Below, piece after piece: positions 1 through 40,076 of a stretch of 40,076 nucleotides of DNA (positions are counted from its first letter, which is position 1; every line of letters starts with the position of its first letter). The DNA is taken from the NCBI GenBank assembly GCA_016935095.1, contig JAFGRO010000047.1, positions 1 through 40,076 on the forward strand, in the 5' to 3' direction. The notes beneath the pieces were generated by a model, which worked only from the letters and a program-made list of their open reading frames with translations, did not search any database and was not told the DNA's origin. Origin of the DNA: Candidatus Woesearchaeota archaeon. Lineage in GTDB: Archaea; Nanobdellota; Nanobdellia; Woesearchaeales; GW2011-AR15. The translations under genes were made by a program, and so were the position numbers.

Positions 1-2
1 CG

Positions 3-105
3 CCGCTGAGTGAGATACGTCAACTTTGAAAAAGTTGACGAGGAACGAAGCGGAAGGGGATTATAAGGGGTGTCCCCTTATTTCATTGATGACCGAAGTT
101 GGTCA
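3..105 (+). other. Three consecutive hairpins at the left edge
   Basis: Three stems follow one another. First, CGTCAACTT (18-26) pairs with AAGTTGACG (32-40) and is enclosed by CCGCT (3-7) with AGCGG (49-53). Second, ATAAGGGG (63-70) pairs with CCCCTTAT (74-81). Third, TGACC (90-94) pairs with GGTCA (101-105). The stretch is richer in G and C than the usual spacers here, so it probably works as RNA. One possibility is the guide-RNA scaffold found at the 3' end of IS200/IS605-type tnpB genes, but no tnpB is visible because the window starts here. Strand is assumed. Confidence 0.35.
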
Positions 106-232
106 AGAAGCTAAATTGAAAATTTATGGAAGACCTCTTAGTGAAAGATTGCCTGAACCGACATGGGGACTAGAATCAATGCCTAGGATGATTGAAATAG
201 ATTTATCTAATGTTTATCCTATAATAAGCTAA
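26..232 (+). CDS. Doubtful short ORF, possible tail of a gene beyond the edge
   Basis: A 68-codon frame opens with TTG inside the first hairpin and ends at TAA 230-232. The same frame has a TGA at 11-13, so it cannot simply be the tail of an intact longer gene unless there is a frameshift or degradation. Its second half, from about MTEVGQEAKL onward, has codon composition like the real genes nearby, whereas the first third is dominated by hairpin sequence. I recognise no domain. It may be a decayed transposase tail overlapping structured RNA, or not coding at all. Confidence 0.2.
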   Translation: MKKLTRNEAEGDYKGCPLISLMTEVGQEAKLKIYGRPLSERLPEPTWGLESMPRMIEIDLSNVYPIIS

Positions 233-262
233 TTTTTTTCTTTTTTCCCTTCTATTTCTTAG

Positions 263-583
263 CTATTTATTTAACTTAAAAAAATACTTTTTCAGATTGA
301 TTTTATTATTTTCTATTTCAATTCCTTCTTTTTTTAACAGGCTGATTTTTTCTTCTATTATCCGTCCTGATTTTTTCCCTTTAAATCCCCCTATTTCTCC
401 ATTTGAAGAAACAACACGATGACAGGCTACTCTTGGCCAATAAGGGTTTTTCCTTAATGCCTGGCCTACTGCCCGGTATGCTTTTATATTTAGGGCTTTA
501 GCTATTTCCTTATAAGTGGAGATTTTTCCTTTTGGTATTTTTGATGTTAAAGAATAGACTCTGTTTTCAAATTCAGTCGGCAT
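263..583 (-). CDS. ogt: Methylated-DNA--cysteine methyltransferase-like protein (MGMT/ATL)
   Basis: A 106-residue protein matching only the C-terminal DNA-binding domain of O6-alkylguanine-DNA alkyltransferases. Visible hallmarks are the helix-turn-helix segment with RAVGQALRKNP (37-47) and the active-site region VACHRVV (52-58) with Cys54. The usual Pro before the acceptor Cys (PCHR) is Ala here. The Cys is kept, so this is more likely an active repair enzyme than an alkyltransferase-like protein, in which the Cys is replaced. The N-terminal domain of full-length Ogt is absent, which is common in small bacterial and archaeal forms. It would remove alkyl groups from guanine in the cytoplasm. 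It stands alone, divergent from mtnP. Confidence 0.85.
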   Translation of the reverse strand: MPTEFENRVYSLTSKIPKGKISTYKEIAKALNIKAYRAVGQALRKNPYWPRVACHRVVSSNGEIGGFKGKKSGRIIEEKISLLKKEGIEIENNKINLKKYFFKLNK

Positions 584-665
584 ATTGTCTTAAATTATTG
601 AAAAATATAAAAAATTATTCTTTGAAAAAAAGAACAGAATAAAAAAAAGTCTGATTTTTAATTAT

Positions 666-808
666 TTTTAGGCTTGGGGAATTCTAATTATTGCTCTGGA
701 TGTTAAACTCGATGTTCCCCAAGCGCCCCTTATGATTTAATAATCAAAGGGAGCCATTGAGGGACGTTAAAAATCACATCAAGGGCAACGTGTGTTCTCT
801 CTTAATAA
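666..808 (+). repeat. Structured repeat, copy 1
   Basis: First full copy of a repeat also found at 14722-14865 (minus) and 39945-40076 (plus), with a partial copy at 10383-10440. Three stems can be drawn: CTTGGGGAA (673-681) with TTCCCCAAG (715-723); CCCTT with AAGGG around 727-750; and ATTGAGGGA with TCTCTTAAT near 757-806, the last using two G-U pairs. Positions 699-731 are identical over 33 nt to 39978-40010. It fills most of the 379-nt spacer between ogt and mtnP. No ORF lies in it. Orientation is that of the conserved stems and is taken as the RNA strand because G-U pairs are tolerated. Confidence 0.8.
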
Positions 809-925
809 CTAAAAAATAAAAGTAAAATAAAATTAATTTAAAAATCAAAAAATCAAGTTTTGGAAATATTTATATATTACTTAATCCCAAAAAGAGCTGG
901 GTGATTTGCAGATAGAGGAAGATAT

Positions 926-959
926 TTAAATTCTTATAGATTTTAAAATAAAGGGTGGT
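926..959 (+). promoter_or_regulatory. Likely mtnP promoter and ribosome binding site
   Basis: An A/T-rich box (ATATTTAAAT, about 929-938) lies some 25-30 nt before the mtnP ATG, and GGGTGG (954-959) stands four bases upstream of that ATG. A second TATA-like stretch (TATTTATATATTA, about 866-878) lies further up and could give a longer leader. Which box is used cannot be decided from sequence. Confidence 0.45.
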
Positions 960-962
960 TTT

Positions 963-1757
963 ATGGTGAAAATAGGAATTATCGGCGGTTCTGGATTAGA
1001 GAATCCTGAAATCCTGAAAAATGCACAGGAAAAAGATGTTGACACGGAATTCGGCAGGCCGGCATCTCATTTGGTTATCGGAAAAATTGAAGGAATTGAT
1101 GTTGTCATTGTATCCAGGCATGGAAGAAAACATGAGATTATGCCTACAAATGTGCCGAACAGGGCAAATATACAGGCTTTGAAAAATGAAGGCTGCACTC
1201 ATATCATTGCAACTACAGCCTGCGGCTCCCTGAAAAAGGAAATAAAACCGGGTGATTTTGTTTTTATTGACCAGTTCATAGACAGGACCACTAAAAGGAT
1301 TTCTACGTTCTGGGAAAAAGATAAAGTTTGCCATATACCGATGGCAGAGCCTTTTTGCAGGTATATGAGAAAACTGCTTAAGGAATCTGCTGAAAAGCTT
1401 AATCTCAGCTTTCATGAAAAAGGTACTGTGGTTACAATTGAAGGTCCAAGATTTTCTACAAGAGCAGAATCAAGGTTATGGCAGCAGTGGAATGCAGACG
1501 TAATTAATATGTCAACTGTGCCTGAAGTTGTGCTTGCAAGGGAAGCCGGGCTGTGCTATGCATCAATTGCAATGGCCACTGACTATGACTGTTTTGAAGA
1601 AGGCCGTGAAGTGAATGTAGCGGAAGTTGTAACGACATTTAAAAACAATGTCGGTAAAGTGATAAAATTACTGCTTGCAGTTATACCAATAATCGAGATG
1701 AATGAAAAGTGCAAGTGCAGGCATGATTATAAATACTCATTCCAGAGCAGGGAATAG
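963..1757 (+). CDS. mtnP: S-methyl-5'-thioadenosine phosphorylase
   Basis: A 264-residue member of the PNP/MTAP family, cleaving methylthioadenosine with phosphate to adenine and methylthioribose-1-phosphate. Seen: the phosphate-binding start GIIGGSG (5-11), SRHG (51-54), TTACGSL (84-90), [11 protein letters not shown] (160-170), [15 protein letters not shown] (182-196) and ATDYDC (205-210). The two Asp residues in ATDYDC are typical of enzymes taking 6-aminopurines (MTAP), whereas guanosine/inosine PNPs have Asn there, so MTAP is preferred. The product is the substrate of MtnA, encoded at 17489-18559, making a split methionine-salvage pair. The C-terminal CKCRHDYKY stretch is an unusual Cys/His-bearing tail. 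The gene ends 16 nt from a convergent DUF357 gene. Confidence 0.92.
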
Positions 1758-1773
1758 ATTAGTTAGATATTAT

Positions 1774-2064
1774 CTATTCATCATCTACAGTAAACAATTT
1801 GCTGTCCTTAACCTTAAATACACCTATTCTTGCGCCTGCATCAAGCCATGCATGCGCATAATTCACAGCAGCAAAAGAATTAACCCAGTCTCCTTTATTG
1901 AAAAAATGCTTTGCATCTGAGAAATAGCGTTCAGCCATATCCAGAAAATCATCTGCTATATCTTTCCTTTTTTTGTCTTTATCAGATTTCCTGACAATAT
2001 CAATTGCTTTTCCTGTAATGTCAAAGTACTTTTCCAGTTTTTCTTTTGTGATTGTATTTTGCAT
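1774..2064 (-). CDS. DUF357 family protein
   Basis: A 96-residue, all-helical, acidic protein matching the archaeal DUF357 family. The hallmark is the C-terminal half with AERYFSDAKHFF, a Gly-Asp turn, then AAVNYAHAWLDAGARIG, a highly conserved helical stretch in that family. The function of the family is unknown. It is convergent with mtnP and divergent from the HPP-like gene, so it is probably monocistronic. The ATG follows an AT-rich stretch (2065-2100) that could hold its promoter. Confidence 0.85.
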   Translation of the reverse strand: MQNTITKEKLEKYFDITGKAIDIVRKSDKDKKRKDIADDFLDMAERYFSDAKHFFNKGDWVNSFAAVNYAHAWLDAGARIGVFKVKDSKLFTVDDE

Positions 2065-2200
2065 ATAAATTCAATAAATAATTATTATTAATAAATCTTT
2101 TTATTATCCCAGTATACATTTTACACTACTAAGCTACAAAAAACACAAAATTTAAATACTTGCACAGATTATATAATCTTAAGGGATAGGTGAAAGAATC

Positions 2201-2713
2201 TTGAAAAAGCTAAATAAACTGAAGCAATACAGCCTGCTTTTCTTTATTGTAGGCTTGATGCTGATAACAGCTTTTGTGATTTTATCAGCGCTTTTTAATA
2301 TAACTGACTATGGAATATCTGCTGCAACAATTGCAGCATCATTATTTGTTATTTTTTCAGGCTCAAAGTCCTCAATCAGTAAAAACCTCTTTGGATCGTA
2401 TATTATTGCAGGTATATGCGCATTTACAGCCATCTACTCAAAGTTTCCGTTAAATATAGAATGCAGCCTGGCTGTATTGCTGACAATAGTAACCATGCTT
2501 CTTATAAATATCAAACACACGCCTGCTATAGGGTTATCTATCTCTTTTGTATTGAATCAATTAAATCCATTGACAATCTTGCTAGTGCTGTTAGGAATAT
2601 TCCTGTTGTTCTTTATTGCACAGAGCTTTAAGAAAATAATCAGTAATCCTAATGCTTATCTGGTAAAAAAGGATAAAATTGAATTTAATTTTAAGCAGAA
2701 AAATTCAATTTAA
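2201..2713 (+). CDS. HPP-like integral membrane protein
   Basis: A 170-residue protein with about five hydrophobic segments (near residues 10-32, 37-52, 63-80, 88-103 and 112-142) and a charged C-terminus. The order of features resembles HPP-family membrane proteins: a GISAATIAASLFVIF segment followed by SKNLFGSYIIAG, then KHTPAIGLSISFVLNQ, which corresponds to the family's His-Pro-Pro-Ala-Gly region in degenerate form (HTPA). Bacterial HPP proteins have been linked to nitrite transport, but nothing here shows a substrate. The TTG start is chosen because AGGTGA (2188-2193) precedes it at good spacing and no ATG is available. Confidence 0.6.
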   Translation: MKKLNKLKQYSLLFFIVGLMLITAFVILSALFNITDYGISAATIAASLFVIFSGSKSSISKNLFGSYIIAGICAFTAIYSKFPLNIECSLAVLLTIVTMLLINIKHTPAIGLSISFVLNQLNPLTILLVLLGIFLLFFIAQSFKKIISNPNAYLVKKDKIEFNFKQKNSI

Positions 2714-2775
2714 AGGCACTTTTCAGGTAAATTTGTGAAAAAATATTTATACTATAATTCTTTTAAATGTAAAAA

Positions 2776-3672
2776 ATGGGGGATAATCATAATATCGGAG
2801 GGCAGGCTGTAATTGAAGGTGTTTTGATTAAATCTCCCAAAAAAATAGTAATTGCTGTCAGAAAACCAGATAATAAAATTGTACTGAAAAAAGAAAAATC
2901 AAATGAAGATAATTCTGTCTTTTTCAGGATTCCTTTTATAAGGGGAATATTTAAACTGATTTTTATGGTCAAAATAGGCATAGATGCCATAACATGGTCA
3001 GGTAACCAGGTTTATGAGGAACAGAAGGAACTTACAAAAAAGGAGATTTTTTTGATAGTAGTCAGTTCCTTGTTTTTATCGCTGGTGTTTTTTACATTTC
3101 TGCCTTATTTACTAACAAGCCTGAAAATAGGGGAAACCACCTCCCCATTATTGTTTAATATGGTTGACGGCATTCTCAAGATAATAATTTTTATAATATA
3201 CATTTTAACTATCTCCTTAATGCCGGATGTGAAGCGGCTGTTTGAGTATCATGGAGCTGAACATAAAACTGTAAACTGTTATGAGTCTGGTAAAAAATTA
3301 ACAGTGAAAAATATTAAAAAATTCTCCAGGATCCATACAAGATGCGGCACGCATTTTTTAATGAGTTTGTTTATAATCAGTGTTTTGGTTTTTTCTGTTC
3401 TTCCGAACATAGTAATGTACTTATTTCCGGGATTTTTGGGCTTAAATCTTTTCCTGCAGAAGATTATCCTTTTTGTCTTGAGAATTCTTTTTATACCTAT
3501 AGTTGCGGCTGTGTCATATGAATCCTTGAAATTTAATGCAAAACATTATGATAATATTTTAATAAAGTTCCTGAGCCAGCCGGGGTTATTGTTGCAGAGG
3601 CTCACTACTAAAGAACCTGATAATAAGCAGATAGAAGTGGCAATCAAAGCTTTAGATGAAGTTGTTGCTTAA
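2776..3672 (+). CDS. DUF1385 family membrane protein (YqhQ-like)
   Basis: A 298-residue protein with the DUF1385 signatures: N-terminal GGQAVIEGVLIKSP (8-21), the central FEYHGAEHKTVNCYESG, a conserved RIHTRCGTHFL stretch, and hydrophobic segments at about 90-115, 125-150, 190-215 and 225-245. The family occurs widely in Firmicutes (YqhQ) and other bacteria; its biochemical role is not established. The conserved His/Glu/Cys residues between membrane segments suggest a metal- or catalysis-related site (inference). A TATA-like box (AATATTTATACT, about 2740-2751) about 27 nt upstream suggests a nearly leaderless transcript. It overlaps the following convergent gene by 4 nt at the stops. Confidence 0.85.
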   Translation: MGDNHNIGGQAVIEGVLIKSPKKIVIAVRKPDNKIVLKKEKSNEDNSVFFRIPFIRGIFKLIFMVKIGIDAITWSGNQVYEEQKELTKKEIFLIVVSSLFLSLVFFTFLPYLLTSLKIGETTSPLLFNMVDGILKIIIFIIYILTISLMPDVKRLFEYHGAEHKTVNCYESGKKLTVKNIKKFSRIHTRCGTHFLMSLFIISVLVFSVLPNIVMYLFPGFLGLNLFLQKIILFVLRILFIPIVAAVSYESLKFNAKHYDNILIKFLSQPGLLLQRLTTKEPDNKQIEVAIKALDEVVA

Positions 3673-4040
3673 CTATCCCTTATGTGTTTTATTACTAATC
3701 TTTTAAATTCATCTATTGAAACAAAACTTTCAGGGTCCCAGTCGTCTATTTTTGCTTTTAGTTTTTCAAATTCATCAATATTGGCGCTATTTTTAAAAGC
3801 ATCTATTATCTTTAAAAATAAATCAAAATTAATTTTAAATTCATTATTTAAGTTTTCAATCTCTTTTTTTAATAAATTAATCTCATCTGAAAAAAATCCT
3901 GTTTTATTGTTCCAGTTTAACATAGCTGAATCCATGCTTTTCTCAAGATTAGAAAAGTTATTTTCAAGGTTAATAAGGCGTTTATAAGAATCTTTTATAA
4001 GCGAAGAAGATTCATTAGCTGGATTTTTTAGTTCATGCAT
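3669..4040 (-). CDS. Small coiled-coil protein of unknown function
   Basis: A 123-residue protein with no recognised domain. Heptad-like hydrophobic spacing runs from about residue 15 to 85 (for example INLLKKEIENLNNEF), so it is probably a helical coiled coil. There is no signal peptide or membrane segment. It is transcribed divergently from the large coiled-coil protein at 4149 and the two may share the 108-nt spacer as a promoter region; whether they act together is unknown. The 3' end overlaps the DUF1385 gene stop by 4 nt. Confidence 0.7.
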   Translation of the reverse strand: MHELKNPANESSSLIKDSYKRLINLENNFSNLEKSMDSAMLNWNNKTGFFSDEINLLKKEIENLNNEFKINFDLFLKIIDAFKNSANIDEFEKLKAKIDDWDPESFVSIDEFKRLVIKHIRDS

Positions 4041-4148
4041 TGAATATTATTTAAAAAAGAATTTATTTATATTTTTTTTGAAGAAAGATTTACTATTTTA
4101 CAAATACAACAAAATTTAATAAATGAAACACTATCTTTATTATTGGAT

Positions 4149-6323
4149 ATGGCTGAAAAAAATAAATCTAAGACTCTTGAAGATTTGCCGGAGCCGCCAA
4201 AGTTTGATTTAAAAGATCTTCCTGAGCCTCCGAAAATTGAACAGGAGAAGAATAAAAAAGGATTTTTTGGTAAGATTTTTTCAAAAAAAGAAACACCAGA
4301 TAATCCTGATGATCTTCCTGCTCCTAAGAAAAAGAAAGAAAAGCAAATCTCTGAATCAGAACTGGTTGAAGAAGAACATGAACCAAAATTTGAAATACCT
4401 CCTCCTCCTGAACTGGAAGAGCCTCCGAGGATTGTTCCTTTGGAACAGGAACCACAATCTAAAAAACCAGAACTGGGTGATATCCCTCCTGCTCCTGAAA
4501 TAATTTCCAATATGGCGCCAATTTCCAGTAAAAAAATTTCTGGGGAGCTTAATCTTAAAAAACAGGCTAAGAAAAAGCCTGAGCCTAAGCCTGAATCTCT
4601 TCCTGATCTTCCTGAATTGACTCCTCTAAATTTTCCTGAAGAAAAAGAGCTGCCTTTAGCCCCGGATGCTGAAAAAAAGCAAAAAAAGCCAGGATTTTTT
4701 TCAAACTTGTTTAAAAAGAAGGCTAAGAAAAGGCCAGGAAAAAATATTGTTTTGCCGCCACCGCCGGACTTGCCTAAAAAACCTGATTTATCTATAGAAA
4801 AAGAGTCAGTAGAAACAAAACCTAAAATAGAAGACATGCCTCCTTTTGAGGATATTTCTTCATTGCCTGATGAGATTAAGCCTCTGGAAACAAAAGAAGG
4901 ATGGGAAGAAGAAAAAGGGGATATTGAAGAAACAGAAAAAGAGCTCCATGAAGAAGGCCTGATTAAATCAGATTTTAAGTTAAAAGAACTTCCTTTAAAA
5001 GAAAAACCAGCTGAACCAACACCCCTGACAAAGGTTAAGGGAGTAGGCAGGAAAACTGCAGAAGAATTAAAGAAAAAACTAAAAGTCAAATCAGCAGAAG
5101 AGCTTGCAGAGCATACACATACCCATATTGCCAAAAAAACAAAGCTTACAAAAAAGCAGGCCAAGAAGATAATTACTCATGCTAAAAAGATTGCAAAAAA
5201 GAAAAAAGCAATAAAGCCAGGTAAATTAAAGTCAGGCAAATCAAAAAACATTTTAGATTTGATTTCTGAGATTGAAAAAGAGAAGGAGCAGATTGATAAA
5301 TTAAAGAAAGAAGATGTTAAAAACCTTCCGGATATGCGCGGCTACGGAGATATTCTTCAGCTGATGGAAAAACTTGAAAAAAAGAAACTGGAGCTTCTTG
5401 ATTATGAGAAACAATTAAGGAGCAAAGAAATAAAACTTGACACTGCTGACAAGACTTATAAGCGGGATGCTAATTATTTAGATAATTTAAAAAGAAGACT
5501 TGACCACGATATCAGGGAGCGTACAAATTATTTAATTGAGCTGGAAAAAGATTTCTTTGAAAAAGGCCAGAATATAGCTAAAAAACAATCTAAGACTGAA
5601 CTGAAAGCACAGGAATTAGATGAAAGGGAAGCTCTTGTAAAAGAAAAAGAAGCTATTGTCAGGAAAAAGTTGCATGAGCTGGAAGACAGGGAGATTACAT
5701 ATTCTGCCAGGGAGAAAAAACTGAATAAGCTGATGAAACAGCTTGACAGGCAGGAAGAGCTATTAAAACAAAAAGAGACAGACCTGGAAAAATCCGAACA
5801 AAGCTACTTGAAAAGGATGGACACTTTAAAAGAGCATGAAAAAGAGACAAACAGGCTTCTTGATAAAAGAGAAAAAGAAATTGACACAAAAGCCCAGGAA
5901 TTAAGAAAATTAACAAGAAAAGTTGAAAAACGGGAAAAGGTCATTGATATTGAAGACCGTGCTTTAGATTATGCTGAAACCGAAGTTGAAAAAGAACGAT
6001 CTAAATTAGAGGATGATGAATTCAGGCAGTACCTGCATGAGAAGCTTGGATTAATGAAAGAGACAGGCATTGGCATTGGTGATATTGAAAAAACCCAGAA
6101 CATCAGAGTTCCGGATTTAACGGACAGGCAGGAAACAATCCAGGACCTGATTAAAAAATGCAGGGACCTTATTAATTTAAAAAGAACACATGAAGCAAAG
6201 ATTTTCTACAACCAGATAAGAGGAAAATATTACCAGCTGAGATTTGCATCAGACAGTGAGAAAGAAACATTGCATAACACTATCAGGCAATTGTATGATG
6301 AAATAAACCTGTCTGAGCTGTAA
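4149..6323 (+). CDS. Pro-rich, helix-hairpin-helix and coiled-coil protein
   Basis: A 724-residue protein of three parts. Residues 1-280 are low-complexity, rich in Pro, Glu and Lys, with short repeats such as DLPEPPK and two basic-aromatic motifs, KKGFFGKIFSKK and KPGFFSNLFKKK, that could form amphipathic membrane-binding helices. Residues about 290-350 hold a helix-hairpin-helix pair (TKVKGVGRKTAEELKKKL and a second Lys-rich helix), a fold that often binds DNA. Residues about 360-640 are a long charged coiled coil. The last 70 residues form a compact helical domain ending in DEINLSEL. No enzyme motif is seen. A role as a scaffold joining DNA to another structure is a guess. ATG 4149 is preferred over the TTG two codons upstream. 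Confidence 0.8.
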   Translation: MAEKNKSKTLEDLPEPPKFDLKDLPEPPKIEQEKNKKGFFGKIFSKKETPDNPDDLPAPKKKKEKQISESELVEEEHEPKFEIPPPPELEEPPRIVPLEQEPQSKKPELGDIPPAPEIISNMAPISSKKISGELNLKKQAKKKPEPKPESLPDLPELTPLNFPEEKELPLAPDAEKKQKKPGFFSNLFKKKAKKRPGKNIVLPPPPDLPKKPDLSIEKESVETKPKIEDMPPFEDISSLPDEIKPLETKEGWEEEKGDIEETEKELHEEGLIKSDFKLKELPLKEKPAEPTPLTKVKGVGRKTAEELKKKLKVKSAEELAEHTHTHIAKKTKLTKKQAKKIITHAKKIAKKKKAIKPGKLKSGKSKNILDLISEIEKEKEQIDKLKKEDVKNLPDMRGYGDILQLMEKLEKKKLELLDYEKQLRSKEIKLDTADKTYKRDANYLDNLKRRLDHDIRERTNYLIELEKDFFEKGQNIAKKQSKTELKAQELDEREALVKEKEAIVRKKLHELEDREITYSAREKKLNKLMKQLDRQEELLKQKETDLEKSEQSYLKRMDTLKEHEKETNRLLDKREKEIDTKAQELRKLTRKVEKREKVIDIEDRALDYAETEVEKERSKLEDDEFRQYLHEKLGLMKETGIGIGDIEKTQNIRVPDLTDRQETIQDLIKKCRDLINLKRTHEAKIFYNQIRGKYYQLRFASDSEKETLHNTIRQLYDEINLSEL

Positions 6324-6373
6324 AACCTTTTTTGGCATTAATTTTATTAATTCTTTTTTTATCCTTTAGTAAC

Positions 6374-7090
6374 ATGGAAATACTGCCTAACATACATATA
6401 AATGACCTTGGCCTTTATTTAAAAAACCAAAAAGCATTGGTTATAGGAGATGTCCATATTGGCTATGAAGAAGCACTTAATAAGCAGGGCCTGTTAATTC
6501 CGAGGTTCCAGTTTAAAGAAGTTATCAAAAGACTGGAAAAAATACTTGAAAAAACAAAACCTGAGTTAATTATAATTAACGGAGACCTTAAACATGAATT
6601 TGGCGTAATTTCCGAAACAGAATGGAGATATACTTTAAGACTGATTGATTTTTTAGTCGGATACGGCAAAGTAATTTTAATTAAGGGCAACCATGATAAA
6701 ATCATTGGGCCTATTGCAGATAAAAAGAATATTATAATAAAAAATTATTATTTTAATGATAAAATTTATATCTGTCACGGGCATGAAATCCCTAAAAATA
6801 AGGATTTTGACAAAGCAAAAAAAATTATAATTGGCCATGAACATCCTGCTGTTAGTCTTAAAGATCATGGCAGAGTTGAGAAATACAAATGCTTTCTAAA
6901 AGGTAAACATAAAGATAAAAAATTGATTGTAATGCCTTCTTTTAACCTGGTTACAGAAGGAAAAGACATCTTAACTGAAAGATTATTAAGCCCTTTTTTA
7001 AAGGAAATAAGTGATTTTGAAGTGTTTGTTGCTGAAAAGAAGATAATGTATTTTGGAAAAATCATGGATTTACTTATACAAAACCTTTAA
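6374..7090 (+). CDS. Archaeal metallophosphoesterase (calcineurin-like)
   Basis: A 238-residue protein with the full calcineurin-like metal-binding set: GDVHIG (25-30), NGDLKHE (69-75), GNHDK (105-109), CHGHE (134-138) and GHEHPA (154-159). This matches the archaeal family of predicted phosphoesterases related to Mre11/SbcD and to bacterial PdeM; the substrate is unknown. The ATG at 6374 (MEILPNIHIND) is preferred over an upstream in-frame TTG because that extension is a hydrophobic run not expected in this cytosolic family. It lies 50 nt after the coiled-coil gene and its 3' end overlaps the convergent HTH-CBS gene by 21 nt. Confidence 0.88.
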   Translation: MEILPNIHINDLGLYLKNQKALVIGDVHIGYEEALNKQGLLIPRFQFKEVIKRLEKILEKTKPELIIINGDLKHEFGVISETEWRYTLRLIDFLVGYGKVILIKGNHDKIIGPIADKKNIIIKNYYFNDKIYICHGHEIPKNKDFDKAKKIIIGHEHPAVSLKDHGRVEKYKCFLKGKHKDKKLIVMPSFNLVTEGKDILTERLLSPFLKEISDFEVFVAEKKIMYFGKIMDLLIQNL

Positions 7091-7612
7091 CAAATCAGCC
7101 TTTGTAATTATTCCTTTTAAGTTTTCTTTTTCTTTTACTAAAACCAATGGAAACTGCTTTAACAGGCTGGCAATTATTGTCTTGGAAGTGTCTAAAGGCA
7201 CAATAGGCGGAGAGTCTTCCATTATGTTCTTAATTAAATTGTCCTTGCTTTCGTTTAACAGATTGTCAATGATTATTGATTCGCTGACATAACCTACAGC
7301 ATGGTTCCCATCCAGTACAGGCAACTGGGATATGTCAAATTTCTTCATTTTGCTTATTGCTGATTTAATTGAATCATCAGGAGAAACAGATATTATCCTG
7401 GAATTCATAATCTCTTTTGCGGTTAAGTCCTTTTTTGATTCAAGCTGAGTTAATGTTTCAAGGATTTTCTTTGCATTATTATAGCTGGGGTCTATTTTAT
7501 TAGATTCAATTTTTGCTATTAAGGACTGGGAAACATTTGCCCTTATTGCCAGCTCGCTTTGCGTTAAGCCAAGCTTTTTCCTCAGCAATTTAATCTGCTT
7601 TAGTTCCTCCAT
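7070..7612 (-). CDS. HTH-CBS transcriptional regulator
   Basis: A 180-residue protein: an XRE/Cro-type helix-turn-helix at residues about 5-58 (LRKKLGLTQSELAIRANVSQ) followed by two CBS motifs (about 62-115 and 120-178; KEIMNSRIISVSPDDSI starts the first). CBS pairs bind adenosyl ligands such as AMP, ATP or S-adenosylmethionine. The gene is divergent from metK, so control of metK in response to SAM or an adenine nucleotide is an attractive but untested idea. Archaeal proteins with this architecture are predicted regulators. The 3' end overlaps the phosphoesterase gene by 21 nt, which is unusual for convergent genes but leaves both domains complete. Confidence 0.88.
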   Translation of the reverse strand: MEELKQIKLLRKKLGLTQSELAIRANVSQSLIAKIESNKIDPSYNNAKKILETLTQLESKKDLTAKEIMNSRIISVSPDDSIKSAISKMKKFDISQLPVLDGNHAVGYVSESIIIDNLLNESKDNLIKNIMEDSPPIVPLDTSKTIIASLLKQFPLVLVKEKENLKGIITKADLLKVLYK

Positions 7613-7649
7613 GCTGCAGGAATAATTTTAGGTTATTTATATTCTTTAT

Positions 7650-7769
7650 GGAATAAGCCTTTAAATCGGCGGACAAGCCGCCTAAAGCCTTAAGGGAAAC
7701 AGATTAAGGACTACATCACCTAAAAACACGGTGAGTAGTCCGAATAAACTGATGTTTTTGTATTATTCC
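7650..7769 (+). ncRNA. Candidate structured RNA upstream of metK
   Basis: The 120-nt segment is closed by GGAATAA (7650-7656) with TTATTCC (7763-7769). Inside are a strong hairpin, GGCGG-ACAAG-CCGCC, near 7668-7682, and the hairpin of the 51-nt repeat at 7703-7753. A metK TATA box lies downstream of the segment (about 7791), so most of it should not be in the metK mRNA; a SAM riboswitch is therefore unlikely. It could be a separate small RNA or a hairpin-type mobile remnant. Strand and ends are inferred from base pairing only. Confidence 0.4.
7703..7753 (+). repeat. 51-nt hairpin repeat, copy A
   Basis: Identical at 49 of 51 positions to 24097-24147, which lies inside the T-loop intron of tRNA-Glu. 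The core folds as GGACTAC, one bulged A, TCACC, a 9-nt A-rich loop, GGTGA, GTAGTCC. The flanks ATTAA and GAATAAAC are conserved too. A stable hairpin with a single bulged base resembles hairpins recognised by IS200/IS605-type (REP) transposases, but no such transposase is in the window. Confidence 0.85.
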
Positions 7770-7790
7770 AATCAGAATAATTCTATCAAT

Positions 7791-7841
7791 AAGATATATA
7801 AATAAAACACATGTTTTCAAGCTTATCTAATCTGAGGAGGT
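7791..7841 (+). promoter_or_regulatory. metK promoter and strong ribosome binding site
   Basis: A TATA box (GATATATAAATAA, about 7793-7805) precedes the ATG at 7849 by roughly 45-55 nt, placing transcription start near 7825. GAGGAGGT (7834-7841), a near-perfect Shine-Dalgarno sequence, lies 7 nt before the ATG and is the strongest in the window. Confidence 0.65.
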
Positions 7842-7848
7842 AAAGAAG

Positions 7849-9036
7849 ATGAGCGTATTCGGGAAAGGAAAAATATATTTTAGTTCTGAAAGTGTTGCAG
7901 AAGGACATCCGGACAAGATGTGCGATATGATTAGCGATTCTATCCTGGATGCTATATACAAGGATGACCCTAACGCAAGAGTAGCTGTGGAATGCCTTGC
8001 AAAAACAGGATCAATAATGATCGGAGGGGAAGTCACAACCTCAACTTATGTTGAGATACAGGATGTTGTAAGAGATACAATAAGAAAAATAGGTTATGAT
8101 GACCCCAACTATGGCTTTGACGGCGATGGCTGCGGAGTCTGGCTTAATATTTCAAAGCAGAGCCCTGATATTGCACAGGGTGTTAATGAAGAAGAAGCAG
8201 ACGGCAAAGAAGGAGCTGAACAAGGTGCTGGCGACCAGGGAATGATGTTTGGCTTTGCAACTAATGAAACAGAAGAATACATGCCACTTGCTATTTCATT
8301 GGCACATAAACTTGTTGCTAAACTAGCATCTGTTCGAAGGCAGAAAATTCTTAAATATTTAAGGCCTGACGGCAAATCCCAGGTTACAGTTGAATACAAT
8401 GAAGGCAAACCTGTAAGGGTTGATAAGGTTGTCATTGCAGCTCAGCATAATCCTGAAGCCACGCCTGAGCAGATTAAAAAAGATATTATCAGGGAGGTTA
8501 TTAAGCCAGTATGCAAGGACTGGATTGATGAGGATACTGAGTTCTTTGTGAATGGCACTGGAAGATTTGTCCTCGGGGGGCCTGTTGCTGATACTGCATG
8601 CACAGGAAGGAAAATCATAGTAGATACCTATGGCGGTATTGGAAGGCACGGCGGAGGCTGTTTCTCAGGAAAAGACCCTTCAAAAGTAGACAGGAGCGGT
8701 GCTTATTACGGAAGGTATGTTGCAAAAAATGTAGTTGCAGCTGGACTTGCAGATATGTGTGAAGTGCAGGTTGCATATTGCATTGGCGTTGCAAAACCAA
8801 TGTCCGTATGGGTCAACACATTCGGCACAAACAAGATTCCTGAAGAAAAAATTGAAAAATTAGTTGAAAAACACTTTGATTTTCGACCAGCTGAGATAAT
8901 AAAGCAGCTTAAGCTAAGAAGGCCAATCTACAAAAAAACAGCATGCTACGGACATTTCGGCAGAGACGATCCAGATTTTACATGGGAGTATGTTGATAAA
9001 GCAGATATTCTGAAAAAAGAAGCAGGCTTGAAGTAG
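7849..9036 (+). CDS. metK: S-adenosylmethionine synthetase, bacterial-type MetK
   Basis: A 395-residue full-length enzyme making SAM from methionine and ATP. Motifs seen: GHPDK (19-23, ATP site), [12 protein letters not shown] (126-137), [16 protein letters not shown] (268-283, phosphate-binding loop). These belong to the bacterial/eukaryotic MAT family, not to the distinct archaeal MAT family usual in archaea, so acquisition from bacteria at some point in the lineage is likely (inference). Regulatory context: the divergent HTH-CBS gene and the structured region at 7650-7769. After the stop the sequence is T-rich (9040-9060), suitable for archaeal termination. Confidence 0.95.
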
Positions 9037-9135
9037 AGCTTTTTATTTTTTTTACTTTTAACATAAATAAAAGGAATGGCTAAAACTAAGTTAGTCCATG
9101 TATTCTTTATTATAAGAGAAAAAGAAATAAAATAA

Positions 9136-9363
9136 TTATTTTGTACTATTCAACAATTTATATTCAATATCAGCTGAGTCACAAGCTTTAATAACTTTAT
9201 CTAGTAACAAGGATTCAGTAACTACTAAATAATATGGTTCTGATTTAGATTTTTTTTCTTTGACATAAATTTCTAACATACTAGAAACTTCCTTATCAGC
9301 ATCTTCTATATGAGTATTAACTGAACCATAAAATCCCTTTTCTAGTTTAACCACTATTGTCAT
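9136..9363 (-). CDS. Small hypothetical protein
   Basis: A 75-residue protein with predicted alternating strands and helices and no recognised domain, signal peptide or Cys motif. Polar and charged composition suggests a soluble cytoplasmic protein. The ATG at 9363 (MTIVVKLEKG) is preferred to a TTG two codons upstream. It lies alone between the metK terminator region and scpA, on the scpA strand but 156 nt downstream of scpA. Codon composition fits its neighbours, so it is probably real. Confidence 0.55.
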   Translation of the reverse strand: MTIVVKLEKGFYGSVNTHIEDADKEVSSMLEIYVKEKKSKSEPYYLVVTESLLLDKVIKACDSADIEYKLLNSTK

Positions 9364-9519
9364 ATGCAATATATACTACGTTTTCGCTCATTTTAACCTC
9401 AGAAAAAATCTTTTACATATAAATCTAATCCAACAAAAATTCCTTCTCTTTCCAAATAAAAAGCTCTTTCCCTATAAATACATAGGAAAAATCTTCCTAA
9501 AATAAAGAAAATTACGCTT

Positions 9520-10263
9520 TCAGTGTGCAACTTTCCCTTTCAGCATCTTTATCTCAATCTCGCCGAAATGCTTTTTCTGCACAAGGTTAATCTTTCTCTG
9601 GTTGTCCAAATGCAGCAGGGGAATAAAAGTATAGACAATATCTATTCTTTCTTTAGAGGGCAATAATAAGTCAAATGTCAGTTTCACGGCTTTTTTTGCA
9701 TTTTTTGTGAAAAAAGCAGTTATCTGATTATACACGTCTTTTATCACGAGTGAGATATCTCTTGGCTTTTCAGGCACAGTAACTTCAGGAGCATCACTTA
9801 CTATAGGTTTTCTCCTTGCCTGGACATCCAGCGCTTTTTCAAGGGCATTTACAAGGTCGAAAACAGAGACTTTCCTTTTTCTGGGCTGGGGTGTCCTAGG
9901 ATAGATTGTGGGCTTATTAAGGAGAACTTCACTGTTTCCGCCATTATAATCAAGCAGCTCTTCAAAATAATCCTCTTCTGTGCTCTGCATAGATGCAATT
10001 AATGAATCCAGGCCATTGATATCATCTTCCATAAGCTTAGTGGATTTCATCTTGAGCAGGATTGCGCTGGCAAGAATTACTTTTCCGGAAATCCTGAGGT
10101 CCATCTCCTTCATTTTTCTCAGCCTCTGGAGGAATTTCCTTGAAAGCTCGCTCACATTGATATCCCAGGGGTCCATCTGCTCTGATTTCACAAGGTCATA
10201 GATTATTCCCTGCCAAGTTATCTCGTCTTTATTAAACAGAAGGTCAAATATTTGCTGTTCCAT
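9520..10263 (-). CDS. scpA: Segregation and condensation protein A
   Basis: A 247-residue kleisin. ScpA bridges the heads of SMC ATPases in chromosome condensation. Family signs: the N-terminal IFDLLFNKDEITWQGIIYDL segment, the DPWDINVSELSRKFLQRLRKM region (31-51), the helix with ILASAILLKMKS (64-75), a variable acidic linker, and a C-terminal winged helix (about 170-240; VYTFIPLLHL, then the QKKHFGEIEI strand). No smc or scpB lies nearby. The promoter carries a palindrome-over-TATA element at 10288-10306 that recurs in front of the acidic gene upstream. Confidence 0.93.
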   Translation of the reverse strand: MEQQIFDLLFNKDEITWQGIIYDLVKSEQMDPWDINVSELSRKFLQRLRKMKEMDLRISGKVILASAILLKMKSTKLMEDDINGLDSLIASMQSTEEDYFEELLDYNGGNSEVLLNKPTIYPRTPQPRKRKVSVFDLVNALEKALDVQARRKPIVSDAPEVTVPEKPRDISLVIKDVYNQITAFFTKNAKKAVKLTFDLLLPSKERIDIVYTFIPLLHLDNQRKINLVQKKHFGEIEIKMLKGKVAH

Positions 10264-10287
10264 CTTTTTTTAATTGTAACATTATGT

Positions 10288-10306
10288 ATACTGGTATATA
10301 AATGTT
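10288..10306 (-). promoter_or_regulatory. scpA promoter with palindrome next to TATA
   Basis: On the minus strand this reads AACATTTATATACCAGTAT. The TATA box runs into TATAC-CA-GTATA, an inverted repeat, 25 nt before the scpA ATG. The same 19-mer with one change occurs at 11434-11452. A protein bound to the palindrome would compete with or assist TBP. Confidence 0.6.
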
Positions 10307-10382
10307 TTGAAAATGAAATAATTGAATTTTAATTAAAAAATTAAAGAAAAATTAGTCCTTTTTTAATATATTTATTTTTAGT

Positions 10383-10440
10383 AATTAAGGAAGAAAACAC
10401 GTTGCCCTTGCCTTAAAAACATGATGTCACTCAATTTAAT
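10383..10440 (-). repeat. Structured repeat, partial copy 4 (last hairpin only)
   Basis: Read on the minus strand, this resembles the third hairpin of copy 1: AATTGAGTGA pairs with TTCCTTAATT (one mismatch, two G-U pairs) around a loop with AAGGGCAACGTGT, of which AAGGGCAACGTGT is identical in copy 1. The first two hairpins are missing. It lies in the spacer between scpA and the acidic gene, which otherwise shows only AT-rich sequence and the scpA promoter. Confidence 0.55.
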
Positions 10441-10485
10441 AATTATATATTTTTAAGAAAATTAGAATAAAAAAGAAAGGATGAT

Positions 10486-11382
10486 TTATCTCTTCCCAAA
10501 ATTAAAATGATCCATCAGATTAACTTCAGGAAGGGGATTTTTAAATTCTTTAGGCTTTTCCGGAACAGCATGGGCTTTAGTTATTTGTTCTGTTTTCAGC
10601 TCATGGATTCCTGCTGAAGGTTGATTTTCAGGCCGGGATTCAGGTAATTTGGAATCTAAAATAGATTCCTCATTAGGGTTTTCTTCAACATCAATAATGA
10701 ATTCATCATTTTCAGATGAAGCTTCAACCTCTTTTTCCCTGGAACTTGAATTCCCGGTCTCCTGGGCATCATCATAAAAAATCAGGTTATATTCGTTTGG
10801 CTTTTCCGCCTGGTTTTCAGTATTTTCTTCAGGCTCTTCTCTCTCATCTGTTACCGGCAAGGGAACATCTGATAAAATATCCTCTTCTTTCTTATCAAAT
10901 TCAGGAGCCGTTTCTGGTTTGGAATATATGCTGCCTGCATCTTCATCCATAATCTCCTTAAGTGTTTTATCGCCTGAGAACAGGTCGTCAGTATGAACAG
11001 GTTTTAATTGTCTGGTTTCAGGTTTTTGTGATGGTTTTTTCTTTATCTCTGTTTCCTGTTTTATCTCAATTTTTTCTTCTTCCACAATCTCATCTGCTTT
11101 AATTTCTTCTTTTTGATATCCTTTTACAGGCACAAAATAATCCTTTTTATTAAAATCCGTTTTTTCAATCAGGTCATTAATCTCCTCCTGTTTTGAATTG
11201 TATTTCCTTCTTTCAAGGGATTTATCAATTATTGATTTCTTATTATCAAAATCCTGGGTGACTTTTTTTTCAGTACATGCTATATTTCTAGCGAGTCTCA
11301 TTGCTTCGGTTGCACTGGCAACTAATCCTGTTTTTCTAAGGGTTTCTGCAAGCATATTTACATTTTGGGCTTCTATCATCAT
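10486..11382 (-). CDS. Acidic, mostly disordered protein with a small helical N-terminus
   Basis: A 298-residue protein I do not recognise. Residues 1-35 look folded (MLAETLRKTGLVASATEAM followed by an Arg-containing helix). Residues about 75-280 are rich in Glu, Pro, Lys and Asp and probably unstructured. The last residues, NLMDHFNFGKR, are hydrophobic-aromatic and could be a docking peptide. A good Shine-Dalgarno (GAGGAGTGAT) precedes two adjacent ATG codons. It lies upstream of scpA on the same strand and shares the promoter palindrome with it, so a joint role in chromosome maintenance is possible but unproven. It is divergent from ileS. Confidence 0.75.
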   Translation of the reverse strand: MMIEAQNVNMLAETLRKTGLVASATEAMRLARNIACTEKKVTQDFDNKKSIIDKSLERRKYNSKQEEINDLIEKTDFNKKDYFVPVKGYQKEEIKADEIVEEEKIEIKQETEIKKKPSQKPETRQLKPVHTDDLFSGDKTLKEIMDEDAGSIYSKPETAPEFDKKEEDILSDVPLPVTDEREEPEENTENQAEKPNEYNLIFYDDAQETGNSSSREKEVEASSENDEFIIDVEENPNEESILDSKLPESRPENQPSAGIHELKTEQITKAHAVPEKPKEFKNPLPEVNLMDHFNFGKR

Positions 11383-11416
11383 ATCACTCCTCTTCTTTTA
11401 AATTGAAATTATATAA

Positions 11417-11452
11417 TAGTATACTAAATATTGATACTAGTATATAAATGTT
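11417..11452 (-). promoter_or_regulatory. Promoter of the acidic gene with two palindromes
   Basis: Positions 11434-11452 read AACATTTATATACTAGTAT on the minus strand, 18 of 19 matching the scpA element. A second perfect 10-bp palindrome, TAGTATACTA, lies at 11417-11426, about 20 bp downstream of the first and so on the same helix face. This looks like a pair of operator sites around the TATA box and start site. Confidence 0.55.
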
Positions 11453-11529
11453 GTGGTTTTTTAAATCTAAAATTATCAATAAAATATATATAAAACCTGA
11501 AATTACTTATCTAAAATAAAGGTATAATC

Positions 11530-14500
11530 ATGCAAAAATATGATCCGGTAACAATTGAGCCAAAAATATTGAAATTCTGGCAGGACAATAAAGTATTTGA
11601 AAAAGCCAGAAAAAAGAATCAGGGAAATCAGAAGTTCTATTTTCTAGACGGGCCGCCATACACTTCCGGGAAAGTCCATATTGGCACAGCCTGGAATAAA
11701 TCCCTTAAGGATATGGTTCTCAGATACAAGAGAATGCAGGGCTTTGATGTCTGGGATCGTGCTGGATATGATATGCACGGCCTGCCTACAGAGGGCCGCG
11801 TACAAAAAAAACTCGGCATGAAAACAAAAGAAGAGATCCTTAAATTTGGTCTTGATAAATTCATAAAAGAATGCAGGAATTTTGCAGTTACCAATCTAAA
11901 AATAATGAACAGGGATTTTCAGAGATTAGGTGTATGGATGGATTTTGAAAATGCCTATCAAACAATAAAAAATGAGTATATTGAGGGAACTTGGTGGCTT
12001 GTTAAAAAAGCTCATGAAAAATCTCGTCTGTATGAAGGCCAGAAGACTATGACCTGGTGTGCGCATTGCCAGACAGCCCTTGCAAAACACGAGCTTGAAT
12101 ATAAGAATGTTACAGACAAGTCAATTTTTGTTAAATTTAGAATAAAAGGCAAAGAAAATGAATATCTTATAATCTGGACAACTACGCCATGGACAATTCC
12201 GTTTAATCTGGTAGTAATGGTCCATCCAGAGCTGGATTATGTTAAAGCAAAAGTAGAAAAAGATATATGGATTGTTGCTAAAGGCCTGGCAGCAGGCTTT
12301 ATTACTGCAGTCTGCGATAAAAAGCTTAATATAATTGAGGAATTCAAAGGTGAAAAACTAGCCGGCTTAAGATACGAGCACCCTTTTGAAGATATTCTTG
12401 GAGATGAATATGACAGGCTGAGAAAAAAATCAGACAAGATATTTTCAGTTGTTCTTTCAAGTGAATATGTTGATTTGTCTGCAGGAACTGGTTTGGTGCA
12501 TACTGCACCAGGCTGCGGTCCTGAGGATTATGAAGTTGGCCACAGGGAGGGAATTCCTCCTTATAATACCCTTGATGAATCCGGGATCTTTTCCCAGGAG
12601 ATGGGTGTTTTTGCAGGCTTAAAAGCAAAAAAAGACGATAAGATATTTATCCAGCAGCTTGAAAAAAAAGGCGCGCTTGTTGCCATAACTGAGGTTGAGC
12701 ACGATTATGCACACTGCTGGAGATGCAAAGAGCCTGTTGTTTATAAAACAACAACCCAGTGGTTCTTTAAAGTTGAGGACATGATTCCGAAGATGCGCAA
12801 ACTAAATAAAAAATGCTACTGGGTGCCTGACTGGGCAGGCTCAAGCCAGTTTGATTCATGGCTTGAGAATTTAAGGGACAACGGCATTACAAGGCAGAGG
12901 TTCTGGGGAAGCCCGCTTCCGATATGGAGATGCGATAAATGCAAAGACTATGTTGTTGTTGAATCTCGCGATGAGTTAAAAAAATTAAACTCTTCAAAAA
13001 TTCCTGATGACCTGCACAGGCCATGGATTGACAAGGTAACAATTCCATGCAGCTGCGGCAATATCATGAAAAAAATTCCTGATATAATGGATGTATGGAT
13101 AGATGCCGGCACTTCTTCATGGAGCTGCCTGGATTTCCCGCACAGGAAAGACTTATTCAAAAAGCTGTATCCTGCTGATTTTATTCTTGAGGGCAAGGAT
13201 CAAATCAGGGGCTGGTTTAACCTTTTATTTGTGGCAAGCATGCTGAGCATGGAAAACATGAGTTTCAATGCATGTTATATGCACGGCTTTGTAAATGATG
13301 CACAGGGCAGGAAGATGTCAAAGAGCCTTGGCAATATAATCTCTCCTTATGAAGTGATTGACAAGTTCGGCGCAGACACATTCAGGTATTATTCAATTTC
13401 AGGGGCAAATCCCGGAGTTGACTTAAATTATAATTTTGATGATCTGAAAATCAAAAGAAGGAACATTGAGATATTATGGAACCTGTATAATTTTTTAGAG
13501 GATATTTCCAAAACATGCGGAATCAATCCTGCAAAGATTCCTAAAACCATCCTTAAAAATGCTTCTGTTGAAGAGAGATATATGCTCTCTAAATTAAATT
13601 CAGCTGTTAAAAAATCCACAGAGCTGATGGACTCTTATTTTATTGAGCAGGTGCCTGTAGTGATTGAAAACCTGTTTTTGGACCTGTCCAGGACATACAT
13701 ACAGATGGTCCGTGAAAAAATAAGTTCAGGGACATTAGCCCAGAAAAAGGTAGTGCTCTATGTGATTTATAATGTATTAATTGAAACACTGAAATTATTT
13801 TCAATTGTATGCCCTTTTATAGCAGAGCAGATTTACCAGAACCTAAATGAAAAATATTCCCTTAAAACAGGCTCTGTCCATTTATTCAAATGGCCTGCAT
13901 CTGACAAAAAACAGATTGACACTGAAATCGAGGCGAATATAGAAATAATGCAGAATGTAATGCAGGCAATATTGAATGCAAGGGAAAAGGCCCAGCTCGG
14001 GATAAGATGGCCTTTAAAAGAAGTGATTATTGAGACTTCTGACAAAACAACAAAAAAGGCTGTTAAAGAACTGGAAGAGCTGATAAAAACACAGACAAAC
14101 ATCAGGTTACTGGTTGTCAAAGAGCACTTTAACGAAGCCAAAACAAAAATCAAAGTGAATTTTAAGACACTTGGCCCTGAATTCGGGGAACTGACTCCGA
14201 AAATAATCGCGGCAATTGCAAATGAGAGCGATGCTGCAATTATGAAAAAGCTTGAAAAAGGCTCTTATGACCTCATTGTTGACAGGAAAAAAATCACAAT
14301 AAAAGACCAGCATCTTGTAAAAGAGAAAATCATTCCTGAAAATTATGAGCACAGCTCTTTTGCTAATGGTGAGGTTTATATTAATAAAGAGAGGTCTTTT
14401 GAGCTTCAGGGCGAGGGTTTCTCCCGAGAGATTATAAGAAGGGTGCAGCAGTTCAGGAAAAAGGCAGGATTGCAAAAAACCCAGGATATAGACTGTTATA

Positions 14501-14673
14501 TTCTTGCAGAGGATGAATTAAAGACATACCTGATTGAATTTGAGGACCTTATCAGGCAGAGAATTGGCGCGAAAAAGATTGAGATTTCCGCTAATGACTT
14601 TGATGATTATTATCAGTTCAAAGAAAAAGGAAACATTCGCGGCCTGAAGTTTGAAGTTTTTATGAAATGGTAA
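11530..14673 (+). CDS. ileS: Isoleucyl-tRNA synthetase
   Basis: A 1047-residue class I synthetase charging tRNA-Ile. Catalytic motifs are complete: HIGT (50-53, the HIGH box) within FLDGPPYTSGKVHIG, WDRAGYDMHGLPTE soon after, and KMSKS (595-599). The CP1 editing domain lies between (TTTPWTIPFN and GTGLVHTAPGCG regions), followed by an anticodon-binding helical domain and a C-terminal extension as in archaeal/eukaryotic-type IleRS. Cys pairs in CAHCQTAL, CWRCKEP, CDKC and CSCG suggest zinc sites. A TATA box (about 11484-11496) lies 35-45 nt upstream. Copy 2 of the structured repeat begins about 50 nt after the stop. Confidence 0.96.
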   Translation: MQKYDPVTIEPKILKFWQDNKVFEKARKKNQGNQKFYFLDGPPYTSGKVHIGTAWNKSLKDMVLRYKRMQGFDVWDRAGYDMHGLPTEGRVQKKLGMKTKEEILKFGLDKFIKECRNFAVTNLKIMNRDFQRLGVWMDFENAYQTIKNEYIEGTWWLVKKAHEKSRLYEGQKTMTWCAHCQTALAKHELEYKNVTDKSIFVKFRIKGKENEYLIIWTTTPWTIPFNLVVMVHPELDYVKAKVEKDIWIVAKGLAAGFITAVCDKKLNIIEEFKGEKLAGLRYEHPFEDILGDEYDRLRKKSDKIFSVVLSSEYVDLSAGTGLVHTAPGCGPEDYEVGHREGIPPYNTLDESGIFSQEMGVFAGLKAKKDDKIFIQQLEKKGALVAITEVEHDYAHCWRCKEPVVYKTTTQWFFKVEDMIPKMRKLNKKCYWVPDWAGSSQFDSWLENLRDNGITRQRFWGSPLPIWRCDKCKDYVVVESRDELKKLNSSKIPDDLHRPWIDKVTIPCSCGNIMKKIPDIMDVWIDAGTSSWSCLDFPHRKDLFKKLYPADFILEGKDQIRGWFNLLFVASMLSMENMSFNACYMHGFVNDAQGRKMSKSLGNIISPYEVIDKFGADTFRYYSISGANPGVDLNYNFDDLKIKRRNIEILWNLYNFLEDISKTCGINPAKIPKTILKNASVEERYMLSKLNSAVKKSTELMDSYFIEQVPVVIENLFLDLSRTYIQMVREKISSGTLAQKKVVLYVIYNVLIETLKLFSIVCPFIAEQIYQNLNEKYSLKTGSVHLFKWPASDKKQIDTEIEANIEIMQNVMQAILNAREKAQLGIRWPLKEVIIETSDKTTKKAVKELEELIKTQTNIRLLVVKEHFNEAKTKIKVNFKTLGPEFGELTPKIIAAIANESDAAIMKKLEKGSYDLIVDRKKITIKDQHLVKEKIIPENYEHSSFANGEVYINKERSFELQGEGFSREIIRRVQQFRKKAGLQKTQDIDCYILAEDELKTYLIEFEDLIRQRIGAKKIEISANDFDDYYQFKEKGNIRGLKFEVFMKW

Positions 14674-14721
14674 TTGGAATAATTTAGTTTTTCTTTTTTA
14701 AATAATTTCTTCTTATTTTTG

Positions 14722-14865
14722 TTATTGAGGGATATCGCTTGTTGCCCTTGATGTGATTGTAAAAGTCCCTCAATAACTCCCTCTTCTTATAAAATCAAAA
14801 GGGGCGCTTGGGGAACTTCAGGTTTAATGTTAATGAGCAATCAGCAAATCTCACCAAGCCTAAAA
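14722..14865 (-). repeat. Structured repeat, copy 2
   Basis: Read on the minus strand this copy has CTTGGTGA paired with TTCCCCAAG (one mismatch), CCCTTTT with AAGAGGG, and a perfect 11-bp stem TTATTGAGGGA/TCCCTCAATAA (14766-14776 with 14722-14732 in plus coordinates). The loop of the last stem contains AATCACATCAAGGGCAAC, identical to copy 1. It occupies most of the ileS-deoB spacer and is antisense to both genes. Confidence 0.8.
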
Positions 14866-14929
14866 CTAAAATTTAAGTAAATTCAAAGAATAAATATTTT
14901 AAACAACTTAATCTTTTTAATGTTTTATA

Positions 14930-16099
14930 ATGGTTTTCAGAAGAATATTCATCATTGTGCTTGATGGCTGCGGAATTGGCCATATGCCTGATGCTGATAG
15001 GTTTGGAGATAAAGGAGCAAATACTCTTGTTAATCTTTCTAAGGCTGTAAATGGGTTGCATTTGCCGAATTTGGAAAAATTAGGATTGGGCAATATTGAT
15101 TCTGTTAAAGGCCTGAAAAAAGTTAAATCTACAGCATGTTACGGGAAAATGGCTGAGCAGAATCCTGCAAAGAACACAGATGCAGGCCACTGGGAGATGA
15201 TGGGCTTTATCAAAGATCCTGGGTTTCCAGTTTATCCTGATGGTTTCCCTGATGAGCTGATAAATGAATTTGAAAAACAGATCGGAATTAAAACACTTGG
15301 GAATTACCCTGCTTCTGGAACTGAAATAATAAAAAAGCTTGGCAAAGAGCATTTAAAGACAAAAAAGCCGATTGTCTATACTTCAGCAGACAGTGTTTTC
15401 CAGATAGCGTGCCATAGTGATGTTTATCCTGTTGAAGAACTGTATAAAATGTGTGAAACCGCCCGTAGATTATGCATTGGAAAATGGGAAGTCGGCAGAG
15501 TAATTGCAAGACCGTTTACAGGCTCTCCTGGTAATTTTATGCGGATTAATGAAAAAAGAAAGGATTATGCTTTGCCTTTTGATCAGGAAACTGTTCTTGA
15601 CATTTTAAAGGAAAAGGGCTATGAGACAATTGCTTTCGGAGAAGTTGGGGAATTGTTTAATATGAAAGGAATTACAGAGTATGTTCATACTAAAGACAAT
15701 AAGCAGGGCATAGATTTTATTTTAAAGACAATGAAAAAAGATTTTGCAGGAATTGTTTTCGGTAACCTGGTTGATTTTGATATGTTGTATGGGCACAGGA
15801 GAAATCCTGATGGATTTAAAAAATGCATTGAAGATTTTGATAAGAGCCTTAAAAAAATAACAGATGATTTAAAAGACAATGATCTATTAATCCTGACAGC
15901 CGACCATGGCGATGACCCTACATTCAAAGGGACTGACCATACTCGTGAATATGTTCCGTTGCTGGCTTATGGGAAAAAATGCAGACAGAATATTAATCTT
16001 GGAATAAGAAAAACATTTGCGGATTTAGGCAGGACAATTGGAGAGAATTTTAAAGTTGAGATTGAAGAAGGGAGAAGCTTTCTTGGGTTAATAATATAG
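14930..16099 (+). CDS. deoB: Phosphopentomutase
   Basis: A 389-residue enzyme of the alkaline-phosphatase superfamily interconverting ribose-1- and ribose-5-phosphate. Metal and catalytic motifs: LDGCGIG with Asp12, KNTDAGHWEMMG with the phospho-acceptor Thr83, NLVDFDMLYGHRRNPDG, TADHGDDPT with Asp325 and His326, and DHTREYVP with Asp336 and His337. The acceptor loop is KNT rather than the common KDT, but the Thr is kept. This is the bacterial-type DeoB, rare in archaea. Together with nucleoside phosphorylases it feeds pentose into central metabolism, joining RpiA at 38191. A TATA-like box about 30 nt before the ATG implies a leaderless or nearly leaderless mRNA. Confidence 0.95.
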   Translation: MVFRRIFIIVLDGCGIGHMPDADRFGDKGANTLVNLSKAVNGLHLPNLEKLGLGNIDSVKGLKKVKSTACYGKMAEQNPAKNTDAGHWEMMGFIKDPGFPVYPDGFPDELINEFEKQIGIKTLGNYPASGTEIIKKLGKEHLKTKKPIVYTSADSVFQIACHSDVYPVEELYKMCETARRLCIGKWEVGRVIARPFTGSPGNFMRINEKRKDYALPFDQETVLDILKEKGYETIAFGEVGELFNMKGITEYVHTKDNKQGIDFILKTMKKDFAGIVFGNLVDFDMLYGHRRNPDGFKKCIEDFDKSLKKITDDLKDNDLLILTADHGDDPTFKGTDHTREYVPLLAYGKKCRQNINLGIRKTFADLGRTIGENFKVEIEEGRSFLGLII

Positions 16100-16158
16100 A
16101 TTCAATATGAAATATTTAAATAGTGGTTTTATTACTCATATGTAAAAGAGGTGAAATT

Positions 16159-17343
16159 ATGAAATATTTTATTATGATGCTATTTTTGATGATTTTTATT
16201 ATTGGGTGTTCTACACAAATTGATAAAGCGCAGGAAATTGGAGAAAGTATTGAAGAAACTGTTGGAGAACCAGAAGCTTCAGAGCCTGCTAAACAATGGG
16301 AAGTGTATAATCAAGAAACAGGGGAAACAGAAATTGTGGAAAAGCCAGAAAAAAAAGTCACTGAAAACGCCGTTGAAGGAGATATAATTTTTGATGATGA
16401 GGGGGAATTGTTAAGATTAGCCTGCGAAAATGCAGCTAATGAGTATCCTGAATGGACTGCTCCCAGCACAGACTTAATCATTTGGGAAGATTCTGATAAA
16501 AAATTCAATTTTCGTAATTCTCCTGAAGATTTATCATCAAATATTGGTTCGCCGGTACAAAATTCTGAAATTTTGGTTGATATGGATTTTATAGGTTTAG
16601 AAGAAGTAAGTTATGTTAAGACTAAGAATGATAAGTGGATGATTGGTTTACTGAAATTGAACGGATTAAACCCCCCAACAAATATAATAATATATGAAGG
16701 AAAATATGATCTGGATTCAGTGGATATTTCTCCAATAAACACAAAAAAGTATCTGGTCTTTTCTACTAAAGGAAACGATGCTTATTTGGACATTTTGGAG
16801 ACTGAAAAATCAACTGATGAAAGATTATTAGAAATCAATTCAGTTGCTGCAGACAACCAGAAAATTTCTGCATCTCCTAAAGGGAACTATGCTTATCTGC
16901 TGTATGACAAGACTTTAAGAATTTTTGAAATAATATCAAAGAGTAAGATTGATGAGATTGGTTTTGTTGAAAGTGTTGTTTGGGTTGGAGAGTCATATTT
17001 ATTATATTCTGGTTCTGACGGTACTTTCATTTATGAAGTTAAAACTAAAAAAAAGGAAAGATTGGATAAAATAGATTCTGTTTCAGATTTAAGTTTCAAT
17101 CCAAAGGAAAAAGGGATAATTGCTTATAATTCAGGTTCAAAAGGTGAGGTTGTAAATTGTCAAACTTGGATTAAATTAAATTCTTTAAGTAACGGCAAAA
17201 TAGAAACTTTTGCTAGTGAAAAAACAGCAATAATCGAAGGAGACGGAGTTACAATGTATTGGAGATTTAAGGATAATGATTGGACTCTCAGACCCTCCCA
17301 TGTAGAAATTCCAATCTATGCAACTGTATGGAAAAGATATTAG
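16159..17343 (+). CDS. Predicted lipoprotein, beta-propeller-like
   Basis: A 394-residue exported protein. The N-terminus, a hydrophobic stretch ending in IFIIGCSTQ, is a lipoprotein signal with lipid-acceptor Cys17. An acidic linker (about 20-80) follows. From about residue 140 short repeats with strand-rich segments (DISPINTKKYLVFSTKG, ISASPKGNYAYLLYD, LSFNPKEKGIIAYNSG) recall blades of a TolB/WD40-like beta-propeller; this is a fold guess, not a family match. It probably faces outward on the membrane. ATG 16159 is chosen over an upstream GTG because GAGGTG precedes it and it gives a clean signal peptide. Confidence 0.75.
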   Translation: MKYFIMMLFLMIFIIGCSTQIDKAQEIGESIEETVGEPEASEPAKQWEVYNQETGETEIVEKPEKKVTENAVEGDIIFDDEGELLRLACENAANEYPEWTAPSTDLIIWEDSDKKFNFRNSPEDLSSNIGSPVQNSEILVDMDFIGLEEVSYVKTKNDKWMIGLLKLNGLNPPTNIIIYEGKYDLDSVDISPINTKKYLVFSTKGNDAYLDILETEKSTDERLLEINSVAADNQKISASPKGNYAYLLYDKTLRIFEIISKSKIDEIGFVESVVWVGESYLLYSGSDGTFIYEVKTKKKERLDKIDSVSDLSFNPKEKGIIAYNSGSKGEVVNCQTWIKLNSLSNGKIETFASEKTAIIEGDGVTMYWRFKDNDWTLRPSHVEIPIYATVWKRY

Positions 17344-17385
17344 TTCTCAAAAGGCCCGATTTTGAAATAAACTGTGAGAACTATA
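17341..17385 (+). terminator. Hairpin over the lipoprotein gene stop codon
   Basis: TAGTTCTCA (17341-17349) pairs perfectly with TGAGAACTA (17377-17385) across a 27-nt loop, and an A/T-rich tract ending in TTTTTTG follows. The TAG stop codon is the first three bases of the stem. It may act as terminator, mRNA 3'-end stabiliser or operator. Confidence 0.45.
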
Positions 17386-17488
17386 TTTAATTTTTTGTTC
17401 TTTTTTTCGTAAATGTCCTATTTCTTATAAAACCCATTTTTTCCCTTAACTTTTTATACTTGTTTTTTTTCTTTATATCTGATAATTC

Positions 17489-18559
17489 ATGATAATCCAG
17501 GGAAAAGACTATCGCACAGTATGGATGGAAGGTAATCTTGTTAAGATGATTAACCAGCCATTGCTCCCGCATAAGTTCGGGATTATCGAGCTAAAAGATT
17601 ACAATGAAGTTCATGACGCTATCAAAACAATGGTTGTCAGGGGCGCACCAGCAATTGGCGCAACTGCTGCTTATGGTATTGCGCAGGCAGTATTGCAGTT
17701 TAAGGGCAGCTTAATGAGTGAATTAGAAGCTTATTTAGCTGAAGTGAATGAAAAGCTCTCTCAGGCAAGGCCCACTGCACAGGACCTGTTTGACGGCATA
17801 AACTATGTAAATAAGAAAATAATGAATTCAGACACTGTTTCCGAGGCAAAGGACAGGGCAGCAACAGTTGCAAAAGACTATGCAGACAGGAGCGCTGATG
17901 CATGCAAAAAAATCGGCGAGTACGGCAATGAATTAATTAATGAAAATGATAGAATATTAACGCACTGCAATGCCGGAGCCCTTGCAACAGTTGATTACGG
18001 CACTGCCCTATCACCTATCAGGATGGCGCATTATTCCGGCAAGAGAATCTTTGTTTTTGCAGATGAGACAAGGCCGAGATCACAGGGCTCAAGGCTGACT
18101 GCTTTTGAATTAGTGGAAGAGAACATACCTCATGCGATTATTGCGGATAATGCCGCAGGCTATTACATGAGAAAAAAAGAAATAAACATCTGTATTGTAG
18201 GCGCTGACAGGGTCGCTGCAAACGGCGATGTGGCAAATAAGATCGGCACCTATGAAAAAGCTGTTCTTGCCCATGAAAACAATATACCTTTTTATGTTGC
18301 GATTCCGCTTTCCACAATTGACCTTAACTCTGAAACAGGAGAGGATATCCCTATTGAGGAGCGTGATGAAGAGGAAGTCCTGTACAGCTATGGCTGGACT
18401 CGTTCTGGAAATTTTGAAAGAATAAGAACATCTCCCGAAAAAAGCCGCGCAAAAAACCCTGCTTTTGATGTTACGCCTGCAAGATACATTACAGGGCTAA
18501 TAACTCCTAATGGTATTATAATGGCGAATAAAGAAGAGATTGCAGGCTTATTTGAATAA
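17489..18559 (+). CDS. mtnA: S-methyl-5-thioribose-1-phosphate isomerase
   Basis: A 356-residue member of the aIF2B/MtnA superfamily. It converts methylthioribose-1-phosphate to methylthioribulose-1-phosphate, directly after the MtnP reaction. Diagnostic features are TMVVRGAPAIGATAAYG, THCNAGALATVDYGTA with catalytic Cys160, ADETRPRSQGSRLTAFEL, and VGADRVAANGDVANKIGT with catalytic Asp240. The Cys/Asp pair and the RGAPAIG segment separate MtnA from the aIF2B subunits and from ribose-1,5-bisphosphate isomerase. A hydrolase gene follows after 1 nt, implying co-transcription. A TATA-like box (about 17451-17460) lies about 30 nt upstream. Confidence 0.93.
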   Translation: MIIQGKDYRTVWMEGNLVKMINQPLLPHKFGIIELKDYNEVHDAIKTMVVRGAPAIGATAAYGIAQAVLQFKGSLMSELEAYLAEVNEKLSQARPTAQDLFDGINYVNKKIMNSDTVSEAKDRAATVAKDYADRSADACKKIGEYGNELINENDRILTHCNAGALATVDYGTALSPIRMAHYSGKRIFVFADETRPRSQGSRLTAFELVEENIPHAIIADNAAGYYMRKKEINICIVGADRVAANGDVANKIGTYEKAVLAHENNIPFYVAIPLSTIDLNSETGEDIPIEERDEEEVLYSYGWTRSGNFERIRTSPEKSRAKNPAFDVTPARYITGLITPNGIIMANKEEIAGLFE

Positions 18560-18560
18560 A

Positions 18561-19301
18561 ATGCAGAAAAAGATTTTTTTTCTAAATAATAAGAATCAGA
18601 AGCTGACCGGGATTTTGCATTTTCCTAAGAATATAAAAATTGCAGAAATGCCTGCTGTAATATTCTGCCACGGTTTTAGGATAAGCAAAGATTTTCCATT
18701 AATAAAAGAGATTGCCAGGGCATGGGAAAAAAAAAGGGGTTTTTCAGTATTAAGGTTTGATTTCACAGGCCATGGTGAAAGCGAGGGCAATAAAAAAATA
18801 AGCATACAGCAGCAGGAGGATGATATAATCTCAGCAGTAAATTATCTAACTAGCCAGGGAGTTAAGAAAATCGGATTAGTAGGCTCAAGTTTTTCTGGAT
18901 TCATCTCTTTAATGTCCTCAATAAAAAACAAGAAAATTAATTCTTTAATCATAATTTCAGGTGTTTTTGATTTTAATAAAACACTATTGACATTTATTCT
19001 TAAAAATCCTTCAAATCTATTCTTGTTTTTATTCGGCACTGATTTTTTTAATAACTTTATTTACTATGAAAAATTCAGATTAAAACAGCAATTAAATAGA
19101 CTGAGAATACCTGTTTTACTTATCCATTCTGAAAAAGATTTTACAGTCCCTATTTCTAATTCAAAAAAATTATTTAATTCATTGAAAACAAAAAAAGAAC
19201 TTAAAGTTCTTAAGGATTCAGACCATTATTTAAATGATAAAAAAGAAAAGAAGTATGTGATTGAAGAATGCTATAGTTGGTTTAAAAAATATTTATCTTA
19301 A
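18561..19301 (+). CDS. Alpha/beta hydrolase
   Basis: A 246-residue single-domain hydrolase. Seen: oxyanion-region FCHGFRISKDFP, the FDFTGHGESEG strand-turn typical of the fold, the nucleophile elbow VGSSFSG with Ser110, an acid in HSEKDFTVP, and the His in DSDHYLND. The family includes acyl-peptide hydrolase-like and bile-acid-hydrolase-like esterases; the substrate cannot be read from sequence. It starts 1 nt after mtnA, so they are probably translated from one mRNA, but a link to thiomethyl salvage is only contextual. The internal ATG is chosen over an upstream TTG that would overlap mtnA. Confidence 0.87.
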   Translation: MQKKIFFLNNKNQKLTGILHFPKNIKIAEMPAVIFCHGFRISKDFPLIKEIARAWEKKRGFSVLRFDFTGHGESEGNKKISIQQQEDDIISAVNYLTSQGVKKIGLVGSSFSGFISLMSSIKNKKINSLIIISGVFDFNKTLLTFILKNPSNLFLFLFGTDFFNNFIYYEKFRLKQQLNRLRIPVLLIHSEKDFTVPISNSKKLFNSLKTKKELKVLKDSDHYLNDKKEKKYVIEECYSWFKKYLS

Positions 19302-19327
19302 TTGACTTATTAAAATCTTTTTGAATT

Positions 19328-19879
19328 TCATTTTTCAATCCTGCTCTGTTGCTTTATCTCTTTGACCAGTTTTTTTACTAAATTGTAAGGATCAGAATCA
19401 TAGATTATCTTTGCTCCTGTATCTTTTTTGCAAATCTCCACAATCTCGTCAAAAAATTCAGAAACTCCTCCGAACTGCTCTAATACACCTATGATTTTCC
19501 TGTCTTCATAGGCAATCGTGAACTCATTCAGTGTTCCCATTGAGCCCCTTAAAAAAACAACAGCATCGCTTGTCCTTATGTTTATTATGTTCCTCAAATT
19601 AAAGCCGAAGCCCGTATAGACAATAGAATCATAATATTTTGTAGGCATCTTATAGTTTTTCACATGGTCTTTGGGGTCATGTGCAGGACTTATTCCGAGC
19701 ACAAAGCCCCCTGCCTCTTTTGCACCTCGGGCAGATTCATCAGGCAGGCCAGATGTAGCGCCATTTACGAGAATGCATTTATTCTCGGCAATAGCTTTTC
19801 CAAGTTCCCTTGATTTAATGATTATTGATTTATCAAGAGGTTCATTATGAGAGCCCATTACCCCTATTTTATATTTCAT
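19328..19879 (-). CDS. LOG-family Rossmann-fold nucleotide-binding protein
   Basis: A 183-residue protein of the TIGR00725/LOG-like group (relatives of lysine decarboxylase-like phosphoribohydrolases and DprA-fold proteins). It begins with a Rossmann strand, KIGVMGSHNEP, has LVNGATSGLPDESARGAKEAGG, and carries RGSMGTLNEF (111-120) where classical LOG enzymes have PGGxGTxxE. The catalytic-type Glu119 is kept but Pro and one Gly are replaced, so cytokinin-type nucleotide hydrolysis is uncertain. A TATA-like sequence (about 19896-19905) close to the ATG suggests a leaderless transcript. Confidence 0.82.
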   Translation of the reverse strand: MKYKIGVMGSHNEPLDKSIIIKSRELGKAIAENKCILVNGATSGLPDESARGAKEAGGFVLGISPAHDPKDHVKNYKMPTKYYDSIVYTGFGFNLRNIINIRTSDAVVFLRGSMGTLNEFTIAYEDRKIIGVLEQFGGVSEFFDEIVEICKKDTGAKIIYDSDPYNLVKKLVKEIKQQSRIEK

Positions 19880-19953
19880 AATAATGAAAATTAATTATAA
19901 GGTTTAAATAATTTATGATTTTGTAAATTCAAGTTTTTAACAATACATTTCTT

Positions 19954-20048
19954 GGAAAAAATAATAATACTGGCACAGACGGATTTCTTTTGGAAATCCT
20001 ATTCCATTTTACTTTGTAAAATTCCATCTGGCCATTATTATTTTTTCC
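19954..20048. repeat. 95-nt palindromic element
   Basis: Perfect 15-bp terminal inverted repeats (GGAAAAAATAATAAT and its complement, 19954-19968 and 20034-20048) enclose 65 nt that fold further: GGATTTC with GAAATCC (about 19981-19998), ATTTTAC with GTAAAAT (about 20005-20021), and a weaker extension of the outer stem. The result is a branched cruciform between two divergent genes, where no terminator is needed. It resembles a miniature mobile element or a structured RNA; no clear target duplication is seen. Confidence 0.6.
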
Positions 20049-20112
20049 TCAATAACTTAATTCTACAAATTTTCAGAAAACCTTAAATACTTTGAAGAAA
20101 AAAACAATAAAT

Positions 20113-22104
20113 ATGAAAAAGAGGATTTTTTTGATATTGTTTTTATTGATTCTTCCGATCCTGAATGCTGAAACTTCAGACAGAGTTTTTCTTGTAGATA
20201 ACCTGCTGATTGATTTAAGGTTATATTCAGAAATAAACCTGATCAGGGAAACTCCTAAATCAAATGTGGAATATGTTTCTGCTGAACTGAGTTTTTTTCC
20301 AAGGGAAACATGGAGGCAGGATGTGATTGAGCTTAAAACAACTCCTTTAGCCATGGAAAAACATGATTCTTTCCTGTTCAGGTGGGATTATCCTGAAAAG
20401 AGCAGCCTGGATTATGAGCTTGAATCTGAAATTAAGACATATAATAAATTCAGGCAGGTAAATAATAAAATAACGTTTCCTGTTTTGAACCTTGAAGAAA
20501 AATATCAGGAGTATCTTCTTGCAACGGAAAAAATAGACCTTACCCCTGAAATTATCAACCTCGCGTCTTCTCTTGCAGAGGGGGAAGATGACCTTTACAA
20601 AGTGGCTTTTAAATTAGCAGAATGGACTCACTCTAATATAGAATACAGCTTAAGCACATTGACAGCAGAAGCCACCCAGAAAGCTTCATGGGTCCTGGAA
20701 AACAAGAAGGGAGTGTGTGACGAAATAACTAACCTTTTTATTGCATTGTGCCGCTCTTTGGGAATTCCTGCAAGGTTTGTTTCAGGAATATCTTATACTA
20801 ATTCAGAGCTATTTGAAAATGAATGGGGCCTTCACGGATGGGCAGAGGTTTATTTTCCGGATTGTGGCTGGGTTCCTTTTGACGTTTCATACAGCCAGAT
20901 TGGATTTTTAGATGCGACACACATAAAATTAAAAGATTCAGTTGACTCTGAGAAATCATCTACAAAATTTGAGTGGAAATCCTATGATACTGACCTTGAA
21001 GCCGGAAAATTATTCAATAAGGCAGATATTCTCGGCATGGGAAATGAGCTTGATGGCTATATTGATATTGATGCGAATCTTATAAGAGATGATGTTGATT
21101 TTAGCTCATATAACCTTTTAGAAGTTACTTTAAAAAACAAAAGAAACTATTATGTGAGCTCGGAATTAATTATATCCAAGCCGAAGGAAGTTGAGATTAT
21201 TGACGGGCAAAAAAAATTAATACTGATAAAGCCAAATGAAGAAAAACAGGTTTTCTGGATACTTAAAGTCCCTGAAACCCTGAAGAAAAATTATCTTTAC
21301 AAGTTCCCGATAGTAATTACAGACTCATTGAATAAAACATATGTAACCAGCTTTATTTCAGAGGAAGGTAAAATTAAATATTCATATGATGATATTATTG
21401 CAATTCTCAGCCAGAAGAAGGAGCAGGAGACAAAAGTATATTCAAAAAATATTGATATCAGCTGTGATTATCCAAATAAAGTCAAAGTCAATGAGACTTT
21501 TAAGATAAGCTGCACATTGAAAAATACAGGAAATATCATTCTCAGTGATGTCAGTGTCTGCTTAGATAATGACTGTGAAAAGATTAATCTGCCGATTTTT
21601 CAGGAAAAAACAACTGTTTTTTTAAAAGAATTCAATGAAATAGGCGAGAAGGCATTTACTGTCTCTGCAAAAAACCAGGACATTAACAAGGCTGAATTCC
21701 TGACTGCTTATGTTGTTGATGATCCCAGGATTGAAATCAGTGAACTGGAATTTCCGGGCACAGTGAATTACGAGGATATTTTTGACGTGGAATTCGACCT
21801 CTTGAAAACATCTTATTCAACTCCTGAAAAACTTGAAATAAGGATTCTATTCAACGAGCAGGAGCAATTGTGGTCAATGGATGAATTAAGCTCGCATAAG
21901 CCATTTAAGGTCAATGTTGAGGGCTCATTGCTTTACATGAACAATAATAAATTCCGGATAATTGTAAAATACTATGACAGGGATAATAATGAATTCATTG
22001 AAACCAAAGAATTCTTTATAACCTTAAATGAGCCCACTTTATGGCAGAAGATTCAGATTTACCTGAATAAAGCAGGAAGATGGCTTGAGAAACTGGTTGG
22101 GTGA
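20113..22104 (+). CDS. Secreted transglutaminase-like protein with Ig-like domains
   Basis: A 663-residue protein. The signal peptide MKKRIFLILFLLILPILNA is probably cleaved before ETSD. A strand-rich N-terminal domain precedes a transglutaminase-like papain-fold core with a complete catalytic triad: Cys202 (KKGVCDEITNLF), His241 (LHGWAEVYF) and Asp257 (WVPFDVSY). Then come Ig-like/CARDB-type beta domains (about 310-640) containing Cys pairs such as ISCDYP and ISCTL that could form disulfides. It ends in a short amphipathic helix. A cell-surface protease or crosslinking role is inferred. ATG 20113 is preferred to the upstream TTG because it starts the signal peptide properly. Confidence 0.88.
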   Translation: MKKRIFLILFLLILPILNAETSDRVFLVDNLLIDLRLYSEINLIRETPKSNVEYVSAELSFFPRETWRQDVIELKTTPLAMEKHDSFLFRWDYPEKSSLDYELESEIKTYNKFRQVNNKITFPVLNLEEKYQEYLLATEKIDLTPEIINLASSLAEGEDDLYKVAFKLAEWTHSNIEYSLSTLTAEATQKASWVLENKKGVCDEITNLFIALCRSLGIPARFVSGISYTNSELFENEWGLHGWAEVYFPDCGWVPFDVSYSQIGFLDATHIKLKDSVDSEKSSTKFEWKSYDTDLEAGKLFNKADILGMGNELDGYIDIDANLIRDDVDFSSYNLLEVTLKNKRNYYVSSELIISKPKEVEIIDGQKKLILIKPNEEKQVFWILKVPETLKKNYLYKFPIVITDSLNKTYVTSFISEEGKIKYSYDDIIAILSQKKEQETKVYSKNIDISCDYPNKVKVNETFKISCTLKNTGNIILSDVSVCLDNDCEKINLPIFQEKTTVFLKEFNEIGEKAFTVSAKNQDINKAEFLTAYVVDDPRIEISELEFPGTVNYEDIFDVEFDLLKTSYSTPEKLEIRILFNEQEQLWSMDELSSHKPFKVNVEGSLLYMNNNKFRIIVKYYDRDNNEFIETKEFFITLNEPTLWQKIQIYLNKAGRWLEKLVG

Positions 22105-22154
22105 AAAAGGGGAAAAAAGAATTCATTCCTGCAAATATACTCTTGTTTATTCTA

Positions 22155-22179
22155 TTATTAATTTTTTTATTATTAATAA
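22155..22179 (+). terminator. AT-rich hairpin between convergent genes
   Basis: TTATTAAT (22155-22162) pairs with ATTAATAA (22172-22179) over a T-rich loop, midway between two convergent stops. Oligo-T on both strands would suit archaeal termination in either direction. Confidence 0.35.
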
Positions 22180-22188
22180 GAAGAATTA

Positions 22189-23013
22189 TTATTTATTCCA
22201 AAAACTGTTGAAACTCTGAGAGGCTTTACCTAAATAAACTCTCTTTTCAAGAGGAGTAGCCCTTTGTCCAAGGAGAGTGGCTCCATACTGAATAGATTCT
22301 AAATCCGATAAATCATAATTATACTTTTTGCGAAAAGGCTTTTCTGTTTCCACAAACGAGGTTGCTCTTTCAGCTAATCTCATAACTCCAGAAACACTGA
22401 AAAGGCTTTCTTCAAGTACTGCCAGATTTTCAGGAAGAGGAACCTGAATAGGCACATATACAAAAAAATAAAGTCCTTCTAAATTAAGTAAATCAGGCTT
22501 TCCATTATCATCGCAATCAAATGTTCTGAAAAAAGAAGCCCCAGATTGCACTAGATGATTAGTTACTTCTTCTACGTATTCCATTGGAAGCCAAGTTTGT
22601 GAAGTATATCCCTGATTACTTAAATAAATTTGTGTATCTTTAGAAATATATCTATCGACAAATGGAATGTCTTGTTCTACAGTGTCAAGCCTTACTATTT
22701 CTTCGTTGAAAAGATCTAAATCCACACCATGACGTGCAGCTTCAATGGCACTATCCAGAATATAGGCATCTTTTGTAGAGTATAAATCTCGTGTTTCTTC
22801 TTCAGCTTCAAATTCTTGAGTCAATTCTGCTATTTTTTCTTTTTTTAAGATTGTACACAAGCTTTCCAACAGTTCTCTATCATATCTTTCTCGAAATTTC
22901 CAGTGACCAAAACTGGATTTTAGACGTTCTTCAAGGAATTGGAGATAGAGTTTAGGAGATAGTGTCCTTAAATAAGCTAGAGATTCATCCTTAGATTCAG
23001 TCGTTTGTTTCAC
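22189..23013 (-). CDS. Hypothetical soluble protein
   Basis: A 274-residue protein I cannot assign. It is highly charged and mostly helical at the N-terminus (residues 1-110), then mixed. The segment FRTFDCDDNGKPDLLNLEGL (about 163-182) resembles a Ca-binding DxDxNGxxD loop, but it is the only one. There is no signal peptide or membrane helix. The start is GTG at 23013, since no in-frame ATG lies upstream before a stop; a TATA-like box (about 23055-23066) fits an upstream promoter. It is convergent with the transglutaminase-like gene. Codon composition is somewhat less AT-rich than the flanks, so foreign origin is possible. Confidence 0.65.
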   Translation of the reverse strand: MKQTTESKDESLAYLRTLSPKLYLQFLEERLKSSFGHWKFRERYDRELLESLCTILKKEKIAELTQEFEAEEETRDLYSTKDAYILDSAIEAARHGVDLDLFNEEIVRLDTVEQDIPFVDRYISKDTQIYLSNQGYTSQTWLPMEYVEEVTNHLVQSGASFFRTFDCDDNGKPDLLNLEGLYFFVYVPIQVPLPENLAVLEESLFSVSGVMRLAERATSFVETEKPFRKKYNYDLSDLESIQYGATLLGQRATPLEKRVYLGKASQSFNSFWNK

Positions 23014-23153
23014 CTTGAAACCATTAATTTATTACTTGATAATAGTATCTTCTATATAAATCTTTCTATATATTTACTATTGGTTAGTAGTTATATTAAT
23101 TTAGAAAACCTTATAAAGCCTAAATCAAATATAATATATGAGGGGTGAGTCTA

Positions 23154-23351
23154 ATGGTTGATATTAAGACAAAGATCAATAGAATAGTTGTCCAGCTTGC
23201 TCGCGACCAAGGAGAGGTTATTCCTATTGAGGAGATTGTTGCCCTTGCAGAGGGAAATGAAAAAGATGCTGTTCTTGATGCTCTTCAGGAATTAGTTGAA
23301 GAGGGCATTATTTCTTTTATTGACGGCGATACTGTGCAATTTAACATGTAG
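23154..23351 (+). CDS. Small winged-helix-like protein
   Basis: A 65-residue protein that reads as one complete winged helix: helix KTKINRIVVQLARD, then IPIEEIVALAEG as a recognition pair, DAVLDALQELVEEGIISF as the third helix, and a beta-wing FIDGDTVQFNM. This suggests a DNA- or RNA-binding protein or a dimerisation module of the archaeal type; no named family is certain. ATG 23154 is preferred because GGGGTGAG lies just upstream. A TATA box (CCTTATAAAG, about 23108-23117) lies about 40 nt before the start. Confidence 0.7.
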   Translation: MVDIKTKINRIVVQLARDQGEVIPIEEIVALAEGNEKDAVLDALQELVEEGIISFIDGDTVQFNM

Positions 23352-23406
23352 AAAATAATGAAGAAGATAAAATAAATAGCCAGGAACAGAATAGACTCAT
23401 TAGTCC

Positions 23407-23577
23407 CTAATCTTTTCTGTCTGCTTTCCAGTTATAGGACCTTTTTTTAGCTGATTTTCCAAATCCGCATGAGCTGCAGGCCTTTTTTCTCTTATGATAT
23501 GTTTTTTTACCGCATCTCCTGCAGTATATATGGGTTTTTTTTCCTGATTTCTTTCCCATAGAAGGAGTTCCTTTCAT
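23407..23577 (-). CDS. rpl37e: Ribosomal protein eL37
   Basis: A 56-residue zinc-finger ribosomal protein of the large subunit, present in archaea and eukaryotes but not bacteria. The reading is [14 protein letters not shown], then Cys19, Cys22, Cys34 and Cys37 in [15 protein letters not shown] and [15 protein letters not shown], then YNWKADRKD. The CX2C-X11-CX2C spacing and the [10 protein letters not shown] stretch match the family. It starts 6 nt after the lsm stop codon, the usual archaeal lsm-rpl37e pair, and is surely co-transcribed with it. Confidence 0.93.
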
Positions 23578-23583
23578 ATTGCT

Positions 23584-23808
23584 TTACTCCAGTGAAATTA
23601 TTGTTATTGTGTCTCCCCTGACAAAGACTGTCCCCAGTTTTCTTTTTACTTCTCCGTCAATCCTTTCTTCAGCATCTTCAAGAACAATATTTATATGAAT
23701 ATCAAATGCTTTGAGTTTGCCGATGTATTGTTTGTTGTTTTTTAAATCTACTATTATTCTTTGATTTCTTGCTTTGTTCAAAGTATCTAGTGGTCTTGCA
23801 TTTTCCAT
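23584..23808 (-). CDS. lsm: Sm-like (Lsm/SmAP) RNA-binding protein
   Basis: A 74-residue archaeal Sm protein forming a ring that binds U-rich RNA. The Sm1 motif is seen in IIVDLKNNKQYIGKLKAFDIHINIVLEDAEE (two pieces: IIVDLKNNKQYIGKLKAFD and IHINIVLEDAEE) and the Sm2 motif in LGTVFVRGDTITIISL, with the RNA-contacting RG pair. It leads an operon with eL37. A TATA box on the minus strand (TTTTATAAAGC, about 23849-23859) precedes it by some 45 nt. Its promoter abuts the divergent tRNA-Glu. Confidence 0.95.
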   Translation of the reverse strand: MENARPLDTLNKARNQRIIVDLKNNKQYIGKLKAFDIHINIVLEDAEERIDGEVKRKLGTVFVRGDTITIISLE

Positions 23809-23954
23809 AAAAACACCTATTAAGTTGTATTTTCAAGAATTTTATACAGCTTTATAAAATTTACTGATTATTGCCTTTGTTGCATTAATTATTCAGTAAC
23901 TTTTAAAAACAGAACAAATTTCTTCAGAGAATATAGGCTCGTTAGTGTAGTCCG

Positions 23955-23978
23955 ATTCACCTAATAAGTGGAGACTAA
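23955..23978 (+). other. tRNA-Glu intron 1 (D-loop, 24 nt)
   Basis: The central helix is AGTC (23949-23952, exon) with GACT (23973-23976, intron). Bulges are CG^A and AA^G. An inner helix TTCAC/GTGGA closes a short loop. Removal leaves the D-loop AGTCCGGCCAA, the normal archaeal tRNA-Glu form. Confidence 0.85.
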
Positions 23979-23999
23979 GCCAATCATGCGGCCCTTTCG

Positions 24000-24042
24000 G
24001 CAACGGAAATGCCAGCATTTCATAGCCTTTCCAAAGGAAGAT
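24000..24042 (+). other. tRNA-Glu intron 2 (position 37/38, 43 nt)
   Basis: This is the canonical archaeal intron site. The central helix is CTTT (23994-23997) with GAAG (24037-24040), bulges CG^G and AT^A, and the outer helix is the anticodon stem. Within the intron GGAAA pairs with TTTCC, and GAAATGC with GCATTTC. Confidence 0.88.
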
Positions 24043-24063
24043 AGGCCGCGACCCGGGTTCGAA

Positions 24064-24197
24064 TGAGCGCTTTAAAAAAGCCCTCGGGGCAAACACATTA
24101 AGGACTACATCACCTAAAAACAAGGTGAGTAGTCCGAATAAACCGATTGCTTTATGTAAAGCTTGATGAAACCTCATGGTTATCATGCTCACGAAAG
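24064..24197 (+). other. tRNA-Glu intron 3 (T-loop, 134 nt) carrying a repeated hairpin
   Basis: The central helix is TTCG (24058-24061) with CGAA (24092 equivalent at the far end, 24192-24195). Bulges are AA^T and AG^T, and an inner helix TGAGC/GCTCA follows. The intron is unusually long and holds several hairpins: GCTTT/AAAGC, the 51-nt repeat hairpin, GCTTTA/TAAAGC, and AACC/GGTT. It may carry an independent RNA function. Confidence 0.85.
24097..24147 (+). repeat. 51-nt hairpin repeat, copy B
   Basis: Second copy of the hairpin at 7703-7753, with two differences: one in the loop-closing base (C to A) and one near the 3' end (T to C). All stem bases and the bulged A are identical. It lies wholly inside intron 3 of tRNA-Glu. 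Confidence 0.85.
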
Positions 24198-24256
24198 TCC
24201 CGGACGAGCCATTTTATCCAATAAATTTTTAAAAGCCAATTATTTTCAGGTTAAAA

Positions 24257-24361
24257 ATGAAAAGAAGCTCCCGTCGCTGGAAGAAAAAGCGCCAGATGCG
24301 CTGGAAATGGCAGCGCAAAAGAATGAAAAAAGAAAAGAGAAAAAGAATAGTAAGTAGATAA
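24257..24361 (+). CDS. rpl41e: Ribosomal protein eL41
   Basis: A 34-residue, extremely basic peptide: MKRSSRRWKKKRQ, then MRWKWQRKRMKK, then EKRKRIVSR. The MRWKWxxKR core is the eL41 signature, and the 13-residue basic extension with RxWKKK resembles the longer archaeal forms, so the first ATG (24257) is preferred over the internal one at 24296. eL41 bridges the two ribosomal subunits. It begins 45 nt after tRNA-Glu on the same strand and ends 1 nt before the convergent HIT gene. It is easily missed because of its size. Confidence 0.88.
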   Translation: MKRSSRRWKKKRQMRWKWQRKRMKKEKRKRIVSR

Positions 24362-24362
24362 T

Positions 24363-24773
24363 TTAGTCTAGTTCTTTAATAATTTTATTTTTAATCTCTT
24401 CAATTTCACCTTCTTTATATTTGCCCTGCCTGGGCAGCATCAGCCCATCATTCTCTTTTCTGGGGATAATATGAAAATGGGAATGCATTACTGCCTGGCC
24501 TGAAGATTTAAAATTATTCATGCCAATATTAAAGCCTGTTGCATTTACAGCTTTCATAATTTTAGGGGCAAGGTTCTTAATTGCACCAATGCATTGGCCT
24601 AATGTGTTAAAATCAATATCAGTAATATTCATTGAATGTTTCTTAGGCACAACTAAGGTATGTCCAGGCGCTGCAGGATTAATATCCAAAAATGCTAAAA
24701 CCTGCTCATTTTCATATATTTTGGAGCAAGGTATCTTGCTTTCAATAATTTTACAAAAGATACAATCTTCCAT
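24363..24773 (-). CDS. HIT family hydrolase
   Basis: A 136-residue histidine-triad protein. The active-site motif HSHFH (97-101) followed by IIPR is complete. Cys4 and Cys7 (MEDCIFCKII) with downstream His form the zinc site seen in Hint-type members. NPAAPGHTLVVPKKH is also typical. Such enzymes hydrolyse nucleotide phosphoramidates or dinucleoside polyphosphates; the substrate here is undefined. ATG 24773 is preferred to a GTG three codons upstream because GGGAGTGA lies at proper distance from it. Confidence 0.93.
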   Translation of the reverse strand: MEDCIFCKIIESKIPCSKIYENEQVLAFLDINPAAPGHTLVVPKKHSMNITDIDFNTLGQCIGAIKNLAPKIMKAVNATGFNIGMNNFKSSGQAVMHSHFHIIPRKENDGLMLPRQGKYKEGEIEEIKNKIIKELD

Positions 24774-24851
24774 TGAAATCACTCCCTGTTTAATAAATAA
24801 ATCATTAATAAATAATTGAATTTTATATATTTTTCCAAAAGAACCTATTTT

Positions 24852-24991
24852 GTCTCAATTTGTCTCTTAAATTTATTTTTCTCGTCTCAAAAAATAATTT
24901 GAGACACCCCCTTATTTCCACTGGAGATTAGGGTATAATGTCGTCTCATTTTTGTCTCATTTTTTATTGAGACTGTATCAAAATTGTCTCA
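24852..24991. promoter_or_regulatory. Cluster of GTCTCA/TGAGAC sites
   Basis: Seven copies of GTCTCA or its complement TGAGAC, plus one GTCTCT, lie within 140 bp: 24852, 24862 (variant), 24884, 24900 (reverse), 24943, 24954, 24968 (reverse) and 24986. Two pairs form inverted repeats; GTCTCAAA/TTTGAGAC at 24884-24905 has 8-bp arms. The cluster ends about 40 nt before the DNA-binding-like gene at 25034, which may regulate itself through these sites. Confidence 0.65.
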
Positions 24992-25033
24992 GAAACAAAA
25001 AAATTTAAATAGTTGCTTAATATCAAGTTTTTT

Positions 25034-25498
25034 ATGGTGAACGGGGGTGATATTAGTAAAGAGGCTCTAGTAGAATCTTTTAGCAAGATAAAAGAGGATA
25101 TCCTAAGATTAAATAAAGAAATCTTTGATCTGAAAAATGATTATAAGGTTGTTCTTGAAGAAAATATTTCTCTTAAAAAACAATTGAATAATAATTCTAT
25201 TGATCAAGACTTGGTAAAAAAAATAGTTTCTGAAACAGTGAATAATCTTAATAACAATTCATTCAATGACAGGCTTATAAAAAAGATAAACAGGAATAAA
25301 AAAATATTAATAAAAAACAGGATTTTGGACTTGGCTAATAAAAAGAATTTATCTCTCTCTGAAATCAAAGATAGTATAGTTCATGAGGAACAGCTTTGCT
25401 CCAAAGCCACTTTTTACAGGTATGTTGAAAAGCTAAAAAAAAGGCAGCTAATAGAATTAGTTGAAATAGAGGATAAAAGCATAATTGTTAGGATATAA
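25034..25498 (+). CDS. Coiled-coil plus winged-helix DNA-binding-like protein
   Basis: A 154-residue protein. Residues about 8-50 form a heptad coiled coil (SKIKEDILRLNKEIFDLKN). The C-terminal half, from about residue 90, looks like a winged helix: NRILDLANKKNLSLSEIKDS, then SKATFYRYVEKLKKRQLIEL as the recognition helix region, then a wing VEIEDKSIIVRI. It probably dimerises through the coiled coil and binds DNA. The GTCTCA cluster just upstream is the obvious candidate target. No named family is recognised. ATG 25034 is preferred over an upstream TTG; a GTG one codon further on is another option. Confidence 0.72.
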   Translation: MVNGGDISKEALVESFSKIKEDILRLNKEIFDLKNDYKVVLEENISLKKQLNNNSIDQDLVKKIVSETVNNLNNNSFNDRLIKKINRNKKILIKNRILDLANKKNLSLSEIKDSIVHEEQLCSKATFYRYVEKLKKRQLIELVEIEDKSIIVRI

Positions 25499-25547
25499 TA
25501 ATTTCATAGAAAAATTTTAATATACTTCTTTAATTTCATAGCATAGG

Positions 25548-26882
25548 ATGTCTATTTTCAAAGCCTATGACATAAGAGGAACTTACCCTGAGCAATTAAA
25601 CAAGGAAATTGCTTATAAGATAGGCAGGGCGTTTGTCAGTTTTCTCGGATGTAAAAATGTAGTCATTGGCAAAGATATGAGAACTTCCTCAGATGAGCTC
25701 GAAGAAGGGCTTATACAGGGAGCTCTTGTTCAGGGTGCTGATGTGATTTCAATCGGGCTCTGCACTACACCAATGATGTATTTTACAGTAGCCAAGTTTA
25801 ATTATGATTCAGGCATAATGATTACTGCATCCCATAACCCTGCTGAATATAATGGATTAAAATTAGTCAGGGAAGCTTCTATTCCCCTCAGCGAAGATAC
25901 AGGAATAAAGGAAATTGAGGTTCTTGTTAAAAAGAACAAATTTCCCTTGCCTGCCTCAAAAGGAAAAATAATCCAGAAATCAGATATACTTGATGACTAT
26001 ATATTGAATGCACTAAGCTTTTCAACAATTAAAAAGCTAAAAAAATTCAAAATCATAGTTGATTATGGCAACGGCATGGGAGCTCTGGTTGCAAAGAAAT
26101 TCTTTACTCATTTAAATTGTAAAGTGATTCACTTATATGAGGAATTAGACGGTCGTTTCCCAAACCACGAGTCCAACCCTTTGAAAGAGGAAAACCTCAG
26201 GGATATAAAAAAAGAAATTAAAAAGCAAAAAGCAGACTTGGGCATAGCCTTTGACGGTGATGCGGACAGGCTGTTTTTCATTGATGAGAACTCAAATGTT
26301 GTAAGCTGTGACAAGATCAATGCTCTTGTAGCTGAATCTCTTCTTAAGGAAAAACCCAACCAGAAAATTCTCTATGATTTAAGATCGAGCAAAATTGTCC
26401 CTGAAACTGTGGAAAAAAACAAGGGCTGGCCAATTGTATGCAGAGTTGGTCACTCTTTTATCAAGGCTAAAATGCGGGAAGAAAATGCTAAATTTGCAGC
26501 TGAATTATCAGGTCATTTTTATTTGCAGGACAATTATTATTTTGAATCCCCTTTTTTCATGATTATCAAAATGCTGGAGATTTTGACTGAAAAAAAGAAA
26601 AAGCTCTCTGAATTAATAAAGCCTTTAAACAAATATTATGGAACAGGCGAAATAAACTCTGAGGTAAAAGATAAAGATGCCAAGCTCAAAGAGCTGACTG
26701 AAAAATACAGGGATGCAAAAAAGATATTTTTCTTAGACGGCATTTCAATTGAATATGATAACTGGTGGTTCAATGTAAGGCCGAGCAATACAGAACCCTT
26801 GTTAAGGTTAAATTTAGAGGCAGATACAGAGAAGCTAATGGAGCAAAAAAGAGATGAAGTGTTGAATATAATCAGGTCTTAG
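25548..26882 (+). CDS. manB: Phosphomannomutase/phosphoglucomutase
   Basis: A 444-residue alpha-D-phosphohexomutase interconverting hexose-1- and -6-phosphates for glycan precursor synthesis. All four signature loops are visible: TASHNP (93-98) with phosphoserine Ser95, the metal-binding GDADR (237-241), the sugar-specificity loop near AAELSGHFYL, and phosphate-binding RPSNTEP (411-417). Within the family, ELSGH with this length fits the PMM/PGM group better than glucosamine mutase. It overlaps the tfe stop by 4 nt at the convergent ends. A TATA-like box (about 25517-25526) lies about 25-30 nt upstream. Confidence 0.92.
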   Translation: MSIFKAYDIRGTYPEQLNKEIAYKIGRAFVSFLGCKNVVIGKDMRTSSDELEEGLIQGALVQGADVISIGLCTTPMMYFTVAKFNYDSGIMITASHNPAEYNGLKLVREASIPLSEDTGIKEIEVLVKKNKFPLPASKGKIIQKSDILDDYILNALSFSTIKKLKKFKIIVDYGNGMGALVAKKFFTHLNCKVIHLYEELDGRFPNHESNPLKEENLRDIKKEIKKQKADLGIAFDGDADRLFFIDENSNVVSCDKINALVAESLLKEKPNQKILYDLRSSKIVPETVEKNKGWPIVCRVGHSFIKAKMREENAKFAAELSGHFYLQDNYYFESPFFMIIKMLEILTEKKKKLSELIKPLNKYYGTGEINSEVKDKDAKLKELTEKYRDAKKIFFLDGISIEYDNWWFNVRPSNTEPLLRLNLEADTEKLMEQKRDEVLNIIRS

Positions 26883-27382
26883 GCAGTAGCCTCGATTTTA
26901 GAAATCATCTCTTTCAGGTGTTCGATAGTTCTTGAATTATCCTGCTTCTGCAGAACCCTTCCGCATTCAGGGCATTTAAATTCAAGTTCCATTGCTTTTT
27001 CAAAGCCCATTCTTGAGCATAATTGCGAGCAAATAAACAGCCCTTCCCTGGATTCCTGTTCTTTTCTGAGCTTTTCTTTTAAATTTTCTATCCGGACCTC
27101 CTGGGATTTATTATAAAGCTCCTGGAATCTTTTTAGATTTAAGGTCCAGTAGCTGATGTACCATCCTTTAATCCTGTCCTTTTTTCTTATATATGTAGAG
27201 AGATTATGCCCGTTCAACCGGTACATAATGTTCCTGACTTCATGTATCTCTGTTTTTGTGGATTTGGCAATTACAAACTCAGAAACATCTTTTTTTCCTT
27301 TAAGATACTCAATTAACTTAAGGGAATCCTCACCAATATATTCCAGAGCTACCTGTTTTATGATTTCCTTTTTTAACCTCAT
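26879..27382 (-). CDS. tfe: Transcription factor E (TFE-alpha)
   Basis: A 167-residue archaeal basal factor that helps open promoters with TBP, TFB and RNA polymerase. The N-terminal winged helix spans about 1-85 (LIEYLKGKKDVSEFVIAKSTK, IHEVRNIMYRLNGHNL, WYISYWTLN). A charged linker helix follows, then a zinc ribbon with Cys118, Cys122, Cys137 and Cys140 (FICSQLC, then FKCPECG). The first knuckle is CX3C rather than CX2C, a minor variation. The leader holds a perfect palindrome (27401-27419), and the promoter shares a bipartite element with the zinc-ribbon gene at 30083. Confidence 0.93.
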   Translation of the reverse strand: MRLKKEIIKQVALEYIGEDSLKLIEYLKGKKDVSEFVIAKSTKTEIHEVRNIMYRLNGHNLSTYIRKKDRIKGWYISYWTLNLKRFQELYNKSQEVRIENLKEKLRKEQESREGLFICSQLCSRMGFEKAMELEFKCPECGRVLQKQDNSRTIEHLKEMISKIEATA

Positions 27383-27400
27383 TTTTATGACTCTCTTTTA

Positions 27401-27419
27401 GTGTAACTTCTTGTTACAC
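27401..27419 (-). promoter_or_regulatory. Palindrome in the tfe leader
   Basis: GTGTAAC-TTCTT-GTTACAC is a perfect 7-bp inverted repeat lying 19 nt before the tfe ATG, between the predicted start of transcription (about 27430) and the coding region. It could be an operator or an mRNA hairpin covering the leader. Confidence 0.5.
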
Positions 27420-27451
27420 CCCCGAAGTTAATACTTTCAGGGATTTTTGGC

Positions 27452-27494
27452 TTTATAAATGTTTGGTTTAAAAAAAATCAACTAAAAAGTTTAA
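27452..27494 (-). promoter_or_regulatory. tfe promoter with bipartite upstream element
   Basis: On the minus strand: TTAAACTTTTTAGTT (27494-27480), a 9-nt spacer, TAAACCAAA (27470-27462), one base, then TATA box ATTTATAAA (27460-27452). The two motifs, the 9-nt spacer and the 1-nt gap to the TATA box recur exactly at 30321-30367. Confidence 0.65.
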
Positions 27495-27548
27495 TTTCAG
27501 AATTTCAATTTAAATCAAAGTTCATTAAAATTAATTCTTTTAAAACTA

Positions 27549-27563
27549 AACCAAAAAGTTTAA
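27549..27563 (-). promoter_or_regulatory. Extra half-site of the tfe upstream element
   Basis: TTAAACTTTTTGGTT (minus strand) differs at one base from the first half of the bipartite element and lies 69 bp further upstream of tfe. The second half does not follow at the usual spacing. The rest of the 354-nt spacer 27383-27736 is AT-rich, with possible TATA boxes for the plus-strand gene near 27653 and 27713. Confidence 0.4.
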
Positions 27564-27736
27564 TAATAAGTTATTTCTAACAAAAAATAAATGAGCTTAT
27601 TACCTATATTTGACGGGTAAACATCCTCAACAAGAGATAAACTAATTAGGGATTTAAATATCTGACTTGAGAAGAGAAAAAAAGTTAAAACCCTATTTGT
27701 CAGTATTCCTTAAAAAAAATATAAAGACGAATTAGA

Positions 27737-29437
27737 ATGACTAATGAGTTATTTGTTCCGGATTTTAAGCTTGACTCAAGCTCTACTAAAGACAAGATTA
27801 TTTCTATCCTGAGCAATGAATCCCAGCTAAAAACAAAAAAGATTCACTTTCTATTGAAAAAACAATATGGATTAGGCGTGACTTACCAGGCTGTGCACAA
27901 GCTGATAAAGCAATTGGTTAAACAGGGTGTTCTGAAAGAAGAAAATCACAGTTATTCAATAAATGAGGAATGGATTAAGGAACTGAGGGTTTTTATTGAT
28001 AAGTTGTTGGTTAAAGAGAGAGATGAATCTCCAAAACCTGTGCAAATAAGTAAAACAACTATTCAATATGATGTTAAAACTATTCATGAAATGGAAAAAA
28101 TTTATTTGCAGGAACGTGAGAATTTTTTTAAAGAAGTGAAAAGATTTGATGAAAAGGATCGTATTATCTGTGTTCATGCGCCGCACCTTTATTTTTCATT
28201 AATGTCGCCTTCGACAGAATACAATCATATGGAACGGTTGGTAAAGACTAAAACAACCCAGTATGCTCTTGTAAGAGGGGATACTCTTGTTGACAAATGG
28301 ATTCAGACATTTTATCATGCAAAAAAGGAACAGCCCTTTAAAGTTAAGATAGGTGCAACTTGCTCAAGCATAAATGAAAGATGCATTTATCCAGACAAGA
28401 TGATTGAACTATTTTATACAGATAAATTTTGGAATTTTTATAATAATTTATATGAAGAGGTCCAAAATTACCAAGATATAAATATTACTAAAATTATGGA
28501 GAAACTATATAAATTAAAAGATGAACCTATTAAAATAATGATTCATAAGGATCCTGAAATCGTATCTTTAGCAAGAGATGAAACATTAACGCAATTTAAG
28601 GAACTCGACATGCAAGACAAAAAATACTACAAAATAAACATTAGTCCAGAAACATTCTTAAATAGAAAACTTATTAGTTTTATTTTCAATAATGATGCTG
28701 ATTTATGGGATATGTGCATTCCATTTTTGTGGGATTATAGTTATATTGTTGGATTAAATGAATTTTTGAAATCCAAAAATATTAAGACTATTCTTGATGC
28801 AGCATGTGGGACAGGTTTTCCAAGTATTGAACTGAAAAAGATTGGGTGGGATATTACATGTTCTGATGGTAGTGAGATAATGCTTAGAAGATTTGCAAAA
28901 AACTTAGAGAAAGAAAATTTAACTCTACCCTATCATCATGTAAACTGGCTTGATCTTGATAAAAAGTTGGATAAAAAATTTGATGTGGTTTTCATCAGAG
29001 GAAATTCATTAATTTATGTTGATTCATGGGACAATAACAATATCTCAAAAAATACACTTGAACATATTAAAAAAACCCTTAAGAATATTTATCAGTTATT
29101 AAATTCTGGAGGATTCTTCTATGTTGATATTACCCATGAAAAGGAATTTGATAGAGATAAATATCCTATTATTGAAGATTTTGGGGACAAAATATTTAAT
29201 GGTATGACCCTTAAATCCGTATGGGAATTAACACATGATTACAAGAAAAAAATTCGTACTTGGAAAAGCATATTTATTCTAGGAAAAGATAATGAAAAGG
29301 TCGAGGTAAGTCATTATAGCTATCTGTTGCGACATAAAGAATTAATTAAATTGTTAAAAGAAGCTGGATTTAAAAAGGTTGAAAAAACAAACATAAAAGG
29401 CGAAAATAATTATGCTGTATTTGTCGCATATAAATAA
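27737..29437 (+). CDS. Winged-helix regulator fused to a class I SAM methyltransferase
   Basis: A 566-residue fusion. Residues 1-90 form a winged helix (KDKIISILSNESQLKTKK, then YGLGVTYQAVHKLIKQLVKQ, then a wing), of a type common in DPANN genomes. Residues about 150-300 form a second domain resembling sensor domains that follow such helices. Residues about 315-566 are a SAM methyltransferase: motif I ILDAACGTGFPS (from about 351), an acidic SDGS at strand 2, VNWLDLDKK and FIRGNSLIYVDSW. The NWLxLD and GNS elements recall glycine/sarcosine N-methyltransferases. The substrate is unproven. No frameshift is needed, so the fusion is genuine at DNA level. Confidence 0.82.
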   Translation: MTNELFVPDFKLDSSSTKDKIISILSNESQLKTKKIHFLLKKQYGLGVTYQAVHKLIKQLVKQGVLKEENHSYSINEEWIKELRVFIDKLLVKERDESPKPVQISKTTIQYDVKTIHEMEKIYLQERENFFKEVKRFDEKDRIICVHAPHLYFSLMSPSTEYNHMERLVKTKTTQYALVRGDTLVDKWIQTFYHAKKEQPFKVKIGATCSSINERCIYPDKMIELFYTDKFWNFYNNLYEEVQNYQDINITKIMEKLYKLKDEPIKIMIHKDPEIVSLARDETLTQFKELDMQDKKYYKINISPETFLNRKLISFIFNNDADLWDMCIPFLWDYSYIVGLNEFLKSKNIKTILDAACGTGFPSIELKKIGWDITCSDGSEIMLRRFAKNLEKENLTLPYHHVNWLDLDKKLDKKFDVVFIRGNSLIYVDSWDNNNISKNTLEHIKKTLKNIYQLLNSGGFFYVDITHEKEFDRDKYPIIEDFGDKIFNGMTLKSVWELTHDYKKKIRTWKSIFILGKDNEKVEVSHYSYLLRHKELIKLLKEAGFKKVEKTNIKGENNYAVFVAYK

Positions 29438-29467
29438 ATAGATTTTCTATATTAATCAAAAATAGAC

Positions 29468-29809
29468 TTATAGATATTTCATAAATTTATTATTTTTATC
29501 AACAAGGATATTTTTTGGTTTAATTTGTTCATTTGTTAATTCAAATCCCATTACAATAATCTCCTCACCAACCTTAATAAGATGAGAGGCAGCACCATTG
29601 ATACATATTGTACCTAGACCTCTTTTTCCAGCAATAACATAAGTTTCCAATCTTGCTCCAGAAGTATTACTGACAACCAGGACTTTTTCTCTCTCTAAGA
29701 AACCTGCCTTTTCAATTAGGTCCTTATCAATTGTTATACTGCCTATATAATTTAAATCAGACTGAGTAACAGTCGCTTTATGTATTTTTGATCTTAATAT
29801 AAATCTCAT
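29468..29809 (-). CDS. panD: Aspartate 1-decarboxylase
   Basis: A 113-residue pyruvoyl-dependent enzyme turning aspartate to beta-alanine for coenzyme A. It is made as a proenzyme cleaved between Gly23 and Ser24 in YIGSITID; Ser24 becomes the pyruvoyl group. Other expected residues are present: Lys8 and His10 (SKIHKATVT), Arg53, Thr56 and Tyr57 (GARLETYVI), and NGAAS (71-75). This is the bacterial PanD; most archaea use a PLP-dependent decarboxylase, so lateral acquisition is likely. It is convergent with the methyltransferase fusion, and the aspartate-using aminotransferase lies a few kilobases away. Confidence 0.95.
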   Translation of the reverse strand: MRFILRSKIHKATVTQSDLNYIGSITIDKDLIEKAGFLEREKVLVVSNTSGARLETYVIAGKRGLGTICINGAASHLIKVGEEIIVMGFELTNEQIKPKNILVDKNNKFMKYL

Positions 29810-29896
29810 ATAAAAAAGAGCAATGAATTCTTTTTTAAATATTTTTTTACTATGAAATCCTAACCTTTATAAACTCAGGCGTTATAACATTTATTT

Positions 29897-30130
29897 ATGT
29901 CATCAAGACATCCTAGGAGAATTTCACATTCAGGAGGCCTTCCGATTAAGCTAATTTTGGGAATTTTATTTTCTATTTCAGGTCTGCTTCTTTTTATCCA
30001 GCTGATTGGCAAGAGCATAGGATTTAATGTTCCTTCAATTATCCTTGAATATATCTGTGCTGTAGGAAGTGTTTTAGGCGGCCTATATATGCTTTGGAGA
30101 ACTATTTGGAGACCCAGGATTTATGTTTGA
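29897..30130 (+). CDS. Small two-helix membrane protein
   Basis: A 77-residue protein: a basic N-terminus (SSRHPRRISHSGG), a hydrophobic helix at about 17-38 (LILGILFSISGLLLFIQLIG), a short loop, a second helix at about 47-66 (IILEYICAVGSVLGGLYMLW) and a short basic end. No family is recognised. TATA box CCTTTATAAAC (about 29866-29876) sits about 25-30 nt before the ATG, so the mRNA is probably leaderless. Its last 48 nt overlap the convergent zinc-ribbon gene. Confidence 0.65.
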   Translation: MSSRHPRRISHSGGLPIKLILGILFSISGLLLFIQLIGKSIGFNVPSIILEYICAVGSVLGGLYMLWRTIWRPRIYV

Positions 30131-30298
30131 GTCTTTATAAAGTGAACTTATGTTTGTCTGGATATCTTTTTCAGAAACAGCTGCACTGAACGTGCCTTTT
30201 TTAAATATGGATACAACACACAAATTACAGACAAAAACATAAGGTTTTTTCGCAAGATATTCTTTGCCGCAGACCAGGCATTTCCTGATTTGTTTCAA
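30083..30298 (-). CDS. Small zinc-ribbon protein
   Basis: A 71-residue protein whose N-terminus is a four-Cys zinc knuckle, Cys7, Cys10, Cys24 and Cys27 (KCLVCGKEY and FVCNLC). The remainder is polar and probably flexible; its last 16 residues are encoded in the stretch overlapping the membrane-protein gene. The only plausible start is TTG at 30298. A strong TATA box (about 30321-30333) puts transcription start almost exactly there, supporting leaderless initiation at TTG. The promoter carries the same bipartite element as tfe, so it may act in basal transcription or its control (inference). Confidence 0.65.
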   Translation of the reverse strand: MKQIRKCLVCGKEYLAKKPYVFVCNLCVVSIFKKGTFSAAVSEKDIQTNISSLYKDSNINPGSPNSSPKHI

Positions 30299-30320
30299 GG
30301 TGAGGAAGAATTACGTTAAT

Positions 30321-30367
30321 TTTATATATAAATATTTGGTTTAATAAAATTAAACTAAAAAGTTTAA
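30321..30367 (-). promoter_or_regulatory. Zinc-ribbon gene promoter with tfe-type bipartite element
   Basis: Minus strand: TTAAACTTTTTAGTT (30367-30353), a 9-nt spacer, TAAACCAAA (30343-30335), one base, then TATA box ATTTATATATAAA. Motifs and spacing equal those at tfe, while the spacer sequence differs, as expected for protein-binding half-sites two helical turns apart. Confidence 0.65.
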
Positions 30368-30372
30368 GAAAA

Positions 30373-32235
30373 TTATGAAAATTCAAAAGGACTCACTGTT
30401 TCTTTACCTAATTTCTTCATTGCCTCTTTTAGACGCTGCCTCTGCTGCTCAATATGCTCATGGAAAAATTCAGGAATCTGCTCTTCTTCCTTATAAATCT
30501 TTTCAACTCTGTCAAGCTTTTCCAGGAATTTTTTTATTCTTACTGAGAACTGTTTTTCATAATCTTCTTTAGTGTATTCCTTACCAAGCACATGCTTAAA
30601 CAATACCTTCAGGTCCTCGTATTTAGGGATATGGCCTATGGGGGTTTCAATTGAATCAAATTCATCATGGACGCGGCCCTCCATCCACAACAGCCAGATT
30701 TTCTTATCCAGCATTCCGTTCAGGTATTTTCCGTTTTCTTTTAGAAAATAATTAGTTGAAAAAACTTTAGGAGGGCAATCTAAATCCTCGCCGAATTTAA
30801 GATGGTTTTTAATATATAGTCCAAGGGGAACAACCAGGAAGTCCATGTTTGCCATAGGGCTCAATTTTCTTACTCCTTCTTTGCCAAGAGTGGCAGCTGT
30901 TGTCTCTGATTCAAGGCACGCTCCTATAAAAACACCATGGCTCCAGCTTAGGCTTTCACATACAGGCACAGATGTATCTGAATCGCGTCCGCCGTATAAA
31001 AAAGCCGAAACAGGCACGCCCACAGCTGAATCTGCTTTTGGATCTGCATTATCCAAATCAGAGATTCTTATTGTATAACGGGCATTTTTATGTGCAGGCT
31101 GAACTTCATTTCCGTCAGGCCCTTTTTTTCCCTTAAACCATTCGCCTGAAAAATTCTCCCCTGATTCAGGAATTTCGCTTCCCATGCCGAGCCAGTAAGG
31201 CTTTCCTTCTTTGATAAGTATATTTGAAAAAATCAGTTCTCTTGGGCTTGTTAATGCCTTGTAGATTATGGGGTCATCTTCAGGATTTACATCCCTTATA
31301 ATGCCGAAAATGCCCTGCTCAATATTCACGGCATAGGCCCTGCCGTCTTCTCCGGGGCGGATATATGCAATATCATCCCCTATAACTGTCTGGCCGGGAA
31401 CCATTGCAGTTGATGTCTTTCCGCACGCGCTCGGATAAGCTCCTGTAAAAAAAGTCACCCTGTTTTTGCCTTCAGGATGCACACCCATGACAAACATATG
31501 CTCACACAGCCAGTCTTCTTTATTGGCTTTACTAATCGCTAATCTCAATGCCAGTTTTTTAAGGCCGACACTATTTCCTGCATACTGGTTATTTACACTA
31601 AAAACACGTTCTTCATCCAGATCAATGTAAATTCTTCTCTTGTCAGTATCAATACTATTACTTCGTTCATCTAATCTTCCTGCGGAATGCACAAAATAAA
31701 AGAATTCATCCTTGTTTTTCAGTTTCCTGAACTGCTCATATCCTGTCCTGAATAAAATGTCTTCGCTATGCGCAACATATGATGAATCTGTCAGCTGCAG
31801 AGCAGGAATTGAAAACTTTGAGTTTTTAGGACCGAGACAAAAAAACCTTACAAGCATTTCCCTGCCGCTCATCACACCATCCATGATTTCATGCACTTCT
31901 TTTAAGCCTTCTTCACGCTCTTTGGTATTAATGACTTTGCTTAATTTAATCCCCTCTTTTATCAGAACACATGTATTTACCTTGTCACGGGCCTGGTCAT
32001 AATAGCCGTCATAATGGATAGTGTGGCCCGGCATTGCAAGCTTTTCTTCTTCTTTATTATCCAGAGCCAGCTCCCTCACATAATTTATATCCTCATCAGA
32101 ATCAGTTATTACAGTGATTTTGGAAGGTTTGCACAATCTAGAATATTTTTCAATTATATCAATTACTTTTTTATTATTTAATGCAATTAATTTTTCAGCA
32201 TTTTCTTTACTTAATATATTCTCTTTAATTTCCAA
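30373..32235 (-). CDS. pckG: Phosphoenolpyruvate carboxykinase (GTP)
   Basis: A 620-residue enzyme converting oxaloacetate and GTP to PEP, CO2 and GDP. GTP-type features: the kinase-1a loop YPSACGKTST with Cys271 and Lys273, followed by the metal-binding GDDIAYIRP (286 onward), with FVMGVHPEGK and PYWLGMGSEIPE elsewhere. Length agrees with the GTP family and not with the shorter ATP-dependent enzymes. It is 12 nt downstream of the aminotransferase gene, so both are on one mRNA: aspartate to oxaloacetate to PEP is the likely flow, feeding gluconeogenesis in an organism with few central pathways. Confidence 0.95.
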   Translation of the reverse strand: MEIKENILSKENAEKLIALNNKKVIDIIEKYSRLCKPSKITVITDSDEDINYVRELALDNKEEEKLAMPGHTIHYDGYYDQARDKVNTCVLIKEGIKLSKVINTKEREEGLKEVHEIMDGVMSGREMLVRFFCLGPKNSKFSIPALQLTDSSYVAHSEDILFRTGYEQFRKLKNKDEFFYFVHSAGRLDERSNSIDTDKRRIYIDLDEERVFSVNNQYAGNSVGLKKLALRLAISKANKEDWLCEHMFVMGVHPEGKNRVTFFTGAYPSACGKTSTAMVPGQTVIGDDIAYIRPGEDGRAYAVNIEQGIFGIIRDVNPEDDPIIYKALTSPRELIFSNILIKEGKPYWLGMGSEIPESGENFSGEWFKGKKGPDGNEVQPAHKNARYTIRISDLDNADPKADSAVGVPVSAFLYGGRDSDTSVPVCESLSWSHGVFIGACLESETTAATLGKEGVRKLSPMANMDFLVVPLGLYIKNHLKFGEDLDCPPKVFSTNYFLKENGKYLNGMLDKKIWLLWMEGRVHDEFDSIETPIGHIPKYEDLKVLFKHVLGKEYTKEDYEKQFSVRIKKFLEKLDRVEKIYKEEEQIPEFFHEHIEQQRQRLKEAMKKLGKETVSPFEFS

Positions 32236-32247
32236 TTTAACCCCCCC

Positions 32248-33540
32248 TCAAATCTGCTCTTTGCAGGCATTATAAATATTTTCAAATAATTTTTCAATTT
32301 TGTCTTGGGAAACACTTGAAAATGCTATTCTTATAATATTTCCGAAAGTAATTACGCCGGTGTCATATTTTCCGAGTAATGTTTTACGTATCTTTTCGGC
32401 GTCCAGCCCGGGCTCAAGCTCTATGCACATGAAATACCCTGAATTATAAGGCAAAGGTTTAAAATATTCTGCAAATTTATTGTCTGAAAGAACTTCTTTG
32501 ACCTTAACATATCTTGACTTTAGAATCTCAAATTTCTGCCTTTTTTCAGAATTATATGCCTGAGAAGTAAATGCATTCAGAACCAGGCTTTGGGAAAGAT
32601 GAGATGCATTTGATATGTTCCCTCTTACAGCTCCCGCAGTCTTGTTTTCTAAAGCATTATAAAGCTCTTTATTCCCTTTTTTAATGCCGTAAGTTATAAA
32701 CCCTACTCTAAATCCCCATACATAGTCTTCTTTAGTTGCGCCGTCAGTTTTAACAGCAAGAACATTCTCATGAACCCCTGCTAACTTTGAAAACAGTGAT
32801 TCATTATAAACGCCATTTTCATACACCAGCCCGAAATAAGCATCATCCAATATTACAAGCAGCCTGTCTCCTTTTTCAGCCCTTTCCCTGATTATTTCAA
32901 TAATTTTTTCTGCTTCCTCTTTTGTAGGAGTATACCCGCTTGGGTTATTTGGAAAATTAAGCAGGATAATTTTTTTCCCTTGTCCAAGAGATAATTTTTT
33001 CTCAAATTCAGGAATATCAAATCCCTTTTCAGTAAAAGTGTTAAATGTATCCAGCTCTGCCCCGAATCCGTTACTGAAAACCAGTCTATAATTGCCCCAG
33101 AATTTGTCTGTCAGAATAATCTTATCTCCGGGATCAACAAAAAGATATGCAATAATGCTTAATCCGTGAGTTAATGCATTTGTAACAACCGGCAGGCTGG
33201 TCTCAGCTTTTAAGGATGGGTTTTTTTTAAAAATCATCCCTTTCCAGGCTTCCCTCAGTTCTTTTTTTCCAAAGCTTGGCGCATAAAAAAACGCGTCTTT
33301 GGGATCAAGGTCAATATGACTGGCAATAGAGTTTAAGCGCATGGGTGTTCCGTCATCTTCAATTGCAACGCCGATGCTTGCATTTATTTTTTTGCCCTTG
33401 GCTTCAGCTGCCTGTGCAAGTATGCCTTTTGCAGGAAAAAAAATTGCCTTTCCCTTCTCAGAGAGCAGATTAAAAACAGCTTTACTGTTTTTTTCTATAA
33501 TATTATTAAGTTCTTCAGCTTGTTTATTTATAGAAGGCAT
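32248..33540 (-). CDS. PLP-dependent aminotransferase, class I/II
   Basis: A 430-residue fold-type I aminotransferase, probably acting on aspartate or aromatic amino acids. Motifs: NFPNNPSGYTPT (195-206), LDDAYFGL (231-238) binding the PLP ring, and DGATKEDYVWGFRVGF with the Schiff-base Lys270 and the substrate-carboxylate Arg277. The N-terminal stretch FPAKGILAQAAEAKGKKINASIG and DDGTPMRL fit a subfamily found mainly in bacteria. Being first in an operon with pckG, aspartate aminotransferase is the favoured role. A TATA box (about 33566-33576) about 30 nt before the ATG suggests a leaderless mRNA. Confidence 0.87.
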   Translation of the reverse strand: MPSINKQAEELNNIIEKNSKAVFNLLSEKGKAIFFPAKGILAQAAEAKGKKINASIGVAIEDDGTPMRLNSIASHIDLDPKDAFFYAPSFGKKELREAWKGMIFKKNPSLKAETSLPVVTNALTHGLSIIAYLFVDPGDKIILTDKFWGNYRLVFSNGFGAELDTFNTFTEKGFDIPEFEKKLSLGQGKKIILLNFPNNPSGYTPTKEEAEKIIEIIRERAEKGDRLLVILDDAYFGLVYENGVYNESLFSKLAGVHENVLAVKTDGATKEDYVWGFRVGFITYGIKKGNKELYNALENKTAGAVRGNISNASHLSQSLVLNAFTSQAYNSEKRQKFEILKSRYVKVKEVLSDNKFAEYFKPLPYNSGYFMCIELEPGLDAEKIRKTLLGKYDTGVITFGNIIRIAFSSVSQDKIEKLFENIYNACKEQI

Positions 33541-33859
33541 ATTAAAATAGATACAAATCTAATGATATTTATAAGTCTTTCTTAGGAATATTTAAAAATT
33601 TATTTTAAGGCTTTGAAATACAGTGACTTTTTTTAAAAAAATAAATTTAGTCAAGTATTAAAAATTAAAAGAAAAACTATAAAAAAATATTACTCAAAAA
33701 AACAAATTTTTTCAATTAAATAAATTGAAAAGATATCATTTCAATTGGTTAAATTAACTTTCTTTCAGCAAGATTTATAAATCCCTTAATAATTCTGAAG
33801 CATGGGAGAGAAGAAAACGGTTGGAAACATATTATTTCTCCGAAAAAATCGATGTTATA
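33541..33859. other. AT-rich divergent promoter region
   Basis: This 319-nt spacer holds the aminotransferase TATA box at its left end (about 33566-33576, minus) and a plus-strand TATA box (ATTTATAAATCCC, about 33773-33785) for the pop5-exosome operon. Between them is very AT-rich sequence with loose inverted pieces around TTCAATTAAATAAATTGAA (33719-33735 region). I see no ORF, tRNA or clear repeat. Confidence 0.5.
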
Positions 33860-34213
33860 ATGAAAAAAAATAAGCCCCTATTGCCTTCCTTAAAAGAAAA
33901 GAAAAGGTATTTAGTGTTTGAAGTTATATCTGAAAAGGAGATTTATCCTGATTGTGTTTTTGATGCTATTGAAAATTCTACTGGTTCCCTATTAGGGGAA
34001 CTGGATAAGGGCAAATCAGGCATTATGATTTTAAAAAAACATTACAATGAAAAATTAAAAAAAGGCCTTATAAAAGTAAATTATAAATACCTGGATAAAT
34101 TAAGATTTTCATTGGCATTAATAAATAAAATCAAAAGAAACAATGTTATTATTAGAAGCGCCGGGGCTTCGGGAATTTTAAAAAAAGCTGTAAAAAGGTA
34201 TATTGCCGCTTAA
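33860..34213 (+). CDS. rnp2: Ribonuclease P protein component 2 (Pop5)
   Basis: A 117-residue RNase P subunit that assists the RNA in cutting tRNA leaders. The start, MKKNKPLLPSLKEKKRYLVF, matches the conserved Pop5 opening (PxLPPSLRxKKRYI). The RRM-like fold continues with ENSTGSLLGELDKGKSGIMI and ends with IIRSAGASGILKKAVKRYI, the usual basic C-terminal helix. ATG 33860 is chosen although an in-frame TTG at 33821 exists, because the extension has no place in the family. It leads the operon, 22 nt before psmA, in conserved archaeal order. Confidence 0.85.
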   Translation: MKKNKPLLPSLKEKKRYLVFEVISEKEIYPDCVFDAIENSTGSLLGELDKGKSGIMILKKHYNEKLKKGLIKVNYKYLDKLRFSLALINKIKRNNVIIRSAGASGILKKAVKRYIAA

Positions 34214-34235
34214 AAAATAATGAGGTGTCTGAAAA

Positions 34236-34961
34236 ATGCAACCAATGCCACATCAACTAATGGGATATGACCGTGCAATTACTATGTTTTCCCCTGACGG
34301 AAGATTATTGCAGGTGGAATATGCAAAGAAAACTGTAAGACAGGGCTCAACTGCAATCGGAATGACCTGTAAAGACGGAGTTTTGTTTGTCACTGATAAA
34401 AGAATTGTCGATAAACTTATTGTTTCTGATACTGTTGAAAAGATATGGAAGATAGATGAGCACATAATGGCTACTGCATCCGGAATTTTAAGTGATGCCC
34501 GGGTTCTGATTGACAGGGCCCAGATTAAGGCACAGCAGCACCGCGTTACTTATGATTCGCCTGTTGATATAATCAGTATTGTCAAGGACATAAGTGATTT
34601 AAAACAAATATGCACGCAAAGCGGAGGCCTGAGGCCGTTTGGCGTTTCCCTGCTGGTAGGGGGTGTTGACAGTAATAACGAGCCTAAATTGTTTGAGACT
34701 GACCCTACAGGAATTTATTTCCAGTACAAGGCAACAGTAATTGGCGAGGGAGAAACAGAAATCGAGGAAATTCTTTATAAGCAATACAAAGAGACTTTGA
34801 CTATTGAAGAAGCTTTGAAATTAGGTATCAATGCACTTAGAAAAACACTGGATTCTAATTTTAATCCGGATAGAGTTGATGCAGCTTATGTCTCAACCGC
34901 AGATAAAAAGCTTGTAAAGATTTCTAAAAACAAGATTATAAGCATCATCAAGAAAAAATAA
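34236..34961 (+). CDS. psmA: Proteasome subunit alpha
   Basis: A 241-residue alpha-type subunit of the archaeal 20S proteasome; seven form each outer ring and gate access to the beta chamber. Signs: the N-terminal gate and H0 region MGYDRAITMFSPDGRLLQVEYA (two pieces: MGYDRAITMFSPDGRL and LQVEYAKKTV), RQGSTAIG, then the beta-sandwich fold ending IISIIKKK. There is no propeptide or catalytic N-terminal Thr, as expected for alpha. A GAGGTG ribosome binding site (34222-34227) precedes the ATG. No beta subunit is in the window. SBDS follows after 2 nt. Confidence 0.96.
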   Translation: MQPMPHQLMGYDRAITMFSPDGRLLQVEYAKKTVRQGSTAIGMTCKDGVLFVTDKRIVDKLIVSDTVEKIWKIDEHIMATASGILSDARVLIDRAQIKAQQHRVTYDSPVDIISIVKDISDLKQICTQSGGLRPFGVSLLVGGVDSNNEPKLFETDPTGIYFQYKATVIGEGETEIEEILYKQYKETLTIEEALKLGINALRKTLDSNFNPDRVDAAYVSTADKKLVKISKNKIISIIKKK

Positions 34962-34963
34962 AA

Positions 34964-35680
34964 ATGAAACCTTTGAAAACTTTTGATAAAGAAGCAGTAA
35001 AATTTAATCTTGCCAAGATAAAAAAAGGCGGCGAGAATTTTGAAATTATCGTTGAGCCTGAAAAGATTATTGAATTTAAAAATCATAAGATTAATAACAT
35101 TGGAGAGGTTTTAAGATATGAAAAGATTTTCAGCGATGCCAAAAAAGGCTATCTGGCTTCTGAAACCCAGCTGGAATCAGTATTTGGCACAAATGATCCC
35201 CTGAAAATCGCAGAAGTAATTCTCAACCAGGGCGAGATTCAATTTACTCAGGAATATAGGGATAAAATCAGAGAGGAAAAACGTAACAAGATAATTGACA
35301 TTATCTCCAGGAATGCTATTGATCCGAGAACAGGGTTGCCGCATCCTAGAACAAGAATTGAGGCGGCATTTGACGAAGCCCGCGTTAAGATAGATGAACT
35401 AAAAGATGCTGAATCTCAGATAAATGATATTGTTTTAAAGCTGAGGCCTATTCTGCCAATTAAGTTTGCAACAAAAGAGATTCAGATAAAAATTGGTCCG
35501 AATTATGCTCCTAAAGCTTATTCTGTAGTTCAGAGATTAGGCAAGATAAAATTTGACAATTGGCAGTCTGACGGGACCTGGGTATGCACTATTGAGATTC
35601 CTGCCGGAATGCAAAATGAGTTTTTTGATAAGTTAAACAAACTTACACACGGAGCAATAGAATCGAAAATATTGAGTTAG
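34964..35680 (+). CDS. sbds: Ribosome maturation protein SBDS
   Basis: A 238-residue homologue of SBDS/Sdo1, which with EF-2-type GTPases frees anti-association factor from new large ribosomal subunits. Three domains are visible: the FYSH domain (about 1-90; GGENFEIIVEPEKI, EVLRYEKIFSDAKKG), the helical middle (about 95-165; RNAIDPRTGLPHPRTRIEAA with the conserved NPHPxxR-like stretch), and the ferredoxin-like C-terminus. It sits in the conserved archaeal position between psmA and rrp4 with spacers of 2 and 9 nt, so all are co-transcribed. Confidence 0.95.
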   Translation: MKPLKTFDKEAVKFNLAKIKKGGENFEIIVEPEKIIEFKNHKINNIGEVLRYEKIFSDAKKGYLASETQLESVFGTNDPLKIAEVILNQGEIQFTQEYRDKIREEKRNKIIDIISRNAIDPRTGLPHPRTRIEAAFDEARVKIDELKDAESQINDIVLKLRPILPIKFATKEIQIKIGPNYAPKAYSVVQRLGKIKFDNWQSDGTWVCTIEIPAGMQNEFFDKLNKLTHGAIESKILS

Positions 35681-35689
35681 GTGAATTAT

Positions 35690-36382
35690 ATGAGTGAATC
35701 AAAATTAAATGTTTCTGAAAAAGAAATAGTTGTGCCTGGAGAGATACTTGCCACAGGCATGAGTTACCTGCCCAGCTACGGCACTTACAGGCAGGGCCAG
35801 AATATTCTGGCTTCAAGGACAGGGCTTATGAGAATAGAAGGTAAAGTCCTTAAAATAATTCCTGTTTCAGGACTGTATCTCCCGAAAAGGGGAGATGTGA
35901 TTATCGGGAAAGTTGTTGATGTGAACTTTAGCGGATGGAGCGTGAACACCAATTCAGCATATGTTGCTATGCTGTCTATAAAAGATGCATCTTCAGACTT
36001 TATTCCCAAAGGAGCAGATTTGACAAGGTTTTTCGGAATAGGAGATTATATCCTCACTAAAATCACCAATGTGACAAGCCAGAATCTTGTTGATTTGACA
36101 ATGAAAGGGCCCGGATTAAAAAAGCTTGTTTCAGGAAGGATTGTTAAGGTAAACTCAAACAAAGTTCCGAGAATAATCGGCAAACAAGGCTCAATGGTGT
36201 CCATGATAAAAAACAGCACCGGATGCAATATCATCGTAGGTCAAAACGGCCTTATCTGGGTCAAGGGCAGTCCAAAGGATGAGATCCTTGCTGTAAAAGC
36301 AATCAACAAAATTGAGAAAGAGAGTCATTTTTCAGGACTGACAGAACGCATAAAAAAATTTATTGATACTTATAAAAGGTGA
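35690..36382 (+). CDS. rrp4: Exosome RNA-binding subunit Rrp4
   Basis: A 230-residue cap subunit of the archaeal exosome. It has an N-terminal domain with VVPGEILATGMSYLPSYGTYRQG (VVPGEILATGM, then LPSYGTYRQG), an S1 domain at about 64-135 (LPKRGDVIIGKVVDVNFSGW) and a KH domain at about 150-215 with the RNA-binding GKQG loop (164-167). It guides substrates into the Rrp41/Rrp42 ring. ATG 35690 is preferred over the in-frame GTG nine bases earlier because AGGTGA (35679-35684) then acts as its ribosome binding site. It overlaps no neighbour; rrp41 begins 5 nt later. Confidence 0.95.
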   Translation: MSESKLNVSEKEIVVPGEILATGMSYLPSYGTYRQGQNILASRTGLMRIEGKVLKIIPVSGLYLPKRGDVIIGKVVDVNFSGWSVNTNSAYVAMLSIKDASSDFIPKGADLTRFFGIGDYILTKITNVTSQNLVDLTMKGPGLKKLVSGRIVKVNSNKVPRIIGKQGSMVSMIKNSTGCNIIVGQNGLIWVKGSPKDEILAVKAINKIEKESHFSGLTERIKKFIDTYKR

Positions 36383-36387
36383 ATTTA

Positions 36388-37095
36388 ATGTCTTATAAAA
36401 AAAGAATAGATGGAAGAAAATTTGATGAATTAAGAAAAATCGAGGCTAAAGTTGGAGTAATCCCTAATGCCGACGGTTCTGCTTATTTTAAAATAGGAGA
36501 TACAGAAGCTTATGCCTGTGTTTATGGTCCAAAACATTTGTATCCTAAGTTTTTGCAGAACCCTACCAAAGGAGTTTTGAGATGCAATTATAACATGATG
36601 CCTTTTTCAGGATCCGGCGACAGGGTAAGACCAGGACCAAGCAGGAGAAGCAAAGAGATTTCTCTTGTCACAGAGAAGGCATTATTGCCAGTTGTAAATC
36701 TTGATGATTTTCCAAATGCAGTTGTTGATGTATTTATTGAGTTTCCCCAGACAGACGCAGGCTCGAGATGCGCCGGAATCTGCGCAGCTTCAATGGCACT
36801 GGCCGATGCAGGGATTGTAATGAAAGACCTGGTTGCTGCGGTTTCTGTGGGAAAAGTTGATGATGCACTTGTTGTGGACCTTAATTATAATGAGGAATCA
36901 TTTGAGGGTGAAGTGGCAGATATTCCGGTTGCGGTAATTCCCTCTACCGGAGAATTTACCCTTTTACAGATGGACGGGATTATTGATAAAGACAGATTAC
37001 TCAAAGCACTGGACACAGCTAAAAAAGTTGCTGAGAAAATAGTTAAAATCCAGAGGGAAGCTTTGAAAAACAAATTTGAAATCAAAGGTGCATAA
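36388..37095 (+). CDS. rrp41: Exosome catalytic subunit Rrp41
   Basis: A 235-residue RNase PH-fold subunit carrying the active site of the archaeal exosome, which degrades RNA 3' to 5' with phosphate and can add tails in reverse. Signs: RIDGRKFDELRKIEAKVGV (6-24), RCNYNMMPFSGSGDRVRPG, PSRRSKEIS for RNA and phosphate contacts, QTDAGSRCAGICAAS, and acidic residues Asp164 and Asp178 near the active site (VVDLNYNEE, VADIPVA). ATG 36388 is preceded by AAAGGTGA. rrp42 starts 2 nt after its stop. Confidence 0.96.
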   Translation: MSYKKRIDGRKFDELRKIEAKVGVIPNADGSAYFKIGDTEAYACVYGPKHLYPKFLQNPTKGVLRCNYNMMPFSGSGDRVRPGPSRRSKEISLVTEKALLPVVNLDDFPNAVVDVFIEFPQTDAGSRCAGICAASMALADAGIVMKDLVAAVSVGKVDDALVVDLNYNEESFEGEVADIPVAVIPSTGEFTLLQMDGIIDKDRLLKALDTAKKVAEKIVKIQREALKNKFEIKGA

Positions 37096-37097
37096 AC

Positions 37098-37880
37098 ATG
37101 GATTACGCATTAAAAGATCATATTAAGGAATATTTAAAAAACGATATCAGGTATGATAAAAGAAAGTTTGATGAATTCAGGGAGACAAGCATTGAAACTG
37201 GAGTTGTAAAAAATGCTGAAGGCTCTGCAAGAGTAAGGATAGGTGAAACAGAAGTTATAGTTGGAGTGAAATTTGAGCTTGGCGAACCTTATCCAGACCT
37301 TCAGGATGAGGGCACTATGAGTGTAAATGTCGAGCTGCTTGCAATGAGCTCTCCTGAATTTGAACCCGGACCTCCTGGCATACAGGCAATTGAGATGGCA
37401 AGAGTAGTTGACCGGGGCATAAGGGAATCAAAAGTTATTGACACTAAAAAGCTATGCATTAGAAAAGGCGAACTGGTCTGGATGATTAATATTGACATTT
37501 GCACAATAAATGATGCTGGCAATTTACTGGATGCTTCGGGTATCGGGGCTTTGGCAGCTTTGCTTGATGCTAAATTCCCTGTAGAAAAAAACGGGAAAAT
37601 TGACTATAAGAAAAAAACCAGTAAAAAGCTGGGCATTACAAAACAGCCTCTTCCTATTACAGTAATTAAAATCAATGACAAATTCATTGTTGACCCTATC
37701 CATGAAGAAGAGCTTGTTTTAGAATCAAGGCTGACTGTAACTACAACAGAAGACGGCAAAATATGCGCATTACAAAAGGGAGGAGATTTGCCTTTGTCTT
37801 TGGATGACATAAGCAAAATGATTGACATTGCTTTGGCAAAGTCAAAAGAAATCAGAAAATTGTTTAAGGTGATAAAATGA
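37098..37880 (+). CDS. rrp42: Exosome structural subunit Rrp42
   Basis: A 260-residue RNase PH-fold protein that alternates with Rrp41 in the hexameric ring but lacks its catalytic residues. Recognised from RYDKRKFDEFRETSIETGV, then SARVRIGETEVIVGVK, ELLAMSSPEFEPGPPG, and RKGELVWMINIDICTINDAGNLLDA. The position after rrp41 is conserved. Its last four bases (ATGA, 37877-37880) contain the rpoK start, giving translational coupling. Confidence 0.96.
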   Translation: MDYALKDHIKEYLKNDIRYDKRKFDEFRETSIETGVVKNAEGSARVRIGETEVIVGVKFELGEPYPDLQDEGTMSVNVELLAMSSPEFEPGPPGIQAIEMARVVDRGIRESKVIDTKKLCIRKGELVWMINIDICTINDAGNLLDASGIGALAALLDAKFPVEKNGKIDYKKKTSKKLGITKQPLPITVIKINDKFIVDPIHEEELVLESRLTVTTTEDGKICALQKGGDLPLSLDDISKMIDIALAKSKEIRKLFKVIK

Positions 37881-38119
37881 CTAAAGCAGAATCTGAAGCT
37901 CCTGTTGAATATACAAAATATGAAAAAGCCAGGATGATTGGAAGCAGGGCACTGCAGATATCGCAGGGAGCTCCTTTTTTAATAAAATTAAGCAAAAAGG
38001 AACTGGAAGATATCCAATACAGCCCTCTGGAAATCGCTAAAAAGGAATTTGAGGCAGGAGTTATCCCCATCACTGTCAAAAGGACTTATCCGAATACAAT
38101 CAGGAAAAAAGAAAAATAG
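37877..38119 (+). CDS. rpoK: DNA-directed RNA polymerase subunit K (Rpb6 homologue)
   Basis: An 80-residue subunit that stabilises RNA polymerase assembly. Key features are YTKYEKARMIGSRALQISQGAPFLI (YTKYEKARMIGSRALQI, then SQGAPFLI) and IAKKEFEAGVIPITVKRTYP, both diagnostic of RpoK/Rpb6/omega. It begins inside the rrp42 stop (4-nt overlap). In many archaea the gene after rrp42 is rpl37Ae; here the operon ends with rpoK, joining transcription and RNA decay. Confidence 0.95.
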   Translation: MTKAESEAPVEYTKYEKARMIGSRALQISQGAPFLIKLSKKELEDIQYSPLEIAKKEFEAGVIPITVKRTYPNTIRKKEK

Positions 38120-38190
38120 TTTTTTTGTTTATCTTAATTCTATATTTTTGTTATAAACATTTATATATAAGTCCTGATTTTAAGCCGCGT

Positions 38191-39060
38191 ATGTCTGAAC
38201 CGATTAGCCCTGAAGAGCAATGGCCACTAATTGCAGAAAAAGCTTTAGAAGAAATTGTAAAAATCTGTCCGGGTGAAGCAAATACATTGGTTTTCGGAAC
38301 AGGCAGGACTGTAACTAAAACACTTGAATTATTTTTTAAGAATGGACATTATAATACAATAACACAGATAGGATTTGCTACAGAGGGACTTTATAAGAAA
38401 GCATTAGAATTCAAAAAACAATATGAAGCAGAAGATTTAGCTATAGGATTATATGACACAGAGGCAAGAATTAAGACTCTTAATGGGCACTTTATGGGCG
38501 TCGATGGTGCTGACCAGCTTGATCCTAATGGCAATGCATTTAAAGGAGGGCAAAAAGTAAAAGAGATTAAGCCCGGAGTCTTTGAGTATATTTGCCTTGG
38601 AAAACCATGGCTTGAAGGGTCAATGAAAAGAGAAAAATCTGTATTATATCGTGCAAAAAAAGTCATATATTTAGTAGATTCTTCAAAGCAAGTTGAATAT
38701 TTAGGTAAAAATGACTATTGTTTCCCTATAGAATTTGACCAGGCATATACTGATCAGGTTGTAGACTTCTTAGAAAGAAAAGGCTTTAAAATAGATCTTT
38801 CATCAGACATAAGGAGAGTTACTGAAGCAGATGGTCAGATTGAACAAGGAAATATCTTTGTTTCGGAAAACGGTTATCATATTCTTGATCTTGAATTTGA
38901 TGGAAGAAAATATACAAATGAAGAACTTATACAATTAGAAAGAGATTTAGAAGCTCATCCTTATATTCACTCAGTAGGTCTTGTTGCAGTAAGAAAACCG
39001 GATGTTGTTGTTTATTCGGATATATATGGAAAAGTTAGTGTAGTTAAATATTCTAATTAA
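38191..39060 (+). CDS. rpiA: Divergent ribose-5-phosphate isomerase A-like protein
   Basis: A 289-residue relative of RpiA, which interconverts ribose- and ribulose-5-phosphate. Recognisable parts: FGTGRTV (35-41) for the phosphate loop, GVDGADQLDP (103-112), KGG (118-120), REK (147-149) and VDSSK (162-166). Where typical RpiA has KGGGGALLREK in one run, here about 26 residues separate KGG from REK, and GADEID is GADQLD. The protein is longer than the usual 220-230 residues. Activity may be changed. TATA box TTTATATATAAG (38160-38171) puts transcription start at the ATG 38191 (leaderless), which supports that start. Confidence 0.72.
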   Translation: MSEPISPEEQWPLIAEKALEEIVKICPGEANTLVFGTGRTVTKTLELFFKNGHYNTITQIGFATEGLYKKALEFKKQYEAEDLAIGLYDTEARIKTLNGHFMGVDGADQLDPNGNAFKGGQKVKEIKPGVFEYICLGKPWLEGSMKREKSVLYRAKKVIYLVDSSKQVEYLGKNDYCFPIEFDQAYTDQVVDFLERKGFKIDLSSDIRRVTEADGQIEQGNIFVSENGYHILDLEFDGRKYTNEELIQLERDLEAHPYIHSVGLVAVRKPDVVVYSDIYGKVSVVKYSN

Positions 39061-39108
39061 TGTAACCAATGAATAAATATTTATATTCCTTCTTTGTTTT
39101 TTATCTTT

Positions 39109-39888
39109 ATGAAATTCAGAAACATGCTTATTGTGCATCACGGTGACTCTTCTTCGGGTGAATTAAACAGGATTAAAAAAGTTCTAAAAAATCATAAAAT
39201 AAATACTGTCTTTTTAAAAAGAGGGGAGCTTGATTATAATGCATTCAGGGGTATTGATTTAGCTGTTTCTTTGGGTGGCGATGGAACTTTTTTAAGAGCT
39301 AGCCATTTCAATAAAAATACCCCTCAATTAGGAATTAATTCCGCTCCTGAAAAAAAAGAGGGGTTCTTTGCAAAAGCCACAATTAATTCATTTAATAGCT
39401 GCATTAAAAAGATTTTGAATAATAATTTTAAAATAACTAAACTTGCGAGATTAAGGGCTAAAATCAACGAAGTTCCTGTTAAAGAGCTTTGCCTGAATGA
39501 ATTTTATATCGGGCCGAAAAAGCCTTATGACCTGTTTAATTATGAGCTTATTATTAATGGAAAAAGGGAATTCCAGAGAAGCTCAGGCTTATTAATTGGC
39601 GCGGCTGCAGGAAGCTATGCATGGATAAAATCTGCTGGAGGAGAGGAACTCCCTTTGGAATCCAAAGAGATCCAAATTATTGTGAGAGAGCCTTATACAG
39701 GCAGATTAAATAAAGAGCCAAGTATAGTTAAAAAAATCTTTTCTGAAAAAACAATTATTAGGATAAAATGCAAAAGCTATTTCGGGATTTTAGTTGCGGA
39801 TTCTGTAAGCAATGAATATGAGTTTAATGAGAATGACGTTATTGAGATTTCTGCTTCAAAATTGCCTTTGAAGATGATTGAGATATGA
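39109..39888 (+). CDS. nadK: NAD kinase
   Basis: A 259-residue ATP- or polyphosphate-dependent NAD kinase making NADP. The catalytic GGDGT (56-60) sits in LAVSLGGDGTFLRASHF. The substrate loop LGINSAPEKKEGFF, the conserved NEFYIG (normally NE[FV]) and SSGLLIGAAAGSYAW (normally TSTGSTAY) follow; the last is altered from TGSTAY to AAGSYAW, a noticeable but conservative change. ATG 39109 is preceded by a TATA box (ATATTTATATTCC, about 39077-39089) at leaderless distance, so an upstream TTG is rejected. Structured repeat copy 3 lies downstream. Confidence 0.9.
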   Translation: MKFRNMLIVHHGDSSSGELNRIKKVLKNHKINTVFLKRGELDYNAFRGIDLAVSLGGDGTFLRASHFNKNTPQLGINSAPEKKEGFFAKATINSFNSCIKKILNNNFKITKLARLRAKINEVPVKELCLNEFYIGPKKPYDLFNYELIINGKREFQRSSGLLIGAAAGSYAWIKSAGGEELPLESKEIQIIVREPYTGRLNKEPSIVKKIFSEKTIIRIKCKSYFGILVADSVSNEYEFNENDVIEISASKLPLKMIEI

Positions 39889-39944
39889 AGATATTCGTTT
39901 AATTTTTATTTGTTTTTAAAAAATTCTTTTTAAATTTAAATTTT

Positions 39945-40076
39945 TTTTTAGGCTTGGTGAAATTTAATATTTTTCTAGATGTTAAACTCGATGTTCCCCA
40001 AGCGCCCCTTGCATTGTGGGACTAAGCTCCGAAGGAGCGCATGTCGCACTTGTTTTTACGAGATTCCCTAAAAAAA
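39945..40076 (+). repeat. Structured repeat, copy 3 (may run beyond the window)
   Basis: The first hairpin is like the others: CTTGGTGA with TTCCCCAAG, one mismatch as in copy 2. Positions 39978-40010 are identical to 699-731. After CGCCCCTT the sequence departs from copies 1 and 2: the third hairpin is replaced by GCTCC-GAA-GGAGC (about 40027-40039) and other sequence. The right end is cut by the window. Confidence 0.7.

Follow-up and report, generated by a model that had tools for sequence, protein, structure and literature searches.

The tRNA-Glu(UUC) gene analysed here is interrupted by three introns, which raises the questions of whether it still encodes a working tRNA and where the 134-nt intron in its T-loop has come from. 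The gene lies in a stretch of 40,076 nt (the window), which is contig C69 of the host's own genome assembly (G000; 1.77 Mb in 82 contigs, 95% complete). The DPANN host proposed in an initial annotation of the window is borne out, with genomes of the same family identifying the organism as a woesearchaeote. The copies of the element described below in one of these family genomes (G006) match those in archaeon GW2011_AR15 (CP010425).

Structure of the tRNA-Glu(UUC) gene

Table 1. Positions of the tRNA-Glu(UUC) exons, introns and element copies in the window.
Feature	Position	Strand	Description
Exon 1, tRNA-Glu(UUC)	23936..23954	+	Acceptor 5' strand, D arm 5' half
Intron 1, 24 nt, D-loop	23955..23978	+	HBh'-type relaxed BHB, AGTC/GACT, inner helix TTCAC/GTGGA
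Exon 2	23979..23999	+	D arm 3' half, anticodon stem 5' strand, anticodon UUC
Intron 2, 43 nt	24000..24042	+	Canonical 37/38 position, CTTT/GAAG
Exon 3	24043..24063	+	Anticodon stem 3' strand, variable region, T stem 5' strand, T-loop to position 59
Intron 3, 134 nt, T-loop 59/60	24064..24197	+	Ends TGAGCGC...GCTCACGAAAG
Element core in intron 3	24090..24142	+	TTAAGGACTAC..hairpin..GTAGTCCGAAT; model R1 E=1.9e-13
Exon 4	24198..24211	+	T stem 3' strand, acceptor 3' strand, discriminator A; CCA not encoded
Second window copy of the element, intergenic	7684..7753	+	Upstream of S-adenosylmethionine synthetase gene (7849-9036; Pfam)

The structure of the gene is established at the sequence level (Table 1). 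When joined, the exons at 23936-24211 give a product of 75 nt, rather than the 74 nt initially stated, which is called as tRNA-Glu(ttc) by ARAGORN and is identical at 69 of its 75 positions to the intron-free tRNA-Glu(UUC) of a relative in the same order (G051, L052). The six differences from this homologue make up three compensated acceptor-stem pairs, exon 1 is the same in the intron-free relatives except for the acceptor pairs, and the exact sequences formed by the joined junctions are present in the intron-free tRNA-Glu homologues of relatives. ARAGORN and the intron-free relatives agree with the initial annotation, in which four exons and three introns had been recognised. The unspliced locus is called neither by ARAGORN nor by the Rfam tRNA model (RF00005). 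A split or permuted tRNA is ruled out, as the four exons lie in unchanged order within 276 bp.

The bulge-helix-bulge (BHB) motifs with 4-bp helices and cuts after the second bulge base, as originally proposed for the three junctions, were likewise recovered: the central helices AGTC/GACT, CTTT/GAAG and TTCG/CGAA are fully paired (4/4), with the cuts at CG^A/AA^G, CG^G/AT^A and AA^T/AG^T for junctions 1, 2 and 3, respectively. Register shifts of 1-5 nt give 4/4 pairing at none of the three junctions, and full pairing arises in 2.4% of random cut pairs from the window, or ~1.4e-5 for all three together. Junctions 1 and 2 are unique; junction 3 has two possible placements one base apart (59/60 or 60/61), both giving the same tRNA, and the BHB register favours 59/60. 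Only intron 3 comes near the strict hBHBh' motif, from which it departs by one additional A in its inner part. Introns 1 and 2, by inspection, have relaxed BHBs, the former without an adjacent outer helix and the latter without an adjacent inner helix.

Copy number and other interrupted tRNAs

A second intact tRNA-Glu(UUC) gene, which the initial annotation had named as evidence against this reading of the locus, was not found in the 95%-complete own genome, where BLAST of the whole locus recovered the CUC isoacceptor (G000:C8) as the sole other tRNA-Glu. Introns are common in the tRNAs of the woesearchaeote lineage, with 11 of the 18 tRNA matches above the Rfam cut-off in the own genome spanning at least 95 nt, as counted from Rfam match spans only. 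Rfam tRNA matches number 14, 13 and 8 in G001, G003 and G004 (genomes 88-95% complete), and 37 in AR15; the low counts in the first three suggest that many of their tRNAs are too interrupted for detection. G004 contains a second three-intron gene (L154), a tRNA-Gln(CUG) by our own reading. In a genome of another family (G074), a tRNA-Asp(GUC) near position 1501 of locus L043 carries, by eye, introns at 37/38 and 59/60, of which the T-loop intron ends in GAAAG and lacks the core described below.

Processing enzymes

An endonuclease and a ligase for BHB introns are both encoded in the own genome, by one PF01974 gene (G000:C53) of the short alpha type and one RtcB gene (E=5e-176). No second endonuclease subunit was detected in this genome, which yields one PF01974 match even at E<=10, and 39 of 40 relatives also have a single PF01974 gene per genome. 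An endonuclease of broad specificity, heterotetrameric or of the epsilon type, had been anticipated at the outset; an endonuclease gene is indeed present, but it is a single short alpha-type gene with no detectable partner. There is thus no sign in the sequences of an epsilon or heteromeric enzyme, although a very diverged second (beta) subunit could still be encoded. The protein aligns over its full length with that of Methanocaldococcus jannaschii (1a79) and best with 3iey_A, its closest solved relative, which is from Nanoarchaeum equitans and belongs to a heteromeric enzyme. Tyr, His and Lys are present at the aligned positions that are catalytic in the M. jannaschii enzyme. Unlike the aligned crenarchaeal chains (2cv8 and 3p1z), which have ~10 extra residues between 'YG' and 'LSLIE', the single short alpha-type endonuclease of the woesearchaeote has no such insertion. 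An enzyme of this type would cut the pre-tRNA at its three BHB sites, after which RtcB would join the exons into a normal 75-nt tRNA.

Relatedness and ages of the introns

Intron 1 is also found in the own tRNA-Glu(CUC) (G000:C8; 94% over query 3-64), which has the D-loop intron and lacks the T-loop intron, and intron 2 has alignable counterparts of similar length in AR15, G003, G038 and G042. Given this wider sharing of introns 1 and 2, and the absence of a T-loop intron from tRNA-Glu(CUC), the T-loop intron is probably the youngest, and the three would have been gained at different times. In the 37/38 introns (24000-24042; L028, L029 and L035) an inner hairpin is kept, with the stem compensated between families (GAAATG/CATTTC, GAATG/CATTC and GAAATC/GATTTC).

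Intron 3 is predicted to fold at -44.8 kcal/mol (z -6.2) and is identical from end to end at 121 of 134 positions (90%) to the T-loop intron of tRNA-Arg(GCG) on G000:C38. Since the exons and flanks of the two genes are unrelated, gene duplication is excluded and the intron itself has moved or been copied, as is characteristic of a transposed intron. T-loop introns with the ends (A/T)GAGC...GCTC..GAAAG recur in several tRNAs of the family. The short 59/60 form (AGAGCGCTT...GCTC..GAAAG) measures 25-30 nt in other tRNAs and is found without the core in tRNA-Leu of the own genome (L137, 25 nt) and tRNA-Pro of G001 (L148, 30 nt), and a related short form, also without the core, occurs in tRNA-Gln of G004 (L154). 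The long form is present in two tRNAs of the own genome, tRNA-Glu(UUC) and tRNA-Arg(GCG), and in two of G001, tRNA-Glu(CUC) and one further tRNA. The T-loop intron had first been described as unusual; the 134-nt intron is real, but the description overstates the case for its position, since 59/60 introns have been listed before for archaea (PMC4090602) and recur in this family.

The dispersed hairpin element

Part of intron 3 belongs to a family of structured repeats which is observed both in the introns of unrelated tRNAs and outside tRNA genes. A search with the model R1 locates 13 copies of the core in the own genome, the intron 3 copy included, and the core is present in seven of the ten family genomes, with a patchy distribution and 1-13 copies per genome. 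Among the 353 genomes of the order it is confined to one family, apart from one contaminated bin (G304). The two R1 matches in this bin were rejected as spread to another family and attributed to binning overlap, as their contig is 100% identical over 1.8 kb to G008.

The core forms a hairpin in which 96.4% of cells are paired, compared with 78.8% after shuffling and no more than 44.4% for slid versions. Two-sided changes occur at 11 of the 12 pairs, and the covariation score of 0.468 exceeds the 0.163 of the shuffles and the maximum of 0.107 among slid versions. The unpaired flanks of the core are conserved (TTAAGG/CCGAAT). Copies outside introns start with a second hairpin, c-CTTTTAAnAAAAG-c between short variable complementary arms (consensus by eye), and their 5' part aligns with the 5' end of intron 3. 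The element is ~75-100 nt in size and contains no gene.

The intergenic copy in the window is 90% identical to the locus over query 142-212, with an R1 match at 7696-7748 (E=9.2e-13), and no flanking direct duplication was found around it. Its neighbours are a CBS/HTH gene on one side and the S-adenosylmethionine synthetase gene on the other, and its flanks carry inverted, not direct, repeats (ATGGAATAAG / ATTATTCCAAT). In G001 (L091 on contig C1, 1501-1836), the core occurs in the T-loop intron of one tRNA with an element copy on each side, facing inwards. Another woesearchaeote, nzgw53, has a tRNA-Phe-like gene whose T-loop holds, at the matching position, a divergent element with the same core. 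The loci of this genome (L113; L102-L105, L110, L112, L115, L117 and L119) represent a divergent family in which the core TAAGGACTAT..ATAGTCCGAA is shared, the 5' hairpin reads CAACYG..CRGTTG and the 3' part is different, with many of the loci outside T-loops.

Rfam gave no match in the window at the gathering threshold, and in six element loci (E<=0.5) it matched only a tRNA. A group I intron was rejected, with no Rfam group I match in the window or the six loci, as was a viral origin; one IMG/VR contig fits the core pattern, but R1 fails to recover it and its context differs from that of the element. Pattern matches in bacteria (among them Paraprevotella and Enterococcus) are likewise missed by R1 and are therefore treated as chance. 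Tyrosine integrases are encoded in nine of the ten family genomes, none of them adjoining a core by coordinates, and no recombinase was seen to be linked to the element.

Gene-end duplications around the element copies

The stretch immediately preceding the element recurs directly behind it, over 15-90 nt, at 16 copies and at one array of three tandem copies, each duplication scoring above 100 shuffles. The duplicated stretches are gene ends, comprising the 3' or 5' ends of tRNAs, the starts of the dnaK, chaperonin and enolase genes, and ends of AsnRS, rpoA2-like, parvulin-like and phosphomannomutase-like genes (names from translations). The intact gene lies on the core side of the element and the displaced partial gene end on the other, an arrangement seen at the 16 copies and the array but absent from the intron copies. 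No duplication was detectable at about half of the copies, including both of those in the window.

Between the two versions of a duplicated protein-coding end, the differences are mostly synonymous for the phosphomannomutase-like (12:2) and enolase (9:2) genes, and four small cases (AsnRS in two genomes, a parvulin-like and an archaemetzincin-like gene) together give 6:0. There is no synonymous excess at L090 (2:4), L094 (2:3), L107 (0:4) and L080 (3:2), where some of the differences are at the edge of the duplication. As the differences are often synonymous, exchange of the gene end for that of a diverged allele, as happens when an integrative element restores its target, is favoured over duplication on the spot.

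Several arrangements were also observed at individual loci. Three tandem copies on contig C3 of G008 (L093, 1402-1751), each with another partial tRNA 3' end, precede one intact tRNA and look like repeated integration at one site. On contig C56 of the own genome (L071, 1410-1611) an element separates a partial gene start (MVEFKRKLYKR..) from a gene with the identical starting peptide. At L028, L032, L039, L040 and L052, which represent several families of the order, the tRNA-Glu 3' end is repeated downstream after ~40-120 nt of other sequence without the R1 core. Gene-end duplication may be much wider than the R1 element.

Origin of the T-loop intron

Taken from the sequence evidence, the locus is probably a single-copy, and very probably functional, tRNA-Glu(UUC) gene whose T-loop intron carries a miniature element that integrates at gene ends. 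The intron would consist of a short 59/60 intron and a copy of this structured element, made up of the 5' hairpin and the conserved core hairpin. Outside tRNAs the element would integrate at gene ends, often displacing a partial copy of the gene end, and the same gene-end-recombining element would also have inserted into short introns of the T-loop. An element in this position would be cut out of the RNA and tolerated, since a BHB is formed by the T-loop together with the intron ends, and its cost to the host would be small, as splicing removes it. Movement may have been brought about by some recombinase or by homologous recombination. Set against this reading are the lack of an integrase beside any core, the copies with no detectable duplication, the coding cases with no synonymous excess and the chance that the core has travelled only within introns copied from tRNA to tRNA by gene conversion. 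That an undescribed miniature mobile element of the Woesearchaeales swaps donor gene ends into tRNA and housekeeping genes and repeatedly enters tRNA T-loops, where BHB splicing hides it, and thereby provides a direct and ongoing route of intron gain, is entertained as a serious but tentative possibility.

Four other explanations were considered. It is rather doubtful that the repeats around the element arose simply as long target-site duplications, produced by a transposase or by target-primed insertion and subject to later drift. The repeats do directly flank the element and vary from 15 to ~90 nt; the mostly synonymous differences in the enolase and phosphomannomutase-like cases, however, indicate that both copies evolved as coding sequence.

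Transposition of introns between tRNA genes only, with the intergenic hairpins being decaying pieces of escaped introns, is unlikely. The 134-nt intron would then have been copied between tRNA-Arg and tRNA-Glu, in either direction, by gene conversion or retro-integration, as in the Thermoproteales. This would account for the end-to-end identity of the Glu and Arg introns, for intergenic copies that adjoin tRNA fragments (L077, L083, L088 and L093) and for the alignment of the 5' part of intergenic copies with the intron 5' end. It sits poorly with the copies at the ends of the dnaK, chaperonin, enolase, AsnRS, rpoA2-like and phosphomannomutase-like genes, which duplicate those genes, and with the divergent version at many loci outside tRNA T-loops in nzgw53.

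Guide RNAs are hosted in other archaeal introns, and the strong covariation and conserved unpaired flanks of the core would suit a conserved non-coding RNA for which the intron serves as host, or a regulatory hairpin, that has been passively duplicated; read antisense after gene 3' ends, the element is a hairpin followed by a T-rich stretch, as in a terminator. Such an origin is nevertheless quite improbable, as the loci are mostly unshared between genomes, the copy number is variable and patchy, several copies are tandem or nested, Rfam offers no match and gene-end duplications would not be expected of a resident RNA gene. That the locus is a decaying pseudogene or an artefact of the 82-contig assembly is scarcely credible, with all 75 exon bases fitting a well-formed tRNA, no alternative UUC gene found and matching intron types recurring in other tRNAs and genomes.

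Comparison with known systems

The probable combination of a functional tRNA-Glu(UUC) gene with an element-bearing T-loop intron has partial parallels in other archaea. Multi-intron tRNAs and 59/60 introns are known from the Thermoproteales, among them the tRNA-Pro(UGG) of Pyrobaculum islandicum, with introns at 25/26, 56/57 and the canonical position (PMC4090602). As in these pre-tRNAs, three BHB introns occur in one tRNA and one of them in the T arm; the host is, in contrast, a DPANN archaeon (Woesearchaeales) and the 134-nt T-loop intron carries a dispersed repeat. The three-intron gene itself is a known kind of tRNA in a new lineage. Large-scale transposition of tRNA introns in the Thermoproteales (Fujishima et al. 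2010), in the terms in which it is cited in PMC4090602, similarly involves near-identical introns at matching positions of unrelated isoacceptors, whereas part of the woesearchaeote intron is also multi-copy outside tRNA genes.

In the tRNA-Thr(GGU) of Caldiarchaeum subterraneum, intron gain left a tRNA fragment behind (Sugahara et al. 2012, PMC3293823). Both there and here, intron gain is tied to a repeated element and a tRNA fragment lies beside an intact tRNA. The Caldiarchaeum insertion, however, is 1.9 kb with a putative recombinase gene, whereas the much smaller woesearchaeote element is non-coding, also affects protein genes and sits inside an intron. The SSV-type and pNOB8-type integrative elements of archaeal viruses and plasmids recombine at tRNA ends (PMC3293823) and, like the element described here, have a partial gene end on one side and a reconstituted gene end on the other; the woesearchaeote element differs in having no integrase or other gene and in its many different target genes. 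Group I introns are also found in Woesearchaeota and other archaea, all of the reported ones in rRNA (PMC6125680). Aside from the shared lineage, the likeness lies in a core stem (GACTA/TAGTC) that is superficially P7-like, in contrast with the lack of an Rfam group I match and the BHB splicing of the woesearchaeote tRNA. No literature on Woesearchaeota tRNA introns or on such elements was found in our search, and within the literature covered the connection of a T-loop intron with a dispersed element at gene ends is a new one.

Implications for the Woesearchaeales

Standard tRNA finders overlook multi-intron genes of this kind, and tRNA counts for the lineage are consequently too low. The combination of non-canonical introns with an apparently lone alpha-type endonuclease makes the lineage a test of the rule that such introns require a heteromeric or loop-bearing enzyme. 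As the repeat within the intron can be traced outside tRNAs, where it has left insertion footprints, the donor, the choice of target and the enzyme involved can now be searched for.
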